A DNA stretch of 64,000 nt from assembly GCA_016191525.1 (NCBI GenBank), contig JACPOK010000037.1, forward strand, positions 186,001-250,000. Reading direction: 5' to 3'. The notes under the pieces were generated by a model, which saw only the letters and a list, made by a program, of their open reading frames with translations, was not told where the DNA came from and ran no database searches. The DNA comes from Burkholderiales bacterium. GTDB lineage: Bacteria; Pseudomonadota; Gammaproteobacteria; Burkholderiales; Burkholderiaceae_C. Position numbers and translations under genes: made by a program. Shown here piece after piece: positions 1-64,000 of the stretch. The first letter of the stretch is position 1. Each line of letters opens with the position of its first letter.

Positions 1-1139
1 TGGGGATTCGCGTCCAGGAAACCGAGCATGTTGCCGGCAAAGGGTTCGGAGATTTCCTGGTCCAGGCGGCTGCCGCAGCTGACCAGCAACACGGCTCCTT
101 CTGGCACATCGGTACCTGCGCGCGTGAGAGCGGCGGAGGCGCCGGCCGGCCAGAACCGGTAGGGAAAATGTGCGATCCGGGGCGCCGGCAAGCCTGGCCA
201 GAAGCAGCTTTGTCCGGCAGCGGCGTCCGCCGCCAACCAGACATCGACGGGCGCTAGGGGCGCGAGCGTGTGCAATGACAACCCCAGCATGGGATAACTG
301 CGATGCAAGGCCCAGGCCAACGGCGAAGCAAAGCCCACCAGCAGGACGAGGTCAGGTGCATAGGCACTAAGGGCGTCGGCCAGCTGGGCCCAACGAGCCG
401 ATACTGAAAATTCTGCATCAGCAAGCACCGCGGTAATGCCACGGGGCCAGTGTGCCGGCCACGTCGCCGGCTCGGCGACGCTGGCGACCATCCGCTCCCC
501 GCAGGCTGAATAGCCAGCCATTGCGGCAATGGTCAGCTCCTGCGCAGCAAATATCCTGGTTTCAAAGCCCTGTCCTTCAAGCAGGCCTGCCAGGTTGAAA
601 GCAATGGAGGTGCCAGCGTGCAGGCCAGTGGACAACTGCTGCGCCAGTATGGCAACCCGAAATGCCGTTTTTGGCGGTCCTTGAGGACGTGGCGCACAGT
701 CAAGCGTCGCACATAGCCCTCCGAGCAGTTCGACCTGCCGGGTATCGACAAAGAGCTGGCGAAATGCATCTCTTTGCGGCACGTGGGCCAACGCATAGGA
801 CCACACCAGCAGCGCCAGCGACATCCGTCGCTGCGCATCGGGCAGGATTGCGGCCAATTCGGCCTGGGCGACCAGATGTCCAGCATCCTGGGTCAAGCCG
901 TAGAGGGCTGAATGCCTGAACCACTGGGCCTGCAGCGAGCCCGCGGATAATTGCGATACGCGCGTGATGATCTGGGCTTTTTCCTGGGGTGGCAGCGGCA
1001 GCGAAAACCGCATCATCTGCCACCACGCAGGAACATGCTCCGGGCACACCGTGACTGCCTCCAGGGCATCGAGTGCCAAGGCGAATGACTTCATAACACT
1101 AGCTTCCATTACGTCCCCAACGCGCGATTGAACCTCCAT
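1..1139 (-). CDS. glycosyltransferase-like protein, N-terminal part (runs off left edge)
   Basis: An open minus-strand frame gives 379 residues and is still open at the window edge, so the C-terminus is missing. Residues about 1-155 look helical. At 159-200 a beta-alpha-beta unit begins with FRVAILAQQLSTGLHAGTS, and near 348-360 a second one begins with GAVLLVSCGSRLDQE. This two-Rossmann layout resembles GT-B glycosyltransferases of the SPINDLY/O-GlcNAc-transferase-like kind; that is inference from layout, not a motif match. Three in-frame ATGs are possible (1139, 1109, 1094). The 1109 start has GGGGAC 5 nt upstream and the 1094 start has GGAAG upstream, so the true start may be internal. The gene lies 32 bp downstream of fdhD on the same strand. 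Donor, acceptor and function are unknown. Confidence 0.55.
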   Translation of the reverse strand, partial: MEVQSRVGDVMEASVMKSFALALDALEAVTVCPEHVPAWWQMMRFSLPLPPQEKAQIITRVSQLSAGSLQAQWFRHSALYGLTQDAGHLVAQAELAAILPDAQRRMSLALLVWSYALAHVPQRDAFRQLFVDTRQVELLGGLCATLDCAPRPQGPPKTAFRVAILAQQLSTGLHAGTSIAFNLAGLLEGQGFETRIFAAQELTIAAMAGYSACGERMVASVAEPATWPAHWPRGITAVLADAEFSVSARWAQLADALSAYAPDLVLLVGFASPLAWALHRSYPMLGLSLHTLAPLAPVDVWLAADAAAGQSCFWPGLPAPRIAHFPYRFWPAGASAALTRAGTDVPEGAVLLVSCGSRLDQEISEPFAGNMLGFLDANP

Positions 1140-1171
1140 GGTAAGCCCAGGCTCTGCCGTCGCACGCCAAA

Positions 1172-1984
1172 TCAAGTGAGCTTCAGTCGCTCCACCGCGC
1201 TGTAGCACAGGAAGTGCCGGCCGGTGGCGCGCCCGATGGCGCACAGGCCCAGCCGCTGCGCGATCTCGTGGCCCATCTGGGTGATGCCGCTGCGCGAGAC
1301 CACGATGGGCACGCCCATCTGCGCGGACTTGATCACCATCTCGCTGGTGAGGCGGCCGGTGGTGTAGAAAACCTTGTCGTGGGTGCCGGCCATCTCGGTA
1401 CCCTGCAGCCACATCCAGCCCGCGATGGTGTCGATGGCGTTGTGGCGGCCCACGTCCTCCACGAACAGCAGCATCTCCTCACCGCGGAACAGCGCGCAGG
1501 CATGCACTGAGCCTGCCGACTTGTAGGTGCTCTCCTTGAGGCGGATGGTGTTGACGATGCCGTACAACTGCTCCTGCGTGAGCGAGGCATCGGGCAGCTT
1601 CAGCGTGTCGATCTCATCCATTAGGCCGCCGAACACGCTGCCCTGCCCGCAGCCGGTGGTGACCACGCGCCGGGAGGTGCGCTCCTCGATGCGGTCTATG
1701 CCCGAGCGCGTCTTGACGCCTGCGGCGCCGGTCTCCCAGTCGACGGTGATGGAATCAACCTCGTCCAGCGAATTGACGAGCCGCTGGTTGCGCAGGTAGC
1801 CCAGCACCAGCCATTCGGGGTGGGCGCCGAGCGTCATCAGCGTGACCAGTTCGCGCTTGTCCACATACACGGTCAGCGCCCGCTCGGCGGGGATAGAAAT
1901 GGTTTCGCGGTCGCCGCGCTCGTTGACGGCCTCGACCTCGCGCGTCAGCGGCGCGCGGGCTTCGGTGAGGTGGGGGACAGGCAT
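1172..1984 (-). CDS. fdhD: formate dehydrogenase accessory sulfurtransferase FdhD
   Basis: This 270-residue protein matches FdhD, which passes sulfur to the molybdenum or tungsten cofactor so that formate dehydrogenase becomes active in the cytoplasm before Tat export. The typical body is visible: an early sheet region with WLVLGYLRNQ, the loop VTTGCGQGSVFGG and the later FVEDVGRHNAIDTIAG. E. coli FdhD uses a CxxC pair in this loop; here only one cysteine, in TTGCGQGS, is present, so it is a single-cysteine variant. The gene follows the fdh operon on the same strand but is separated from it by a terminator-like hairpin at 2004-2037, so it may have its own promoter. Confidence 0.93.
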   Translation of the reverse strand: MPVPHLTEARAPLTREVEAVNERGDRETISIPAERALTVYVDKRELVTLMTLGAHPEWLVLGYLRNQRLVNSLDEVDSITVDWETGAAGVKTRSGIDRIEERTSRRVVTTGCGQGSVFGGLMDEIDTLKLPDASLTQEQLYGIVNTIRLKESTYKSAGSVHACALFRGEEMLLFVEDVGRHNAIDTIAGWMWLQGTEMAGTHDKVFYTTGRLTSEMVIKSAQMGVPIVVSRSGITQMGHEIAQRLGLCAIGRATGRHFLCYSAVERLKLT

Positions 1985-2003
1985 GGCACCACGAGGCTAC
2001 AAC

Positions 2004-2037
2004 AAAAAAGGCCGGCGCCTTGGGGGCCCGGCCCTTT
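2004..2037 (-). terminator. probable intrinsic terminator at the end of the fdh operon
   Basis: On the minus strand a GC-rich stem (GGCCGG pairing with CCGGCC, extended by A/T pairs and one G-T pair) is followed directly by six T residues. It sits between the stop of the small secreted protein gene at 2058 and the fdhD start at 1984. Confidence 0.6.
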
Positions 2038-2057
2038 CACTTGCCAACTTCGCGGTT

Positions 2058-2522
2058 TCAGGACTTTTTGGCGGGATTGGTTTCCGCTGACGGCGTCCTG
2101 GTGCTGGGCGGGCTGGTGGCATTGCCGGGGGGCGAATGCGCACCGGAGGCTTCCAGGGGTTTCTGGTCGGGCGGCGTGAACGCGAAAGGCCCGGGGTCGG
2201 CGCATGCGGGCAGTGGCGCCGCCTTGACCGGCGTGCTGGCCTGGGCGGCGGAGGCAGCAGCCGCGGCGGCCGCCGGTGCCACCACCGGCGTAGCGGGCTT
2301 CACTTCCTTGCCGGAGCTCTTGGCGGTCTTCATGTAGGAGGCCACCACCTTGTCCTGTGCCTTGCACAGCTGGTAGCCGTCGAGCTTGGCCTGCCAGGCT
2401 GTCTTGGCGGCGGTCTCGGCAGCCTTGAGCTTGCCCGCATCGTCCAGCACGGGCGGGGGGATCTTGGCCAGGGCCAGCGTGCAGGCGGCGGCCAGCGCCG
2501 CGGAAATCCAGAGCTTGTTCAT
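2058..2522 (-). CDS. small secreted protein of the fdh operon, unknown function
   Basis: This is a 154-residue protein with an N-terminal signal peptide (MNKLWISAALAAACTLALA). A short conserved-looking section follows with one cysteine (YQLCKAQDKV) and a lysine-rich SYMKTAKSSGKEVK. The tail is low-complexity, rich in Ala, Pro and Ser, with a second cysteine. Its ATG overlaps the fdhC stop as ATGA, so it is translationally coupled to the cytochrome subunit and is the last gene of the operon before the hairpin at 2004-2037. I do not recognise a family. A periplasmic role near formate dehydrogenase is inferred from position only. Confidence 0.7.
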   Translation of the reverse strand: MNKLWISAALAAACTLALAKIPPPVLDDAGKLKAAETAAKTAWQAKLDGYQLCKAQDKVVASYMKTAKSSGKEVKPATPVVAPAAAAAAASAAQASTPVKAAPLPACADPGPFAFTPPDQKPLEASGAHSPPGNATSPPSTRTPSAETNPAKKS

Positions 2523-3772
2523 GCGCGTTGCTCTCCCAGGTTTGCGTCGGCCGCCACCAGCGGCTGGCTGCGCTGCGCAGCGATCTTGCCGGCCTTGATG
2601 TCTTCATACCAGTAGGCGTGGTGCTCCCGCGCCCAGGCTTCGTCCACATACCCGCGGCGCATGGCGGTGTAGGCGCCGCGCATGCCGATCGTGCCGATGT
2701 AGATGTGGCCGGCGAACATGCACATCATCAGGATGGTGGACACGTTGTGGAACATGTGCACGATCTGCATCGTCTGGCGGTCATACGTGATGCCGGGCAG
2801 CAGCTTGTCCAGCGCCAGCCCCGACGACACCACGAAGAAGCCCAGCACCAGCACGCCGCCCCAGAAGATGAGCTTCTCGCCGGCGTTGAAGCGGTTGGAT
2901 GGCGGCTCATGCCCTTCGGATTTGCCGAACATGCCGCCGCCCTTGAGCAGCCACCCCAGGTCGCCGCGCTGCGGCCAGTTGTCGCGCAGGAACGTGACGA
3001 AAACAATGATGAGCGAAACGGCGAACACCGGCCCGGCGAAGTTGTGCATGGTCTTGAGCACCCACGTCAGCCAGCCGAACAGCGAGCCACCGAGGACCGG
3101 CAGCAGGATGAACTTTCCGAAGGCCATCACCAGCCCCGAGACGGCCAGGATGCAGAAGGCGATGGCATTGGACCAGTGGGCGGAACGCTCGAACGGGGTG
3201 AACCGCTCGATCCGCGCGCCCTTGCCGCCATCGGCCGGGTTGTGGCCGATCGGCCCCTTGGTGAAGTAGAAGATGGCGATGGCGCCCAGCACGATCAGGA
3301 ACAGCGCCCCGCCATAGGGGATGAGCCACTCATTGCGCACCTGCCGCCAGGCTTCGCCGGCGGTGGTCATGCGCGAGCCCGGGTACTGCACCGGCGCCTG
3401 GATCAGGATGCCCGCTTCGGGCGCCTGGCTCTTGGGCAGGCTGGTGACGCCTTCCATGCCGCCCGCCACGCCGCGCCACATCGGCGCGTTGTTGCCCGGC
3501 TGCACCTTGTTGCGCTGGGCGTTGGTCTGCTCCAGGTACTTGGGGTCGGAGCTGGCGTCGGGCTTGACCTCGGGCTTCACGTCAAAGATGTTCTGGCCCT
3601 GGATGCCGCCCTGCTGCGCCGGCGCCGCGGGTGCCGCGGCGGGCGGGGCCAGCGGCTCCACCTGCAGCTTGTTCTGTGCGCCCGCACTGCCGCACCACGC
3701 TGCGCACGCTACCAAAACGATAGCTGCCCACGCAGGCGCCATGCGCTCTGCGGGCCTAATTGACCTTTGCAT
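2519..3772 (-). CDS. fdhC: formate dehydrogenase cytochrome b556 (gamma) subunit
   Basis: This membrane subunit takes electrons from the Fe-S subunit through b hemes to quinone. It has 417 residues, longer than E. coli FdnI, because of a signal peptide and a periplasmic extension of about 120 residues ahead of the first membrane helix (LFLIVLGAIAIFYF). Three or four further helices follow. Candidate heme-ligand histidines lie in ERSAHWSN, TMHNFAG, QIVHMFHNV and FAGHIYIG. The ATG at 3772 gives a basic n-region (MQRSIRPAER); ATG 3742 is an alternative. The gene overlaps the upstream lipoprotein gene by 17 bp. Residues about 3-22 of the signal peptide are encoded by a dispersed repeat (3708-3765). 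Confidence 0.9.
   Translation of the reverse strand: MQRSIRPAERMAPAWAAIVLVACAAWCGSAGAQNKLQVEPLAPPAAAPAAPAQQGGIQGQNIFDVKPEVKPDASSDPKYLEQTNAQRNKVQPGNNAPMWRGVAGGMEGVTSLPKSQAPEAGILIQAPVQYPGSRMTTAGEAWRQVRNEWLIPYGGALFLIVLGAIAIFYFTKGPIGHNPADGGKGARIERFTPFERSAHWSNAIAFCILAVSGLVMAFGKFILLPVLGGSLFGWLTWVLKTMHNFAGPVFAVSLIIVFVTFLRDNWPQRGDLGWLLKGGGMFGKSEGHEPPSNRFNAGEKLIFWGGVLVLGFFVVSSGLALDKLLPGITYDRQTMQIVHMFHNVSTILMMCMFAGHIYIGTIGMRGAYTAMRRGYVDEAWAREHHAYWYEDIKAGKIAAQRSQPLVAADANLGEQRA
3708..3765 (+). repeat. dispersed ~55 bp ATAGC repeat, copy 1 (inside fdhC start)
   Basis: The copy starts with a small terminal inverted repeat (GCTA, ten bases, TAGC) and continues CTGCCCACGCAGG, then TGCGCTCTGCGGGCC. Copies 2-4 at 20581-20636, 30865-30919 and 58374-58430 share the ATAGC terminus, the central CTGGGTGCG-like block and the CAGGCC/A-T-rich end. 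This copy spans the lipoprotein stop codon and encodes part of the fdhC signal peptide. Confidence 0.75.
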
Positions 3773-3977
3773 AGTCGTTCTGCCCGTTTTGTGCGCGGGT
3801 TTTGAGCTGCTGTTCCCAGCTGGTCTTGTCGCCCTGCTTCCAGCCCGGCGCCGCGAACGGCATGCCGGTGCCCTGGAAGGCCGAGGCATCCTGCTTGGGC
3901 GGCTGCAGTGACTGCGGCTTTTCGCCGCAGGCAGCCAGCGCGAAGGTTGCGGCCACGAGCATGAATGCGGCCTTCAT
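3756..3977 (-). CDS. small lipoprotein of the fdh operon
   Basis: This 73-residue protein has a lipoprotein signal (MKAAFMLVAATFALAAC, lipid-modified Cys17). The mature part is hydrophilic: PPKQDASAFQGTGMPF, then GWKQGDKTSWEQQLKTRAQ. Its ATG overlaps the fdhB stop as ATGA and its own stop lies 17 bp inside the fdhC gene, so it is embedded between the Fe-S and cytochrome subunits. I do not recognise a characterised family. It could be an outer-surface or assembly component of the membrane-bound enzyme, inferred from position alone. Confidence 0.75.
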   Translation of the reverse strand: MKAAFMLVAATFALAACGEKPQSLQPPKQDASAFQGTGMPFAAPGWKQGDKTSWEQQLKTRAQNGQNDYAKVN

Positions 3978-4591
3978 GACTTGGCTCCGCCCGGCTGGCC
4001 GGCCTGCTTGGAGCCGTAGGCGGTGCCCCAGCCCCACACTTCGGCGCCCTTGCCGCGCTTGAGCACGCGGTTGCGGAAGATGTCGGCCACCACGTCGCCG
4101 TCGCCGGCAAGCAGCGCCTTGGTCGAGCACATCTCGGCGCAGGCCGGCAGCTTGCCTTCGGCCAGGCGGTTGCGGCCGTACTTGTCGAACTCGGCCTCGC
4201 TGCCGTTGGCCTCGGGGCCACCGGCGCAGAAGGTGCACTTGTCCATCTTGCCGCGCACGCCGAAAGTGCCGCTGGAGGGGAACTGCGGCGCGCCGAACGG
4301 GCAGGCATACGAGCAGTAGCCGCAGCCGATGCACGCGTCCTTGTCATGCAGCACCACGCCCTCTTCGGTGCGGTAGAAGCAGTTGACGGGGCACACGGCC
4401 ATGCAGGGCGCGTCGGAGCAGTGCATGCAGGCCACCGAGATCGACCGCTCACCCGGCACGCCGTCGTTGAGCGTGACCACCCGGCGGCGGTTCACGCCCC
4501 AGGGCACGTCATGCTCGTTCTTGCAGGCCGTGACGCAGCCGTTGCACTCGATGCAGCGCTCCGAGTCGCAGATGAATTTCATTCTTGCCAT
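3974..4591 (-). CDS. fdhB: formate dehydrogenase Fe-S (beta) subunit
   Basis: This electron-transfer subunit carries four [4Fe-4S] clusters between catalytic and cytochrome subunits. Cysteine groups are clear in its 205 residues: CIECNGCVTAC, CMHCSDAPCMAVCPVNC, CIGCGYCSYACPFG, and the later CTFC plus CAEMC. Unlike E. coli FdnH there is no C-terminal membrane helix. ATG 4591 is preferred because GGAGAC precedes it; the frame is open upstream but only through a dispersed repeat. The gene follows fdhA after a 94 bp gap that holds this repeat and overlaps the lipoprotein gene by 4 bp. Confidence 0.93.
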   Translation of the reverse strand: MARMKFICDSERCIECNGCVTACKNEHDVPWGVNRRRVVTLNDGVPGERSISVACMHCSDAPCMAVCPVNCFYRTEEGVVLHDKDACIGCGYCSYACPFGAPQFPSSGTFGVRGKMDKCTFCAGGPEANGSEAEFDKYGRNRLAEGKLPACAEMCSTKALLAGDGDVVADIFRNRVLKRGKGAEVWGWGTAYGSKQAGQPGGAKS

Positions 4592-4602
4592 GTTGTCTCC
4601 GT

Positions 4603-4683
4603 ACGCAGCGCAGGGCCGCCCCAAGCAAGTACAGCCCCCTCGGGGGGCAGCGAATTACACGAAGTGAAAAGCGTGGGGGTCAT
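4603..4683 (-). repeat. dispersed intercistronic repeat with GC hairpin (Comamonadaceae type)
   Basis: The gap between fdhA and fdhB holds an element that reads on the minus strand as ATGACCCCCACGCTTTTCAC, then a CTGCCCCCCGAGGGGGC hairpin (4634-4648), then GCTTGGGGCGGCC. From memory this is a very common intergenic element in Comamonadaceae and is often mistaken for a small gene or an N-terminal extension. Lying inside an operon, its hairpin could affect the ratio of the two subunits. Confidence 0.7.
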
Positions 4684-4685
4684 AT

Positions 4686-7661
4686 TCATGCAACGCGTTC
4701 GATGTTGCAGATGGTCGTCTTGGTTTCCTGCATCATCGTCACGCTGTCGTAGCCGTAGGTCGTCGCCGTGTTCACCGCCTCGCCGCGCACCACCGGCGCC
4801 GCGCCGTTGGGGTAGTAAGCCAGCATGTCCGCGCCCTGCCAGCGGCCGGAGAAGTGGAACGGCATCCAGACCGTATCGGGCCCGACCCGCTCGGTCACCA
4901 TCGCCTGCACATTCAGCTGGGCGCCGGTGGGCGACTTCAGCCACACGCGGTCGCCGTTGCGGATGCCGCGGTCGGCCGCGGCCTTCGGGTTGATTTCCAC
5001 GAAGGCTTCCTGCTGCAGCTCGGCCAGCCAGGGGTTGGAGCGCGTCTCCTCGCCACCGCCTTCGTATTCCGTGAGCCGCCCGGAGGTGAGGATCAGCGGG
5101 AATTTCTCCGCCACCTTGTCCACCAAGTTCTTCTGCTGGATCGTCTTGTACAGGGTGGGCAGGCGCCAGAAGGCCTTCTTGTCGTCGTGCGACGGGTACT
5201 TGGCCACCAGGTCGGGACGGGTGCTGTAAAGCGCCTCGCGGTGCTGCGGAATGCCGTCCGGGAAGTTCCACACCACCGCGCGGGCCTTGGCGTTGCCAAA
5301 GATGTGGCAGCCATGGTTCTGCATGGCCACGCGGATGATGCCGCCGGAGTTGTCGGTCTTCCAGTTCTTGCCTTCGGCCAGCGCCTTCTCGGCATCGGTC
5401 AGCTCGTCCCACCAGCCCAGCTTCTTGAGCAGCACGTGGTCGAACTCGGGGAAGCCGGTCTGGATGTCGGCGCCCTTGGAGACCGAGCCGTCCTCGGCCA
5501 GCAGGTTGACGCCGTTGCGCTCCACGCCGAAGTTGGCGCGGAAATTCCCGCCGCCGTCCATCACGTGCCGGCTGGTGTCGTACAGGTTGGCCGAACCCGG
5601 GTGCTTCAGCTCGGGCGTGCCGTAGCAGGGCCAGGGCAGGCCGAAGTAGTCACCCGTGGTGTCGTAGCCGGTGATCGGGTCCTTGCCGCCCTTGGACTTG
5701 AGCGTCTTGACGTCGAACAGGTGCATGTTGCGCATATGCGATTTCAGCCGCTCCGGGCTCTGGCCGGTGTAGCCGATGGTCCACATGCACTTGTTGACCT
5801 CGCGCAGGATGTCTTCGGGAATGGGCTCGTCCATGCCCTTGACCTTCTGCAGCTTGTAGTTCTTGACCAGTTCCTTGCCGAAGCCCAGCTTGTCGGCCAG
5901 CTGGTACATGATCATGTGGTCACTGCGGCTTTCCCACAGGGGCTCGATCACCTTCTCGCGCCACTGCAGGGAGCGGTTGGACGCCGTCACCGAGCCGCTG
6001 GTCTCGAACTGCGTGGCGGCCGGCAGCAGGTACACCGCGCGATTGGCGTTCAGGTCTTCCGCCTGGCCGGGCATGGCGGCCATCGCCGCCGTGGCCGACG
6101 GGTAGGGGTCCACCACCACCAGCAGGTCCAGCTTGTCCATGGCCCGCTTCATCTCGATGCCGCGGGTCTGCGAGTTGGGCGCGTGGCCCCAGAACACGAC
6201 CGCGCGCAGGTTGGAATCCTGGTCGATCATTTCGTTCTTTTCCATCACGCCGTCGATCCAGCGCGAGACCGTGAGGCCCGGCTTGGTCATCATGCCGGCG
6301 TTGGCGAAGCGGCCCTTGATCCAGTCGTAGTCCACGCCCCAGGCCTTGGCGAAGTGGCGCCATGCGCCCTCGGCGATGCCGTAGTAGCCCGGCAGCGAAT
6401 CGGGGTTGGGGCCGATGTCGGTGGCGCCCTGCACGTTGTCATGGCCGCGGAAGATGTTGGCGCCGCCGCCCGACACACCCACGTTGCCCAGCGCCAGCTG
6501 CACGATGCAGGAGGCGCGCACGATGGCGTTGCCGATGGTGTGCTGGGTCTGGCCCATGCACCACACCAGGGTCGAGGGCCGGTTCATGGCCATCATCTGC
6601 GCGGCCTTGAAGACGGTGGCTTCCGGCACGCCGCAGGCTTCCTCCACCTTGTCCGGCGTCCACTTTTCCATCACGTCCTTCTTGACGTCTTCCATGCCGT
6701 AGACACGGTCGTTGATGTACTTCTTGTCTTCCCAGCCGTTCTTGAAGATGTGGTACAGCATGCCGAACAGGAACGGGATGTCCGAGCCCGAGCGGATGCG
6801 GATGTACTCGTCCGCCTTGGCCGCTGTGCGGGTGAAGCGCGGGTCGACCACGATCATTTTGCAGCCGTTCTCCTTGGAGTGCAGCATGTGCAGCATGCTG
6901 ACCGGATGCGCCTCGGCGGCGTTGGAGCCGATGTACAACGCGCATTTGCTGTTCTGCATGTCGTTGTACGAATTGGTCATGGCGCCGTAGCCCCATGTGT
7001 TGGCCACGCCGGCCACGGTGGTGGAGTGGCAGATGCGCGCCTGGTGGTCGCAATTGTTGCTGCCGAAGTAGCTGACGAACTTGCGCATCAGGTACGACTG
7101 CTCGTTGTTGTGCTTGGACGAGCCCACCCAGTAGACCGAATCGGGGCCGCTGGCCTTGCGCAGTTCCATCAGCTTGGCGCTGATCTCGTTCAGCGCGGTG
7201 TCCCAGCTGATGCGTTCGTACTTGCCGTTGACCAGCTTCATCGGCCAGCGCAGGCGGAATTCGCCGTGGCCGTGCTCGCGGATGGCGGCGCCCTTGGCGC
7301 AGTGCGCGCCCAGGTTGATGGGCGAATCGAACACCGGTTCCTGGCGCACCCAGACGCCGTTTTCCACGACGGCGTCGATGGCGCAGCCGACCGAGCAGTG
7401 GCTGCAGACGGTTCGCTTGACCTCGATCTTGCCGGTGCCCACCGCCGTGGTCTTGCCGTCGGCCGCGCGCGCCTTCTTCACCAGCGCCAGGCTGGAGGCG
7501 GCGATGCCCACTCCCACGCCCAGGCCCGAGCGGCGCAGGAAAGCGCGCCGGTCCATGGTGGGCAGCGCCTTGGACAGGCCGCGCTGCAGGCTGTGCACGA
7601 ACGGCGAGCGAGCACCGTCCGGGGCGCCACGGGCCGGGCCCGATTTCTTGGTCAGCAACAT
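4686..7661 (-). CDS. fdhA: formate dehydrogenase catalytic (alpha) subunit, periplasmic
   Basis: This molybdopterin enzyme oxidises formate to CO2 in the periplasm. It has 991 residues, usual for FdhA/FdnG. A Tat signal is present around residues 36-66 (MDRRAFLRRSGLGVG), after an N-terminal extension. The [4Fe-4S] motif is Cys86-x2-Cys89-x3-Cys93-x27-Cys121. The metal ligand is Cys211 (RICHSTTVAG) where E. coli has selenocysteine, so no selenium machinery is needed. The following histidine (H212) is present. The ATG at 7661 has GGAGACC upstream. The gene lies between the small Tat protein and fdhB in an fdhX-A-B-lipoprotein-C order. Whether Mo or W is used cannot be read here. Confidence 0.96.
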   Translation of the reverse strand: MLLTKKSGPARGAPDGARSPFVHSLQRGLSKALPTMDRRAFLRRSGLGVGVGIAASSLALVKKARAADGKTTAVGTGKIEVKRTVCSHCSVGCAIDAVVENGVWVRQEPVFDSPINLGAHCAKGAAIREHGHGEFRLRWPMKLVNGKYERISWDTALNEISAKLMELRKASGPDSVYWVGSSKHNNEQSYLMRKFVSYFGSNNCDHQARICHSTTVAGVANTWGYGAMTNSYNDMQNSKCALYIGSNAAEAHPVSMLHMLHSKENGCKMIVVDPRFTRTAAKADEYIRIRSGSDIPFLFGMLYHIFKNGWEDKKYINDRVYGMEDVKKDVMEKWTPDKVEEACGVPEATVFKAAQMMAMNRPSTLVWCMGQTQHTIGNAIVRASCIVQLALGNVGVSGGGANIFRGHDNVQGATDIGPNPDSLPGYYGIAEGAWRHFAKAWGVDYDWIKGRFANAGMMTKPGLTVSRWIDGVMEKNEMIDQDSNLRAVVFWGHAPNSQTRGIEMKRAMDKLDLLVVVDPYPSATAAMAAMPGQAEDLNANRAVYLLPAATQFETSGSVTASNRSLQWREKVIEPLWESRSDHMIMYQLADKLGFGKELVKNYKLQKVKGMDEPIPEDILREVNKCMWTIGYTGQSPERLKSHMRNMHLFDVKTLKSKGGKDPITGYDTTGDYFGLPWPCYGTPELKHPGSANLYDTSRHVMDGGGNFRANFGVERNGVNLLAEDGSVSKGADIQTGFPEFDHVLLKKLGWWDELTDAEKALAEGKNWKTDNSGGIIRVAMQNHGCHIFGNAKARAVVWNFPDGIPQHREALYSTRPDLVAKYPSHDDKKAFWRLPTLYKTIQQKNLVDKVAEKFPLILTSGRLTEYEGGGEETRSNPWLAELQQEAFVEINPKAAADRGIRNGDRVWLKSPTGAQLNVQAMVTERVGPDTVWMPFHFSGRWQGADMLAYYPNGAAPVVRGEAVNTATTYGYDSVTMMQETKTTICNIERVA

Positions 7662-7682
7662 GGGGGTCTCCTGGAGGCGGAG

Positions 7683-7889
7683 TTAAACGAGGGTGGTCTT
7701 GTAGTACCGCTTGACGTGTTCCGTCAGCTGGTAGCCGCCGCCGTTTTCAGGCGCGGGTTTGGGCTCTGCCGCGAGGGGCGCGGCGGATTGCAGTGAAGGC
7801 AGGGCCGCGGCGGCCGCGGCGGCGGCGCCGGCTGCCGCTGCACCCGCAAAAAAGCGGCGGCGCGAGGGTTTGGGCTGGCTGTCCTGCAT
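7683..7889 (-). CDS. formate dehydrogenase region Tat-signal small protein (FdhX-like)
   Basis: This 68-residue protein is mostly a twin-arginine signal (PSRRRFFAGAAAAG) with a very alanine-rich h-region, followed by a short conserved tail (YQLTEHVKRYYKTTLV). This matches the small Tat-target protein that precedes FdhA in many epsilon-, gamma- and betaproteobacterial formate dehydrogenase operons. The ATG at 7889 is chosen because GGAG lies 6 nt upstream; an ATG at 7901 is also in frame. It is the first gene of the structural operon and is divergent from the YgjP-like gene. Its exact role is unknown. Confidence 0.85.
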   Translation of the reverse strand: MQDSQPKPSRRRFFAGAAAAGAAAAAAAALPSLQSAAPLAAEPKPAPENGGGYQLTEHVKRYYKTTLV

Positions 7890-8037
7890 GGTTGTCTCCA
7901 TTGGATGGCTGGTTATGAACTGCTTTGCATACTCTAGACCAGCCAGCCATCGTTTGCATGCCAAAAGCCCCACCTCAGCCTAGGGAAAACGAGCAGGAAC
8001 AAGGCGTTGCGGTCTCCCGTCTCAAAATGCGACATCC
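7890..8037. promoter_or_regulatory. divergent promoter region of the fdh structural operon and the YgjP-like gene
   Basis: This 148 bp gap separates two outward-reading genes and must hold at least the promoter of the fdhX-A-B-C operon. I see no convincing -35/-10 pair or sigma-54 site, so only the region is marked. Confidence 0.4.
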
Positions 8038-8553
8038 ATGAACTACCTGCGGGCCTATTCCGAAGACCTCCAGGCCCAGGCCGGGCAGCTGCTCGCGCAG
8101 GGCCGGCTGGGTGCGATGCTGCGCAGCAGGTACCCCGTGCTTCACGGTGTGCGCACCGACCGCGCGCTGTATGGCTACGTCATGAACCTGAAAAATGAGT
8201 ACCTTCGGGGGGCCGAGCCGCTCAGCAAGGTCTGCTTCGACAGCAAGCTGCACGTCATCGCCAACGCGCTGGGTACGCACACTACGGTGTCGCGCGTGCA
8301 GGGAAGCAAGCTGAAATCAAAGCGCGAAATCCGCATCGCATCGCTGTTCCGGGAAACGCCTGCGGAGTTCCTGAAGATGATCACCGTGCATGAACTTGCC
8401 CACCTGCGCGAGCCTGCGCACGACAAGGCGTTCTACAAGCTGTGCGCCCACATGGAGCCGGCCTACCACCAGCTGGAATTCGACCTGCGGCTGTACCTGA
8501 CGCACCTGGAAGCCGGAGGCCCGCCGCTGTGGCCGGCGTCACTGGAGGCCTGA
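8038..8553 (+). CDS. YgjP/WLM-like zinc metallopeptidase
   Basis: This 171-residue protein carries the zinc motif HELAH (in MITVHELAHLREPAHD) and a following helix with YKLCAHMEPAYHQLE, as in the YgjP-like (M48-related) family of small soluble metallopeptidases or metal-dependent hydrolases. There is no signal peptide or membrane helix, so it should be cytoplasmic. It lies on the opposite strand between the two halves of the fdh cluster and ends 2 bp from the TorD gene stop. A link to formate dehydrogenase maturation is not shown. Substrate unknown. Confidence 0.8.
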   Translation: MNYLRAYSEDLQAQAGQLLAQGRLGAMLRSRYPVLHGVRTDRALYGYVMNLKNEYLRGAEPLSKVCFDSKLHVIANALGTHTTVSRVQGSKLKSKREIRIASLFRETPAEFLKMITVHELAHLREPAHDKAFYKLCAHMEPAYHQLEFDLRLYLTHLEAGGPPLWPASLEA

Positions 8554-8555
8554 CG

Positions 8556-9182
8556 CTACTGGGCGCCGTCCAGCATGTCGAAGCCCTGCGCCTCCACGCT
8601 GGCGAAAGCCCGGGTGAAGCCGGCCAGCACGGCGTAGAACCGCGCCTTGGGATGGGCGGCGATGGCGTCGCACATCAACGTCATCCAGGGCTGCAGGTGG
8701 GCGGCGAAGAATTCCGACTGGCGGGTGAGGTTGGCCACGGCAACATCGTCGCCGGCGATCAGGTAGCGCATCACTTCGCACAGGTAGGCGATGTGGTCTT
8801 CCGTCTCGGGCATGGCTTCGTCACGCGCCAGGCCCAGCGCCTCCAGGTCGGTGCGCAGCTTCGCGAGCGGCCTTTCGTTGAGGAAGCCGCTGAGGTAGTG
8901 CGAGCCGAACAGGTAGATCTCGGGCTTGCCGACACCGCCGAACAGCGCGTCATACTCCCGCCCGATCTCCTCGTCGCCCATGGCGCGCGCCACGCCGACC
9001 AGTTCGCGCCAGGGCTCTTCCAGGAAGCCGCCTGCCGCCGGGGCTTCGGTGGCCGCCACGCGCAGCCCCGCCAGCAACTCCGGCGGCAGGGGCGTGTAGT
9101 AAAGCTGCGCCAGCAGGCCATAGACCTCGGCGCGCGCGGTCTCTTCATCCAGCGCGGACGAGACAGGAATCGATTCGCTCAT
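8556..9182 (-). CDS. TorD/DmsD-family molecular chaperone for formate dehydrogenase
   Basis: This 208-residue, all-helical protein resembles TorD-family chaperones, which bind Tat signal peptides and apo-molybdoenzymes in the cytoplasm and hold them until the cofactor is inserted. Typical features are the N-terminal YGLLAQLYYTPLP and the central YLSGFLNERPLA and EDHIAYLCEVMRYL. The ATG overlaps the stop of the polyferredoxin gene as ATGA. The likely client is the catalytic subunit encoded at 4686-7661, by context. Confidence 0.88.
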   Translation of the reverse strand: MSESIPVSSALDEETARAEVYGLLAQLYYTPLPPELLAGLRVAATEAPAAGGFLEEPWRELVGVARAMGDEEIGREYDALFGGVGKPEIYLFGSHYLSGFLNERPLAKLRTDLEALGLARDEAMPETEDHIAYLCEVMRYLIAGDDVAVANLTRQSEFFAAHLQPWMTLMCDAIAAHPKARFYAVLAGFTRAFASVEAQGFDMLDGAQ

Positions 9183-11251
9183 AGGTCGCTGATCTTGGCT
9201 TCATCCTGCGCCGAATAGATGTCGATGACGCGGCAGTCGCCGCACATCTTCAGGCGCTCCAGCGCCGCGCCCTGGAACATCGAATGGCCGGCCAGCTTGC
9301 CCAGCATGGCTTCAATGGCCTTGAGCGTGCCGAACGGCTTGCCGCATCGCACGCAGCCATAGGGCTGGCTTTCGTTGAGCACGCGCGCAACCTTCCGTTG
9401 CGGCGTGAGCAGCAGGCGCGGCTGCAGCGTGATCGCGTCTTCCGGGCAGGTGGTGGCGCACAGGCCGCACTGCACGCAGTTCTTTTCCACGAAACGCAGC
9501 TGCGGCAGCGCCGGGTTGTCCTGCAACGCGCTGGCCGGGCAGGCGCTGACGCAACTCAGGCACAGCGTGCACTTGTCCTTGTCGACGACGATGGATCCAA
9601 AAGGTGAACCCGCGGCCGGCAGTTCGATCGCCTCGGGCCGCGCCGGCGCGTGTTCCACCAGGTGGTCCAGAGCCAGTTCCAGCGTGCTGCGTTTTTCCTG
9701 CGCCACGGCGAACCGTGCGGCCACCGCCGGCGCCTTCTGGCGGGTGCGGCCCAGCGCGCCGAGCGCGGCATCGAGTTCGCCCGGCGAATCGGCCCAAAGC
9801 AGTTGCAGGTGGGTGCCGCTGTAGCCCAGGCCGTTGAGGATGGCCTGGGCCACCGCCATCTGCTGCTTCAGGCCATCGATGTACTGCAGCGCCTCTTCGC
9901 TGGTGGTAAGTACCGCCACCTGGGAAGCGCCGAACGCGACGGCCGACAGCCACAGGTCGACGCCCACGCTGGCCGTGTGCCACAGGGCCACGGGAATCAC
10001 GTTGGCCGGAACGCCCGCGGCCTTCTTGAGCTGCGCGGCCCGGCCCAGCTGCTCCACCAGTGCCTGGCCTTTTTCCTGGCTGTGCAGCAGCAGCACGGCG
10101 TCCTTGCCGCCGGCCCCCGCATAGGTGGACAGCAGCGTGCGCAGCTTCGTGCCCTGCTCACCGGCGCGGGGATAGGCGTAGGTCAATGCGCCGGTGGGGC
10201 ACACGGTGGTGCAGGCGCCGCAGCCCACGCAGAGGTTGGCGTTCACCTTGATCTGCTGGCGCGATTTTTCGCTGCTGATCGCCTGCGCGGAACAGATCTC
10301 GATACAGGCATTGCAGCCCACGGTTTCATTGCGGCTGTGGGCGCACAGCTTTTGCTTGTAGGCGAAGAATTTTGGCTTTTCGAATTCGCCCACCATCTCG
10401 CGCAGCTTCAGCAGCGTGGGCAGGTCGTGCCCGTCCCAATGGAAATAGCCTTGCGGCGGGGCGTGCTGCGTGAAGGCCGGCACGGCGCGCAGGTCCAGCA
10501 CCAGGTCGAAGTTCTCGGACAACGCCTGGGGCGCGCGGCTGAAATCAATCGCGCTCGCCACCTCGCACGCCTTGACGCAGGCGCGGTGGTCCTTGCAGGC
10601 ATCCAGGTTCACCTGGTAGTCCAGGCCGATGGCGCCCTCCGGGCAGGCCGTGACACAGGCATTGCAGCGGGTGCACAGGTCCAGGTCGATCGGGTTACCT
10701 TGCACCCACTTCACATCAAACGCACCCAGCCAGCCCGTGACGGAGGTGAGCTGGCCGGCCAGCACCGGGTAGCGCCGCTCCTGCGCGCCGGCGCCGCCTT
10801 CGGCGAACAGCGTCACTTCCAGCACGTCTTCCAGCATCGCCGCCGCGCGCTCGGCCTGCGCCAGCGGGCCGATCACCAGCAGGCGGCCGGTGCTCTTGTA
10901 GGTCACGGTGGCCACCGGCTCGGGCTCGGGCAGGTGCGCTGCCGCCAGCAACGCGGCAATCTTGGGCATGGCCTGGCCCGCATCGCGGCTCCAGCCGCCG
11001 GTTTCGCGGGTGTTGACAAAGCGGATGGGCGAGACCGCGCCCTCGGTTTCCTGCGCCAGCTCGGCGAACAGGCGCTTTTCCTGCGTGCAGGCGACGATGA
11101 CTTCGGCGCCGGTCTTGATGGCTTGCTGGAAGGCGCCCGCTTCGCGCCGGCACAAGGTGGAGTGGAGCGTCAGCTCCTCATTGAGCGCCGCGCCCAGGAT
11201 CTTTTCCTGGAGCGGCATCGTCCGGTTGCAATCGCAAATCAGGGTCGGCAT
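9179..11251 (-). CDS. 4Fe-4S polyferredoxin of the formate dehydrogenase cluster
   Basis: This 690-residue cytoplasmic protein has several ferredoxin modules: CTRCNACVTACPEG, CKDHRACVKACE, CVGCGACTTVCPTG, CTLCLSCVSACPAS and CVQCGLCATTCPED, plus CVRCGKPFG near the end. The N-terminus CDCNRTMPLQ is typical of the family found beside TorD, DUF3305 and DUF3306 in fdh clusters. ATG 11251 puts this N-terminus first and overlaps the DUF3306 gene by 74 bp. The function is not settled; electron supply or Fe-S/cofactor maturation of formate dehydrogenase is plausible. Confidence 0.88.
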   Translation of the reverse strand: MPTLICDCNRTMPLQEKILGAALNEELTLHSTLCRREAGAFQQAIKTGAEVIVACTQEKRLFAELAQETEGAVSPIRFVNTRETGGWSRDAGQAMPKIAALLAAAHLPEPEPVATVTYKSTGRLLVIGPLAQAERAAAMLEDVLEVTLFAEGGAGAQERRYPVLAGQLTSVTGWLGAFDVKWVQGNPIDLDLCTRCNACVTACPEGAIGLDYQVNLDACKDHRACVKACEVASAIDFSRAPQALSENFDLVLDLRAVPAFTQHAPPQGYFHWDGHDLPTLLKLREMVGEFEKPKFFAYKQKLCAHSRNETVGCNACIEICSAQAISSEKSRQQIKVNANLCVGCGACTTVCPTGALTYAYPRAGEQGTKLRTLLSTYAGAGGKDAVLLLHSQEKGQALVEQLGRAAQLKKAAGVPANVIPVALWHTASVGVDLWLSAVAFGASQVAVLTTSEEALQYIDGLKQQMAVAQAILNGLGYSGTHLQLLWADSPGELDAALGALGRTRQKAPAVAARFAVAQEKRSTLELALDHLVEHAPARPEAIELPAAGSPFGSIVVDKDKCTLCLSCVSACPASALQDNPALPQLRFVEKNCVQCGLCATTCPEDAITLQPRLLLTPQRKVARVLNESQPYGCVRCGKPFGTLKAIEAMLGKLAGHSMFQGAALERLKMCGDCRVIDIYSAQDEAKISDL

Positions 11252-11771
11252 CTGCTTCTGACTTTGCCACGGATTGGCTTGTGGGGTTATCCGCAACATC
11301 CCTTGCCTTGCGGGCGGCCTCCTTGGCTTCCTGCTTTTCCTCTTCGTCGAACAGCCCCAGGAACTTGGCGCTGGCCAGCTGGCGCAGCATCGCGTAGGGA
11401 ATCGGGTCGGGCTTGGAATAGTCGTCGATGTAGGTGTCCAGGCCGTCCATCACGTTGAAGTGCGGGTCGGTAAAGAGCTTTTTCATTGCCGCGTTTTTCA
11501 CTTCGGGCGAGACGCCGGCATTCATGAACGGCTTGAAGTCGGATTCGGGGGTGAGGGAATGGGTGTCTTCCAGGGTTGGCGGTGCAGGCTTCACTTCGCC
11601 ATCCCCGCCCCCCGCGGCATCCCCGCCCCCGCCGTCATCCCCGCGAAGGCGGGGATCCAGGGCGCCCTGGGTCCCCGCCTTCGCGGGGATGACGACCTCG
11701 GAGTTTTCCGGCTCGCCCGCCTTCACGTCCAGCTTGCGCCTGGACCAGCGCCCGAGGAAACCATCAGCCAT
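11178..11771 (-). CDS. DUF3306 protein with an in-frame palindromic repeat insertion
   Basis: This 197-residue protein begins MADGFLGRWSRRKL, the usual DUF3306 start, and continues after a linker with LTPESDFKPFM and NAAMKKLFTDPHFNVMDGLD, then YIDDYSKPDPIP. DUF3306 genes regularly sit beside DUF3305 in fdh clusters; the function is unknown. Residues 27-46 (VIPAKAGTQGALDPRLRGDD) are the translation of a 60 bp palindrome at 11634-11693, followed by a Gly/Asp-rich stretch (GGGGDAAGGGDG). The insert is exactly 20 codons, so the frame is kept. The start overlaps the DUF3305 end by 8 bp. Confidence 0.87.
   Translation of the reverse strand: MADGFLGRWSRRKLDVKAGEPENSEVVIPAKAGTQGALDPRLRGDDGGGGDAAGGGDGEVKPAPPTLEDTHSLTPESDFKPFMNAGVSPEVKNAAMKKLFTDPHFNVMDGLDTYIDDYSKPDPIPYAMLRQLASAKFLGLFDEEEKQEAKEAARKARDVADNPTSQSVAKSEADADPDLRLQPDDAAPGKDPGRGAQ
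11634..11693. repeat. REP-like 60 bp palindrome inside the DUF3306 gene
   Basis: Two inverted arms (GTCATCCCCGCGAAGGCGGG and its complement) meet back to back, with one or two mismatches near the centre. The same arm occurs at 23095 and, inverted, ending at 24219. Each arm also folds on itself (CCCCGC-GAAG-GCGGGG). Just upstream on the plus strand there are extra ATCCCCGC units (11600-11640). Confidence 0.9.
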
Positions 11772-12309
11772 TACCGCCCCCGCCAAATTTCTTTTCGGTG
11801 CTCACTGAAGCCGGATTGCCGAAGCGGTCCTGCAGGCCGCGGAAGCTCTGCGGCCGGTTGCGCTTCTTCGCCTCCAGCACGTAGTTCTCTTCGGTGAACG
11901 CGCGCATCCACTCCACAACCTCGGCCGGCGCCGGAACCTGTTCCACGGTTTCCTGCGCATCCAGCCAGCGCCCGGCATCGTGATAACTGAGCGACACCAT
12001 CACCGGCCGCGCCATGGGCTCGGGCGTCACCGTCGCCTCTTCTTCCATCCGCCACAGCACGAACCAGCAGGGCGCGGGCGTGGTGTGGTTCAGGTAGTAG
12101 CCCTCGGCGTCGTCGCGGAACAGTTCCACCGTGAAGCCCGGGTGCAGCCAGCGCTCTTCGGAATCGCTCTCGTACAAAAGCCGCGGCTCGCTGCCGAAGC
12201 CCGGCTCCTGCGAAACCACTTCCGCCAGGATCCAGCGCCAGGGCTGCCACTTGTTGTCTATGCGCTCGCGGCGCATGACGACGGCAACTTCGACGCTGGG
12301 CCGTTCCAT
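11764..12309 (-). CDS. DUF3305 protein of the formate dehydrogenase cluster
   Basis: This 181-residue cytoplasmic protein has the DUF3305 signature: an opening with VAVVMRRERIDNKWQPWRW, then LYESDSEERWLHPGF and GYYLNHTTPAPCWFVLWRM. The family co-occurs with DUF3306, a TorD chaperone and a polyferredoxin next to formate dehydrogenase; its biochemical role is unknown. It overlaps the DUF3306 gene by 8 bp and starts 8 bp after the mrp stop, so mrp-DUF3305-DUF3306-polyferredoxin-torD look like one transcript. Confidence 0.9.
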   Translation of the reverse strand: MERPSVEVAVVMRRERIDNKWQPWRWILAEVVSQEPGFGSEPRLLYESDSEERWLHPGFTVELFRDDAEGYYLNHTTPAPCWFVLWRMEEEATVTPEPMARPVMVSLSYHDAGRWLDAQETVEQVPAPAEVVEWMRAFTEENYVLEAKKRNRPQSFRGLQDRFGNPASVSTEKKFGGGGNG

Positions 12310-12317
12310 GTGAAGCG

Positions 12318-13406
12318 TCAGGTGTCCTTCGACACCGTGATGGTCGGGAACTTGGAGGAGAAATCCTTGGCCTTGGCCGCGATCTTGATCGCCACTTGCC
12401 GCGCCACGGCCTTGTAGATGCCCGCAACTTCGCCTTCAGGGTCGGCCACCACCGTGGGCTTGCCGCTGTCGGCCTGCAAGCGGATCTTGATGTCCAGCGG
12501 CAGCGCGCCCAGGTAGTCCATCTTGTACTCGGCCGCCATGCGCTTGCCGCCGCCTTCACCGAAGATGTGCTCGGCGTGGCCGCACTGGCTGCAGATGTGC
12601 ACCGCCATGTTTTCCACGATGCCCAGGATGGGCACGCCCACTTTCTCGAACATCTTGATGCCCTTCTTGGCATCCAGCAGGGCGATGTCCTGCGGCGTGG
12701 TGACGATCACCGCGCCGGTCATGGGCACGCGCTGGCTGAGCGTGAGCTGGATGTCGCCGGTGCCGGGCGGCAGGTCGACGATCAGGTAGTCCAGGTCTTT
12801 CCAGTTGGTCTGGCGCAGCAGCTGCTCCAGCGCCTGGGTGGCCATGGGGCCGCGCCAGATCATGGCTTCGTCCTGGTTCACCAGAAAGCCGATCGACATG
12901 ACCTGCACGCCGTAGTTTTCCATCGGCTCCATGGTCTTGCCGTCCGAGCTTTCCGGGCGGCCGTCGATACCCATCATCATCGGCTGGCTGGGACCGTAGA
13001 TGTCGGCATCCAGCAGGCCCACGGCGGCGCCTTCCGCCGCCAGCGCCAGCGCCAGGTTGACGGCGGTGGTGCTCTTGCCGACACCGCCCTTGCCCGAGGC
13101 CACGGCGATGATGTTTTTCACGCCGGGCAGCAGCTGCACCCCGCGCTGGGCCGAGTGCGCCACGATCTTGCTGCTGAGGTTGGCCGACACGCTCTCCACG
13201 CCGGGGACGCCCCGGGCGGCAGCCACCAGCGCGGTGCGCAGCGCAGGGATCTGGCTTTTGGCGGGGTAGCCCAGCTCAACGTCAAAGGAAGCGTTCGCGC
13301 CGCTGACCTGCAGGTTCTTCAGCGCCTTGGTGCTGACGAAGTCTTTTCCCGTGTTGGGATCGATCACGGCCGAGAGGGCCGAAAGAAGCTGTTCCTGGGT
13401 TGCCAT
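12318..13406 (-). CDS. apbC: Mrp/ApbC iron-sulfur carrier P-loop ATPase
   Basis: This 362-residue protein belongs to the Mrp/NBP35 family, which carries and transfers [4Fe-4S] clusters in the cytoplasm. An N-terminal MIP18-like domain (about 1-90) leads into the deviant Walker A GKGGVGKSTTAVNLALA. LIVDLPPGTGDIQLTLSQR is the Walker B region and CSQCGH is the bridging CxxC. It is divergent from metG, where mrp commonly sits. Here it also heads the fdh accessory operon, where a cluster carrier would serve the polyferredoxin and FdhB. Confidence 0.95.
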   Translation of the reverse strand: MATQEQLLSALSAVIDPNTGKDFVSTKALKNLQVSGANASFDVELGYPAKSQIPALRTALVAAARGVPGVESVSANLSSKIVAHSAQRGVQLLPGVKNIIAVASGKGGVGKSTTAVNLALALAAEGAAVGLLDADIYGPSQPMMMGIDGRPESSDGKTMEPMENYGVQVMSIGFLVNQDEAMIWRGPMATQALEQLLRQTNWKDLDYLIVDLPPGTGDIQLTLSQRVPMTGAVIVTTPQDIALLDAKKGIKMFEKVGVPILGIVENMAVHICSQCGHAEHIFGEGGGKRMAAEYKMDYLGALPLDIKIRLQADSGKPTVVADPEGEVAGIYKAVARQVAIKIAAKAKDFSSKFPTITVSKDT

Positions 13407-13449
13407 GGTTCTCGAATTCCTGTTGCGGGTGCAGTGTAACGACTACCCC

Positions 13450-13455
13450 TAAAAT
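13450..13455 (+). promoter_or_regulatory. -10-like TAAAAT upstream of metG
   Basis: TAAAAT lies 18 bp before the metG ATG in the 67 bp gap to mrp, a common position for betaproteobacterial -10 boxes. No good -35 box was found at 16-18 bp. Confidence 0.35.
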
Positions 13456-13473
13456 GGCCGGTTCCCTCTGGAA

Positions 13474-15516
13474 ATGCCCCCAATGCCCGCACAGCGCAAG
13501 CTTTTCGTCACCACCGCCCTGCCATACGCCAACGGCAACTTCCACATCGGCCACATCATGGAATACATCCAGGCCGACATCTGGGTGCGGCACCAGCGGA
13601 TGCAGGGCAGCCAGGTGCATTTCGTCTGCGCCGACGACGCGCATGGCGCGCCGATCATGATCGCGGCGGAAAAGGCCGGCAAGACGCCGCAGCAGTTCGT
13701 GGCGGACATCGCGGCCGGCCGCAAGCCCTACCTGGACGGCTTCCATATCGCCTTTGACAACTGGCACAGCACCGACGCACCCGAAAACCATGAGCTGGCG
13801 CAGCAGATCTACCGCGACCTGAAAGCCAACGGCCTGATTTCCAGCAAGGTGATCGAGCAGTTCTTCGACCCGGCGAAGAACATGTTCCTGCCCGACCGCT
13901 TCATCAAGGGCGAGTGCCCCAACTGCCATTCGAAAGACCAGTACGGCGACAACTGCGAGGTGTGCAGCAAGGTCTACAGCCCCACCGACCTGATCAACCC
14001 CTACTCGGCCCTGTCGGGCGCGACGCCGGTGCTGAAGAACTCCGAGCATTTCTTCTTTAAGCTGTCCGACCCGCGCTGCATGGCGTTCCTGAAGGAATGG
14101 ACGAACAGCGGCGCGGTGCAGCTCGAGGTGCTGAACAAGATCAGCGAATGGCTGGTGCCCGACGAAACCGGCAAGACCGCCATGGGCGACTGGGACATCA
14201 GCCGCGACGCGCCCTACTTCGGCATCGAGATTCCCGATTCGCCCGGCAAGTACTTCTATGTGTGGCTGGATGCGCCTGTGGGCTACCTGGCCTCGCTCAA
14301 GAACTACCTGGGCAAGATCGGCGTGGACTACGACGCATACATCGACCCGAAGAACGATGTAGAGCAGTACCACTTCATCGGCAAGGACATCATCACCTTC
14401 CACACGCTGTTCTGGCCGGCGATGCTGAAGTTCAGCGGCCGCAAGGTGCCCAACAAGATCTTCGTGCACGGCTTCCTCACCGTGAACAACGGCGAGAAGA
14501 TGAGCAAGAGCCGCGGCACGGGCCTGGACCCGCTCAAATACCTGTCGCTGGGCATGAACCCCGAGTGGCTGCGCTATTACCTGGCCGCCAAGCTCAATGG
14601 CCGCAACGAAGACATCGACTTCAACCCCGAAGACTTCATGGCCCGGGTGAACTCCGACCTGATCGGCAAGTACGTGAACATCGCCAGCCGGGCCGTCAAG
14701 TTCGTTGCGGGCGGCAAGCTCGTGGCCTCGCCGCCCAGCGCGAAGGCCGTGGCCCTTGCCGGACAGGTGAAGGCGCTGTACGAGGCACGCGACTACGGCA
14801 AGGCGCTGCGCGAAATCATGGCGTTCGCCGACGAGGTGAACCTGCGCTTCGACGGTGCCGCCCCCTGGAAGCTGGTGAAGGAAGGCAAGGCCGAGGAAGC
14901 CGCCACCGTCTGTTCGGAATGCCTGGAAGCGTTCAAGGTCATGACGGCGTGCCTCAAGCCGGTGCTGCCCACGCTGGCGGGCGAAGCCGAGAAATTCCTG
15001 GCGTGCGCGCCGCTGGACTGGGGCAACGCCGCCACGCCGCTGGGTGCCGGCCACACCGTCGGCAAATACGAGCACCTGATGCAGCGCGTGGACGTGAAGC
15101 AGCTGGATGCGCTGTTCGAGCCGCCAGCTGAAGCCGAACCAGAGAAGACCGTGCCGGGTGGTGAAGAACTCGCGCCCACGATTTCGATCGACGACTTCGT
15201 GAAGATCGACCTGCGCATCGCGCAGATCCTGAACTGCGAAGCGGTGGAAGGCTCGACCAAGCTGCTGCGCCTGACGCTGGACGTGGGCGAAGGCCGCACG
15301 CGCAACGTGTTCAGCGGCATTGCCAGCGCCTACAAGCCGGAAGAACTGGTGGGCAAGCTCACCGTGATGGTGGCCAACCTGGCGCCGCGCAAGATGAAGT
15401 TCGGCATCAGCGAAGGCATGGTGCTGGCCGCCAGCCACGCCGACGAAAAGGCCGCGCCGGGAATCTACGTGCTCAACCCCTGGCCGGGCGCGGTGCCCGG
15501 CATGCGGGTTCGATAG
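13474..15516 (+). CDS. metG: methionyl-tRNA synthetase
   Basis: This class I synthetase charges tRNA-Met. At 680 residues it is the long form. The HIGH-type motif is FHIGH (in [12 protein letters not shown]), zinc-binding cysteines are in [26 protein letters not shown] is the KMSKS loop, and a C-terminal EMAP-like tRNA-binding domain starts about residue 570 ([16 protein letters not shown]). Start 13474 (MPPMPAQ) or 13483 are equivalent choices. The 3' end overlaps the convergent LysR gene by 44 bp. Confidence 0.97.
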
Positions 15517-16399
15517 CGGCTTGGCCCAGCACCCATTCGCTGAACAGGTCCACGGCGGCATGCGCCTCCTGCGCGCGCCGGTGGCACAGGTAGTAGCCGC
15601 GGCCGTTGGAGACCGAGCCTTCCACGGGAATCACCAGCCGGCCTGATTGCAGGTCGGATTCGGCGAGGCATTGCTGCACCACCGCCACGCCCATGCCGGC
15701 GCGCGCGCCCTCCAGCAGGTTCATCACCAGGTCAAAGCCGGTGCCCTTCCATTTCGCGGGCAGCTGCGCGCCCGCAGCCTGCGCCCACAGGTTCCAGTTG
15801 CCGGGAAAGTTGGAGTGGTACAGCAGTGGCCGCGCCAGCACCTGCTGCGCCGTGTGGATGCCTTTTGCCAGCGCCGGCGTACAGACCGCCACCATGTCGC
15901 GGCCGATGAGGTAGCGCGCCGCGATCTGCCGCGGCCAGGGCCGGCCGGCGTTGCGCTTCACTTCTATCCACAGGTCCACATCGTCACGCGTGAAGTCCTC
16001 GTCGTGGTGGTATTGGCGGAACTCGATCTCCACCTCGGGGTGCTGCTCGCGAAAGCCCTCCAGCCGCGGCATCAGCCACAGGCTGCCCAGGCTGGTGATG
16101 ACCGAAACGCGCAGGCGCAGGCGCTCGGGTTTCACTCGCAGGCGCAGCGCCGCCGCTTCGAGCGCGGCCACCGGCTTCTCGGTGAGCCGGCGCAATTCGA
16201 GCCCGGCCGGCGTCAGCGTCACGCCGGAGGCGCTGCGTTGCAGCACGTCCTGCCCCAGCTCCTGCTCCAGCCGCAGCACGGCGCGGCTCACGGCCGCCTG
16301 CGTCACGCACAGCTCCTCGGCCGCCTTGCGGAAGCTGCCCGCGCGCACCACGGCCAGGAAGGCATGCAACTCCACCAACGAGGGGCTCTGGATCGGCAT
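15473..16399 (-). CDS. LysR-family transcriptional regulator
   Basis: This 308-residue protein has the LysR winged helix-turn-helix at residues about 7-65 ([20 protein letters not shown], then [16 protein letters not shown]) and an effector-binding domain like GcvA/ampR-type regulators. It is divergent from the Bug receptor/N-formylglutamate amidohydrolase pair across 102 bp, so those genes are its likely targets. The effector is unknown. Its 3' end overlaps the 3' end of metG by 44 bp. Confidence 0.93.
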
Positions 16400-16501
16400 T
16401 TTCCAATTACATCATGTCATCACCGGCGACCCAAATGTCGTTTGTGCATCGCGGGGCAGCCGCCCTAACCTTCGGCTCATTACTAAACGTTGGAGAAAGC
16501 C
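16400..16501. promoter_or_regulatory. divergent control region between LysR and the Bug receptor gene
   Basis: This 102 bp region is where a LysR protein would be expected to bind. It contains an inverted CGAC-N6-GTCG at about 16428-16441 and a GGAG ribosome-binding site for the receptor gene. No T-N11-A box stands out with confidence. Confidence 0.4.
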
Positions 16502-17485
16502 ATGATCACCCGCCGCCAGATCCTTTCAGCCAGCGCCGCCGGCGCGGCAGCGCTCGCCCTGCCCTCGCTCGCGCAGCGCGCCTGGCCCAACCAGCCGATC
16601 ACGCTGGTCGACCCCTTTCCCGCCGGCGGCACCACCGACTATTTCTCGCGTCTGCTGGCCGAGCGCATGGGCCCGCTGCTGGGCACCCAGGTGCTGGTGG
16701 ACAACAAGGCCGGCGCGGGCGGCCTGATCGGCGCCACCTATGTCGCCAAGGCCAAGCCCGACGGCTACACGATCGGCATGGCCTCGGTCAGCACGCTGTG
16801 CGCCGGGCCGGCGGTGCAGCCCGCGGCCGCCATGCGCTACGACCCGGCGAAGGACTTCTCGTACATCACCAAGGTGGCGACCGCCCCCAGCCTGATGGTC
16901 TCCAGCCTGAAGCTGCAGGTGCGGGACTTCAAGGAGCTGGTGGCGCTGGCCCGCGCCCAGCCGGGGCGCATCAGCATCGGCGTGCCGGGCCTGGGCTCGG
17001 CCGGCCACGTGTTGACGGAATACCTGATGAAGCTGGCCGACGTGAAATTCCTGCTGGTGCCCTACAAGAGCGGCGGCACCATGATCACCGACCTGATCTC
17101 CGGCCAGCTGGACACCCTGTCCACCAACCTGCCCGAGCTGCTGCCGCACGTGAAGAACGGCACCATGCGGCCACTGGCGGTGCGCGACACGCGGCGGCTG
17201 CTGGCCCTGCCGGACACGCCCACCTACGAAGAATTGGGCCTGGCCGCCGTATCCAAGCCGCTGTGGTTCGGCCTGGTAGCCCCGGCCGGCGTGCCCGAGC
17301 CCATGCTCGCCCGCATCCGCGCGGCCGCCCACAAGGCCATGGTGGACCGCAGCTTCGTCGACCGGACCCTGGCGGTATCCGCCTCCATCAGCCCCAGCAG
17401 CGGCGCCGAGTTCAAGACGGACGCGGTGGCTTTGCTGGCCACGCTGCGCGAGGTGGTCCGCTCCGCCGGCATCAAGCCCGACTGA
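16502..17485 (+). CDS. Bug-family tripartite tricarboxylate transporter receptor
   Basis: This periplasmic solute receptor of the TctC/Bug family has 327 residues from ATG 16502 (GGAG 6 nt upstream). It has a Tat-like signal (MITRRQILSASAAGAAALAL) and the family motifs PFPAGGTTDYFSRLLAERM, VDNKAGAGGLIGATYVAKAKPDGYT is present in part, and the central VPYKSGGTMITDLISGQLD. No TctA/TctB membrane genes are nearby, which is usual for Bug genes in Comamonadaceae. It overlaps the next gene as TGATG, so a substrate related to an N-formyl amino acid or a carboxylate is possible. Confidence 0.92.
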   Translation: MITRRQILSASAAGAAALALPSLAQRAWPNQPITLVDPFPAGGTTDYFSRLLAERMGPLLGTQVLVDNKAGAGGLIGATYVAKAKPDGYTIGMASVSTLCAGPAVQPAAAMRYDPAKDFSYITKVATAPSLMVSSLKLQVRDFKELVALARAQPGRISIGVPGLGSAGHVLTEYLMKLADVKFLLVPYKSGGTMITDLISGQLDTLSTNLPELLPHVKNGTMRPLAVRDTRRLLALPDTPTYEELGLAAVSKPLWFGLVAPAGVPEPMLARIRAAAHKAMVDRSFVDRTLAVSASISPSSGAEFKTDAVALLATLREVVRSAGIKPD

Positions 17486-18381
17486 TGGCTGTCCCGCACT
17501 TCGAACTGCACGCGCCTTCGCACGGCGTGCCCGCCATTCCCCTGGTCTGCGACTCGCCGCACAGCGGCACCTGGTACCCCCAGGACTTCGGCCACGCCAT
17601 CGCCCGGGCGCCGCTGCGCCAGAGCGAGGACACGCACGTGGATGCGCTCTGGGCCGGCGTGCCCCAGGTGGGCGGCACGCTGCTGTGCGCGAACTTCCCG
17701 CGCAGCTACCTGGACGCGAACCGCGACCAGGCCGACATCGACGTGGCGATGATTGAAGGCACCTGGCCGCACGCCGCGCATCCCTCGCCGCGCTGCCTGG
17801 AACTGGGCATCGGCCTTATCTGGCGCGAGACGCCCGAGCGCCTGCCGATCTACACGCGCAAGCTGTCCGTGGGCGAGGTGGAGCAGCGCATCGCCAGCTG
17901 CTGGCGGCCCTACCGCGAAGCGCTGGCGCGGCTGCTGGACGAGGCCGCGCAAAAGCACGGCGGCTGCTGGCACCTGAACCTGCACTCCATGCCCAGCAAC
18001 GCCTATGAACGGCTGGCCCTGCCGCCCCGGCCGCTGGCCGACGTAGTGCTGGGCGACCGGCATGGCACTACCTGCGGCCCCGGCTTCGTCGACTCGGTGG
18101 CGCAGGCCTTCCGCGCCCGGGGCTACAGCGTGGCCGTCAACGACCCTTATGAAGGCGCGGACCTGGTGCGCATCTCCGGCGCGCCGGGGCGCAACCGGCA
18201 CAGCCTGCAGATCGAGATCAACCGCGCGATCTACATGGACGAAAAGACCCGCGAGCCCGGCCCCGGCTTCGCGGCCCTGAAGGACGACATCGGCCAGGTG
18301 CTGCGCGATGTGTCGGCATTCGTGCAACACAACGCCGCCGCTTTGGCGAAAACAGAAGGGGCGGTGGCACCTGCCGGGTAA
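17485..18381 (+). CDS. N-formylglutamate amidohydrolase (HutG-like)
   Basis: This 298-residue protein matches the N-formylglutamate amidohydrolase family, which cleaves N-formyl-L-glutamate to glutamate and formate. Visible features are CDSPHSGTWYPQDFG near the start, SEDTHVDALWAGVP, a likely metal site in HLNLHSMPSN, and LQIEINRAIYMDE. The ATG overlaps the Bug receptor stop by one base (TGATG), so the two are coupled. The other histidine degradation genes are absent, so the pair may serve a related N-acyl substrate. Formate released here could feed the formate dehydrogenase, which is speculation. Confidence 0.85.
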   Translation: MAVPHFELHAPSHGVPAIPLVCDSPHSGTWYPQDFGHAIARAPLRQSEDTHVDALWAGVPQVGGTLLCANFPRSYLDANRDQADIDVAMIEGTWPHAAHPSPRCLELGIGLIWRETPERLPIYTRKLSVGEVEQRIASCWRPYREALARLLDEAAQKHGGCWHLNLHSMPSNAYERLALPPRPLADVVLGDRHGTTCGPGFVDSVAQAFRARGYSVAVNDPYEGADLVRISGAPGRNRHSLQIEINRAIYMDEKTREPGPGFAALKDDIGQVLRDVSAFVQHNAAALAKTEGAVAPAG

Positions 18382-18407
18382 AATTGGCGCAACCCCGGAG
18401 GCCAAAG

Positions 18408-18671
18408 ATGTTCATGCGCCACCCCTGTTCCGCCGCCCGCGCGTTCGCCGCAGCGGCCCTTCTTTCCCTCCCCTTTTTCCTTTCAGGCTGCGCCGTGATC
18501 ACCGTGGTCGACACCGCCGCCAGCCTCACCGCGAGGGGCCTGGAAACCGCGGGTGGCCTGGCCATCAAGGGCGCGGGCCTGGCCGCGGAAACCACCATGA
18601 ACACCATGCGGCTGACCAACCGCCTGATCGGCGCGGCCGCCGACGCCGCCCTGCCCGCCCCGGCCAAATAG
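18408..18671 (+). CDS. small lipoprotein, unknown function
   Basis: This 87-residue protein has a lipoprotein signal ending LSGC (Cys27). A glycine/alanine-rich region follows that looks like an amphipathic helix (TAASLTARGLETAGGLAIKG). ATG 18408 is preferred because GGAGG lies 8 nt upstream; TAAAAT at 18379-18384 could be a -10 box. It sits between the amidohydrolase and a SulP transporter on the same strand. I do not recognise a characterised family. Confidence 0.7.
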   Translation: MFMRHPCSAARAFAAAALLSLPFFLSGCAVITVVDTAASLTARGLETAGGLAIKGAGLAAETTMNTMRLTNRLIGAAADAALPAPAK

Positions 18672-18691
18672 CCGGGCGCATACTCACCGGG

Positions 18692-20326
18692 GTGACGCGC
18701 CTCACCGCTTTCCGGTTCCGCCCGCGCCTGCTGGACGCGCTCCACGGCTACACACGATCGCGTTTCGCCGCGGACCTGGGCGCCGGCATCACCGTGGGCA
18801 TCGTGGCGCTGCCGCTGGCCATGGCCTTCGCCATCGCCTCGGGCCTGAAGCCCGAAGCGGGCCTGTGGACGGCCATCATCGCGGGCCTGCTGATCTCGCT
18901 GCTGGGCGGCTCGAACGTGCAGATCGGCGGGCCGGCCGGCGCCTTCATCGTCATCGTCTACGGCATCGTCGAGCGCTACGGCCTGGCCAACCTGCTGATC
19001 GCCACCACCTGCGCCGGCGTGCTGCTGTTCGTGCTGGGCGTGCTCCGGCTGGGCACCCTGGTGCGCTACGTGCCGGTCAGCATCGTCATCGGCTTCACCA
19101 ACGGCATCGCGGTGCTGATCGCGCTGTCGCAGGCCAGGGACCTGCTGGGCCTGCAGGTGGCCAGGATGCCGGCCGACTTCTTTGCCCAGATCAAGGTGCT
19201 GGGCGCCAGCATGGGCAGCTTCAATCCCAGTGCTTTCGGCCTGGGCATGGCCTGCCTGCTGGGCCTGTTCGTGTGGCCCAGGCTCTGGGCGGACAAGTCG
19301 CCGCTGCACCTGGCGATGGACCTGCCCGGCATGCGCCGCGCCAGCCGGGTGAGCGCACGCCTGCCGGGGCCCGTCGTGGCCCTGGTCACGCTGACCCTCT
19401 TCGCCTGGTTCTTCAGCCTGCCGGTGGAGACCATAGGCTCGCGGTTCGGCGCCATCCCCCGCGGGCTGCCCGCCTTCGCGCTGCCCGAATTTTCGTGGGA
19501 GACCGTCAAGCTGCTGCTCACCCCGACGCTCACCATCGCGATGCTGGGCGCCATCGAGTCGCTGCTGTGCGCCCGGGTGGCCGACCAGCTGACTTCACTG
19601 CCGCGGCACGACCCCAACCAGGAACTGATGGCGCAGGGCGTGGCCAACTTCATCACGCCCTTCTTCGGCGGCATGCCGGCCACTGGCACCATCGCGCGCA
19701 CGGTGACCAATGTGCGCTCCGGCGGCACCACGCCCGTGGCCGGCATCCTGCACGCCTGCACCGTGGCCGTGATCGTACTGGCGGCCGCGCCGCTGGCGCT
19801 GTATGTGCCGCTGGCCGTGCTGGCGGGCATCCTGCTGTTCGTGGCCTGGAACATGGGCGAATGGCATGAGTTCGCCCGCCTGGGCCACTACAGCACGCAT
19901 TACCGGCTGCTGCTGCTGGGCACCTTCTTCCTGACGGTGGTGTTCGACCTGACGGTGGCGGTCCAGGTCGGGCTGGTGCTGGCGTGCGCCCTGTTCATCC
20001 GGCGCATGAGCTCGCTGTTCACCGTGGAGCCGATGGAGGGGGACGGCCCGCTCATCCACTACAGGCTGTACGGCGCGCTGTTCTTCGGCGCGGTGGCCAA
20101 GATCGACCCGGTGGTGCAGGCGGTGGAAAAGGGGCCCGACCGGCCGGTGGTGGTGCTGGACGCGCTGCAGCTGGTGCTGCTGGACACCTCGGGGCTGGAC
20201 GCGCTGCGCCAGCTGCACAAGGCCGTGCTGCTGCGCGGCGGCACGCTGCGGCTGGAAAACCTGCAGCAGCAGCCGCGCGGGGTCATCGAGCTGGCCGGCT
20301 TCGACCGGGAACTGGCCGCCAGCTAA
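18692..20326 (+). CDS. SulP-family anion transporter with STAS domain
   Basis: This 544-residue membrane protein belongs to SulP (SLC26-like) carriers of sulfate, bicarbonate or dicarboxylates. About ten helices follow the opening GAGITVGIVALPLAMAFAIA; NVQIGGPAGAF and GGMPATGTIARTVTN are family signatures. A STAS domain fills the last ~110 residues (ALQLVLLDTSGLDALRQL). The start is uncertain because the frame is open far upstream; GTG 18692 begins just before the first helix. Substrate cannot be told from sequence. A second SulP gene is at 52748. Confidence 0.9.
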   Translation: MTRLTAFRFRPRLLDALHGYTRSRFAADLGAGITVGIVALPLAMAFAIASGLKPEAGLWTAIIAGLLISLLGGSNVQIGGPAGAFIVIVYGIVERYGLANLLIATTCAGVLLFVLGVLRLGTLVRYVPVSIVIGFTNGIAVLIALSQARDLLGLQVARMPADFFAQIKVLGASMGSFNPSAFGLGMACLLGLFVWPRLWADKSPLHLAMDLPGMRRASRVSARLPGPVVALVTLTLFAWFFSLPVETIGSRFGAIPRGLPAFALPEFSWETVKLLLTPTLTIAMLGAIESLLCARVADQLTSLPRHDPNQELMAQGVANFITPFFGGMPATGTIARTVTNVRSGGTTPVAGILHACTVAVIVLAAAPLALYVPLAVLAGILLFVAWNMGEWHEFARLGHYSTHYRLLLLGTFFLTVVFDLTVAVQVGLVLACALFIRRMSSLFTVEPMEGDGPLIHYRLYGALFFGAVAKIDPVVQAVEKGPDRPVVVLDALQLVLLDTSGLDALRQLHKAVLLRGGTLRLENLQQQPRGVIELAGFDRELAAS

Positions 20327-20329
20327 AAT
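20324..20329 (+). promoter_or_regulatory. -10-like TAAAAT before the DUF3460 gene
   Basis: TAAAAT overlaps the SulP stop codon, 20 bp before ATG 20349. TTCGAC 18 bp further upstream is a weak -35 candidate. Confidence 0.3.
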
Positions 20330-20348
20330 CGGGCAAAGGCCTCCACCC

Positions 20349-20567
20349 ATGTCCATCCTGCAACGCATCTTCCGCCGCCCCGACTACACCTCCGAAGTCA
20401 CCCAGTTCATCGAGCACCTGAAGTCCGACGAACCCGGCCTGGAAGCGCGCCAGCGGGCCGGCCGCGCCCTGCTGTGGGACAAGCAGATCGACCGCGAGGC
20501 CCAGGGCGAGTGGAGCGAGGCCAGCGTGCCCCAGCAGGCCTACGTCTACCAGAACCGCGTCAAATAG
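20349..20567 (+). CDS. DUF3460 family small protein
   Basis: This 72-residue soluble protein has the DUF3460 pattern: SILQRIFRRPDYTSEVTQFI, then ARQRAGRALLWDKQ and a tail ending PQQAYVYQN. The family is small, betaproteobacterial and uncharacterised, and often lies beside scpA as here. Its stop codon is followed at once by AT-rich sequence and repeat copy 2 before scpA. Confidence 0.85.
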   Translation: MSILQRIFRRPDYTSEVTQFIEHLKSDEPGLEARQRAGRALLWDKQIDREAQGEWSEASVPQQAYVYQNRVK

Positions 20568-20580
20568 CTGTTTTTCATTG

Positions 20581-20636
20581 AGGAAAACGGCTGCAGACCG
20601 CACCCAGATTGCGTAGCCAGCTATTCTTTTCATAGC
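20581..20636 (-). repeat. dispersed ~55 bp ATAGC repeat, copy 2 (between DUF3460 and scpA)
   Basis: On the minus strand it reads GCTATGAAAAGAATAGCTGG, then ACGCAATCTGGGTGCGGTCT and GCAGCCGTTTTCC. It ends 5 bp before the scpA ATG and therefore forms most of its untranslated leader. AATAGCTG at the DUF3460 stop pairs with CAGCTATT inside the copy, giving a possible long hairpin. Confidence 0.75.
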
Positions 20637-20641
20637 AATCC

Positions 20642-21496
20642 ATGACTGAAAGCGCCGCCGCCACCCTGCCCGCGCCCGCGGCGCCCGAGCTTTCGGGCAT
20701 GCCCCAGGTGGTAGACCAGGTGGCGCTGGCGCGCCTGTACGGCGAGCCGCTGTTCGCCATGCCGGCGGACCTGTACATCCCGCCGGACGCGCTGGAAGTG
20801 TTCCTGGAGGCCTTCGAGGGGCCGCTGGACCTGCTGCTGTACCTGATCCGCAAGCAGAACTTCAACATCCTGGACATCCCCATGGCCGGGGTGACGCGCC
20901 AGTACCTGGTGTACGTGGACGAGATCCGCAGCCGCAACCTCGAGCTGGCCGCCGAATACCTGCTGATGGCGGCGATGCTGATCGAGATCAAGTCACGCAT
21001 GCTGCTGCCGCCCAAGAGGACCGCCGAGGGCCAGGAGCCGGAAGACCCGCGCGCCGAGCTGGTGCGCCGCCTGCTGGAATACGAGCAGATGAAGGCCGCC
21101 GCTTTCCGCCTGAATGAAGTGCCACAGGTGGGCCGCGACGTGCTGCGCGCGCAGGTGTACATCGAGCAGTCGCTGCAGCCGCGCTTCCCCGACGTGAACG
21201 TGGTGGACCTGCAGGAAGCCTGGCGCGACATCGTCAAGCGCGCGAAGCTCATCCAGCACCACAAGATCACCCGCGAGGAGCTGTCGGTGCGCGAGCACAT
21301 GAGCATCGTGCTGCGCCGGCTGCAGGGCCGCAAGTTCGTCGAGTTCGAGGACCTGTTCGACGTGACGCGCGGCATGCAGGTGCTGATCGTCACCTTCATC
21401 GCCATGCTCGAGCTGGCCAAGGAAATGCTGATCGACGTGACGCAGGCCGAGGCCTACGCCCCGATCTACGTGCGCCTGGCCTACTCGCCCGCCTAA
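20642..21496 (+). CDS. scpA: segregation and condensation protein A
   Basis: ScpA is the kleisin of the bacterial SMC-ScpAB complex that compacts and segregates the chromosome. The 284 residues include the family core EAFEGPLDLLLYLIRKQNFN, IEIKSRMLLPP and the C-terminal winged-helix region. An N-terminal ~45-residue extension precedes the core. No scpB or smc lies in the window. The gene starts 5 bp after repeat copy 2. Confidence 0.95.
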   Translation: MTESAAATLPAPAAPELSGMPQVVDQVALARLYGEPLFAMPADLYIPPDALEVFLEAFEGPLDLLLYLIRKQNFNILDIPMAGVTRQYLVYVDEIRSRNLELAAEYLLMAAMLIEIKSRMLLPPKRTAEGQEPEDPRAELVRRLLEYEQMKAAAFRLNEVPQVGRDVLRAQVYIEQSLQPRFPDVNVVDLQEAWRDIVKRAKLIQHHKITREELSVREHMSIVLRRLQGRKFVEFEDLFDVTRGMQVLIVTFIAMLELAKEMLIDVTQAEAYAPIYVRLAYSPA

Positions 21497-21517
21497 CCCC
21501 TTTTTTCCTTTCCCCGC

Positions 21518-23092
21518 ATGACCGAATCGCCTTACGATTTCGATGTGCTGATCGTCGGCAGCGGCCTGGCCGGCCTGTCCGCCGCGCTGCACCTGGCACC
21601 CACCCACCGCGTGGCGGTGCTGACCAAGCGCTCGATGAGCGACGGCTCCAGCAACTGGGCGCAGGGCGGCATTGCCGCCGTGCTGGGCGAGGGCGACACC
21701 TTTGATTCCCACGTAGACGACACGCTGGTCGCGGGCGCGGGCCTGTCCGACCCCGCCGCCACGCGCTTCGTGGTGGAGCACGCGCCCGAGAGCATCGCCT
21801 GGCTGCGCGAGCTGGGCGTGCCGTTCTCGCAGGAAGCGGGCCACCTGCACCTCACGCGCGAGGGCGGCCACAGCGCGCGGCGCATCGTGCACGTGACGGA
21901 CGCCACCGGCGCCGCCGTGCAGCGCACGATGATCGAGCACGTGCGGCGCACGCCCAACATCACGCTGTTCGAGAACCACACGCTGGTGGACCTGGTCACC
22001 AGCAAGAAACGCGGCCTGCCGGTGAACCGGTGCCTGGGGCTTTACGCGCTGGACGAAGAAACAGACGAAGTGCTCACCTTTCGCGCGCCCCACACCATCC
22101 TGGCCACCGGCGGCGCGGGCAAGGTGTACGTCTACACCACCAACCCCGACACGGCCACCGGCGACGGCATTGCCGCGGCCTGGCGCGCGGGCTGCCGCGT
22201 CACGAACATGGAGTTCATCCAGTTCCACCCGACCTGCCTGTACCACCCGCTGGTGAAGTCGTTCCTGATCACCGAGGCCGTGCGCGGCGAAGGCGGCAAG
22301 CTGCTGCTGCCCGACGGCACGCGCTTCATGCCCGAACACGACGAGCGGGCCGAGCTGGCGCCGCGCGACATCGTGGCCCGTGCGATCGACTTCGAGATGA
22401 AGAAGCACGGCCTGGACTGCGTGTACCTGGACATCTCGCACCAGCCGCCGGAGTTCATCAAGGAACACTTCCCCACCATCCACGCGCGCTGCCTGGAGCT
22501 GGGCATCGACATCACCAAGCAGCCGATTCCCGTGGTGCCTGCCGCGCACTACACCTGCGGCGGCATTCACACCGACCTGGCCGGCCGCACCGACCTGACG
22601 GGCCTGCACGCCATCGGCGAGACCGCCTACACCGGCCTGCACGGCGCCAACCGGCTCGCCAGCAACTCGCTGGTCGAGTGCATGGTGTTCGCCCGCTCGG
22701 CCTCGCAGGACATCATGGCCACGCCGCTGCCCGCGCCGCCCGACGTGCCGGCCTGGGACGAGAGCCGCGTGACCGACGCCGACGAATCGGTGGTCATCTC
22801 GCACAACTGGGACGAGCTGCGCCGCTTCATGTGGGACTACGTGGGCATAGTGCGGACCAACAAGCGGCTGGAGCGCGCCGCCCACCGCATCCGGCTGCTG
22901 CAGGACGAAATCCAGGAGTTCTACAGCGCTTTCCACATCTCGCGCGACCTGCTGGAGTTGCGCAACCTGGTGCAGGTGGCCGATTTGATCGTGCGCTCCG
23001 CGCAGGCACGCCATGAAAGCCGCGGCCTGCACTTCAGCCGCGACTACCCCGAGATGTCGGCCGACCCCAAGCCGACGATCCTGACGCCATAG
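21518..23092 (+). CDS. nadB: L-aspartate oxidase
   Basis: NadB oxidises L-aspartate to iminoaspartate with FAD, the first step of de novo NAD synthesis in the cytoplasm. The 524-residue protein has the FAD motif [15 protein letters not shown], the typical [17 protein letters not shown], a catalytic-region [10 protein letters not shown] and [15 protein letters not shown]. Partner genes nadA and nadC lie just downstream on the opposite strand, so nadB converges on nadC-nadA instead of sharing an operon. The stop lies 2 bp before the arm of the large inverted repeat. Confidence 0.97.
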
Positions 23093-23094
23093 TG

Positions 23095-23521
23095 CGTCAT
23101 CCCCGCGAAGGCGGGGACCCAGTGCTTCCGCTTTCCTTGAAGCCCCCTCGCGCCTGCTCCGAGCGGCCCAGCCCCAGGCGGGCGGGCTGCGCCGCGCAGG
23201 CCGGCGGTCAGGGGCGGCCTTCGCCGCCCACCGACTGAACCTGCGGGGGTCCGCTTGCGGGTCCGCATCGCGGGAACTCGCTATGAGTGCCTGAAGCACT
23301 CTCCGCTCAAACAGCCGCGATGAGCCAGAGCACGAAGCGCGCTGAAGCGCGCCGGACCCGCAGCGCCCCCACGCAGGCGCTCGGCCTTGATCGCGCGACG
23401 CAGCCCGCCCGCCTGGGGCTGGGCTGGAGTCGTTGTCGCGTGCCGCTGATGAAACCCCTCACGCATTATTGGCGCGGCTTGTGGCAGAGAAATGGCCTGC
23501 AAGGCGCATGGATAGTGCGTG
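23095..23521 (+). repeat. left arm of a large inverted repeat bounded by a REP-like end
   Basis: This ~427 bp arm begins with GTCATCCCCGCGAAGGCGGG just after the nadB stop. It is near-identical, in reverse complement, to 23791-24219. By eye there are few differences in the outer 250 bp and more towards the middle. It contains a short internal hairpin AGTGC-CTGAA-GCACT and purine-rich GCGAAGCGCG stretches. Open frames across it are not conserved between the arms, so I regard it as non-coding. Confidence 0.9.
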
Positions 23522-23790
23522 GGCGATTTGGACTCCATGACTAGTCACACTCGCAGCCCTCGTAATTGGCTGGATGATCGCTGTTCTGATCGTGGTCCTC
23601 GACTCTCCTCTTCCGCATGGAGAGCCTGGAGAGACCGGCTTAGCCTGGCTAAGGCGGGGCGTTGATGGCAGCCCTGTTGATGTTGGGTTCGTTGCTTCGC
23701 CTCGTCCAAGCGATCTCGAAGTAAAAAGGTATCTACCCACTACCCACCGTGATGGGACTTAACATTTCAGTCAACACGGATGCAAAGACT
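23522..23790. other. central unique segment of the nadB-nadA inverted repeat
   Basis: About 270 bp of visibly lower GC separates the arms. It holds a perfect 7 bp inverted repeat CTTAGCC-T-GGCTAAG at 23639-23653, close to the midpoint of the whole structure. A 62-codon open frame (23574-23762, plus) exists but has no ribosome-binding site or family that I recognise. I cannot assign a function. Confidence 0.5.
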
Positions 23791-24219
23791 CACGCGCATT
23801 CCATGCGCCTCCCAGGCCATTTCTCTGCCACAAGCCGCGCCAATAGCGCGTGAGCGGTTTCCACAGCAGCGCGCAAACCAAGCCTCCAGCCCAGCCCCGG
23901 GTGGGCGGGCTGCGGCGCGCGATCAAGGCCGAGCGCCTGCGGGGGGCCGCTTGCGGGTCCGGCGCGGCTTGCCGCGCTTCGTGCTCTGGCTCATCGCGGC
24001 TGTTTGAGCGGAGAGTGCTTCAGGCACTCATAGCGAGTTGCCGCGATGCGGACCCGCAAGCGGACCCACGCAGGTTCAGTCGGTGGGCGGCGAAGACCGC
24101 CCCTGACCGCCGGACTGCGCGACGCAGCCTGCCCGCCTGGGGCTGGGCCGCTCGGAATAGGCACGAGGTGCTTCAAGGAAAGCCGGAAGCACTGGGTCCC
24201 CGCCTTCGCGGGGATGACG
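23791..24219 (-). repeat. right arm of the large inverted repeat bounded by a REP-like end
   Basis: The reverse complement of this segment matches 23095-23521 almost base for base and starts, on the minus strand, with the same REP arm 1-2 bp after the nadA stop codon. Differences from the left arm include small substitutions and one-base indels that break any shared reading frame. Confidence 0.9.
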
Positions 24220-24220
24220 G

Positions 24221-25345
24221 TCAGGCCGCCCCGATGTTGGGCACCAGCGACCCCGCCGCCTGCCCGGCCTTCAATGCCGCCGTAAACGCCAGCATCCGAT
24301 CAATCGGCAGCCGGGCCCGCAGGCCCAGCGACGGATCGACGTGGATTTCATTCGCGCCGGTCTCCAGCACATGGGCCAGGCCCGCCAGGCCGTTCATCGC
24401 CATCCAGGGGCAGTGCGCGCAGCTCTTGCAGGTGGCGCTGTTGCCGGCGGTGGGCGCTTCGATGAAGACCTTGCCGGGGTTGAGGGTGCGCAGCTTGTGC
24501 ATCATGCCGTTGTCGGTGGCGACGATGAATTCCTTCGCATCCATCTCCTGAGCTGACTTGAGGATGCCGCTGGTGGAGCCCACCGCGTCGGCCAGCGCAA
24601 CCACGTCGGCCGGCGACTCGGGGTGCACCAGCACCTTGGCCTTGGGGTATTGCTTCTTCAGCGCCTCCAGCTCGAAGGCCTTGAACTCGTCGTGCACGAT
24701 GCAGGCGCCGTTCCAGAACACCATGTCGGCGCCGGTCTCGCGCTGGATGTAGGAGCCAAGGTGCTTGTCCGGCGCCCACAGCACCTTGTGGCCCGCTTCC
24801 TTCAGCGCGCGCACGATGTCCAGCGCGCAGCTGGAAGTCACCAGCCAGTCGGAGCGCGCCTTCACCGCGGCGCTGGTGTTGGCGTAGACCACCACCGTGC
24901 GGTCAGGATGCTGGTCGCAGAAGGCCGAGAACTCGTCGATGGGACAGCCCAGGTCGAGCGAGCAGGTGGCGTCCAGGTCGGGCATCAGCACCCGTTTTTC
25001 GGGCGACAGGATCTTGGAGGTCTCGCCCATGAACTTCACGCCGGAGACCACCAGGGTCTGCGCCGGGTGGTCGCGCCCGAAGCGCGCCATCTCCAGTGAA
25101 TCGCTGACAATGCCGCCGGTTTCCTCGGCCAGGTCCTGCAGGTCGGGGTGCACGTAGTAGTGCGAGACCATCACGGCGTTGCGCTCTTTCAGCAGGCGCC
25201 TGATCTTGTCTTTCAGCGCGGCGCGCTGTTCCTGCGACGGCTCCACGGGCACACGGGCCCAGGCGAATTTGGTATCGCAGACCGTACCGGACGATTCGCG
25301 CGGCTGCTCGTACTCAACGTCGAAGATGGGGATGACGGCGCTCAT
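24221..25345 (-). CDS. nadA: quinolinate synthase A
   Basis: NadA condenses iminoaspartate with dihydroxyacetone phosphate to quinolinate using a [4Fe-4S] cluster. The 374-residue protein has candidate cluster cysteines in [25 protein letters not shown] and [28 protein letters not shown] and [14 protein letters not shown] are family signatures. The ATG overlaps the nadC stop as ATGA. The frame is open far upstream, but the start at 25345 matches the coupling and usual length. The gene ends against the inverted repeat. Confidence 0.96.
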
Positions 25346-26208
25346 GGCAGTTCTTTCAGGCGCATGGAGAAATCGGTGGCCTTCACGTCCTTGGTCAGGG
25401 CGCCGATGGAGATGCGGTCGACGCCGGTCTCGGCCAGCGCGCGCACGCTGTCCAGCGTGACGCCGCCCGAGATTTCCAGCACGGCGCGGGCGTTGTTGAT
25501 GCGCACGGCTTCGCGCAGCGTGGGCAGGTCCATGTTGTCCAGCAGCACCATCTTTGCGCCGGCCGCCAGGGCCTCTTCCAGCTGGGCCAGCGTCTCCACC
25601 TCGATCTCGATAAAGCCGGCCTTCGCCGCGACTTCGGCCGCGGCCCGCAGCACGGGCGCGACGCCGCCGGCCGCGGCGATGTGGTTTTCCTTGATCAGCA
25701 CCGCGTCGTAAAGGCCGATGCGGTGGTTGGTGCCGCCGCCCACCTTCACGGCGTATTTCTGCGCCAGCCGCAGGCCCGGCAGGGTCTTGCGGGTATCGAC
25801 GATTTGCGCGCGCGTGCCGCGCACCGCTTCCACGTACACCGCGGTCTTGGTGGCCACGGCGCTCAGCAGCTGCAGGAAGTTCAGCGCGGTGCGCTCGGCC
25901 GTGAGCAGGCTGCGCGCCGGGCCCTCGATTTCCAGCACCACCTGGTCGGCCATGGTGCGCAGGCCCTCGTGCACCAGCCAGTGCACCTGCAGGCTGGCAT
26001 CCACCTGCTGCACCGTGGCCTCGACCCAGGCCGCGCCGCAGATCACCGCCGACTCGCGGGCCAGCACCCGCGCGCGGGCGCGGCGGCCTGCCGGCACCAG
26101 GGCGGCCGTAAGATCGCCCGCGCCCACGTCTTCGGCCAGGGCCCGCGCCGCGTCGCCGCGTGCCAGTTGGGCCACGGCGGCCGGGGAGAAATCGAATGTT
26201 GCACTCAT
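25342..26208 (-). CDS. nadC: nicotinate-nucleotide pyrophosphorylase (carboxylating)
   Basis: NadC converts quinolinate and PRPP to nicotinate mononucleotide. The 288 residues from ATG 26208 (MSATFDFSP) include the family motifs [46 protein letters not shown] and [16 protein letters not shown]. It is the first gene of a nadC-nadA operon with a 4 bp overlap. An upstream in-frame ATG (26250) exists, but the conserved N-terminus fits 26208. Confidence 0.95.
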
Positions 26209-26281
26209 GGGCCAAAGCATAGCGGCATCGCATCGCGGTTGCCGGGGCACCGGGGCATGGGCTTGCCGCTAAGATGGCCGC

Positions 26282-26590
26282 ATGCTCGAGCTCCGCCCCA
26301 CCTGTGAACACTGCAACAAGGCCCTGCCGCCCGCCTCCACCGAGGCGCGGATCTGCAGTTTTGAATGCACCTTCTGCGCTGCCTGCGTTGAAAGCTTGCT
26401 GGACAACGTGTGCCCCAACTGCGGCGGCGGCTTCGCGCCGCGGCCGGTGCGCCCCGCGCACGACCTGCGCGGGGAAAACTGGCTGGGCAAGTACCCGCCC
26501 GCAACGCGCGTGCGCCACAAGCCGGTGGACCCGCCCGCGCACCGGCAGTTCGCCGCCGCGATCAGGGACATTCCGCCCGAGCAGCGCTAG
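26282..26590 (+). CDS. DUF1272 family cysteine-rich protein
   Basis: This 102-residue protein has the DUF1272 pattern of paired cysteines ([17 protein letters not shown], then [12 protein letters not shown] and CPNCGGGF), probably a small zinc-ribbon-like fold. A proline/arginine-rich tail follows. TAAGAT at 26271-26276 may be its -10 box. It is divergent from nadC. Function unknown. Confidence 0.87.
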
Positions 26591-26610
26591 CGCCTGGCAC
26601 GCCGCATCCC

Positions 26611-27051
26611 ATGCCGCACCTGGTTTTTGTCTTTGGCACGCTGAAAGAGGGCTTCCCCAATTTCGCCACCAACAAGGGCGCGCGGATCGCGGGCGAGTTC
26701 GTGACGGCCCAGGCTTTCCCGCTGTACCTGGTCGGCGAGCGCTGCTCGCCCTGGATGATCGACCAGCCGGGCCAGGGGCACCGGGTGGCGGGGCAACTGT
26801 TCGAGGTGGACGGCGAAACGCTGGCGCGCATGGATGCGCTGGAACGCATTGGCGAGGCGGATGGGTACCGCCGCGTGGTGATCGACGTCGCCGATACCGC
26901 CGATGCCGCGGGCGCGGTCCGCGCGGTCTTCGCCTACCTCAAGCCCGCAACGCAGTTCCGCGAGCTGGATGCGCGCCACGGCCCGCTGTCCTGCTACACG
27001 CTGGAGCACGCCGCGCTGTACCGCGCCCGCACCCAGCCCAGCGCCGCCTGA
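26611..27051 (+). CDS. gamma-glutamylcyclotransferase (AIG2-like) family protein
   Basis: This 146-residue protein has the AIG2-like opening [15 protein letters not shown] and the central [20 protein letters not shown], which supplies a plausible catalytic acidic residue. The family includes gamma-glutamylcyclotransferases and gamma-glutamylamine cyclotransferases. It starts 20 bp after the DUF1272 gene. The exact substrate is unknown. Confidence 0.85.
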
Positions 27052-27054
27052 ACC

Positions 27055-27585
27055 ATGGCCACCACCATTTCATCGCGCCGGCAGCTCATCGTCTTCATCC
27101 TGCTCGGGCTGGCGCTGGTGGGCGGCGCCATCCGGCTGCTCGCGCCGCAACCTTCGGTGGCGCACGACATCGGAAACCTGCTCTTGGTGCTGTGGGTGCC
27201 GGTGATCGGCAACGTCGTGGCGTTCATCATCCGCCGCGCGCGCCGGCAGATGGAGCCGGCGAGGGATTTCGCGGTGAACAGCCCGTTCCATGGCCACCTG
27301 CTGGCCGAGCTGACGCCGCTCGTGCTGCCGGCCGGCAATGCGGCACAGGCCGCCGGCGCGCTGGACGGCGGCCTGTGCGTGCTGGCAATGGGCACCGACG
27401 GCTTCACCGCCCGGCTGCCCATTTCCATGGCGGAATGGCTGGGCTCCGGCGAGGCACGCACCGTCCAGCTCGAACTGCTCAGGCCGGCGCTGGCCCTGCC
27501 GCGCTTTGAACACGGCCGGGTCTTCACCGTGCTGGCCGGCAAGGTGGCCGTGGGCACCGGCCGCGTGCTGCAGGTGCTGGCCTAG
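27055..27585 (+). CDS. membrane protein of unknown function
   Basis: This 176-residue protein has two N-terminal membrane helices (IVFILLGLALVGGAIRLLA and LLVLWVPVIGNVVAFII). A basic loop (RRARRQ) and a ~110-residue domain follow with alternating hydrophobic strands and no cysteines apart from one in GGLCVLAM. It starts 3 bp after the cyclotransferase stop, so the two are coupled. I do not recognise the family. Confidence 0.75.
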   Translation: MATTISSRRQLIVFILLGLALVGGAIRLLAPQPSVAHDIGNLLLVLWVPVIGNVVAFIIRRARRQMEPARDFAVNSPFHGHLLAELTPLVLPAGNAAQAAGALDGGLCVLAMGTDGFTARLPISMAEWLGSGEARTVQLELLRPALALPRFEHGRVFTVLAGKVAVGTGRVLQVLA

Positions 27586-27648
27586 GCCGACCCCCGCTGT
27601 CGCCTGTCGCTGACGCGGGCGCCGGGGTGTTCCGGGACAATCAACAAC

Positions 27649-27975
27649 ATGACTTCCCCTTATGCCAGCCCCGGCCCCACGCGGGCCGAAGTCGATGCAC
27701 TCCCGGGAACCACCCTGCTGGAGTTCGGCACGCCCTGGTGCGGCTATTGCCGCGCCGCCCAGGCGCCGATCAGCCAGGCGCTGCAGGGCCGGCCCCAGGT
27801 GCATCACGTCAAGGTGGAGGATGGCAGCGGCCGGCCGCTGGGCCGGTCGTTCCGCGTCAAGCTGTGGCCCACCCTGGTTGTCTTGCGCGATGGCAAGGAA
27901 GTCGCCCGCGTGGTGCGGCCCGGCAGCGCCGGCGAGATCAGCGAAGCGCTCGCGCGGGCGCAAGCCACCGCCTGA
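27649..27975 (+). CDS. thioredoxin-family protein
   Basis: This 108-residue protein has a thioredoxin fold with active site FGTPWCGYCRAAQ (CGYC rather than CGPC) and the conserved cis-proline region KLWPTLVVLRDGKE. It has no signal peptide, so it is a cytoplasmic disulfide reductase-like protein. Partner unknown. Confidence 0.88.
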   Translation: MTSPYASPGPTRAEVDALPGTTLLEFGTPWCGYCRAAQAPISQALQGRPQVHHVKVEDGSGRPLGRSFRVKLWPTLVVLRDGKEVARVVRPGSAGEISEALARAQATA

Positions 27976-28017
27976 GGCCGCCTGTCAAAGGGGTGCTGGC
28001 CCTGGCACCGGTTTTGC

Positions 28018-28037
28018 TTGGTTAGCGTGCTAACCAA
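28018..28037. promoter_or_regulatory. perfect 20 bp inverted repeat before the TRAP receptor gene (operator candidate)
   Basis: TTGGTTAGC and GCTAACCAA flank a GT spacer, 15 bp before ATG 28053, overlapping the likely leader or promoter end. It could be a repressor operator or a small RNA hairpin; no T-run follows, so a terminator is unlikely. Confidence 0.55.
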
Positions 28038-28052
28038 CAACCGGGGGCACCC

Positions 28053-29141
28053 ATGGACAAGCGACGATTTCTCCAGGCAGGTGCGGCCGCGACGGCCGCT
28101 GTGGTTTCCGCGCCCGCGCTGGCGCAGGCCAGTCCCAGCGTGCGCTGGCGGCTGGCTTCCAGCTTTCCCAAAAGCCTGGACACGATCTACGGCGGCGCCG
28201 AGGTCCTGTCCAAACGGGTGGCGGCCATCACCGGCGGCAAATTCCAGATTTCGGTGCACGCCGCCGGCGAACTGATGCCCGCTTTTGGGGTGGTGGACGC
28301 CGTGCAGGGCGGCAGCGTGGAGTGCTCGCATACCGCCAGCTATTACTTCGTGGGCAAGAACAAGGCTTTCGGCTTCGAGACCACGCTGCCCTTCGGCCTG
28401 AACCAGCGCCAGCAGAACGCGTGGATCTACTACGGCGGCGGCCTGCAGCTGGTGCGCGATTTCCTGCGCGACTTCAACATCATCACTTTTCCCGGCGGCA
28501 ACACCGGCGTGCAGATGGGCGGCTGGTTCCGCAAGGAGATCCGTTCGCTGGCCGACCTGAAGGGCCTGAAGATGCGCATCCCCGGCATCGGCGGCGAAGT
28601 GATGGCGCGCCTGGGCGCGGTGCCGCAGAACATCCCGGGCGGGGACATCTACCCCGCGCTGGAAAAGGGAACCATCGACGCGGCCGAATGGGTGGGCCCC
28701 CACGACGACGAGAAGCTGGGTTTCTACAAGATCGCCCCCCACTACTACTACCCCGGCTGGTGGGAAAGCAACTCGATGTATTCGTTCTACGTGAACACCA
28801 AGGCCTGGGAGGCGTTGCCCAAGGAGTACCAGGCCGCGTTCGAGGCCGCCGCCGCCGAAGCCAATATCGACATGATGGCCGAGTACGACTTCAAGAACCC
28901 GGCGGCGCTGCGCCGGCTGGTGGGCAACGGCGTGAAGCTGCACGCCTACCCGGTGGAACTGATGCGGGCGGCGCAGGACGCGGCGTTCGACCTCTACCTG
29001 GAGGAGTCGGAGAAGAACCCCGCGTTCAGGAAGCTGTATGAATCATGGAGCAAGTTCCGCGGCGAGGTGATGCTGTGGCACCGCTTCGCCGAACACACTT
29101 ACTCCACCTTCGTCTACAACAACGCGCCGAAAAAGAGCTAG
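28053..29141 (+). CDS. TRAP transporter substrate-binding protein (DctP family, TakP-like)
   Basis: This 362-residue periplasmic receptor has a Tat-type signal (MDKRRFLQAGAAATAAVV, cleavage after ALAQA). DctP features include GGKFQISVHAAGELMPAFG, GLKMRIPGIGGEVMARLG and IDAAEWVGPHDDEKLGFYK; the arginine in KMRIPG is the usual carboxylate clamp. It resembles the subgroup binding 2-oxo acids or lactate. No DctQ/DctM membrane genes are adjacent. A perfect palindrome lies just upstream. Its 3' end overlaps the convergent lipoprotein gene by 4 bp. Confidence 0.92.
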   Translation: MDKRRFLQAGAAATAAVVSAPALAQASPSVRWRLASSFPKSLDTIYGGAEVLSKRVAAITGGKFQISVHAAGELMPAFGVVDAVQGGSVECSHTASYYFVGKNKAFGFETTLPFGLNQRQQNAWIYYGGGLQLVRDFLRDFNIITFPGGNTGVQMGGWFRKEIRSLADLKGLKMRIPGIGGEVMARLGAVPQNIPGGDIYPALEKGTIDAAEWVGPHDDEKLGFYKIAPHYYYPGWWESNSMYSFYVNTKAWEALPKEYQAAFEAAAAEANIDMMAEYDFKNPAALRRLVGNGVKLHAYPVELMRAAQDAAFDLYLEESEKNPAFRKLYESWSKFRGEVMLWHRFAEHTYSTFVYNNAPKKS

Positions 29142-29785
29142 TTCGCGGCGAAGCAGTACATCAGGCCCGCGCCGCCGGTGGCTTTGAGCGACGCCATGTC
29201 GCAGGCGCGGCTGGGATGGGACGAATTCCACGACTTGGCCGGCGCCGATTCGTCCAGGCCGGTGCGGTCGTGGTGGCCCACCAGCGCCGCGCCCGCGCCG
29301 CTTTGCGTCCAGTTGCCGCAGGTGCTATCGCCCGCCGCCGTGGAAGCGCGGCCGTCGGCGGTGGAGCCGGTCAGGATGTCGTGCATGTTGACGGCGTCGC
29401 CGCGGCCCATGATGGTGCCGCCCTTTTCGGTCAGCGCCGTCATCTTGTTCAGCTTGTTGCCGGGGCCGTGCAGGTCATCGACGCTGGTGGCGACGACCTC
29501 GCCCCTGGCGTTTTGCCACGGGCCGCGGCCGATGCGGTCGCGCGCGTTGACGCCGCCGGCACCGGTGGTGCTCAGGTAGGCGCGCCAGGTCTTGCCGCCC
29601 GCGCCGGCGTCCGAAGCCAGCTTCTGGCAATAGGCGTCGGCACCGCCGATGCCGCCCAGGTCAGCGCCCTTGCCGGGGTTGGCGCTGGTGACGAAAAAGC
29701 CCATGGGGCTGGAGCCGGACATGGAAGCGCAGGCAGCCAATACAGCGGCGGCGCCAAGCAACGCGGATTTTTGAAGGAAGTTCAT
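29138..29785 (-). CDS. secreted lipoprotein with endostatin/C-type-lectin-like pattern
   Basis: This 215-residue protein has a lipoprotein signal (MNFLQKSALLGAAAVLAAC, Cys19). The mature part has YCQKLASDAGAGGKTWRAYL, then NARDRIGRGPWQN, CGNWTQSG and a C-terminal CDMASLKATGGAGLMYCFA. The spacing of tryptophans and cysteines recalls the endostatin/collagen NC10-like or DUF1554 lectin fold seen in bacterial surface lipoproteins; this is a pattern impression. Function unknown. It converges on the TRAP receptor gene. Confidence 0.7.
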   Translation of the reverse strand: MNFLQKSALLGAAAVLAACASMSGSSPMGFFVTSANPGKGADLGGIGGADAYCQKLASDAGAGGKTWRAYLSTTGAGGVNARDRIGRGPWQNARGEVVATSVDDLHGPGNKLNKMTALTEKGGTIMGRGDAVNMHDILTGSTADGRASTAAGDSTCGNWTQSGAGAALVGHHDRTGLDESAPAKSWNSSHPSRACDMASLKATGGAGLMYCFAAN

Positions 29786-29885
29786 GTTGTTGTCTCCTGG
29801 GGTTGACGGGCGGCTGCCCGCGAGCCGCCACCCTAACCGGGCGCGGGAGCCGCATCAATCCCGGGCATTCCCCGAGGAACTTGTT

Positions 29886-30878
29886 TCAGACTTTCTCAGC
29901 CACAGGCCCGCGGCCCATGAGCTGGGCCACGGCGTCCGCGGCCTGCAGCCTGCCGGCCAGCAGGTCCACGACCGCCTTTGCGATGGGCATGTCCACGCCC
30001 AGGGCCGCAGCGCGCTGCACGACGGTGTGGGCGCAGTAAACGCCTTCGGCCACGTGGCCGAGTGAATCGACCGCCTGCTGCGCCGTCTTGCCCTGTGCCA
30101 GCAGCAGCCCGACCTTGCGGTTGCGGCTCAGGTCCCCGGTGGCGGTGAGCACCAGGTCGCCCAGGCCGGACAGGCCCATGAAGGTGTCGGCCCGCGCGCC
30201 CAGCGCCAGGCCCAGCCGCGTCATTTCGGCCAGGCCGCGGGTGACCAGCGCGGCGCGCGCGTTAAGCCCCAGCGCCAGCCCGTCGCACAGGCCGGTGGCG
30301 ATCGCCAGCACGTTCTTGACGGCGCCGCCCACTTCCACGCCGGCCACGTCGTCATTGCCGTAAACGCGCAGCGAGGGGCTGTGGAAAGCGGCAACCAGCG
30401 CATCGCGCACGCCCTCGTGCTCGCTGGCCGCCACCAGCGCCGTGGGCTGGCCGCGCGCCACTTCCAGTGCAAAGCTGGGGCCGCTGAGCACGCCCGTGCG
30501 CAGCCGCGGTGCCACCTCGGCGCGGATCTCGTGGCCAAGGAAGCCGGTGCCCGATTCAAAGCCCTTGCACAGCCAGGCCACCGGCATGGCGCTGGCTTGC
30601 AGCGTGTGCAGCAGGCCCCGCAGGCCGGCCATGGGGGTGGCGATGATGGCCAGGTCGTGGGAGGCAGCCAACGCGGCCAGTGCGTCAGGCCGTGAAGAAT
30701 CGATCGCCACTGAAGCGGGCAGCGCAACGCCTTGCAGGTAGCGGGCGTTCTGGCCCGTGGCACGCATCTGCGCCGACTGGGCCGCATCACGCGCCCACAG
30801 CGTCACCGCATGCCGAGAACCCGCGCTGGCGGCCAGGGCCGTGCCCCAGGCGCCGGCGCCGAATACTATGATTTTCAT
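29886..30878 (-). CDS. gpsA: glycerol-3-phosphate dehydrogenase [NAD(P)+]
   Basis: GpsA reduces dihydroxyacetone phosphate to sn-glycerol 3-phosphate for phospholipid synthesis. The 330-residue protein has the nucleotide motif [15 protein letters not shown], the catalytic-region [17 protein letters not shown] (conserved Lys) and [15 protein letters not shown]. Order secB-gpsA after grxC is conserved in proteobacteria. The start codon (ATGAAAATCATAG) lies inside the terminal palindrome of repeat copy 3, so leader and start are repeat-derived. Confidence 0.96.
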
Positions 30879-30919
30879 AGCGGCCTACGCACAGCTGGCG
30901 CGCTTCACAGGCCTTTTCC
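30865..30919 (+). repeat. dispersed ~55 bp ATAGC repeat, copy 3 (gpsA start / secB end)
   Basis: It reads ACTATGATTTTCATAGCGGC, then CTACGCACAGCTGGCGCGCT and ACAGGCCTTTTCC. Its terminal palindrome CTATGATTTTCATAG contains the gpsA start codon on the minus strand. It fills the 50 bp gap to secB. Confidence 0.75.
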
Positions 30920-30928
30920 TATGAAAAA

Positions 30929-31408
30929 TCAGGCCCGGGTGATGATTTTCGGCATTTCGGCCGGGGTGCCGGCCTGGGCGGCTTCGGCCTGCTGCTGCTC
31001 GTACATGGCCTGGAAGTTGATCTCGGCCAGGTGCACGGGCGGGAAGCCGGCGCGGGTGATGATGTCCGCCACGTTGCCGCGCAGGTAGGGGTAGACGATC
31101 TGCGGGCAGGCGATGCCCATGATGGGGTTCATCTGCTCGGGCGAGAGGTTGCGGATCTCGAAGATGCCGGCCTGCTTGGCTTCCACCAGGAACACGGTCT
31201 TGTCCTTGACCTTGGTGGTGACGGTGGCCGTCACGCAGATTTCGTACACGCCGTCGGCGGCCTGGGTGGCTTCCACGCCCAGCTGGATGTCCACCGCGGG
31301 CTGCTCCTGCTCGAGCAGGATGCCGGGGGAATTGGGCTGCTCGAGCGAGGCTTCCTTCAGGTAGACGCGCTGGATCTGGAATACGGGTTCTTGTTGCTGG
31401 TCAGCCAT
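30929..31408 (-). CDS. secB: protein-export chaperone SecB
   Basis: SecB keeps secretory preproteins unfolded and hands them to SecA. The 159-residue protein has [19 protein letters not shown] and the C-terminal [18 protein letters not shown], as in the tetrameric family. It is followed by gpsA and preceded by grxC and the rhodanese gene on the same strand. Confidence 0.97.
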
Positions 31409-31487
31409 GGCTCATCTTTCGGCAAGGTCAAAACAAAGCCCGCTGGCGGCTGCAAGCGGGCAACTTATCGGTAGGGGAAGGATTATC

Positions 31488-31754
31488 TCAGGAGCCGTTG
31501 AGCAGGGGCAGCAGGCCGCCCCGGCTGTCCAGCGCCATCAGCTCGTCGCAGCCGCCCACGTGGGTGTCGCCGATGAAGATCTGCGGCACGGTGCGCCGGC
31601 CGGTGATCTCCATCATCTTCATCCGCTCCTGGGGCTGCATGTCGACGCGGACCTCGTCGATGGCATCGACGCCGCGGGCCTTGAGGATCTGCTTGGCGCG
31701 AATGCAGTACGGGCAAACGGCCGTGGTGTACATCTTGACGGGTTGCATGGTCAA
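31488..31754 (-). CDS. grxC: glutaredoxin 3
   Basis: This 88-residue glutathione-dependent disulfide reductase has active site CPYCIRAK (CPYC) and glutathione-binding signatures RTVPQIFIG and HVGGCDEL. It lies between the rhodanese gene and secB, as in E. coli. Confidence 0.96.
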   Translation of the reverse strand: MTMQPVKMYTTAVCPYCIRAKQILKARGVDAIDEVRVDMQPQERMKMMEITGRRTVPQIFIGDTHVGGCDELMALDSRGGLLPLLNGS

Positions 31755-31772
31755 AAACAGCTGGGGGCTGGG

Positions 31773-32180
31773 TCAGGCTTTCTCAATGGGAAGGTTAGCC
31801 TCTTTCCAGGCTTTCAGGCCGCCGGCCATGGCCTGGGCGCGCTCGTAGCCCAGCTTTTTGGCCACGCCTTCGGCCCGCGCCGCGCGGCCGCCGGTGGTGC
31901 ACACCAGGATGACCGGCAGCGCCTTGTTCTTCACCACCTCCGGCAGGCGCTTTTCCAGCTCGCTGAACGGCACGTTGCGCGCGCCGCCCACGTGGCCGGC
32001 CGCGAACTCATCCGCCTCGCACACGTCCACCACCACGGCCTTTTCGCGGTTGATGAGCTGCACGGCCCCGGCCGCGCTCAGTTGCCCGCCGGTGGCGCCC
32101 TGGATCACGGGCAGCATCAGCATGGTGCCGGAGGCCAGCGCCACGGCGATGATCATCCAGTTCTCGACAATGAAATTCAC
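31773..32180 (-). CDS. membrane-anchored rhodanese-like sulfurtransferase (YibN-like)
   Basis: This 135-residue protein has one N-terminal membrane helix (WMIIAVALASGTMLMLPVI) and a rhodanese domain with active-site cysteine in LVCTTGGRAARAEGVAKKLG. It corresponds to yibN, which shares the locus with grxC, secB and gpsA. The domain should face the cytoplasm. Acceptor of the persulfide is unknown. Confidence 0.9.
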   Translation of the reverse strand: MNFIVENWMIIAVALASGTMLMLPVIQGATGGQLSAAGAVQLINREKAVVVDVCEADEFAAGHVGGARNVPFSELEKRLPEVVKNKALPVILVCTTGGRAARAEGVAKKLGYERAQAMAGGLKAWKEANLPIEKA

Positions 32181-32221
32181 GGTTTTCCTTCAGGTGGGGG
32201 AATTGGGCTAACCCGCGATTT

Positions 32222-32227
32222 TAGAAT
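32222..32227 (+). promoter_or_regulatory. -10-like TAGAAT upstream of gpmA
   Basis: TAGAAT lies 29 bp before the gpmA ATG in the 76 bp divergent gap to the rhodanese gene. It is enclosed by the inverted pair CTAACCCG and CGGGTTAA. No clear -35. Confidence 0.35.
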
Positions 32228-32256
32228 GCCGGGTTAACCACCGCATTCCACAGGCC

Positions 32257-33000
32257 ATGCACAAACTCGTTCTGATCCGCCACGGCGAATCCACCTGGAA
32301 CCTCGAAAACCGCTTCACCGGCTGGACCGACGTTGATTTGACCCCCACCGGCGTCGAGCAGGCCAAGGCCTCCGGCCGCCTGCTGAGGGCCGAAGGCTAT
32401 GAATTCGACCTCTGCTACACCAGCCTGCTCAAGCGTGCCACCCGCACCCTGTGGCACTGCCTGGACGAGATGGACCGCACCTGGCTGCCCGTGGTGCATT
32501 CGTGGCGCCTGAACGAGCGGCACTACGGCGCGCTGCAGGGCCTGAACAAGGGCGAAACCGCGAAGAAGTTCGGTGACGAGCAGGTGCTGGTCTGGCGCCG
32601 CAGCTATGACACGCCGCCGCCCGCGCTGGAGCCGGGCGACGAGCGCAGCGAACGCGGCGACATCCGCTACGCCAAGCTCTCGCCGGAGCAGATCCCGCTG
32701 ACCGAATGCCTGAAGGACACCGTGGCGCGGGTCATGCCCTTCTGGAATGAATCGATGGCGCCGGCCATCAAGGCCGGCAAGCGGGTGCTGGTCGCCGCCC
32801 ACGGCAACTCGATCCGGGCCATGGTCAAGTACCTGGACGGCATTTCCGACAATGAGATCGTCGGGCTGAACATCCCCAACGGCATCCCGCTGGTGTACGA
32901 GCTGGACGCGGCGCTCAAGCCGATCCGCCACTACTACCTGGGTGACGCGGAGGCGGCCGCCAAAGCCGCGGCGGCCGTGGCCGGGCAGGGCAAGGCTTAG
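32257..33000 (+). CDS. gpmA: 2,3-bisphosphoglycerate-dependent phosphoglycerate mutase
   Basis: GpmA interconverts 3- and 2-phosphoglycerate. The 247-residue protein has the histidine-phosphatase motif [18 protein letters not shown] (catalytic His in RHG), [15 protein letters not shown] preceded by N-E, and the second catalytic region [11 protein letters not shown]. It heads a plus-strand run with ctpA and moeB, a conserved betaproteobacterial order. Confidence 0.97.
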
Positions 33001-33093
33001 GCAAACGCCCTACCGCCGGCGTGGCAAACGGCTTACTGCAAGGGCGCGGCTGGGCCGTAGAGTGGCTGCATGGACGTTTGTTGGAGACCCCCC

Positions 33094-33483
33094 ATGCACA
33101 AGATCACCGCCCTCGCCGCCTGCCTCGTTTTCACCTGCGCCGCCCAGGCCCAGGAACAGGGGGTGCGCGACGCCGTCCAGGAGGCCGTGGCCGTGCATTC
33201 CATCGCCACCGCGGCGAGGCTTTGCAACCTCATTTCTGAGTCCGACCTGACTCGCGCCACCTCGCGCATGGACCGGGTCCATGCGGGGCAACTGGACAGC
33301 GCGGCGCAGGAAACCTACCTGATCATGCGCAGCGGCGAGAGCTTCCGGAACATGGTGTTCGCCTCGGCGCTGCGCCGCGCGCAGGGCGGCTGCGCCGGCG
33401 AGCTGGCAGCCACCTGGCGCGATGTCGAATCCAGCCTGGTGACGGCCGACCTGAAGTCCGGCAGCACGCTGGCGGCGCGCTAG
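33094..33483 (+). CDS. secreted protein of unknown function
   Basis: This 129-residue protein has a signal peptide (MHKITALAACLVFTCAAQAQ, cleavage after AQA). The mature helical domain has two or three cysteines (AARLCNLISESDLTRAT and QGGCAGELA). GGAGACC precedes ATG 33094. It sits between gpmA and ctpA, which are otherwise neighbours in related genomes. No family recognised. Confidence 0.75.
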   Translation: MHKITALAACLVFTCAAQAQEQGVRDAVQEAVAVHSIATAARLCNLISESDLTRATSRMDRVHAGQLDSAAQETYLIMRSGESFRNMVFASALRRAQGGCAGELAATWRDVESSLVTADLKSGSTLAAR

Positions 33484-33636
33484 GCGCCGCGCGGGTCCTC
33501 TTTCCCGTCAAGCCCAGGTAAACGCGCGGGACTTTTCCACAAATTGGGCACAGCCCGTGGAACCCCGGCACAGGGAACAGCGTCATACGCCATTCGCAGG
33601 TGTATATTGACCGCTAGAGGACTTGGATTTTCTTTT

Positions 33637-35076
33637 ATGAGCCACAAACTCAAGATTGCCGGCTGGATTTCTGTGGGCGCACTGGCCGGTGCGCTGACAA
33701 CGGTTTCACTGCAGACCGTTGCGCGTGGCTCGCTGGCGCCGCTGCCGCTGGAAGAGCTGCAGCAGCTTGCCGCGGTTTTCGGCATGGTCAAGAGCGACTA
33801 TGTGGAGCCGGTTGACGAGAAAAAGCTGATCACCGACGCCATCTCCGGCATGGTGGCCAGCCTGGACCCGCACTCCCAGTATTTCGACAAGAAGTCCTTC
33901 AAGGAATTCCGCGAAGGCACCTCCGGCCGCTTCGTCGGCGTGGGCATCGAGATCTCGCAGGAAGACGGCCTGGTCAAGGTAGTCTCGCCCATCGAAGGCT
34001 CGCCCGCCTTCCGCGCCGGGCTGAAGCCCAACGACCTGATCACCAAGATCGACGACACCGTCGTGAAGGGCCTGAGCCTGAACGACGCCGTCAAGAAGAT
34101 GCGCGGCGAGCCCAACACCAAGGTCATGCTCACCATCTTCCGCAAGGACGAGAACCGCACCTTCCCCGTGACCATCACGCGCGAGGAAATCCGCACGCAG
34201 TCGGTCCGCGGCAAGGTGATGGAACCCGGCTACGCCTGGATCCGCCTGTCGCAGTTCCAGGAACGCACGGTCGATGACTTCGTCAAGAAGGTCGAGGACA
34301 TCTACAAGCAGGAGCCCAACCTCAAGGGCCTGGTGCTGGACCTGCGCAACGACCCGGGCGGCCTGCTCGACGCCGCGGTGGCCGTCTCGGCCGCCTTCCT
34401 GCCCGAGAACGTGACGGTGGTCTCCACCAACGGCCAGCTGGCCGAAAGCAAGTTTGTCTACAAGGCCGCGCCGGAGTTCTACCAGCGCCGCAGCAGCGCC
34501 GACCCGCTGCGCCGCCTGCCCGCCGGCCTGAAGACCGTTCCCCTGGTGGTGCTGGTCAATGAAGGCTCGGCCTCGGCCAGCGAAATCGTGGCCGGCGCCC
34601 TGCAGGATTACAAGCGCGGCACCATCCTGGGCAGCCAGACCTTCGGCAAGGGCTCGGTGCAGACCGTGCGCCCGCTCGGCCCCGACACCGGCCTGAAGCT
34701 CACCACCGCCCGCTACTACACACCCAGCGGCAAGTCGATCCAGGCCAAGGGCATCGTGCCCGACGTGATGGTCGACGAGAGCGAAGAAGGCAACGTGTTC
34801 TCGCTGCTGCGCACCCGTGAAGCCGACCTGGACAAGCACCTGGGCAGCGGCCAGGGCGCTGAAACCAAGGACCCGGCGCGCGAAAAGCTGCGCGAGGACG
34901 CCCGCAAGAAGGCCGAGGAAGAAGCCAGGAAGCCCGTGGCCGACCGCAAGGTGCCCGAGTTCGGCAGCGACAAGGACTTCCAGCTGGTGCAGGCGCTGAA
35001 CCAGCTCAAGGGCCGGCCGGTGCTGGTCAGCAAGACCGCAGTGGTCGAGCGCAAGGACGAGAAGAAGGAAAACTGA
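33637..35076 (+). CDS. ctpA: C-terminal processing peptidase, S41 family
   Basis: This 479-residue periplasmic serine protease has an N-terminal signal/anchor (AGWISVGALAGALTTVSL), a PDZ domain about 85-165 (GIEISQEDGLVKVVSPIEG) and the S41 domain. The nucleophile serine is in NEGSASASEIVAGALQDYKR, with the catalytic lysine in QTFGKGSVQT. The C-terminal tail is lysine-rich. ATG 33637 puts the signal first, although the frame is open further upstream. TATATT at 33602 may be a -10 box. Confidence 0.95.
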   Translation: MSHKLKIAGWISVGALAGALTTVSLQTVARGSLAPLPLEELQQLAAVFGMVKSDYVEPVDEKKLITDAISGMVASLDPHSQYFDKKSFKEFREGTSGRFVGVGIEISQEDGLVKVVSPIEGSPAFRAGLKPNDLITKIDDTVVKGLSLNDAVKKMRGEPNTKVMLTIFRKDENRTFPVTITREEIRTQSVRGKVMEPGYAWIRLSQFQERTVDDFVKKVEDIYKQEPNLKGLVLDLRNDPGGLLDAAVAVSAAFLPENVTVVSTNGQLAESKFVYKAAPEFYQRRSSADPLRRLPAGLKTVPLVVLVNEGSASASEIVAGALQDYKRGTILGSQTFGKGSVQTVRPLGPDTGLKLTTARYYTPSGKSIQAKGIVPDVMVDESEEGNVFSLLRTREADLDKHLGSGQGAETKDPAREKLREDARKKAEEEARKPVADRKVPEFGSDKDFQLVQALNQLKGRPVLVSKTAVVERKDEKKEN

Positions 35077-35083
35077 GCCGTCC

Positions 35084-35839
35084 ATGACGGACGACCAGCT
35101 GCTGCGCTATTCGCGCCACATCCTGCTCGACGAAATCGGCATTGAAGGCCAGCAGCGCCTGCTGGCGGCACACGCCCTTGTAATAGGCGCCGGCGGCCTG
35201 GGTTCGCCGGTGGCGCTTTACCTGGCCACGGCGGGTGTCGGCCACATCACGCTGGTGGACCCCGACACGGTGGACCTCACCAACCTGCAGCGGCAGATCG
35301 CCCACAACATGCAGCGCATCGGCCAGCCCAAGGCGGCCTCGGCGCAGCAGGCCATCGCGGCCATCAATCCCGAAGTCCAGGTGACGCCGCTCGCCCAGCG
35401 TGCCGATGCGGCATTGCTCGACGGGCTGGTCCCGCTGGCCGGCGTGGTGATCGACTGCTGCGACAACTTTGCCACGCGCCAGGCCATCAACGCGGCCTGC
35501 GTGCGTCACGGCAAACCCCTGGTTTCGGGCGCGGCCATCCGCTTTGACGGGCAGGTGTCGGTGTTCGACCCGCGCGATGCAGCGTCGCCCTGCTATGCCT
35601 GCGTGTTCCCGCCGGATAGTGAATTCGAGGAAACCGCCTGCGCCACGATGGGTGTGTTCGCGCCGCTGGTGGGCATCATCGGCGCGATGCAGGCGGCCGA
35701 AGCGCTCAAGCTCCTCAGCGGCGGCGGTCCATCGCTGGCCGGCCGCATGCTGATGCTGGATGGCCGCGCGATGGAATGGAACGAGATGAAGGTGCCGCGC
35801 AACGCGCAGTGCGCGGTGTGCGGCTCAGCCGCGCAATGA
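35084..35839 (+). CDS. moeB: molybdopterin-synthase adenylyltransferase (MoeB/ThiF family)
   Basis: MoeB adenylates the C-terminus of MoaD for molybdopterin synthesis. The 251-residue protein has the nucleotide motif VIGAGGLGSPVALYLATAG, the catalytic DNLQRQ-type region TNLQRQIAHN, DCCDNFATR, and zinc pairs CYAC and CAVC. It could also act on ThiS. Molybdopterin made here would serve the formate dehydrogenase. It starts 7 bp after ctpA and its end overlaps the convergent comC gene by 15 bp. Confidence 0.92.
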   Translation: MTDDQLLRYSRHILLDEIGIEGQQRLLAAHALVIGAGGLGSPVALYLATAGVGHITLVDPDTVDLTNLQRQIAHNMQRIGQPKAASAQQAIAAINPEVQVTPLAQRADAALLDGLVPLAGVVIDCCDNFATRQAINAACVRHGKPLVSGAAIRFDGQVSVFDPRDAASPCYACVFPPDSEFEETACATMGVFAPLVGIIGAMQAAEALKLLSGGGPSLAGRMLMLDGRAMEWNEMKVPRNAQCAVCGSAAQ

Positions 35840-36826
35840 CTGCAGCAGCGCTTGCGGCAGGTCCAGCCCTTCGGCCTGGGCCTTGCGTTCCAGCGACAGC
35901 CGCCGTGCGCCGGCCAGCCGCACCCCGTCGTCGCTGAGCATTTCCGCGACCAGCACTTCGATCCGCCCGAAATAGGAATCGGCACCCGCCAGCGCGCCCG
36001 GGTCGATCACGATGAAGGCCTGCCCCAGGCGCGGCACGTTGCCTTCGTCCGCGAAGAAGGTGGTGGCCTCGAAGCCGAACTGCGAGCCGACCAGCGCCGT
36101 CACCAGCAGCTCGACCACCAGCGCCAGCATCGCGCCCTTGGGGCTGCTGGCCGCGCCAATGGGCAGCATGGAGCCGTCCATGCCCGCCTGCGGGTCCGTG
36201 GTCGGGTTGCCGTCCCTGTCCAGCGCCCAGCCTTCGGGGATCGGCTTGCCCTGCTTCACGGCCACCGCCAGCTTGCCGCGCGCCACTTCGCTGAGCGACA
36301 TGTCGATGAGCAGCGGGTCGGCGCCGCGGCGTGCAAACGCCGCCGCCACCGGGTTGGTGCCGAACACCGGGTGCCGCCCGCCGGCCGCCGGCATCGCCGC
36401 CGGCGAATTCGAAAAGCCCAGCCCCACCATGCCCGCATCCGTCACGGCGCGCAGGTGGTCCACCACCACCCCGCAGTGGTGGCTGTTGGCGATGCCCACG
36501 AAACACACGCCCAATTCGCGCGCCGTTTCAATCGCCTGGGCTATCGCCAGGTCGCAGGCCGGAAAGCCCAGCCCGGTCTTCGCATCCACCAGCAGCGCCG
36601 CGCCGCGCCGGCGCGCCACCACGGGAACAGCTGCTCCATCGGCGCGCCCGTTGCGCAGGTGCGTGCTGTACTGCGAGACACGCGACAGGCCGTGCGAGAC
36701 GATGCCCTGCGCCTCGGCCCGCACCAGCGCCCGCGCGGTGCTTGCGGCCGCGGCCGGGCTGGCGCCGGCCCGCTCCAGCGCGCGGCTGCAAAGTTCAGTG
36801 GCTGCTTCGATGGATATCCGGGGCAT
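35825..36826 (-). CDS. comC: Ldh2-family NAD(P) dehydrogenase, probable (2R)-3-sulfolactate dehydrogenase
   Basis: This 333-residue protein belongs to the malate/L-lactate/ureidoglycolate dehydrogenase (Ldh2) family: GIVSHGLSRVSQYSTHLRNG, GIANSHHCGVVVDHLRA (catalytic His region) and SNSPAAMPAAGGRHPVFGTN are typical. It overlaps the suyB-like gene by one base (TGATG). In Chromohalobacter, ComC of this family makes (2R)-sulfolactate from sulfopyruvate for SuyAB; the same pairing here supports the call. The family also reduces other 2-oxo acids, so substrate is inferred from context. Confidence 0.72.
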   Translation of the reverse strand: MPRISIEAATELCSRALERAGASPAAAASTARALVRAEAQGIVSHGLSRVSQYSTHLRNGRADGAAVPVVARRRGAALLVDAKTGLGFPACDLAIAQAIETARELGVCFVGIANSHHCGVVVDHLRAVTDAGMVGLGFSNSPAAMPAAGGRHPVFGTNPVAAAFARRGADPLLIDMSLSEVARGKLAVAVKQGKPIPEGWALDRDGNPTTDPQAGMDGSMLPIGAASSPKGAMLALVVELLVTALVGSQFGFEATTFFADEGNVPRLGQAFIVIDPGALAGADSYFGRIEVLVAEMLSDDGVRLAGARRLSLERKAQAEGLDLPQALLQSLRG

Positions 36827-38001
36827 CAGGCTGATTCATAGAGTCGCGTCAGCACGAATTCTCTATGACCCAGCGCCTCGGCGGCCGTGAGGCGGCCGTT
36901 GGCGGTGCGCAGCATGCACTCCAGCAACTGGTCACCAGCCTGGTCCAGCGTGATTTCGCGCTGCAGCAGGCCGGAGGTATCGACGTCAATGTGCTCGCTC
37001 ATCAGGCGGACCGTGCGCGGGTTGGCGCAGATCTTGATGACGGGAAGAATCGGGTTGCCGATCACGTTGCCCTGCCCGGTGGGGAAAAAATGCACCGCAT
37101 AGCCCGAGGCCGCGCACAGCGTCACCATTTCGGCCGCGGCGCTGGAAGAATCCATGAACCAGAGGCCGGGATGGTTGGGCACCTCGGCCTTGTCGATCAC
37201 ACCGTCCACCGTGCACTTCTTGCCGATCTTCTGGATGTTGCCCAGCGCCTTTTCCTCGATGGTGGTGAGGCCGCCCGCGATGTTGCCCTTGGTGGGCTGC
37301 GAGTCCGAGAGGTCGCTGGTCTTGTGGCGGTTGATCACTTCCTGGTAGCGGTTGAACATGAACATGAACTTCTCGCGCACCGCGTCATTGGCGCAGCGCG
37401 CCGCCACAATCTGCTCGCCGCCGGTGAGCTCGGTGGTTTCGCCGAAGCACAGGTAGCTGCCCAGGGGGTGCAGCTTGTCGAAGGCATTGCCCACCGTGGG
37501 GTTGGCGCCGCAGCCGGATGTGGTGTCCGACTCGCCGCACTTGGTGGACACCCACAGTTCGGCGATGCCGCAGCGTTCGCGCTGCCTCTCACTGGCCCAT
37601 TGCACGTATTCGCGCGCCGCCTTGCTGGCCCGCATGATGGTCTCGTGGTCGCCATGGCCCTCGATGCCGAAGCCGCAGACCGGCTTGCCGGTGGCGGCGA
37701 TGCCATCCACCACCTTCTTCGTCCAGCCGTCCTCGATGCCGATGACCACCACCGCCGCCACGTTGGGGTTGCAGCCGGTGCCGATCAGCGTGCGGAAGTG
37801 CAGCTCCAGGTCGGCGCCGAACTGCAGCCGGCCGTAGGGGTGGGGGATCGCCAGGGCGCCCTTGATGTTGTGGGCCACGGCCTCGGCCGCGGCGTTGGAC
37901 AGGTCGTCCAGCGGCAGGATGATCACGTGGTTGCGAACGCCAACGCGGCCGTTCTCGCGCCGCCAGCCCAGGAAGGTGGTTTCGGAATTGACTTTTGACA
38001 T
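36826..38001 (-). CDS. suyB: (2R)-sulfolactate sulfo-lyase large subunit (UxaA family)
   Basis: This 391-residue protein of the altronate/galactarate dehydratase family begins [20 protein letters not shown] and contains [40 protein letters not shown] and [19 protein letters not shown]; several cysteines could hold an Fe-S cluster. This is close to my memory of SuyB, which releases sulfite from (2R)-sulfolactate to give pyruvate. The separate small subunit next to it fits SuyA. ATG 38001 is chosen because it lies just after the suyA stop. Altronate or another sugar acid is the main alternative. Confidence 0.75.
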
Positions 38002-38006
38002 GCTGC

Positions 38007-38288
38007 TTACCACCGCTTGGTCTTGATGTTGTGAACGTGCGCGTGCTGGCCGGCCTGGATGGGCGCCACCACCTTGCCCATGTCGATGCCGTACTTGATG
38101 ACGGTGTCGCCCACGGCCATGTCCTTGAGCGCGATCTTGTGGCCGATCGGGATGTCCTGGCGCGCCGCCAGGTTCACCATCCTGTCGTCGTCCATCACCC
38201 AGCCCGCGAGCTGGGCGCCGGCCTTCACGCCCTCCACCACGACCACGGCCACCGTGTCGGCCGCGTCGTGCAATACGAAATGAATCAT
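38007..38288 (-). CDS. suyA: (2R)-sulfolactate sulfo-lyase small subunit (SAF domain)
   Basis: This 93-residue protein is a single SAF domain: [40 protein letters not shown] and a tail ending [10 protein letters not shown]. In UxaA-family enzymes the SAF domain is the small subunit or N-terminal domain; here it is a separate gene 5 bp before suyB. With suyB and comC it forms the operon divergent from the GntR regulator. The call is tied to the suyB assignment. Confidence 0.75.
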
Positions 38289-38385
38289 CTCGGCTCCAGT
38301 TGTGCAGCGCGCAGTCTTTCGCCCCGCGCGCGCGCTGTCAACCAGCTCATATAGATGACCAGAACTGCTGTACTACACTGGCCCG
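38289..38385. promoter_or_regulatory. divergent control region of suyA-suyB-comC and the GntR gene
   Basis: This 97 bp gap between outward-reading genes is the likely site of GntR binding. An AT-rich stretch (CATATAGATGACCAGAAC, 38348-38365) stands out from GC-rich surroundings and is the best operator or -10 candidate. On the minus strand a TTGACA lies at 38334-38339. Confidence 0.4.
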
Positions 38386-39165
38386 ATGAAGTCCCGCACC
38401 GCACCCGCCCCGCTGGCCGAGGACGGCGCCGGCCCGCTGTACCGGCAGGTCAAGCGCGAGCTGCTGCGGCTGGTGGAAGCTGGCCGCTACGCGCCCGGCG
38501 ACACCCTGCCCAGCGAGAGCGTGATTGCGGGCGGGCTGGGGGTGAGCATCGGCACGCTGCGCAAGGCGGTGGATGAGCTGGTCCACGAACACGTGCTGGT
38601 GCGCAGGCAGGGCAAGGGCACCTTCGTCGCGCTGCACACCGACGACCGCTTCCTGTTTCATTTCTTCCATGTGGAGGCGCGCGAGGAAGCTGAAGGCGAG
38701 CCGCCGCGCGGCCGCGAATATCCCCAGGTGGAGTGCGTGGGCTTTGCGCGGGGCCGTGCGGACGACATCGAGGCCCAGGCACTGCACATCCGCGCAGGCG
38801 ACGCGGTGCTTCGTATCGACAACCGCCTTTCGCTGGCCGGCCGGCCGGTGGTGCACGACCGGCTGGTGCTGGCCGCGCAGACCTTCCGCAACCTCACGGA
38901 GAAACGTTTCCTGGATCGGCCCAGCACGGTCTACAACCTGTACCAGCGCGACTACGGCATCACGGTGCTGCGCGCGCGTGAGCGGGCACGGGCCTGCCCG
39001 GCCGGCAGTGCCACCGCGCGCATCCTGGGCGTGGCGCCCGGGCTGCCCGTGCTGGAGGTGCACCGCATCGCGCTGACCTTTGGCGAAAAGCCCGTGGAGT
39101 ACCGCGTCTCCACCATCAACACCGCTGGCCACGACTATGTGAGCGTGCTGGCCAAGCAGCACTGA
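38386..39165 (+). CDS. GntR-family transcriptional regulator with UTRA domain
   Basis: This 259-residue protein has a GntR winged helix at about 20-85 (GPLYRQVKRELLRLVEAGRY, then PSESVIAGGLGVSIGTLRKA) and a UTRA (HutC-type) ligand domain at about 105-250. It is divergent from suyA-suyB-comC and so is their likely repressor. The effector may be sulfolactate or a relative, by inference. Confidence 0.92.
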   Translation: MKSRTAPAPLAEDGAGPLYRQVKRELLRLVEAGRYAPGDTLPSESVIAGGLGVSIGTLRKAVDELVHEHVLVRRQGKGTFVALHTDDRFLFHFFHVEAREEAEGEPPRGREYPQVECVGFARGRADDIEAQALHIRAGDAVLRIDNRLSLAGRPVVHDRLVLAAQTFRNLTEKRFLDRPSTVYNLYQRDYGITVLRARERARACPAGSATARILGVAPGLPVLEVHRIALTFGEKPVEYRVSTINTAGHDYVSVLAKQH

Positions 39166-39180
39166 ATTCCCCCCGCGGAT

Positions 39181-41322
39181 TTACTGCTTGTAGATCTGCT
39201 CGGCGGTCCAGGGCTGCGACTTGCGAGCCAGTTTCTCACCGCGCGCCGCCGGGCCCTGCGCTTCAGGCGCCTGCGCAGGCTTGGACGGCGCCGGCGTGCC
39301 GGCTGCGGCCGCGCGCGCCGCTGCCGCGGGTGCTGCCGCCTCCTCGAGCACGGCATGGCAGTCGGCATCCTTGCCAGGCCCGGTTTCGATGGTGGCGGCC
39401 AGGGCCAGCAGCGGGTTGATCACGCCAAGCGCCAGCGCCACGCCGGCGCGGCCCGCCAGCGCGCCCTTGTCGACCCCTGCGCGCGGCGCGGAGAACGTGC
39501 CGCCCACCTTCAGTGGCGAACGCAGGGCGAGGATGCTCTTGTCCTTGGGATAGGGATGCAGCGTCAGGTCCATGGCTTCCTGCGCGAGGCTCACGGTGCC
39601 TTCGCCATACATCACGGTGTCGGCGGTATCGAACACCAGCGTGCGGGTGCTCATCAGCCCTTTGTCTACGCTGAACCCGGCCGCCGCGCATCTGACCTCC
39701 ACGTTCTGGTCGCCGCGAATAAGGAACTTGATGATCTCGCCGCCGTCCAGGCCGGCAATCTCCAGCAGCAGGTTGCTGATCTGGCCCTTGCCCATCAGCG
39801 CCGCCACGTTGCCAGACGAAGTAGCCAGCATCTGGGCCACGGAATTACCTCGGCCCTTGAGGTCAATCAGGCCATGGATCTTGCCGAAGCTGGCCTGGGT
39901 GATCTTCGCACCCGGGAACAGCTTGCCCAGTTCAAGCGATTTGGCATCGAGCCTGGCCTCGGCCACGGCCGGATTGCTGTTGCCGTTGAAGCGCAGCTTG
40001 CCAAGGACACTGCCCCCGGCCACGCCGAGGTTCATTTCGTCGAGCAGAAGCACGCCCTGATTCAGTTTTACATGCAGGCTCATCCGGTCGAGCGGGAGCT
40101 GGCGCACGTTGGTGATGCGGGCCGCACTGTAGTGCACGTCGGCGTTCATGGCCTTCAGGCGCTCCAGGTCGAGCGCGGCGGTGGGCAGAACCTTGCGCGC
40201 GGGGTCACGGGCCGCTCGCGCTGTGCGCACTTTTTGCGCGGGAGCGGCCACTGGCACCTGCGGCAATGCCGAGGCGCTGCGCGGTTGTTCGGGCAGGCCC
40301 ACCAGCGGCGCGAGGTCGTCAAAGTCGAGCGCCTTCGACTGCACCTTGCCTGACAGCAGCGGGACGGACTGCGTCTGGTCGAAGGCCAACTGGCCGGTGA
40401 GGTCGGAGTTGCCCAGCTTGCCGTTGATCTGCGTCACGTTCCACACTTCACCCTGCTTGGTGATGTGGCCCTTGAGCGCATAGCGCGGGGTTTCCGGCAG
40501 CACCACGCCGAGCAGCTTGTACAGCTCCGCCAGGTTGTGGCCCTGCAGGCTGAAGCTGGCGTCGGCGCCATCCAGCGTGGCCAGGCTGGACATCGAGCCT
40601 TCCGCATGAAGCACCGTGTTCGCGGCGGAAAGGTTCACCCGCAGCGGAAAAGGCTGCTTCATGGTTTCGGCCAGGTGCAGCACGTTGCCCGTGCGGCCCT
40701 GCGCGCTGAAGCCTTCCTTCTGCCACGTGCCCCTGGCCTTGAAGGTCAAGGGCAGCTGATCCGCGGCGTTGCCGTCGATGGCGAAGTCGGTGTGGATATC
40801 GGCTCCATGCTCGCGTGCCACGAAGTGCATTGCGCCTTCGTCCACCACCAGCGCGCCGATCTGCGGCAGATTCGTCTTGTCCCCGGTGTCGCGTCCCAGC
40901 GCCCAGGTGCGCCGCCCGTCAGGCTCCATCTGCAGACCCAGCACGGGCTTGTGCAGCGTGACCACCGGCAGTTCGATCCGGCGGTGCAGCAGGGGCAGCA
41001 GGCGCACATCGATCTCTGCCGATTCGGCCTTGACCAGATGCTTGTCCTGCGCCCATTCAGGGTTGGCGAACTCGATGCCGTCGGCCAGGATGCGCGTGGT
41101 GCGCCCCAGCTTCACGTCGAGCTTGCGGGTAATTTCAAAGTGCCGTCCGGTGCGCTCGCTGACATAGCGGTTCAACGGGCCGCGCAGCACGTCCCACGGA
41201 AAAAAGACGACCAGCAGAACCAGCAGCAGGAGCAGGGTGGCCAGGCCGGCGGCCAGCTTGACCCACAACGGATGGCCGGCGGCGGGCGCCGCGGATGGGG
41301 CATGGGGGACTGCTTCATTCAT
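39181..41322 (-). CDS. AsmA family protein
   Basis: This 713-residue envelope protein has one N-terminal membrane helix (LAAGLATLLLLLVLLVVFF) followed by a long periplasmic beta-rich domain. The AsmA N-terminal signature GPLNRYVSERTGRHFEI and the C-terminal AsmA region (IKFLIRGDQNVEVRCAAAGF) are present. AsmA-like proteins are thought to be bridges for lipid transport or homeostasis of the outer membrane. The Ala/Pro-rich tail is unusual. ATG 41322 is preferred over 41352. A TCCTAC-type motif lies 85 bp upstream. Confidence 0.88.
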   Translation of the reverse strand: MNEAVPHAPSAAPAAGHPLWVKLAAGLATLLLLLVLLVVFFPWDVLRGPLNRYVSERTGRHFEITRKLDVKLGRTTRILADGIEFANPEWAQDKHLVKAESAEIDVRLLPLLHRRIELPVVTLHKPVLGLQMEPDGRRTWALGRDTGDKTNLPQIGALVVDEGAMHFVAREHGADIHTDFAIDGNAADQLPLTFKARGTWQKEGFSAQGRTGNVLHLAETMKQPFPLRVNLSAANTVLHAEGSMSSLATLDGADASFSLQGHNLAELYKLLGVVLPETPRYALKGHITKQGEVWNVTQINGKLGNSDLTGQLAFDQTQSVPLLSGKVQSKALDFDDLAPLVGLPEQPRSASALPQVPVAAPAQKVRTARAARDPARKVLPTAALDLERLKAMNADVHYSAARITNVRQLPLDRMSLHVKLNQGVLLLDEMNLGVAGGSVLGKLRFNGNSNPAVAEARLDAKSLELGKLFPGAKITQASFGKIHGLIDLKGRGNSVAQMLATSSGNVAALMGKGQISNLLLEIAGLDGGEIIKFLIRGDQNVEVRCAAAGFSVDKGLMSTRTLVFDTADTVMYGEGTVSLAQEAMDLTLHPYPKDKSILALRSPLKVGGTFSAPRAGVDKGALAGRAGVALALGVINPLLALAATIETGPGKDADCHAVLEEAAAPAAAARAAAAGTPAPSKPAQAPEAQGPAARGEKLARKSQPWTAEQIYKQ

Positions 41323-41403
41323 CGCCCCAGTCTGTTCCGCGCGCCGTTGCAAGGATGCCAGTACCCCGCCTGAGGTGATGTGGGCGCGTGCCTACATTGC
41401 GAA

Positions 41404-41421
41404 CTGTAGGAAACATCCTAC
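41404..41421. promoter_or_regulatory. TCCTACAG-type motif with inverted repeat (AsmA / receiver gene gap)
   Basis: On the minus strand the 14-mer GATGTTTCCTACAG occurs, and GTAGGA-AACA-TCCTAC (41406-41421) forms a palindrome. Two similar 14-mers lie at 44052-44065 and 47857-47870. Confidence 0.45.
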
Positions 41422-41533
41422 GCGGCGCCCGCAGGTCCGCTGGCAAAATGGGCAGCGCTCACGAAACAACGAGATACAAATTGCTCAGCTTGCCTCCCAG
41501 CCCCCCCTGCGCGGCCGCGTCTGACTGCCCACT

Positions 41534-41917
41534 GTGGAACTGAGAACCTACATCGTCGAAGACAACGCCACCATCCGCGAAAACCTGATCGGGACGCTGG
41601 AAGAACTGGCCTGCATCAAGGCGCTGGGCTGGGCGGAAAGCGAGGAGGAGGCCAAGGGCTGGCTGGTTGCGCACCAGGGCCAGTGGGACCTGGCGGTGGT
41701 CGACCTGTTCCTCAAGCAAGGCAGCGGGCTGGGCGTGCTCGAGGCCTGCCAGGGCCGTCCGGAAGGCCGCAAAGTGGTGGTGCTGAGCAACTACGCCACG
41801 GCCGACATGCGCAAGCGCTGCGCCCAGCTGGGCGCTGACGCGGTGTTCGATAAATCCAACGAGATCGATGCGCTGGTGGACTATTGCATCCAGCAATGCA
41901 CGCCGCCCGCGCCGTAA
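41534..41917 (+). CDS. single-domain response regulator (receiver only)
   Basis: This 127-residue protein is a CheY-like receiver without an output domain. The acidic pocket is YIVEDNATI, the phospho-acceptor is Asp57 (LAVVDLFLKQG) and Lys107 is in VFDKSNE. A GTG start is used. It faces the NarL-type regulator gene and is near the CHASE3 kinase, so it could be a phosphate sink or a branch of that pathway. Confidence 0.88.
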   Translation: MELRTYIVEDNATIRENLIGTLEELACIKALGWAESEEEAKGWLVAHQGQWDLAVVDLFLKQGSGLGVLEACQGRPEGRKVVVLSNYATADMRKRCAQLGADAVFDKSNEIDALVDYCIQQCTPPAP

Positions 41918-41933
41918 GGCGCGGCAAGGCGGA

Positions 41934-42566
41934 TCAGTCGATCAGCTTGTTTTTCAGCGCGTAGTAGGTGAGGTCGCTATTCGAAGCCAGGCTCATCTTC
42001 TCCATCAGCCGCGTGCGGTAGGTGCTGACGGTCTTCACGCTCAGCGACAGGGCCTTGGCGATGTCGCCGGCCGTTTCGCCCTTGGCGAGCTTGAGGAACA
42101 CCTGGAACTCGCGTTCGGAGAGCTGCTCGTGCGGTGCGCCGCCTTCCTTGCGGTTGAGCTGCTGGGCCAGCAGCTCGGCCACGGCGGGAGAAATGTAGCG
42201 GCGGCCCAGCGAAATGGTGCGGATCGCATTGACGATCTCCATCGGCTCGCATTCCTTGTTCAGGTAGCCGCTGGCGCCCTGGCGGATGAGGTTCATCGCG
42301 TAGTGCTCTTCGGGGTAGCCCGACAGGATCAGGATGCCGACGTCAGGGGCCTTGGCGCGGATCATGCCCAGCGCGTCGATGCCGCTTTGCCCGGGCATGG
42401 ACAGGTCCATCACCAGCACATCGAGTTCGGTCGTGCGGACCAGGTCGATGGCTTCGCGGCCGCTCGCGGCCTCGCCGACTACGCGCAAATCGACCTGCTC
42501 CGAGAAGAACTGCTTGAGTCCGGAGCGCACAATCGCATGGTCATCCACAATTCCGACTTTGATCAT
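41934..42566 (-). CDS. NarL/FixJ-family response regulator
   Basis: This 210-residue protein has a receiver domain (Asp54 in LVMDLSMPGQSG, Lys104 in GYLNKE) and a LuxR-type helix-turn-helix at about 145-205 (LSEREFQVFLKLAKGETAGD, then LSVKTVSTYRTRLMEKM). It is divergent from the CHASE3 histidine kinase across 124 bp, and that kinase is of the HisKA_3 type that pairs with NarL-like regulators. It may bind the TCCTACRG-type sites in this region, as a hypothesis. Confidence 0.93.
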   Translation of the reverse strand: MIKVGIVDDHAIVRSGLKQFFSEQVDLRVVGEAASGREAIDLVRTTELDVLVMDLSMPGQSGIDALGMIRAKAPDVGILILSGYPEEHYAMNLIRQGASGYLNKECEPMEIVNAIRTISLGRRYISPAVAELLAQQLNRKEGGAPHEQLSEREFQVFLKLAKGETAGDIAKALSLSVKTVSTYRTRLMEKMSLASNSDLTYYALKNKLID

Positions 42567-42690
42567 GTCTGGTTCTCTTTCGTGATGGCAAGTACTAGGC
42601 CAATTGTTACAACAACAAGCCCGGGCCTCTCCCTTGAGCCATGATTATTTGCGATTCTATGCACAACCACGGCAATTTGGAGCGATATTG

Positions 42691-44040
42691 ATGCGATCTT
42701 TTGCGTTGCCGAAAATGGCGATCAGCCTGCTGCTGGCCGTGCTGGCCGCCCTGATCCTGGTCGGCATCAACGAAACCGGCTTCATCCGCTCCAGCGACGC
42801 GCTGGACGACATTGCGGAAGCCTCGCGCACCCGCGGCTCGCTCAACCGCCTGCTGCAGCACGTGCTGGACGCCGAGACGGGCCAGCGCGGCTACCTGCTG
42901 ACCGGCGACCCGCGCTACCTGGAGCCCTACGACTCGGCCGTCGCCGACATCAACCAGGTTCTGGACAACCTGCGCAGCGTCTACACGCCGAACGCCGAGG
43001 AATTCAACATCCTGGCCCAGCTGGGCCGCAACGTGCAGCGCAAGCTGGCCGAAATGGATCTTTCGGTCCGCGCCCGCAAGCAGGGCAACGAGGATGCCTG
43101 GAAATTCGTGCTGATGACCGACATCGGCAAGGAACACATGGACGCCATCCGCGAGCAGGCCACCAAACTGATCAACGCCTCCACCACCCGCATGGAGGTG
43201 GGCCAGGCCCAGGTGCGGCGCGCGCTGGTCTTTTCCCGCGTCGGCATCGCCGCCGTGACGCTGGCCGGCTTGCTGGCCTTCTACCTCTACCTTCGCCAGA
43301 CCACCGCGCTGAAGCTGGCCGGCGAGCGGCAGCAGGAGGTGCTGCAGAAAGAGCGCGACCTGCTTGAGCGCCAGGTGCGGGAGCGCACCGCCACGCTGGC
43401 CGAGCTGGCCACCCACCTGCAGATGGTGCGGGAGGAAGAGCGCGGCCACCTGGCGCGCGAACTGCACGATGAACTGGGCGCCCTGCTCACCGCGGCCAAG
43501 CTGGACGTGGCGCGGCTGAAGTCCCGGCTGGGCTCGCCGGCGCCGGAGGTCGGGCAGCGGCTGGTGCACCTGACGGAAACGCTGAACAGCGGCATCGCGC
43601 TGAAGCGCCGGATCATCGAGGACCTGCGGCCGTCCTCGTTGTCCAACCTGGGGCTCACGGCTTCGCTGGAAATCCTGGCGCGCGAGTTCTCCGAGCGCTC
43701 GGGGATGGAGATCGCCACCAGCCTGGACACGGTGGAACTGGATGAATCGCGCCAGCTCACGGTGTACCGCCTGATCCAGGAGTCACTCACCAACGTCGGC
43801 AAGTACGCGCAGGCGCAGCAGGTGGACATCAGCGTGCGCAACTACGAAGCCCATGTGGAGGTGGACGTCAAGGACGATGGCGCGGGCTTCGACGTCTCGC
43901 AGGTGCGCCCCAGCACACACGGGCTGGCGGGCATGCGCCACCGGGTGGAGGCGGCGGGCGGGCGCCTGAACGTGACCTCGGCGCCCGGCGCCGGCACGCG
44001 CATCTCCGCGGTGCTGCCCAAGGCCGTCCACACGGGCTAG
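42691..44040 (+). CDS. CHASE3-domain sensor histidine kinase (HisKA_3 type)
   Basis: This 449-residue membrane kinase has TM1 at about 9-27, a periplasmic CHASE3 domain (about 35-175, with LDAETGQRGYLLTGDPRYLE) and TM2 at about 181-201. A coiled linker leads to a HisKA_3 domain with phospho-His259 (ARELHDELGALL). The ATPase domain carries DDGAGFD and STHGLAGMRHR. ATG 42691 has GGAG upstream; the frame is open earlier without a good start. Its likely partner is the divergent NarL-type regulator. Confidence 0.93.
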   Translation: MRSFALPKMAISLLLAVLAALILVGINETGFIRSSDALDDIAEASRTRGSLNRLLQHVLDAETGQRGYLLTGDPRYLEPYDSAVADINQVLDNLRSVYTPNAEEFNILAQLGRNVQRKLAEMDLSVRARKQGNEDAWKFVLMTDIGKEHMDAIREQATKLINASTTRMEVGQAQVRRALVFSRVGIAAVTLAGLLAFYLYLRQTTALKLAGERQQEVLQKERDLLERQVRERTATLAELATHLQMVREEERGHLARELHDELGALLTAAKLDVARLKSRLGSPAPEVGQRLVHLTETLNSGIALKRRIIEDLRPSSLSNLGLTASLEILAREFSERSGMEIATSLDTVELDESRQLTVYRLIQESLTNVGKYAQAQQVDISVRNYEAHVEVDVKDDGAGFDVSQVRPSTHGLAGMRHRVEAAGGRLNVTSAPGAGTRISAVLPKAVHTG

Positions 44041-44051
44041 GCCGCCCGTCG

Positions 44052-44065
44052 GTGTTCTCCTACAG
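44052..44065 (+). promoter_or_regulatory. TCCTACAG-type 14-mer upstream of the DUF1328 gene
   Basis: GTGTTCTCCTACAG lies 140 bp before ATG 44205, in the leader of a stress-type gene group. It resembles the motifs at 41404-41417 and 47857-47870, all oriented the same way relative to the downstream gene. Confidence 0.45.
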
Positions 44066-44204
44066 GCGGCACGCGCCGCCGCCGACAAACAATAAGGCGC
44101 GTTGCTGATCAACAGCGGCCTTCGCTGCAAATACCCTTGGCTCAGGCGTTCGCACAAGGCGGCGCCGCTTAAATACAGGGCGCCGCGCGCCAAGGAGTTC
44201 AAGC

Positions 44205-44369
44205 ATGTTGCATTACGCCGTCGTCTTCCTGGTGATCGCGCTGATCGCCGCCCTGTTCGGCTTCGGCGGCATCGCGGCCGGTGCCGTCGAGATCGCGAAG
44301 ATCCTGTTCTTCATCTTCGTGATCCTGGCCGTCGTCACCTTCGTCCTCGGCCTGTTCCGCAGGCGCTGA
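44205..44369 (+). CDS. DUF1328 family small membrane protein (YtjA-like)
   Basis: This 54-residue protein ([20 protein letters not shown], then [18 protein letters not shown] and a tail LFRRR) has two membrane helices and fits DUF1328, a family linked to general and envelope stress. AGGAG precedes ATG 44205. It heads a run with the ElaB/YqjD-like gene. Confidence 0.9.
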
Positions 44370-44394
44370 CCGCCCATTTCCTGTTTTTTCCGAT

Positions 44395-44414
44395 GCGCGG
44401 CCCTGGGGCCGCGC
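44395..44414 (+). other. intercistronic GC hairpin between DUF1328 and ElaB-like genes
   Basis: GCGCGGCC and GGCCGCGC flank CTGG. A T-run lies upstream rather than downstream, so this is more likely an attenuator or mRNA-stability hairpin than a terminator. Confidence 0.45.
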
Positions 44415-44455
44415 GCCGCTTCGCCCTTCGGCAATCAACCAAGAGAGGACCCCAC

Positions 44456-44821
44456 ATGACCACCCCTACCACCGGCAACTCGCTGCGCACCGCGGCATCC
44501 ACCACGTCCAGTTACGCGGACGACGCCCTGAACTCGGCTGAACAGGCCCTGGGCACCACCCGCCAGCTGGCCACCCAGGCCATCGAGAAGGCCAGCGAGA
44601 AAGTGCGCGACCTGCGTGTCGGCATGAAAGACCTGGCCAGCAAGGGCATGGGCAGCGCGGGTGACGCGGCTGCCGCCGCCCAGAAGCAGCTCTCGCGTTA
44701 TGCGGACGCCACCGGCCGCTACGTGGCCGACCAGCCCGTCAAGTCGGTGCTGATCGCCGCCGCCGCCGGCGCCGTGATCGCCGCCCTGGTCGTGGCTGCG
44801 CGCCGCCGCAACCAGCCCTGA
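44456..44821 (+). CDS. DUF883 / ElaB-YqjD-like membrane-anchored protein
   Basis: This 121-residue protein has a long amphipathic helical region (ALGTTRQLATQAIEKASEKV) and a C-terminal membrane anchor (SVLIAAAAGAVIAALVVAAR) after DQPVK, as in ElaB/YqjD, which are tail-anchored and bind ribosomes in stationary-phase E. coli. GAGAGGAC precedes the ATG. It is followed by YqjE- and YqjK-like genes, the E. coli yqjDEK order. Confidence 0.88.
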   Translation: MTTPTTGNSLRTAASTTSSYADDALNSAEQALGTTRQLATQAIEKASEKVRDLRVGMKDLASKGMGSAGDAAAAAQKQLSRYADATGRYVADQPVKSVLIAAAAGAVIAALVVAARRRNQP

Positions 44822-44843
44822 ACCGCTGCCGCCCGCAAGCCGC

Positions 44844-45218
44844 ATGGTCCATCCCATCTTCTCGGTACTGATCAGTCGCCCGGAACTGGTGGTTGACCAC
44901 GTGGCCGGCTATGCCTCGCTGGTACACCAGGAGGCGTCAAGCATTGGCGCCCACGTCGCCCGGCGTGCCGTGGCCTGGGGCGTGGCCGTGCTGGCCTTCA
45001 CCATCTTCCTGGTGCTGGCCGGCGCGGCCGTGATGCTGGGCGTGATGTACGGCGAATTCCACTGGGTCCTGGTGGCGGTTCCCTGCATCGCCCTGGTGCT
45101 GAGCGCATTGGCCGTGGGGCTGGCGCGCCAGAGCGTGCCGGGCAAGGCCTTTGTCGAACTCAAGGCGCAGCTCGAGGCAGACGCGCAGGCGTTGCGCGCG
45201 GCGCGGGCCAAATCATGA
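44844..45218 (+). CDS. YqjE-like (holin-X superfamily) membrane protein
   Basis: This 124-residue protein has two membrane helices (WGVAVLAFTIFLVLAGAAVM and WVLVAVPCIALVLSALAVG) between charged ends, as in YqjE. Databases often label such proteins phage holins, but there is no phage context here. It lies 22 bp after the DUF883 gene and overlaps the next gene by 4 bp. Confidence 0.85.
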   Translation: MVHPIFSVLISRPELVVDHVAGYASLVHQEASSIGAHVARRAVAWGVAVLAFTIFLVLAGAAVMLGVMYGEFHWVLVAVPCIALVLSALAVGLARQSVPGKAFVELKAQLEADAQALRAARAKS

Positions 45219-45664
45219 GCGATGCCACCGACAAGCTGGCGCAAAGCCGCCTCGCCATCGTGGAATACCTGCAGCGGCGCGAGCGCCGCCATGACGGCCG
45301 CGTGGAAGAGCGCGATGGGCCGGCTGACGAAGCGGCCGAGGATGGAGGGGACGAGCCGCGCGACCGAGGCTGGTTTTCCACCCTCAAGCACGGCCTGAAA
45401 ACCTGGTGGCGCTACCACCCGGCGCACATGGCGCTGGAGGTGGCCACCCCGGTGCTGCAGACCTACGCCCGCGAGAAGCCGGTGCAGGTGCTGGGCGTCG
45501 CCGCCGCGGCCGGTGCCGCGCTGGTGCTGCTGCGGCCCTGGCGCCTGATTTCCGTCACCACGCTGCTGGTGGCCCTGGTCAAGTCGTCGCAGCTGTCCAG
45601 CGTGGTGCTCTCGGCCATGTCCGCCGCTGGCGGCTGGCAGGAAGAAGCCGGCCGAGAAAGATGA
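45215..45664 (+). CDS. YqjK-position protein, unknown function
   Basis: This 149-residue protein starts with a charged, glutamate/arginine-rich segment (LQRRERRHDGRVEERDGPAD). A middle WFSTLKHGLKTWWRYHPAH and two short hydrophobic stretches follow. Its ATG overlaps the YqjE-like stop. By position it corresponds to yqjK, although similarity is not obvious. Confidence 0.75.
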   Translation: MSDATDKLAQSRLAIVEYLQRRERRHDGRVEERDGPADEAAEDGGDEPRDRGWFSTLKHGLKTWWRYHPAHMALEVATPVLQTYAREKPVQVLGVAAAAGAALVLLRPWRLISVTTLLVALVKSSQLSSVVLSAMSAAGGWQEEAGRER

Positions 45665-45749
45665 ATGCAAGCTGGCCGGCGTGGTGCGGCCGACCAGCAA
45701 GCTTTTTTTGACAACCCGCACCGTTTCGAACCAACCTGAAGGAAAAACC

Positions 45750-46064
45750 ATGAAATACGCACGAGCACTCGCATTCGCCGCCCTGGCCGGCGCCACCATC
45801 CTGTCGACCGGCTGCGCCGTTGTGCGCGGCCAGGAAACGGCCGGCGCCTATGTTGACGACGCCGCCATCACCACCGCGGTGAAGGCCAAGTTCGTCGAGG
45901 ACAAGACCGTTGACGCCGGCGCCATCAAGGTGGAAACGCTCAACGGCACCGTCGCCCTGTCCGGCTTCGCCAAGTCCGGCGCCGAGAAGGCCCAGGCCGA
46001 ATACATCGCGCGCAACACCAAGGGCGTGCGCGAAGTCCGCAACAACCTGGCCGTGCGCCCCTAA
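45750..46064 (+). CDS. BON-domain lipoprotein
   Basis: This 104-residue lipoprotein has the lipobox STGC (Cys22) and one BON domain (DDAAITTAVKAKFVEDKTVD, then LNGTVALSGFAKS and VREVRNNLAV). BON domains bind phospholipid and occur in OsmY-like periplasmic stress proteins. It closes the stress run and is followed by a terminator. A second BON lipoprotein lies at 47306. Confidence 0.93.
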   Translation: MKYARALAFAALAGATILSTGCAVVRGQETAGAYVDDAAITTAVKAKFVEDKTVDAGAIKVETLNGTVALSGFAKSGAEKAQAEYIARNTKGVREVRNNLAVRP

Positions 46065-46102
46065 GCGCAACGGCGGGCGCCGCCCGCGGGCGGCGTGAAG
46101 GA

Positions 46103-46134
46103 AGGCAGGCGAGCGCAAGCGCGCCTGCCTTTTT
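46103..46134 (+). terminator. intrinsic terminator after the BON lipoprotein gene
   Basis: AGGCAGGCG and CGCCTGCCT form a perfect 9 bp stem around a 10-base loop, followed by TTTTT. Confidence 0.8.
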
Positions 46135-46158
46135 CATTTGCCGGCAGAACCCGACCCC

Positions 46159-47250
46159 ATGAGAATCTTCCACTGCGATAGTTGCGGCCACCCCGTCTTC
46201 TTCGAGAACGTGAGGTGCCTGCAGTGCGAAAGCGCGCTGGCCTTCCTGCCCGACCGCATGGCCATCTGCGCGGTCGAACCCGTGCCGGATGAGGATCAGG
46301 GCCTGTGGCGCCGAAAGAAGCGCGCAGGCCGCACGGCCGCGACGCGCCGCTACCGGCTGTGCGCCAACAGCAGCGCTTACCAGGCCTGCAATTTCGCGGT
46401 GCCCGCGGCCGATGCCAATCCCCTGTGTGTCTCCTGCAGGCAGACGCGCGTTCTGCCCGACCTGTCGGTGCCGCAGAACGAAGACCGCTGGCGCCGCATC
46501 GAGATTGCCAAGCGGCGCCTTTTCTACACGCTGGCACGCCTGCGCCTGGTCTCGCCGGCACCGCACGAGGACCAGGACGGGCCGGTGTTCGAGTTCCTGG
46601 CCGACCTGCCCGGCCGGCAGGTGATGACGGGCCACAGGCAGGGGCTGATCACCCTGAATGTTTCGGAGGCGGACGACGCCGAGCGCGTGCGCCGCCGTGT
46701 GGAATTGCACGAGCCCTACCGCACGCTGCTGGGCCACCTGCGGCATGAGTCGGGCCATTTCTACTGGGACCGCCTGATCCGCGATTCGGCCCACATCGAG
46801 GGCTTCCGCGCCATGTTCGGCGACGAGCGCGCCGACTACGGCCAGGCGCTGGCGGCGCACTACGCCGCGGGCGGCCTGCCTGCCGACTGGCAGGACACCC
46901 ATGTCAGCGCCTATGCCACCTCGCATCCGTGGGAAGACTGGGCGGAAACCTGGGCGCATTACCTTCACATGGTCGACCTGCTGGAGACGGCGGCCTCGTA
47001 CAACACCACGCTGGCGCTGCCCGGGGATGAGGACGACGTGGACGAGGTGACCAACCCGTTTGAAGGCGGCACGGTGGATTTCGCTTCGCTGGTCGGGCAA
47101 TGGGTGCCGCTGACGCTGCTGCTCAACAGCCTGAACAGGAGCCTGGGCCAGGAAGACGCCTACCCGTTCGCGCTGGCGCCGGCCGCGCTCGCCAAGCTGA
47201 ACTTCGTGCACGACGTGATCCAGGCTTCTTCCAGCACCACAGCGCCATGA
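46159..47250 (+). CDS. zinc-ribbon putative zinc-binding metallopeptidase (DUF2248 type)
   Basis: This 363-residue protein starts with a zinc ribbon (FHCDSCGHPVFFENVRCLQC) and has a second cysteine set (YRLCANSSAYQACN and CVSC). The peptidase-like domain has LGHLRHESGHFYWDRL (HExxH-like HESGH) and DWAETWAHYLHM, which may supply further ligands. This matches the putative zinc-binding metallopeptidase family of about 350 residues; substrate unknown. ATG 46159 begins directly at the ribbon. It ends at a bidirectional terminator. Confidence 0.88.
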   Translation: MRIFHCDSCGHPVFFENVRCLQCESALAFLPDRMAICAVEPVPDEDQGLWRRKKRAGRTAATRRYRLCANSSAYQACNFAVPAADANPLCVSCRQTRVLPDLSVPQNEDRWRRIEIAKRRLFYTLARLRLVSPAPHEDQDGPVFEFLADLPGRQVMTGHRQGLITLNVSEADDAERVRRRVELHEPYRTLLGHLRHESGHFYWDRLIRDSAHIEGFRAMFGDERADYGQALAAHYAAGGLPADWQDTHVSAYATSHPWEDWAETWAHYLHMVDLLETAASYNTTLALPGDEDDVDEVTNPFEGGTVDFASLVGQWVPLTLLLNSLNRSLGQEDAYPFALAPAALAKLNFVHDVIQASSSTTAP

Positions 47251-47251
47251 A

Positions 47252-47278
47252 AAAAGGCCGCCTGCAAGGCGGCCTTTT
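47252..47278. terminator. bidirectional terminator between convergent genes
   Basis: AAAAGGCCGCC and GGCGGCCTTTT form an 11 bp stem around TGCAA. It serves the metallopeptidase gene on the plus strand and the BON gene on the minus strand. Confidence 0.85.
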
Positions 47279-47305
47279 CGCCGTGGGTTGTGGGTTAACG
47301 CGGGA

Positions 47306-47767
47306 TCAGCCGCGCACGGCCAGCTGGTTGTTCACCGAGCTCACGCCCTTGATGTTCTTGGCGATCTCGGTGGCGCGATCCTTGGCGGCGGCGGTGGGCG
47401 CCGGGCCATTGAGCGTGACCACACCGTCCTTGGTGTCCACGTTGATCTTGATGGCGCTCAGGTCCGAGTCAGCGGCCAGGCCCGCGTTCACCTTGGCGGT
47501 GATGCCGGCGTCATCCAGCTTCTCGCCCAGCGTCGTGCCCCCACTGGCACCGGCCGTGCGGGTGGCATCGGCCGCGTTGTTCAGCGAGGTGTCCGTATTG
47601 GAAGAGCTCGGCGCATTGGCTGTCGTGGTAGCCGGCGTGGTGGCCGGGCTGGTGCTGGCCGTGGGCTCGTTCACCGTGCCGTCGGTGGTGCGGTTGCAGC
47701 CGCCGAGGGCAAGCAGGGCCGCCAGGGCGGAAACGGCAAGAAGGCTTTTCTGTTGAACGGGTTTCAT
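47306..47767 (-). CDS. BON-domain lipoprotein with Ser/Thr-rich linker
   Basis: This 153-residue protein has a lipobox LGGC, a Ser/Thr/Ala-rich linker (about residues 35-75) and one BON domain (GITAKVNAGLAADSDLSAIK, then GVVTLNGPAP). It is a periplasmic or outer-membrane stress-type protein. ATG 47767 is chosen because it starts the signal peptide. A TCCTACGG-type motif lies about 95 bp upstream. Confidence 0.93.
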   Translation of the reverse strand: MKPVQQKSLLAVSALAALLALGGCNRTTDGTVNEPTASTSPATTPATTTANAPSSSNTDTSLNNAADATRTAGASGGTTLGEKLDDAGITAKVNAGLAADSDLSAIKINVDTKDGVVTLNGPAPTAAAKDRATEIAKNIKGVSSVNNQLAVRG

Positions 47768-47856
47768 GGGATTCCTTTCGGGGGTTGGCAAAGTGGGATG
47801 GCGGGCAAGCAAGGCCCGCTGGCACTTTTCAATTTATCTGCACAGCCACGTGCCGG

Positions 47857-47870
47857 CCGTAGGACAACTC
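47857..47870 (-). promoter_or_regulatory. TCCTACGG-type 14-mer upstream of the BON lipoprotein gene
   Basis: On the minus strand GAGTTGTCCTACGG lies about 90-103 bp before ATG 47767. It is the third member of the motif set at 41404-41417 and 44052-44065. Confidence 0.45.
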
Positions 47871-47892
47871 TCGCGTTGCCAATCGAAACGTT

Positions 47893-50352
47893 TCAACCGG
47901 TATCCGCTTCCATGTCCCGCAGGATGCGGTCCAGCCGCGTAGACAGCTGTTCGGTGGTGAGTTTTTCGCGAAAGCGCTCCACCATAAGCGGCAGGCTCAT
48001 GGGGCTGGGGTGGCGCAGCTCAACGAAATCCATCGTCCGAGCGCCCAGCTTTTTCAGCGTGGCGCGCAGCCGCCCGATTTCCAGCTCCTGGCTCAGCACT
48101 TCCTTGTCCGCCTGCGTCAGCAGCAGGTTGCCGCTGTCGTACTTGCGGAACACCTCGAAAAAAAGGCCGCTGGATGCCTGCAGCTGCCTGGCGCTTTTGG
48201 GCTGCCCCGGATAGCCGCTGAACACCAGGCCCGCGACCCGGGCGATCTCGCGGAAACGCCGCTGCGCCAGCTCGGAGGAGTTGAGCGAAGCCAGCACGTC
48301 GCCCAGCAGGTCCGCGGTGGCGAACACGCGCTTGTCCAGCACGGGAGCGAGGTCGAACTCCTCGGCGCTAACCAGCTCGAACCCATAGTCGTTGACCGAC
48401 ATGCTGAAGGTATTGGGCCGCTCCTTCGCCAGCCGCCAGGCCAGCAGGCTGGCCAGCCCCAGGTGCACGTGGCGCCCGGCGAACGGGTAGACATACAGGT
48501 GATAGCCCTCGCGCGACCTGAAGGTTTCCACCAGCACCGTACCCGGCGTCGGTATACGCGAGAGCCGGGCCTGCGTCTCCAGCATGGGCCGCGCGGCCTG
48601 CAGCTCGGGCTCGAAAAAATCGCCCTGCGCCGCGCTCTGCATCATCTCCAGCACCGCGTCACCCATCTCGGTGGAAAGCGCCATCTTGCTGCCCTGCCAG
48701 GTGGGAACCGTGCCCTTGTTGCGTGTGGCCTTCTTCACATAAGCCGCCATGTCCTGCACCCGGATGAATTCCAGCAGCCGGCCGGCGAAGAAAAAGCAGT
48801 CGCCCTTGCGCAGGCGGGCGATGAAGCCTTCCTCGATGGTGCCGATGTTGCCACCGGTCATGTACTTCACCTGCATGGAGGCGTCGCTGACGATGGTGCC
48901 TATGCCCAGCTTGTGGCGCCGCGCAATCGCGCGGTCGCGCACGCGGTACACGCCGTCTTCGTCCAGCGTGATGCGGTGGTAGTCGGGATAGGCGTTCAGG
49001 CTCTCGCCGCCCCGCTCGCAGAACACCAGTGCCCAGTTGAATTCGGCGCGCGTGAGTTCACGGTACGACCAGGCAGTGCACACCTCCGCGAACATCTCGT
49101 CGGGCCGGAAGCCGCCGCCCAGCGCGATGGTCACCAGGTGCTGCACCAGCACGTCCAGCGGCTTGTCGGGCGCCTCGCGCCTTTCCACGCGGCCGGCGTA
49201 AGCGGCGCGGCGGGCGGCGGCGGCCTCGATGATTTCCATGGTGTGGGTCGGCACCAGCGTCAGGCGGCTGGCGCGGCCGGGCGCGTGGCCGCTGCGCCCG
49301 GCGCGCTGCATGATTCTCGCCACGCCCTTGGGCGAGCCGATCTGCAGCACCCGCTCCACGGGCAGGAAGTCCACGCCCAGGTCCAGCGACGAAGTGGCCA
49401 CAACCGCACGCAGCCTGCCCTCCTTCAGGCCCTGCTCCACCCATTCGCGCGTGGCCTTGTCCAGGGAGCCGTGGTGCAGCGCGATCTCGCCGGCCCATTC
49501 GGGTTTCGCCTCGAGCAGCAGCTGGTACCAGATCTCGGCCTGCGAGCGCACGTTGGTGAAAACCAGCGTGGTGCCCGAAGACCTTGCAATCTCATCCACC
49601 ACCGGCTGCTGCATGCGGGCACCCAGGTGGCCGGCCCAGGAATATTTTCCGGGATCGGGGGGGATCAGGGTGTCGATGACAAGCGTCTTGTCGATCTTTC
49701 CGCGCACCAGTTTGGGAGGCAAATCAGGCTGCAGCCCGCACAGGACCTGCGTAGCCTGCTCTAAATTTCCTAGCGTCGCCGACAAACCCCAGGTGACCAG
49801 GCCGGGGTTGAAACGCCGCAGCCGGGCCAGCGCCAGCTGCGCCTGCACGCCGCGCTTGCTGCCGATCAACTCGTGCCATTCATCGACCACCACGTATTCG
49901 ATGCCCTGCAGTTCGCTGCGCGCCTCGTCGCGCGTGAGCATCAGCGTCAGCGACTCCGGCGTGGTCACCAGCACGGTGGGAAAGCGACGGTCCTGCCGGG
50001 CGCGCTCGGCACTGGGCGTATCGCCCGTGCGCTGGCCGATGGTCCAGGCGGGCGCCAGCGCGCCCAACGGTTCGGTGAGTGCCTTGGTGGTATCGGAAGC
50101 CAGCGCCCGCATGGGCGTGAGCCACACCACGCGTAGCGGTTCCGCCGACTTGGCCGGTGGATGGCGCTCCAGCAACTGGGCCAGCATGCCCAGCCACACC
50201 GCGTAGGTTTTCCCCGAGCCGGTGGTGGCGTGCAGCATGCCGCTGCGGCCTTCGGCGATGGCTTGCCAGACCTCGCGCTGGAATTCAAAAGCATTCCAGC
50301 CGCGCCCGGCCAGCCAGGCTTGCACGGGCGGCAGTGAAGGTTTCGCGGGCAC
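47893..50352 (-). CDS. ligase-associated DEXH-box DNA helicase (Lhr-like)
   Basis: This 819-residue SF2 helicase has Walker A TTGSGKTYAVWLG, the box VVVDEWHEL (DEWH), SATLGN, and the motif VI region RIMQRAGRSGH. The rest is the Lhr-type C-terminal domain. It matches the helicase of the bacterial ligase-associated DNA repair cluster (helicase, ATP-dependent ligase, MBL-fold exonuclease, phosphoesterase). Ligase and exonuclease lie about 8 kb away at 58418-61149. It is divergent from the Bug receptor gene. Confidence 0.9.
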   Translation of the reverse strand: MPAKPSLPPVQAWLAGRGWNAFEFQREVWQAIAEGRSGMLHATTGSGKTYAVWLGMLAQLLERHPPAKSAEPLRVVWLTPMRALASDTTKALTEPLGALAPAWTIGQRTGDTPSAERARQDRRFPTVLVTTPESLTLMLTRDEARSELQGIEYVVVDEWHELIGSKRGVQAQLALARLRRFNPGLVTWGLSATLGNLEQATQVLCGLQPDLPPKLVRGKIDKTLVIDTLIPPDPGKYSWAGHLGARMQQPVVDEIARSSGTTLVFTNVRSQAEIWYQLLLEAKPEWAGEIALHHGSLDKATREWVEQGLKEGRLRAVVATSSLDLGVDFLPVERVLQIGSPKGVARIMQRAGRSGHAPGRASRLTLVPTHTMEIIEAAAARRAAYAGRVERREAPDKPLDVLVQHLVTIALGGGFRPDEMFAEVCTAWSYRELTRAEFNWALVFCERGGESLNAYPDYHRITLDEDGVYRVRDRAIARRHKLGIGTIVSDASMQVKYMTGGNIGTIEEGFIARLRKGDCFFFAGRLLEFIRVQDMAAYVKKATRNKGTVPTWQGSKMALSTEMGDAVLEMMQSAAQGDFFEPELQAARPMLETQARLSRIPTPGTVLVETFRSREGYHLYVYPFAGRHVHLGLASLLAWRLAKERPNTFSMSVNDYGFELVSAEEFDLAPVLDKRVFATADLLGDVLASLNSSELAQRRFREIARVAGLVFSGYPGQPKSARQLQASSGLFFEVFRKYDSGNLLLTQADKEVLSQELEIGRLRATLKKLGARTMDFVELRHPSPMSLPLMVERFREKLTTEQLSTRLDRILRDMEADTG

Positions 50353-50426
50353 AGGGTTTATGCGGGTGGGAACGGGGCGGGAAAACGATTGTGAGGGGTT
50401 TAGAGTCAGATGTGCAGGAGAGCTTC

Positions 50427-51416
50427 ATGACCCATCGTTTCAACACCCGCCGCGCCGCGCTTGGCGCACTGGGCGGCCTGGCCCTCGCCCCGCTGGCGCG
50501 GGCCCAATCCTTTTCCTCCAGACCCACGCGGGTGCTGATCGGCGTGCCGGCCGGCGGCACGCAGGATGTGCTTACCCGCGCCATCGCCGACGCGGTGCGG
50601 CCCACACTGGGCAACCTGATCATCGACAACCGCGGCGGCGCGGCAGGGCGCATCGCGGTGGAGGTGGTAAAGAACGCCGAGCCTGATGGCCACACCCTGC
50701 TGCTGGGCACGGCCGGCATGATGACGATGTTTCCCAATGCGTACAAAAGCCTGAGCTACGACCCCGTCCGGGATTTCGTTCCCATCATCAACGCGGCGAG
50801 CTTCGAGCTGGCGATGTGCATCCACAAGGACGTGCCGGCCGTCACCCTGCAGGAGTTCGTCGCCTGGGCCAGGACGCAGGGGCCCAGTGGCAGCAAGGTG
50901 AGTTTCGCCTCGTACGGCGCGGGCACGCCTTCGCACTTCCTGGGTGAAATGCTCAACCGCGCCACCGGCCTGCAGATGGTGCACATCCCCTACAAGGGAT
51001 CGACGCCAGCGCGGCAGGACGTGATGGGCGGCACCGTGCCCCTTTATTTCGATACGGTGGGCGGCGCGATCACCATGCTGCCTTCGGGCCGCATCAAGGT
51101 GCTGGCCACCAGCGGCGCGAAACGCTCGCCGCCCATGCCCGCCATCCCCACATTCGTCGAGCTCGGCTTCAAGGACGTCATCGCCGCCGCCTGGTTTTCC
51201 TACTACGCGCCGGCCAGGACGCCCAGGCCCGTCGTGGACCAGCTGCGCGCCGAGTTCGCCCGCGCCGTGAACTCGCGCGAGGTGCGCCAGCAACTGCTGG
51301 TCAACGGCATGTACCCCGTCGGGGACGGGCCCGATGCGCTGCTCAAGACGATGCGGGAAGACACCGAGCGCTGGGGAAAGATCATGCGTGCCACCAACTT
51401 CGTGGCGACCGACTGA
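50427..51416 (+). CDS. Bug-family tripartite tricarboxylate transporter receptor
   Basis: This 329-residue periplasmic receptor has a Tat-like signal (MTHRFNTRRAALGALGGLAL), the Bug motif IGVPAGGTQDVLTRAIADAV and the central HIPYKGSTPARQDVMGG. GGAG precedes the ATG. Its stop overlaps the sulfatase start as TGATG, so the two are coupled and a sulfate ester or its desulfated product is a possible ligand. No TctAB genes are adjacent. Confidence 0.92.
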   Translation: MTHRFNTRRAALGALGGLALAPLARAQSFSSRPTRVLIGVPAGGTQDVLTRAIADAVRPTLGNLIIDNRGGAAGRIAVEVVKNAEPDGHTLLLGTAGMMTMFPNAYKSLSYDPVRDFVPIINAASFELAMCIHKDVPAVTLQEFVAWARTQGPSGSKVSFASYGAGTPSHFLGEMLNRATGLQMVHIPYKGSTPARQDVMGGTVPLYFDTVGGAITMLPSGRIKVLATSGAKRSPPMPAIPTFVELGFKDVIAAAWFSYYAPARTPRPVVDQLRAEFARAVNSREVRQQLLVNGMYPVGDGPDALLKTMREDTERWGKIMRATNFVATD

Positions 51417-52732
51417 TGGACAAGCCCAACCTGATCTTCATCGTTGCCGACGACCTCGGCTATGCCGACCTGGGCTGCTACGGTGGCCGCGCCCCCGTAT
51501 CGCCGGTGCTGGACCGGCTGGCGGCCAACGGCATCCTGTTCACGCAGGGTTACTCCAATTCGCCGGTCTGCTCGCCCACTCGTTTCGCATTGATGACGGG
51601 CCGCTACCAGTACCGGCTGCGAGGCGCGGCCGAAGAGCCGATCAACAGCAAGAGCCGCGGCAGCACCACGCTGGGCATGCCGCCCGAACACCCGACCCTG
51701 CCCTCGCTGCTGAAGGCCGACGGCTACCGCACGGCGTTGATCGGCAAGTGGCACATGGGCTATCCGCCTTCGTTTTCGCCGCTGCGCTCGGGCTATGAGG
51801 AGTTCTTCGGCCCCATGTCGGGCGGCGTGGACTACTTCACCCACTGCGACTCGCGCGGCGCGCACGACCTGTGGTTCGGCGAGGAAGAACATCGGCAGGA
51901 CGGCTACCTCACCGACCTGATCTCGCAACGGGCCGTGGACTATGTGGACCGCATGGCCGAACAGAAGAAGGCAAACGACGCGCCCTTCTTCCTCAGCCTG
52001 CACTACACCGCGCCGCACTGGCCCTGGGAAACCCGCGACGACGAAGCGCTGGCCCAGGAGGTGAAGGACAACCTGTTCCACCTGCACGGCGGCAACATTC
52101 ACAGCTACCGCCGCATGATCCACCACATGGACGAGGGCATCGGGCAGCTGATGGCCGCGCTGGACAGGCACGGCATGGCGGACAACACGCTGGTGGTCTT
52201 TACCAGCGACAACGGCGGAGAGCGTTTCTCCGACAGCTGGCCGCTGGTGGGCGGCAAGATGGACCTGACCGAAGGCGGCATCCGCGTGCCCTGGATTGCG
52301 CACTGGCCGCGGCAGATCAAGACCGGCGGCACCAGCGTGCAGCAATGCATGACCATGGACTGGTCGGCCACCTTCCTGGCCGCCGCCAGCGTCGCCGCCA
52401 GCCCGGACTACCCGCTGGACGGAATTTCCCTGCTGCCGGTGCTGCGCGATGCGTCGCACAGCTTTCACCGTCCGCTGCACTGGCGCATGAACCACCGCGG
52501 CCAGCGTGCCCTGCGCGACGGCGACTGGAAGTACCTTCGGGTGGACGGCAACGACTACCTGTTCAACATTCCCGCGGACGAGCGCGAGCGTGCCAACCGC
52601 GCGCCGCGCGAGCCGCAGCGGCTGGAGCAGATGCGTGCCGGCTGGGAAGCGTGGAACGCCACCATGCCGCCGATACCGGACGATGCAACGGTGAGCCTGG
52701 GCTATTCCGCCAGGGACATGCCGCAGCGCTGA
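51416..52732 (+). CDS. sulfatase (formylglycine-dependent)
   Basis: This 438-residue protein is a type I sulfatase. Metal ligands lie in IVADDLGYAD; the formylglycine site is Cys52 in VCSPTRFALMTGRY (C-S-P-T-R). Further catalytic-region motifs are GKWHMGY and TSDNGG. There is no evident signal peptide, so it may be cytoplasmic. It needs a formylglycine-generating enzyme encoded elsewhere. It is coupled to the Bug receptor (TGATG) and followed 15 bp later by a SulP transporter. The substrate is not known. Confidence 0.92.
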   Translation: MDKPNLIFIVADDLGYADLGCYGGRAPVSPVLDRLAANGILFTQGYSNSPVCSPTRFALMTGRYQYRLRGAAEEPINSKSRGSTTLGMPPEHPTLPSLLKADGYRTALIGKWHMGYPPSFSPLRSGYEEFFGPMSGGVDYFTHCDSRGAHDLWFGEEEHRQDGYLTDLISQRAVDYVDRMAEQKKANDAPFFLSLHYTAPHWPWETRDDEALAQEVKDNLFHLHGGNIHSYRRMIHHMDEGIGQLMAALDRHGMADNTLVVFTSDNGGERFSDSWPLVGGKMDLTEGGIRVPWIAHWPRQIKTGGTSVQQCMTMDWSATFLAAASVAASPDYPLDGISLLPVLRDASHSFHRPLHWRMNHRGQRALRDGDWKYLRVDGNDYLFNIPADERERANRAPREPQRLEQMRAGWEAWNATMPPIPDDATVSLGYSARDMPQR

Positions 52733-52747
52733 AGTCAAGCCAACCGC

Positions 52748-54400
52748 ATGCGCGACCTCTCCCGCTGGTTCCCCTTCCTGAACTGGCCGCGGCCCGATGC
52801 GGCGCTGCTGCGCGGCGAAATCGCCGCCAGCCTGACGGTGGCGGTGGTGATGGTGCCGCAGTCGGTGGCCTATGCGGGCCTGGCCGGCATGCCCCTTGTC
52901 ACAGGCCTGTATGCGACGTTCCTGCCCGCGCTGGTGGCAGTGATGTTCGGCAGTTCCACGCGGCTCTCAGTCGGCCCGTCGGCACTGACCAGCGTGCTGG
53001 TCGGTGCTTCGCTGGTGGGCATGGCGCAGCCGGGCAGCGCGCAGTGGGTGGCGCTGGTGGTGTGGCTGGCGTTTCTTTCAGGGCTGATGCAGTTCGCGCT
53101 GGGCGCGGGCGGCGCATCCTGGGTGCTGAACCTGGTGAGTTCGCCGGTGCTCACGGGCTTCAGCCAGTCCGCGGCCCTGCTGATCATCGCCTCGCAGATT
53201 CCCACGCTCATCGGGCTGCAGGGCGGCCTGGCCTCGCTCTGGCAGGCGCCGCAATTCGACCTTGCCGCCACGGGCTATGGCGTGGTAAGCCTCGTGCTGT
53301 TCGTGCTGGGCAAGAAGTATGTGCCGCGCGTTCCCATGGTGTTGCTGGCGGTGGCGGCGGCCGGGGCGCTGAGCGCGTGGACCGGCTATTCGGCGCTCGG
53401 GGCGGTGATCGGTTCGCTGCCGGTAGGCCTGCCCGCGCCCTATTGGCCGGGCTGGCCCGGCCTTGAAACGCTGGGCACGCTGCTGGTGCCGGCCATGGTG
53501 ATCACGCTGGTGAGCTCGCTGGAGATGGCGTCCAGCGCCAAGATCGAGGCGCAGCACGACAGCAAGCGCTGGGATGCGGGGCGCGACCTGGTGGGCCAGG
53601 GCTTGGGCAAGATCGTCTCGGGCCTGTCGGGCAGCTTCCCCACCAGCACCTCGTTCTCGCGCTCGGCCATCACGCTGTATGCGGGGGCGAAGACGGGCTG
53701 GGCCACCGTGTCGGCCACCGCGGTTGTGGTGCTGGTGCTCCTGTTCCTCACGCCGGCGCTGCAGCACGTGCCGCGCGCGGTGCTCGCTGCCGTCGTGGTT
53801 GCCGCGGTGGCGGGCCTGTTCAAGCCGCACACGCTGCTCAAGCTGGTGAAGATCAACCGGGTGGAAGCGCTCATCGCCTTCGTCACCTTCGGCGTGACCA
53901 TCGCCACCGCGCCGCGCATCTACTGGGGCGTGCTGACCGGTGTGGTGCTGGGGCTGGCGCACTTCCTGTACCTGCGGCTGCACCCGCGCATCATCGAAGT
54001 CGGCCTGCACCCCGATGGCAGCCTGCGCGACCGCCACCTGTGGAAGCTGCCGCCGATCGCCGCGCAGACTTACGCGCTGCGCATGGACGACGAACTGGAC
54101 TTTGCTTCAGCCAGCGCCTTCGAGCGCGCCATCGTCGAACACCTGGCCGGCCACCCGGAAGTGCGGCATGTGTGCCTGTTCGCCCAGCCGATCAACCGCA
54201 TCGACGCCACGGGGGTGGAAGTGTTCACCCAGCTGCTGGCAAGGCTGCAGGACAAAGGCATCACGCTGCACGTCAGCGGCATCAAGCTGCCGGTGGAGCG
54301 CGTGCTGCGCAGCGCGGGGTCGCTCGCCGACAGCCCGCTGCTGCGGATGTATCGCACCGACGTCGAGGCGTTGGTGGCGTTCGGCCGCCTCAGTCCTTGA
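52748..54400 (+). CDS. SulP-family sulfate/anion transporter with STAS domain
   Basis: This 550-residue membrane protein has SulP motifs (VVMVPQSVAYAGLAGMPLVT, SVGPSALTS, SGLSGSFPTSTSFSRSAI), about ten helices and a C-terminal STAS domain (INRIDATGVEVFTQLLARL). It lies 15 bp after the sulfatase, suggesting transport of sulfate or a substrate linked to it. It is clearly a different subgroup from the SulP protein at 18692. Confidence 0.93.
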   Translation: MRDLSRWFPFLNWPRPDAALLRGEIAASLTVAVVMVPQSVAYAGLAGMPLVTGLYATFLPALVAVMFGSSTRLSVGPSALTSVLVGASLVGMAQPGSAQWVALVVWLAFLSGLMQFALGAGGASWVLNLVSSPVLTGFSQSAALLIIASQIPTLIGLQGGLASLWQAPQFDLAATGYGVVSLVLFVLGKKYVPRVPMVLLAVAAAGALSAWTGYSALGAVIGSLPVGLPAPYWPGWPGLETLGTLLVPAMVITLVSSLEMASSAKIEAQHDSKRWDAGRDLVGQGLGKIVSGLSGSFPTSTSFSRSAITLYAGAKTGWATVSATAVVVLVLLFLTPALQHVPRAVLAAVVVAAVAGLFKPHTLLKLVKINRVEALIAFVTFGVTIATAPRIYWGVLTGVVLGLAHFLYLRLHPRIIEVGLHPDGSLRDRHLWKLPPIAAQTYALRMDDELDFASASAFERAIVEHLAGHPEVRHVCLFAQPINRIDATGVEVFTQLLARLQDKGITLHVSGIKLPVERVLRSAGSLADSPLLRMYRTDVEALVAFGRLSP

Positions 54401-54416
54401 AAGGCTGGAAGCGCTG

Positions 54417-54899
54417 TCAGGCCAGCGCGGCGATCATGTCCAGCTCCACCGAGGCGTTCTTCGGCAGCTGGTACACGCCGACCGAGGTACGTGTGGGCAC
54501 ACCGGCCGCACCCAGCACCGCCTGCAGGATTTCAGAGGCGCCGTCGCCCACTTCGCTCAGCTGCGTGAAGTCTTCGGCGCATTGCACGTACACCGTGACG
54601 CGCAGCACCTGCTTCACGTTGTCCAGGCTGCCTGCGGCCTGGCGCAAAAGAGCCAGCGCGCGCATGGCGCAGATCTTCGCGCCTTCCTGCGCCTGTTCCA
54701 GCGTCGTGCCCGCGCCGACGCGGCCCGTGACCTTGACGGTGTTGCCCACGCGCGGCACCTGGCCGCTGACATAGATCTCGTTGCCGTTGCGCACGCAGGA
54801 GGCGTATTTGCCGCCGATGACCAGCTCGCCGTCGAAGCTGTGGCCCAGCGTGGCCGCGGCCTGGTCGAACAATGCGTCGCGGGAGGGAATGGAGGGCAT
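54417..54899 (-). CDS. RidA family protein
   Basis: This 160-residue protein is a RidA/YjgF relative of the longer subgroup: NGNEIYVSGQVPR, ALALLRQAAGSLDNVKQVLR and VGVYQLPKNASVELDM. The arginine that RidA needs for imine hydrolysis appears as PTRTSVGVY. AAGGA lies 6 nt before ATG 54899. It is downstream of the DUF2867 gene in a minus-strand run. Confidence 0.9.
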   Translation of the reverse strand: MPSIPSRDALFDQAAATLGHSFDGELVIGGKYASCVRNGNEIYVSGQVPRVGNTVKVTGRVGAGTTLEQAQEGAKICAMRALALLRQAAGSLDNVKQVLRVTVYVQCAEDFTQLSEVGDGASEILQAVLGAAGVPTRTSVGVYQLPKNASVELDMIAALA

Positions 54900-54910
54900 G
54901 GCGTTCCTTT

Positions 54911-55432
54911 TCAAGTTGGGTTGTCGATGCGCGCCAGCGAGGCCAGCGCCCGCTGGAGCATGAGCCGCGACAGCAGGTAGTGGAACGGCAGGATGGCGGC
55001 CAGATAGATTCTTCCCGATATGCCGTTGAAGCGCAGCAGCGTTGACATCACCACGTCGCTGCCGCCCTCACCCTCGCGCACTGACAGCCAGATGCGGAAG
55101 TCCAGGTGCCGGTCGTCCAGCCCGAGCAGCATTTCGGGCCCGCTGTCGGACAGGATCGGGAAGATGCCTGCGTGGGCGGCGTCGCCGCCCAGCCGCGGAT
55201 CCGGCGTCTTCAGCCCGAGCGGGCCGACGATGGCATTGCGCGCCGCCATCAGGGCTGTTGCCGCGGGCGAAGGCTGCTCGAACATCGCGCGGGCCAGCTG
55301 CATGGCGGTGAGCCCGGGCCGCGCCGCGTGGCCGGCATAGGCATCCGCGAAGTTGATGGGGCTGAGTCCTGAAGCTGTGCGCGCCTCGGGTGGCACCGCA
55401 ACCGCCCTGACGCTGCCTGATGTTGAATTCAT
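54911..55432 (-). CDS. DUF2867 family protein
   Basis: This 173-residue protein has the DUF2867 pattern: an early FADAYA segment, then GIFPILSDSGPEMLLGLDDR, LDFRIWLSV and a C-terminal GRIYLAAILPFHYLLSRLML. ATG 55432 starts the protein; the frame extends further upstream without good signals. It lies between the DUF429 and RidA genes. Function unknown. Confidence 0.82.
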   Translation of the reverse strand: MNSTSGSVRAVAVPPEARTASGLSPINFADAYAGHAARPGLTAMQLARAMFEQPSPAATALMAARNAIVGPLGLKTPDPRLGGDAAHAGIFPILSDSGPEMLLGLDDRHLDFRIWLSVREGEGGSDVVMSTLLRFNGISGRIYLAAILPFHYLLSRLMLQRALASLARIDNPT

Positions 55433-55442
55433 GGGATGCCTT

Positions 55443-56273
55443 TCATGCCGAGATGATCCATCCTTCCAGCGGGTCCAGCTGCGGCGGCATGCCATACAGC
55501 GGCCCGCCCTGCAGCGCGGCCCAGGCGGCCTGCACCAGGCACAGCACGGCGTCCAGGCTGTCGCCGCTGGCGTCTTCCACCAGCGTGTCGCGCTGCGCGT
55601 TGGTGAGCTTGATGCGAAGCGCCAGCCGCGTGGCCCCCATCTCCAGCGCGTGGACCAGGTCCTTGCGCGCGATCAGCCGTTCCGGCGTCTGCCGCGCCTT
55701 GTCGTCCGCCTTGTAGCTGCGGTTGCCCAGCAACTCGCGCGCCAGCAGGCCGGGGTAGGCTTCCAGCGCAATCCGCTGCGGGTCGCCGGCATGAAGGCCC
55801 GGCAGGTGCACGCCGGCGGCAAGCAGCAGCGGCACCGCGGCATGCAGCATGTAGGCCACCGGCGGGTTCACCCATTTCATTGAAGGGCTGGAGCCTGCAC
55901 GCCTGTCGAAGGCACGGTGCGCGAACTTGCCGCCCACCGGCCGTGCATCGCAGAAACCGGCGAAGGTGCCGCGGATCTGCTCGCGGCTGAGACCGGCGTA
56001 GTGCGCCATGCACTCGCGCCATTGCAGCGGCCAGCCCAAGGTTTCCACCAGCTCGCGCGGCAGGCCGAAGGGGAAGTCGAACCCGCCGAGCCAGGGGCCC
56101 GGCTGTGCCAGCCAGTGGCCGAAAGACTGCAGGGATTCAAGCCGCTCCAGCCGCGAAAGCACCACCCGCCCACTGGTGACGGCGCCATGGGCCAGGACGA
56201 TGGGCTTGCGCCGCGTCGGGCTGCTGGAGAAGTCGCAGCCCACGAGCGGCGGGGCGGGAAGCGCCGCGCTCAT
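55443..56273 (-). CDS. DUF429 family protein (RNase H-like fold)
   Basis: This 276-residue protein begins VGCDFSSSPTRRKPIV and has GGFDFPFGLPRELVETL, ALEAYPGLLARELLG and SGDSLDAVLCLVQAAW. These acidic residues fit the RNase H-like fold predicted for DUF429. It starts 1 bp before the EamA stop, so the genes are tightly packed. Function unknown. Confidence 0.85.
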   Translation of the reverse strand: MSAALPAPPLVGCDFSSSPTRRKPIVLAHGAVTSGRVVLSRLERLESLQSFGHWLAQPGPWLGGFDFPFGLPRELVETLGWPLQWRECMAHYAGLSREQIRGTFAGFCDARPVGGKFAHRAFDRRAGSSPSMKWVNPPVAYMLHAAVPLLLAAGVHLPGLHAGDPQRIALEAYPGLLARELLGNRSYKADDKARQTPERLIARKDLVHALEMGATRLALRIKLTNAQRDTLVEDASGDSLDAVLCLVQAAWAALQGGPLYGMPPQLDPLEGWIISA

Positions 56274-56274
56274 T

Positions 56275-57156
56275 TCACGCGAGGGCCAGCGCCATCACGC
56301 CGGCGGCGATGAAGCCGGCGCCGATGACGCGCACGCCCCGGTCGGTCTCGCCCAGCAGGTGGCCGCCGATCAGCGCGGCGAACAGCATGGAGACTTCGCG
56401 CGCCGGCGCCACGTGCGAGAGCGGCGCGGTCTGCATTGCGTACAGCACCAGCACATAGGACACGGGCGAGATGATGCCCACGTACAGCGCATATTTCCAC
56501 TGCGCCTGCCACATCGTGCGGGCGGTGGCGGTATCGCGCAGCACCACCGGCGCCAGCAGGCACATGCGCGCGAGGTTGCCGATGTAGTCGATCAGGATTG
56601 GCGACATCAGCAGGAACTTCACGCCGTAGCCGTCCACCACGGTGTAGCTGGCGATGAAGGCGCCGCTCAGCAGGCCATAGATCATTCCCTTGTGCACGCG
56701 CTTGCGCAGGACCGGGTCGTGCGAGGCGCGCCACAGGCCCGGCCCGCCTGCGATCAGGAACACCCCCACCACCACGCCCAGGATGCCCGTGAGGCCCAGC
56801 GCGGAAATGCTCTCGCCCAGAAACAGGATGGCAGCCAGCGACGACAGCAGCGGTCCCGAGCCGCGCGCCAGCGGATAGACCACGGTGAGGTCGGCTTTGC
56901 GGTAGCCGCGCAGCAGCACGATGTAATAGATGGTGTGGAAAACGGCGCTGGCCGCGACCAGCAGCCATTCGGCGCGGCCCCAGCCGGGAATCTGCGCGAT
57001 GCCCAGCCAGATGCCCAGCGGCGCCCAGAAGATCATCATCACGAAGCCGGTGAAGGCGGCAAACCGGGCGTCACCGCCCGCCTTCTTGGCGGCGATGTTC
57101 CAGCTGGCGTGGATCAGTCCGGCAAGGACGATGAGGGCAAGCGCGCTGGGGGGCAC
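56275..57156 (-). CDS. EamA/DMT-family transporter
   Basis: This 293-residue protein has about ten membrane helices in two EamA repeats (ALIVLAGLIHASWNIAAKKA, then the second half starting GMIYGLLSGAFIASYTVVDG). RGSGPLLSSLAAILFLGE is typical of DMT permeases. The substrate is unknown; it heads the DUF429-DUF2867-RidA run, and small metabolite or amine export is possible. Confidence 0.9.
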   Translation of the reverse strand: MPPSALALIVLAGLIHASWNIAAKKAGGDARFAAFTGFVMMIFWAPLGIWLGIAQIPGWGRAEWLLVAASAVFHTIYYIVLLRGYRKADLTVVYPLARGSGPLLSSLAAILFLGESISALGLTGILGVVVGVFLIAGGPGLWRASHDPVLRKRVHKGMIYGLLSGAFIASYTVVDGYGVKFLLMSPILIDYIGNLARMCLLAPVVLRDTATARTMWQAQWKYALYVGIISPVSYVLVLYAMQTAPLSHVAPAREVSMLFAALIGGHLLGETDRGVRVIGAGFIAAGVMALALA

Positions 57157-57183
57157 GGACCGCTCAGCCGGCCGCCAGGGTGG

Positions 57184-57606
57184 TCATACCCGTCCGCATA
57201 TCGCCGCCGTGGCCATCAGGTCTTCCAGCAGCGCGAGGGACACTTTGCCGGACACCGCATAGGGGTCCAGTTCCGGCTTTTCCGAATACTTCAGCAGGAT
57301 GGAGTGATTCAGCTTGGACAGGTTGACCTGGCCCATCGTCCAGCCGCCGAAGCGGCGCTCGAAAATTTCTTCGTAGTGCAGCAGCGCCACGTCCTTGTGG
57401 CGCTTGTCGGCCTGGATGGTGCCGAACAGGTCGCTCACCTGCATGCGCCCGCCCTCGATGGCCTGCAGGAAGATGCCGCCGCCATAGCAGAGGATGCCGG
57501 TGATGCCGCTGACCGGGTTGTGCTCGCGGGCCTGGGAGAGGATGGATTCGATGGCCGCCGGGCTGGTGTCCACCGCGCGGCTGGCATAAAGCAGGCGTAC
57601 GAGCAT
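57184..57606 (-). CDS. BLUF-domain blue-light photoreceptor
   Basis: This 140-residue protein is a stand-alone BLUF domain that binds FAD and senses blue light. The key residues are Tyr7 (VRLLYASRA), Asn30, Gln48 (GGIFLQAIEG) and Trp89 (FGGWTMGQV), at spacings one off those of AppA. There is no attached output domain; only a short C-terminal helix remains. It starts 2 bp after the folE stop, so the two are translationally coupled. Its partner protein is not identified. Confidence 0.93.
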   Translation of the reverse strand: MLVRLLYASRAVDTSPAAIESILSQAREHNPVSGITGILCYGGGIFLQAIEGGRMQVSDLFGTIQADKRHKDVALLHYEEIFERRFGGWTMGQVNLSKLNHSILLKYSEKPELDPYAVSGKVSLALLEDLMATAAICGRV

Positions 57607-57608
57607 GG

Positions 57609-58334
57609 TTAGTTTCTTCCGGGAATGAGAGCGAGGAATTCGCGGCGCAGGGCGGGGTCCTTGAGGAAGGCGCCGCGCATCACCGAGTTGATCATCTTGC
57701 TGTCCATGTCCTTCACGCCGCGCCAGGCCATGCAGTAGTGGGTGGCTTCCATCACGATGGCCAGGCCGTCGGGCTGGGTCTTTTCCATGATGAGGTCGGC
57801 CAGCTGCACCACGGCCTCTTCCTGGATCTGCGGGCGGCCCATCACCCATTCGGCCAGGCGCGCGTACTTGGAAAGGCCGATCACGTTGGTGTGCTCGTTG
57901 GGCATCACGCCGATCCAGACACGGCCGATCACCGGGCAGAAGTGGTGGCTGCAGGCCGAGCGCACGGTGATGGGGCCGACGATCATCAGCTCGTTCAGGT
58001 GCTCGGCGTTGGGGAATTCGGTGATGGCAGGGGCGTGGACGTACCGGCCCTTGAAGACCTCATTAAGGTACATCTTGGCTACGCGGCGTGCGGTGTTGTT
58101 GGTGTTGTGGTCGCCTTCGGTGTTGATCACCAGGCTGTCCAGCACGCCCTGCATCTTGACCTCGACCTCGTCCAGCAGCTTTTCAAGGTCGCCGGGTTCG
58201 ATGAACTGGGCGATGTTGTCGTTGGCGTGGAAGCGCTTGCGTGCCGCTGTGATGCGCTCGCGAATCTTCACGGACATGGGCGTGCCGGCGTCGCCGTCGG
58301 CAGGCTGGGTGGGCGGTTGGGCTTGCATAAGCAT
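57609..58334 (-). CDS. folE: GTP cyclohydrolase I
   Basis: FolE converts GTP to dihydroneopterin triphosphate, the first step to folate and pterins. The protein has up to 241 residues: EGDHNTNNTARRVAKMYLNE, the zinc site ACSHHFCPVIGRVWIGVMP and CMAWRGVKDMDSKM. ATG 58334, 58328 and 58277 are all in frame and none has a clear ribosome-binding site. BLUF follows directly. NudB, the next enzyme, is encoded at 63104. Confidence 0.95.
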   Translation of the reverse strand: MLMQAQPPTQPADGDAGTPMSVKIRERITAARKRFHANDNIAQFIEPGDLEKLLDEVEVKMQGVLDSLVINTEGDHNTNNTARRVAKMYLNEVFKGRYVHAPAITEFPNAEHLNELMIVGPITVRSACSHHFCPVIGRVWIGVMPNEHTNVIGLSKYARLAEWVMGRPQIQEEAVVQLADLIMEKTQPDGLAIVMEATHYCMAWRGVKDMDSKMINSVMRGAFLKDPALRREFLALIPGRN

Positions 58335-58373
58335 GCTAAATGCTAACACCGCGCGGCTCCGGGGCGTTTCAGA

Positions 58374-58430
58374 GGGTTTTTGGCCTGCAAGGCGCACCCA
58401 GCCTGCACGGGCAGCTATCAATTCAATAGC
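58374..58430 (-). repeat. dispersed ~55 bp ATAGC repeat, copy 4 (end of the ligase gene)
   Basis: On the minus strand it reads GCTATTGAATTGATAGCTGC, then CGTGCAGGCTGGGTGCGCCT and GCAGGCCAAAAACCC. Its first bases encode the last residues (LLN) and stop codon of the DNA ligase. It lies between ligase and folE. Confidence 0.8.
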
Positions 58431-60130
58431 GAGTCGAGGTCCTGCAGGGTATTGGCCTCGTGCAGCGGTTTGTCGGCGCGGATGCGCAGCATGCGCGGGA
58501 AGCGCACCGCGATGCCGCTCTTGTGGCGCGGGCTGCGGTTGATACCCTCAAAACCCAGCTCGAACACCAGTTGCGGCCGCACGCTGCGCACCGGGCCGAA
58601 TTTTTCCAGCGTGGTCTTGCGGATGATGGCGTCCACCTGGCGGAACTCCTCATCGGTCAGGCCGGAGTAGGCCTTGGCGAAGGCCACCAGCTGCAGCGGG
58701 GGCTGGGATTCACCTTCGGCTCGGGGCCGCGGCGGTTCGCGCGCGGCAATGGCCTCGATGACGGCGTCGGCCTCGGCCTTGTCCGCCGGCGTGCGGCTCC
58801 AGACCGCGAAGGTGTAGTCGGTGTAGACCGAGGCGCGGCGGCCGTGGCCGGCCTGCGCGTAGATCAGCACGCAGTCGATCGCCATGGGGTCGATCTTCCA
58901 CTTCCACCACAGGCCGTCCGCCTTCGTCCGGCCGGTGCCGTACGCGGCGTCCAGGCGCTTCAGCATGAAGCCCTCGACACCACGCTCGCGCGACTGCTGC
59001 CTGCGTTTGGCGAACTCCAGCCAGGAGGCATCGAACTCGATAGGCGAGATGCGGAACTGCGTTCCTTCGAGCAGCGCCTCCAGCCGCGCGCGGCGCTCGC
59101 GCTGGGGCCGCGCACGGATGTCTTCACGGTCCTGCTCCAGGATGTCGTAGGCCATGAAGGTCACCGGCGCGTCGGCCAGCACCTTCTTCGTCAACGTCTT
59201 GCGGCCGATGCGTTGCTGCAGCAGCGAGAACGGCGCCGGGCCCGTTGCGCCCCACACTAGGATCTCGCCATCCAGCACCGTGCCGTCGGGCAGCGGCTGC
59301 GCCAGCGCCACCAGTTCCGGAAAACGCTCGGTCACCAGCTCCTCGCCGCGTGACCAGACCCAGACCTTGCCGGAACGCTTGACGATCTGGCCGCGGATGC
59401 CGTCGTACTTCCACTCGACCTGCCAGTCGGCCACCGGCCCCAGCTTGGAGGAAAACACTTCCGGCGGCGCATCCAGCTGGTGGGCCAGGAAAAAGGGATA
59501 GGGCTGGCCCTCGTCCTGAATGTCGGCCACGCCTTCCTCCACCTGCGCGATCAGCGCGAGGTAGCGTTCGGCGGAAGGCGTGCTCTTGCCATCGGTGTAG
59601 CCCATCATGCGCTGGGCCACGCGCCTGGCGTCCACGCCGCCGTAAGCCGCCAGTGCTCGCTGCACCAGCAGCTTGCTCACCCCCACGCGGAAGCCGCCGC
59701 CCACCAGCTTGGTGAGCAGGAATCGCCCTTGCGCATCCAGCTCGCGCCAGTAGGCCTTGATGCGCACCGCGATGTCTTCCTCGCCCATTCCGCGCAACGG
59801 CAGCAGGCGCTCCTCCACCCAGGTGGCCAGGCCCACATCCGACAACTCGCCTTCGCGCGGCAGCACGTGCGCGATGGTCTCGGCCAGGTCACCCACCGCC
59901 TGGTAGCACTCCTCGAACAGCCAGTCGGAGATGCCCGCCAGCTCGCAGGCCAGCACCCGCAGCCGCGCTGTAGCGACCACCTGGCGCGGCTTGCCGCCGG
60001 ACAGGAAATACACCGCCCACGCCGCGTCCTGCGCTGGCGCCTCGCCGAAATAGCGCTGCAGCGCCTCGACCTTGGCGTTGGTCGAGGTGGTCGAGTCCAG
60101 CTCGCTGAACAGGCGCGAAAACCGCTTCAT
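58418..60130 (-). CDS. ligase-associated ATP-dependent DNA ligase
   Basis: This 570-residue ligase has nucleotidyl-acceptor Lys241 in VEWKYDGIRGQI, an N-terminal DNA-binding domain and an OB-fold C-terminal domain. VLDGEILVWG, MLKRLDAAYGTGRTKADG and LWWKWKIDPM are ligase motifs. It matches the ATP-dependent ligase of the bacterial ligase-associated repair cluster. It overlaps the exonuclease gene by 4 bp. Its last three codons are formed by repeat copy 4. Confidence 0.95.
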   Translation of the reverse strand: MKRFSRLFSELDSTTSTNAKVEALQRYFGEAPAQDAAWAVYFLSGGKPRQVVATARLRVLACELAGISDWLFEECYQAVGDLAETIAHVLPREGELSDVGLATWVEERLLPLRGMGEEDIAVRIKAYWRELDAQGRFLLTKLVGGGFRVGVSKLLVQRALAAYGGVDARRVAQRMMGYTDGKSTPSAERYLALIAQVEEGVADIQDEGQPYPFFLAHQLDAPPEVFSSKLGPVADWQVEWKYDGIRGQIVKRSGKVWVWSRGEELVTERFPELVALAQPLPDGTVLDGEILVWGATGPAPFSLLQQRIGRKTLTKKVLADAPVTFMAYDILEQDREDIRARPQRERRARLEALLEGTQFRISPIEFDASWLEFAKRRQQSRERGVEGFMLKRLDAAYGTGRTKADGLWWKWKIDPMAIDCVLIYAQAGHGRRASVYTDYTFAVWSRTPADKAEADAVIEAIAAREPPRPRAEGESQPPLQLVAFAKAYSGLTDEEFRQVDAIIRKTTLEKFGPVRSVRPQLVFELGFEGINRSPRHKSGIAVRFPRMLRIRADKPLHEANTLQDLDSLLN

Positions 60131-61149
60131 GCAGCGGCTCCCGGCGGGCCCGCATCTTCCTCACCGGGCTCATCGCCGTACTCGGTCTGGAAGGATTGCG
60201 CCTGCAGCCCCTGCTCGGTCAGGTAGCGCACCATCACGGGGATGCTGCCGTGCGTGACGATGACACGCTGCGCGCCGGTGGCGCCTATGGCGCCCATCAG
60301 GCCCGGCCAATCGGCATGGTCGGACAGCACAAAGCCGCGGTCGTACCCGCCGCGCCGGCGCGCGCCGCGCAGCTGCATCCAGCCGCTGGCGAAAGCGGTG
60401 CTGGTGTCGCCGAAGCGGCGGATCCAGGTGCTGGCGGCGCCACTGGGCGGGCACACGACCAGCGCGCGCCGCAGGTCGGCCTTGTCGTTCACATCCGTCA
60501 CGAGGCGGGTCGGCGGCAGGCGGACGCCGGCTTCGCGGTAGGCGCGATTCAGTGGTTCCACGGCGCCGTGCACGATGATGGAACCGATGGAGGTGTCAAC
60601 CCCGCTGAGCACGCGCTGCGCCTTGCCGAAGCTGTAGCAGCACAGCACGCTGGCGCGGCCCGCATCCGCGTTGCCGCGCCACCATTCGTTGATGCCGGCG
60701 AAGATGTCGTCGTCCGGCGCCCAGCGGTAGATCGGCAGGCCGAAGGTGGATTCGGTGATGAACACGTCACAGGCCACCGGCTCGAAGGGCGTACAGGTCC
60801 GGTCGGGCGCCACCTTGTAGTCGCCGCTGGCCACCCAGACCTGGCCGCCATGCTCCAGCCGCACCTGGGCCGAGCCCAGCACGTGGCCGGCCGGGTGCAA
60901 CGACACCGTCACGCCGTTGTGGCTGGTGCGCTGGCCATACGGCAGCGTCTGCAGGTTGACGTCGCCCAGCCGCACCCGCAGTACCCCTTCAGCCGGGCCC
61001 GCCGCGAGGTAGTGGCCGTGGCCGATGCGCGCGTGATCCGAATGCGCATGCGTGATCACGGCACGGTCAACCGGCCGCCAGGGGTCGATGTAAAAATCCC
61101 CGGGCGGGCAGTAAAGGCCCTCGGGCCGCTGGACGACGAGGTCAGCCAT
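60127..61149 (-). CDS. ligase-associated MBL-fold DNA exonuclease
   Basis: This 340-residue protein has a metallo-beta-lactamase/beta-CASP-like domain with ITHAHSDHARIGHGHY (HxHxDH) and HPAGHVLGSAQVRLEHGG, a CPSF-like signature, plus SDHADWPGL. It is the exonuclease partner of the ATP-dependent ligase in this repair cluster. ATGA coupling with the ligase gene supports joint expression. Confidence 0.93.
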   Translation of the reverse strand: MADLVVQRPEGLYCPPGDFYIDPWRPVDRAVITHAHSDHARIGHGHYLAAGPAEGVLRVRLGDVNLQTLPYGQRTSHNGVTVSLHPAGHVLGSAQVRLEHGGQVWVASGDYKVAPDRTCTPFEPVACDVFITESTFGLPIYRWAPDDDIFAGINEWWRGNADAGRASVLCCYSFGKAQRVLSGVDTSIGSIIVHGAVEPLNRAYREAGVRLPPTRLVTDVNDKADLRRALVVCPPSGAASTWIRRFGDTSTAFASGWMQLRGARRRGGYDRGFVLSDHADWPGLMGAIGATGAQRVIVTHGSIPVMVRYLTEQGLQAQSFQTEYGDEPGEEDAGPPGAAA

Positions 61150-61156
61150 GGCCGCG

Positions 61157-62371
61157 CTACAGGTATTTTTTTCCCTGGACCATCAGCGCGAAACGCATCA
61201 GCCCGAGCGCGATCCATTCACGGGCACGCTGGCCGTGTGGCCTGTGCTCGTACTGCGCCGCATCCATGCGCCGGCCTTCGTGCTGCATGGCGCCCACCAG
61301 GCGGGCGCGCAGGCCCGCGGCGAAAACCGCGTCCTGCGCCACCACGTTGGCCTCGCGCGCCAGCAGCAGGCTCAGGGGATCGAGGTTGGACGAGCCCACC
61401 GTGGCCCAGGTGCCATCGACCACGGCCACCTTGGCATGCAGGAAGCTGGGAGAGTATTCGTAGATTTCCACGCCCGCTGCCAGCAGTGCGCCGTAGACCG
61501 GCCGGGCGGCGTAGTACTGCATGAAGTATTCGTAGCGCCCCTGCAGCAGCAACTGCACCCTGACGCCGCGCGCGGCGGCGCTCAGCAGCGCGCGCCGCAT
61601 CTTGCGGCCGGGAACGAAATAGGCGTTGGCGATGATGATTTCACTGCGTGCGCGGGCAATGGCGCGGCGGTAGGCGCGCTCGATCCGGGTCCGGTTGCGC
61701 AGGTTGTCGCGCAGCACCAGGGCCGCCCGGGAACGCGGGCCCCGCGGCTCGGGGGCGGCCGGCGCCAGCCGGGGCGTGGCGGTGGCGCGCAGCGAATCCA
61801 GCACGCCGCCCAGCCGTGCCTGGCGCAGGCTGCGCATGGCCTGCATGCGCAGCCATTGGCGCTCCATCGAATCATGCACCGCGGCTACCAGCGGCCCGGT
61901 GACGCGCACCGCGAAATCGAAACGCGGGAATTCCAGCGCGCCGTGGCTGGGGTCGTGGTAATCGTCCAGGATGTTGATGCCGCCGCAAAACGCCACCTGC
62001 GCGTCCACCACGCAAAGCTTGCGGTGCAGCCGCCGCCAGCTGCCCGGCCACAACAGGCCCAGCCAACCCAGCGGCGAATAAACCGCCCATTGCACGCCGG
62101 TCTGCGCGAATCGCTCGGCCCAGGCCGGCGGCAGCGCCTCGGTGCCGTAGCCGTCCACCACCACCTGCACGCTCACGCCGCGGCGGGCCGCGCGTTCCAG
62201 CGCGTACGCCACGTCGGCGCCGGAACCGGTGAAGTCGAAGATGTAGGTTTCCAGCCGCACTTCGCGCAGCGCGCCATCTATGGCCTGCGCGAGCGCCGGG
62301 AACAGCTCACCGCTGCCCTGCAGCAGTTGCAGCCCGTGCCCGGGGCGCAATGGCGGGATGGCGTGCGACAT
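61157..62371 (-). CDS. phospholipase D-family cardiolipin synthase (ClsB-like)
   Basis: This 404-residue protein has two HKD motifs: LHRKLCVVDAQVAFCGGIN and LHAKVAVVDGTWATVGSSN. ETYIFDFTGSGADVAYALE is typical of bacterial cardiolipin synthases. No N-terminal membrane helices are present, as in ClsB. It lies 7 bp before the exonuclease gene and follows the EEP gene on the same strand. Confidence 0.92.
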   Translation of the reverse strand: MSHAIPPLRPGHGLQLLQGSGELFPALAQAIDGALREVRLETYIFDFTGSGADVAYALERAARRGVSVQVVVDGYGTEALPPAWAERFAQTGVQWAVYSPLGWLGLLWPGSWRRLHRKLCVVDAQVAFCGGINILDDYHDPSHGALEFPRFDFAVRVTGPLVAAVHDSMERQWLRMQAMRSLRQARLGGVLDSLRATATPRLAPAAPEPRGPRSRAALVLRDNLRNRTRIERAYRRAIARARSEIIIANAYFVPGRKMRRALLSAAARGVRVQLLLQGRYEYFMQYYAARPVYGALLAAGVEIYEYSPSFLHAKVAVVDGTWATVGSSNLDPLSLLLAREANVVAQDAVFAAGLRARLVGAMQHEGRRMDAAQYEHRPHGQRAREWIALGLMRFALMVQGKKYL

Positions 62372-62378
62372 GGAAAGG

Positions 62379-63107
62379 CTAGACCTTGAACTCCGCGATC
62401 AGGGGCAGGTGGTCCGACATGCGCCACCAGATGCGGCCGCGGGGAATCTCCACGCCCACAGGCTTCAGGCCGCGGGCATAAACGAAGTCCAGCTGAGTCA
62501 GCGGAAGCCGCGCCGGGTAGGTCTGTATCCGCTCGCCGATGAAGTCGTGGAAACCCAGCGCGCCCATCGCGGGGCGCAGCTTGCAGCCCCAGTCGTTGAA
62601 GTCGCCGGCCACCACGACCGGCGCACGCTTGGGAATCTCGCGGGCGATGTAGGCGCCCAGCTGGGCGATCTGCCTCAGCCGGCTGCCGGCGATCAGCCCG
62701 AGGTGCAGCACGATGAAGTGCACCGTGCGGCCATCCACCTCCACCTCGGCATGCAGCAGGCCGCGCTGCTCGAAGCGGTGGTCCGAGATGTCTTCATGCG
62801 CATGCGAGTGCACCGGCCAGCGCGAAAGCAACGCGTTGCCGTGTTCCCCATGCTTGGTGGTGGCGTTGGTCCGGTAGATGGACTCGTAGCCCTCCGGGGC
62901 CAGGAACTCGGCCTGCGGCAGCGTGGGCCAGCGGGTGAAATACTTCTCTTCCTGGCGATGCAGCTTGCGCACCTCCTGCAGGCAGACCACATCCGCATCC
63001 AGCTGCTCGACCGCATGGCCGATGTTATGGATTTCCAGCCGCCGCACCGGGCCGATGCCCTGCACACCCTTGTGAATGTTGTACGTGGCAATCCGCAATG
63101 TGCTCAT
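62379..63107 (-). CDS. endonuclease/exonuclease/phosphatase family protein
   Basis: This 242-residue protein has EEP motifs: IATYNIHKG, CLQEVRKLHRQ, HLGLIAGSRLRQI, GDFNDWG and MSDHLPLIAEF. The family includes nucleases and phosphodiesterases. The ClsB-EEP pairing is common (as in E. coli ybhO-ybhP), which may point to a phospholipid role. ATG 63107 overlaps the nudB stop as ATGA. Confidence 0.92.
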   Translation of the reverse strand: MSTLRIATYNIHKGVQGIGPVRRLEIHNIGHAVEQLDADVVCLQEVRKLHRQEEKYFTRWPTLPQAEFLAPEGYESIYRTNATTKHGEHGNALLSRWPVHSHAHEDISDHRFEQRGLLHAEVEVDGRTVHFIVLHLGLIAGSRLRQIAQLGAYIAREIPKRAPVVVAGDFNDWGCKLRPAMGALGFHDFIGERIQTYPARLPLTQLDFVYARGLKPVGVEIPRGRIWWRMSDHLPLIAEFKV

Positions 63108-63556
63108 TGAGCAAATTGTGGCAGCAACAGGATGGCTTCGGCGTTGGACGGAGAGAAGCAGGCGTCGGCGGCTTCGCGCCAGGGCAGCCACCGGTAGCCG
63201 CTGTGTTCGCGCGGGTTCAGGACGACGGGTGTTCCTTCGGGCACGCAAAGGCCGAAGACATGCTCGGTATTGCGCGTCACGCCGGGGGCGTAGCGATGCC
63301 GCCAGCGCGGGTAGATGTCGTAGATGTTCTGCAGGCCCCAGCTCTTCAGTACCATGCCCGGGCCGCAGCCGATGCCGGTTTCCTCCAGCACCTCCCGGAT
63401 CGCAGTGCCTTCCAGGTGCTCGTGAAGCTCATCCTTGCTTCCGGTGACAGACTGCCAGAACCCGGGCGCATCGGCCCGGTTGATCAGCAGCACGTCCAGC
63501 ACCGGTGTGTGGATCACCACCAGCACCGACTCGGGGATCTTGAAGGGGCGGCTCAT
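63104..63556 (-). CDS. nudB: dihydroneopterin triphosphate diphosphatase
   Basis: This 150-residue Nudix hydrolase has the box ...EHLEGTAIREVLEETGIG and FWQSVTGSKDE before it, typical of NudB. It removes pyrophosphate from dihydroneopterin triphosphate, the product of FolE (57609-58334), in folate synthesis. It lies 10 bp after aspS, a conserved position. Confidence 0.93.
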   Translation of the reverse strand: MSRPFKIPESVLVVIHTPVLDVLLINRADAPGFWQSVTGSKDELHEHLEGTAIREVLEETGIGCGPGMVLKSWGLQNIYDIYPRWRHRYAPGVTRNTEHVFGLCVPEGTPVVLNPREHSGYRWLPWREAADACFSPSNAEAILLLPQFAQ

Positions 63557-63566
63557 GCCGCTGCCC

Positions 63567-64000
63567 TCAGGCCTTCTCGGTACTGCGCAGCCTGATGTGC
63601 AGTTCGCGCAGCTGCTTCTCGTCCACCGGGCCCGGCGCCTGGGTGAGCAGGTCCTGCGCGCGCTGGGTCTTGGGGAAGGCGATCACGTCGCGCAGGCTTT
63701 CCGCGCCGGTCATCAGCATCACGAAACGGTCTAGCCCGATGGCGATGCCGCCGTGCGGGGGCGCACCGTACTGCAGCGCGTCAAGCAGGAAGCCGAACTT
63801 CAGCTGCGCTTCCTCGGCGTCGATCTTCAGCGCGCGGAACACCTTGCTCTGCACTTCCTCGCGGTGGATACGCACCGAGCCGCCGCCCAGCTCGATGCCG
63901 TTGAGCACAGCGTCGTAGGCCTTGGCGATGCAGCGGCCGGGATCGGTTTCCAGCCAGTCTTCATGGCCGTCCTTGGGCGAGGTGAACGGGTGGTGCACCG
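63567..64000 (-). CDS. aspS: aspartyl-tRNA synthetase, C-terminal part (runs off right edge)
   Basis: About 144 residues are visible in frame to the window edge. They include [21 protein letters not shown] (motif region of bacterial AspRS) and motif 3 [15 protein letters not shown], ending RLRSTEKA. This is the C-terminus of a class II aspartyl-tRNA synthetase; the 5' part lies beyond 64000. Whether it is the discriminating or the non-discriminating type cannot be told from this part. Confidence 0.95.

Follow-up and report, generated by a model that had tools for sequence, protein, structure and literature searches.

The stretch of DNA analysed here, 64,000 nucleotides long and referred to as the window, carries nadB and nadA in convergent orientation, and the 1128-bp gap between these genes is nearly all inverted repeat (Table 1). 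The two arms and the centre that they enclose, together called the nad block, lie where an earlier interpretation made from the letters alone (the sequence-only reading) had placed them. That reading also had the repeat ending close to the stop codons, which are found at 23090-23092 for nadB and, on the reverse strand, at 24221-24223 for nadA; the spacers left are 2 bp (TG) on the left and 1 bp (G) on the right, and no target duplication is visible in them. The centre occurs once in its own 5.0 Mb genome. A Pfam scan of two of its ORFs returned no match and no transposase was recognised inside the block, in line with the sequence-only reading, which had seen none. A scan of the block for a sigma-70-like promoter and a T-tract terminator found neither. 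When the whole block was compared with 60 relatives, the best match was partial and scored 118 bits, against 2030 bits for the block with itself.

Table 1. Features of the nadB-nadA locus and, for comparison, a compact dimer of the same REP family (positions in the window).
Feature	Position	Strand	Remarks
nadB, L-aspartate oxidase	21518..23092	+	left flanking gene; named by NCBIfam
nadA, quinolinate synthase	24221..25342	-	right flanking gene; named by NCBIfam
Left arm of inverted repeat	23095..23521	+	427 nt; repeat search and alignment
Right arm of inverted repeat	23791..24219	-	429 nt; repeat search and alignment
REP half, CGTC-type, outer end of left arm	23095..23130	+	36/36 identical to right arm
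REP half, CGTC-type, outer end of right arm	24184..24219	-	alignment and pattern match
P element of left arm, nested palindrome	23165..23424	+	model match 23237-23382; outer stem 23166-23197 pairs with 23393-23424
P element of right arm	23889..24148	-	model match 23931-24077
H hairpin, inner end of left arm (CTCACGCA...TGCGTG)	23458..23523	+	recurs elsewhere in own genome
H hairpin, inner end of right arm	23789..23854	-	alignment with left arm
Unique centre, 269 bp	23522..23790		single-copy; 54% GC; 2 ORFs without Pfam match
Compact REP dimer	11634..11693		pattern match

The arms had been described as near-perfect copies, which overstates their likeness. The alignment has 383 identical columns out of 429 (~90%), with 44 substitutions and 2 gap columns, and the repeat search split them into stretches of 268 nt (91% identity), 75 nt (89%) and 84 nt (86%). 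By part, the REP half is identical at 36/36 positions, the first spacer at 22/34, P at 243/260, the second spacer at 23/32 and H at 59/67. Fold-back chimeras yield inverted repeats, and several P copies at or near contig ends indicate that P troubles assembly. An assembly or amplification artefact of this kind is nevertheless most improbable, and was rejected because the arms differ at ~10% of positions, partly through what appear by eye to be paired changes in the apical hairpin, and because the modules of the arms recur elsewhere in the genome; similar mirrored loci are also present in two other genomes.

The left arm, searched against the genome, gave at least 53 matches (40 of 183 candidates scored). 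The right arm, 91% identical, was the top match among those listed, and the next-best copy listed was 72% identical over arm positions 71-426 (G000:C6:73022-73358). The remaining listed matches are separate modules or reflect the internal palindromes of the arms. The arm modules are therefore not unique to the nad locus, and each arm is a mosaic of three repeats that also live independently: REP, P and H.

The REP occupies the outer end of each arm and reads CGTC-ATCCCCGC-GAAG-GCGGGGAC-CCA at both, with one stem mismatch. In the available text of PMC3733652, the CGTC class of REPs is defined by a CGTC tag, an 8-bp stem starting with AT, a 4-nt loop and a CCA tail, and its CGTC-1 family includes the dRS3 repeat of Neisseria; tag, stem, loop and tail are all present in the outer ends of the nad block. 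With up to 3 mismatches allowed, GTCATYCCCGCGAAGGCGGG has four matches in the window, all of them exact, compared with a mean of 0.04 over 100 shuffles, which rejects a chance origin of the REP ends. These exact matches also bear out the proposal that each outer end is one half of the compact palindrome in Table 1.

Across the genome, the REP core pattern gave 45 matches at up to 3 mismatches and its reversed control gave none. When these were classed by hand, 28 formed 14 compact convergent dimers (38-60 bp from start to start), two were the nad pair, which lies 1101 bp apart and is the only wide convergent pair, and 15 fell into neither class. The repeats are dispersed, mostly as convergent dimers, with no tie to a transposase in a search that covered Y1 transposases. 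That search found a single Y1 transposase (234 aa; L180, G000:C8:211337), flanked by inverted GGGGTCAGATTCCAATTAAT repeats that by eye are unrelated to the nad REP; the gene downstream of it is presumably glutamate synthase-like. A linked transposase was rejected as a candidate, since none was recognised inside the block and this lone, distant enzyme has other ends. The available text of PMC3733652 likewise reports no transposase gene flanked by CGTC repeats.

The sequence-only reading took the compact palindrome as the minimal form of the element and the nad block as a dimer opened by a mirrored insert between its halves. The first part holds insofar as each end of the block is one half of a REP palindrome that is dispersed in the genome, but a simple expansion of the REP is not supported for the arms: outside the 36-bp half, each arm consists of spacer and of P and H, families that mostly have no REP nearby. 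An opened dimer would account for the REP halves at both ends and for the only wide convergent pair among the 45 matches, and it has published parallels in the available texts of PMC1525189, where an insertion sequence (IS) has entered a REP hairpin at its symmetry axis, and of PMC3733652, which mentions DNA between REP dimer partners. It is improbable nonetheless, as arm homology continues through the whole arm, and as a CCCC-type half is paired with a TCCC-type half in 12 of the 14 compact dimers while the nad halves are identical over 36/36 bp, so that the second half was more likely copied along with its arm.

At the inner end of each arm lies H, a hairpin of ~66 bp that is found elsewhere in the genome either alone or as the 3′ end of a ~150-bp repeat. 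The ~150-bp repeat opens with ATATTTCAA-N-TTGAAATAT, an operator-like palindrome, and has H as its other end; copies were seen in its own genome at L030, L043, L044, L045, L049, L051 and L052, some of them directly past apparent stop codons. At L043 and L044, a further mosaic of ~400 bp surrounds H and has 54-bp inverted ends that are 91 and 96% identical.

The largest module, P, is a nested palindrome of 260 bp for which RNAalifold predicted 44 pairs from 25 copies. P stems covary strongly. In an alignment that was used both to derive the structure and to count covariation, which favours the structure, 93.4% of cells are paired and the covariation score is 0.514, compared with 0.159 for shuffled alignments and 0.042-0.102 for slid ones. 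On the same footing, double changes occur in 31 of the 44 pairs and in 222 cells (shuffled means 25.0 and 74.5), while the 55 further pair types are unexceptional, 64 of 500 shuffles reaching that number. The covariance model (R1) scores the nad arms at 116.3 and 118.2 bits, although both are among the 25 training sequences and so match by construction. The model has 22 matches in its own genome, one of them a 50-nt piece, and 0 to 55 matches per genome in the genus, where 28 of 40 genomes carry it. At the level of the family it is present in 62 of 150 genomes and 55 of 126 genera, and at that of the class, under stricter filters, in 6 of 232 genomes, with strong matches only here and in one other genome of the same family. 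Copies at or near contig ends were seen in the nad genome on contigs C6, C30, C32, C35 and C37, and copy numbers in draft genomes are therefore probably underestimates. A regular-expression match to P at position 45235 of the window was left out of account as resembling coding sequence.

A looser pattern for the P core was found in 19 of 184 genomes of the class, its control matching in 2 genomes. Distant relatives of the core were seen in genomes of other families (G159, loci L223-L230; G125, L231-L236; G094, L237-L241); in G159 the pattern appears as repeated convergent pairs ~174 bp apart, flanked by AAAGAAAAGTAACCAAA-type stems. Perhaps these distant relatives belong to a much wider class of intergenic palindromes. 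Rfam gave no match to the nad region up to E = 1, and eight related loci gave only three matches, at E values of 0.47-0.77 and far below the gathering score, so that a known Rfam RNA was rejected. The P core motif and the stem strings of its distant relatives had no relevant match in literature text, and no description of P appears in the titles and abstract openings of the literature on REPs and Neisseria repeats, a body of text in which subscription papers mostly do not figure. If a large structured repeat of this spread, covarying and with no Rfam match, proves mobile or transcribed, it would represent a new and widespread non-coding element.

The position of P relative to genes was determined after six wrong-strand rows had been dropped, leaving 109 of 115 P copies for the counts of gap class, pairing, REP proximity and stem mismatches. 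With genes called by a simple codon-usage caller, 26 of 70 P loci lie in convergent gaps, 9 in co-directional gaps and none in divergent gaps; 34 have one side uncalled and in one the gap is too long. As background, 9 of 54 neighbouring gene pairs in the window are convergent. Among classable loci, P prefers convergent gaps. In its own genome, the P core lies 140-222 nt past a called stop codon in 18 of 21 copies, and, with the start of P ~137 nt before the core, P begins ~3-50 bp past the stop. In the nad arms P starts 72 bp after the stop, with the REP lying between. Relative to the neighbouring gene, one set of 39 copies has 30 sense, 2 antisense and 7 for which no gene edge was called within 260 nt, and a second set of 64, drawn from stretches chosen among the matches listed for seven genomes, has 37 sense, 4 antisense and 23 without an edge within 200 nt. 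A rule that P is always sense to its neighbouring gene was dropped, as one member of the pair breaks it in co-directional gaps (L247, L254, L278). Between convergent genes either orientation reads as sense, and the sense bias is thus largely a consequence of location.

Two P copies are present at 39 of the 70 loci, and in all 39 they point at each other. Thirty-five of these are compact pairs, with a spacing of 253-431 and copies that are unlike each other (38-80%). A closer copy exists elsewhere in the same genome for both members in 32 of the compact pairs and for one member in 2, and the pair at L065 is the sole one without another locus of its genome for comparison; the copies in compact pairs look like dispersed units. 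The other four pairs are wide (spacing 694-1805) and are those of the window, L243, L244 and L271. In the window, L243 and L271, each copy resembles its partner more than any other compared copy from the same genome, which is the case in none of the 35 compact pairs. Likeness over the modelled core is 86.5% between the nad copies and 71.4% for the next-best compared copy; the margins are small at L243 (95.0 vs. 94.2%) and L271 (93.4 vs. 90.8%), and at L244 both copies are closer to another locus than to each other.

Stem mismatches in P differ between the strands. Once near-identical copies were dropped, the strand of the adjacent gene shows 67 A.C and 18 G.T mismatches in one set (17 of 31 copies kept) and 58 and 19 in the larger set (63 of 109 kept). 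Folding is better for the opposite strand in 27 of 31 copies, one nad arm being among the four exceptions, and in 17 of 17 non-redundant copies. The scarcity of G.T relative to A.C on the strand of the gene argues against selection on the read-through RNA of that strand. It has been considered that P is a structured-RNA gene on the strand opposite the adjacent gene, with the nad block holding two divergent copies. The mismatch excess in both sets, the better folding of the opposite strand and the conserved loop letters in P all point in this direction, but the reading is unlikely: wobble pairs are scarce on either strand, the unpaired letters on the strand of the gene are A- and C-rich, so that a mutational skew could give the same count, and the scans described above found neither a sigma-70-like promoter at the nad block nor an Rfam match. 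The strand that matters may thus be the opposite one, or a mutational skew may act. More generally, such asymmetry of wobble pairs can be used to test which of the two strands is the relevant one in a palindromic repeat.

The other three wide pairs, two in one genome (L243 and L244, G020) and one in another (L271, G034), share a plan of CGTC-type REP, P, centre, P and REP, and each sits between convergent genes. Their centres are larger than that of the nad block and contain a MAPEG protein gene at L243 (PF01124, E = 8.9e-17), a RiboL-PSP-HEPN gene at L271 (PF18735, E = 2.2e-22) and a 261-aa ORF with no Pfam match at L244. The left neighbour gene of the L271 block has its best relative elsewhere in the genus sample at 55% identity, too distant to locate an empty site of this block. 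The GC content of the centres is 54% for nad, 59% for L243, 52% for L244 and 57% for L271, below the 67% of the window and the 65 and 68% of small flanking stretches in the two other genomes. The type of REP varies between loci and is the same in both arms at L243, L271 and nad; at L244 the matching REP copy of the left arm has diverged. More generally, 15 of 109 P copies have a CGTC-type REP at a distance of 30-210 nt on their outer side; these 15 are not independent, as both arms of the four wide loci are among them. Of 2000 random stretches taken from these loci, 26 have such a REP, and a mirror window opposite, with either orientation counted, contains one at 6 of the 109 copies.

A bolder and rather unlikely reading of these loci is that mirrored REP-P blocks are undescribed non-autonomous cargo elements of Burkholderiaceae, with P as their basic unit, whose structured arms, alike within a locus, would capture genes (MAPEG, HEPN nuclease-like) into convergent gaps and be moved in trans, the nad locus being an empty or decayed case. 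Blocks of this kind with genes inside would show the entry of cargo into safe gaps between convergent genes. For the nad block itself, the corresponding reading, in which its REP-P arms serve as long terminal inverted repeats for a transposase or recombinase acting in trans, draws on the shared plan, on REP variants that differ by locus and agree between arms, on the excess of REPs outside P and on the lower GC content of the centres. This reading is doubtful, as the nad centre is single-copy and no target duplication was seen, terminal sequences that vary by locus would be unusual for one transposase, and the lone Y1 transposase has unrelated flanking repeats. In addition, the nad block had no match in 72,556 plasmid records, and a compact unit from another locus (L034) had none in the same plasmid records or in 50,697 phage records, on which grounds a plasmid or phage origin was rejected.

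A comparison of the nadB-nadA gap across relatives shows that it is variable in both length and content. The best NadA matches, at 91%, suggest that the genus is Ramlibacter. A convergent nadB is in reach at 17 of 30 genus loci, including that of the window. L074 and L161 share an identical gap sequence, and L075 and L172 identical match coordinates; each of these two pairs is apparently one genome present in two collections. Measured between match ends, the gap is 19-55 bp in several relatives (L071, L074, L080, L155, L157, L161), with an 11-bp inverted match at L074. Within the genus it is 289-1334 bp, of other sequence, at L156, L164, L165, L167-L169, L172-L174 and L177-L179, compared with 29-55 bp at others. 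In Ramlibacter sp. Leaf400 (L075), the gap contains a 3-keto-disaccharide hydrolase gene (PF06439) flanked on either side by CGTC-type REPs. At L159, the 156-bp gap is by eye filled by a different palindrome, GGACGCAGAGGACGC...GCGTCCTCTGCGTCC. The gap is thus a variable insertion site across the genus, and the nad block is additional DNA within it. The available text of PMC1525189 describes REPs as frequent between convergent genes and as targets of IS elements, which fits the hot-spot view.

Taken as a whole, the nad block is a real, unusual intergenic palindromic mosaic and not a simple expanded REP, and P is its new part; further attention is best given to P and to the mirrored blocks that bear cargo. 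The reading preferred here, to which we give a probability of roughly 0.55, is that the block is a non-coding, non-autonomous palindromic mosaic that arose by inverted duplication or conversion in a 3′-3′ gap. One REP-P-H unit may have sat behind one of the convergent genes and been copied in inverted orientation, by template switch or fold-back repair, or the arms may have been kept alike by conversion. Less GC-rich DNA would have been gained or left between the copies, making the centre either acquired DNA or a remnant. Convergent gaps probably tolerate such insertions because they lack promoters. No insertion event, empty site with a target duplication or inverted-duplication junction was seen at the nad block, and with 3 bp of ordinary spacer left, the ancestral gap is unreadable; the wide pair at L244, whose copies are closer to another locus, also counts against this reading. 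As a possible by-product, read-through RNA from either gene would fold into a very long hairpin, its stem having a computed folding energy of -1009.5 kcal/mol. This hairpin could protect or end both messages, replacing a short hairpin such as that in the L074 gap. Recombination between the arms could possibly invert the centre, as the sequence-only reading proposed.

Several known systems resemble the nad block in part. With MITEs it has in common that it is non-coding, ends in inverted repeats (here the 427/429-nt arms) and consists of dispersed building blocks. It differs in that its centre is single-copy, so that multiple copies of the whole unit are not found, in that no target duplication was seen and in that it has no known partner transposon. 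REPINs consist of GTAG REPs and are associated with a RAYT. Two inverted REPs, as at the nad block, are a feature of REPINs in the available text of PMC3116915, and GTAG REPs are also covered in that of PMC3733652; the REPs of the nad block are instead of the CGTC type, and a linked RAYT with this REP on its flanks was not found, the lone Y1 transposase having its own flanking repeats.

The CGTC-1 REPs, as presented in the available text of PMC3733652, share with the nad block the tag, the AT-starting 8-bp stem, the 4-nt loop, the CCA tail, the convergent dimers and the lack of a REP-flanked transposase gene. In the nad arms, however, REP accounts for only the outer 36 bp, and the halves are 1.1 kb apart around other families. 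The closest analogue is found in the neisserial NIMEs, composed of dRS3 and RS repeats (PMC3898611), and the Correia repeat-enclosed elements, represented here by a title in the reference list of the same paper, may be placed beside them. Compared by description with these elements, the nad order is mirrored and its larger repeat, P, is ~260 bp long and internally folded. What the NIMEs and the nad block share, in the available text of that paper, is the architecture of an intergenic mosaic in which short palindromes, one of them of the CGTC-1 class (dRS3 in the NIMEs), are combined with larger repeats.
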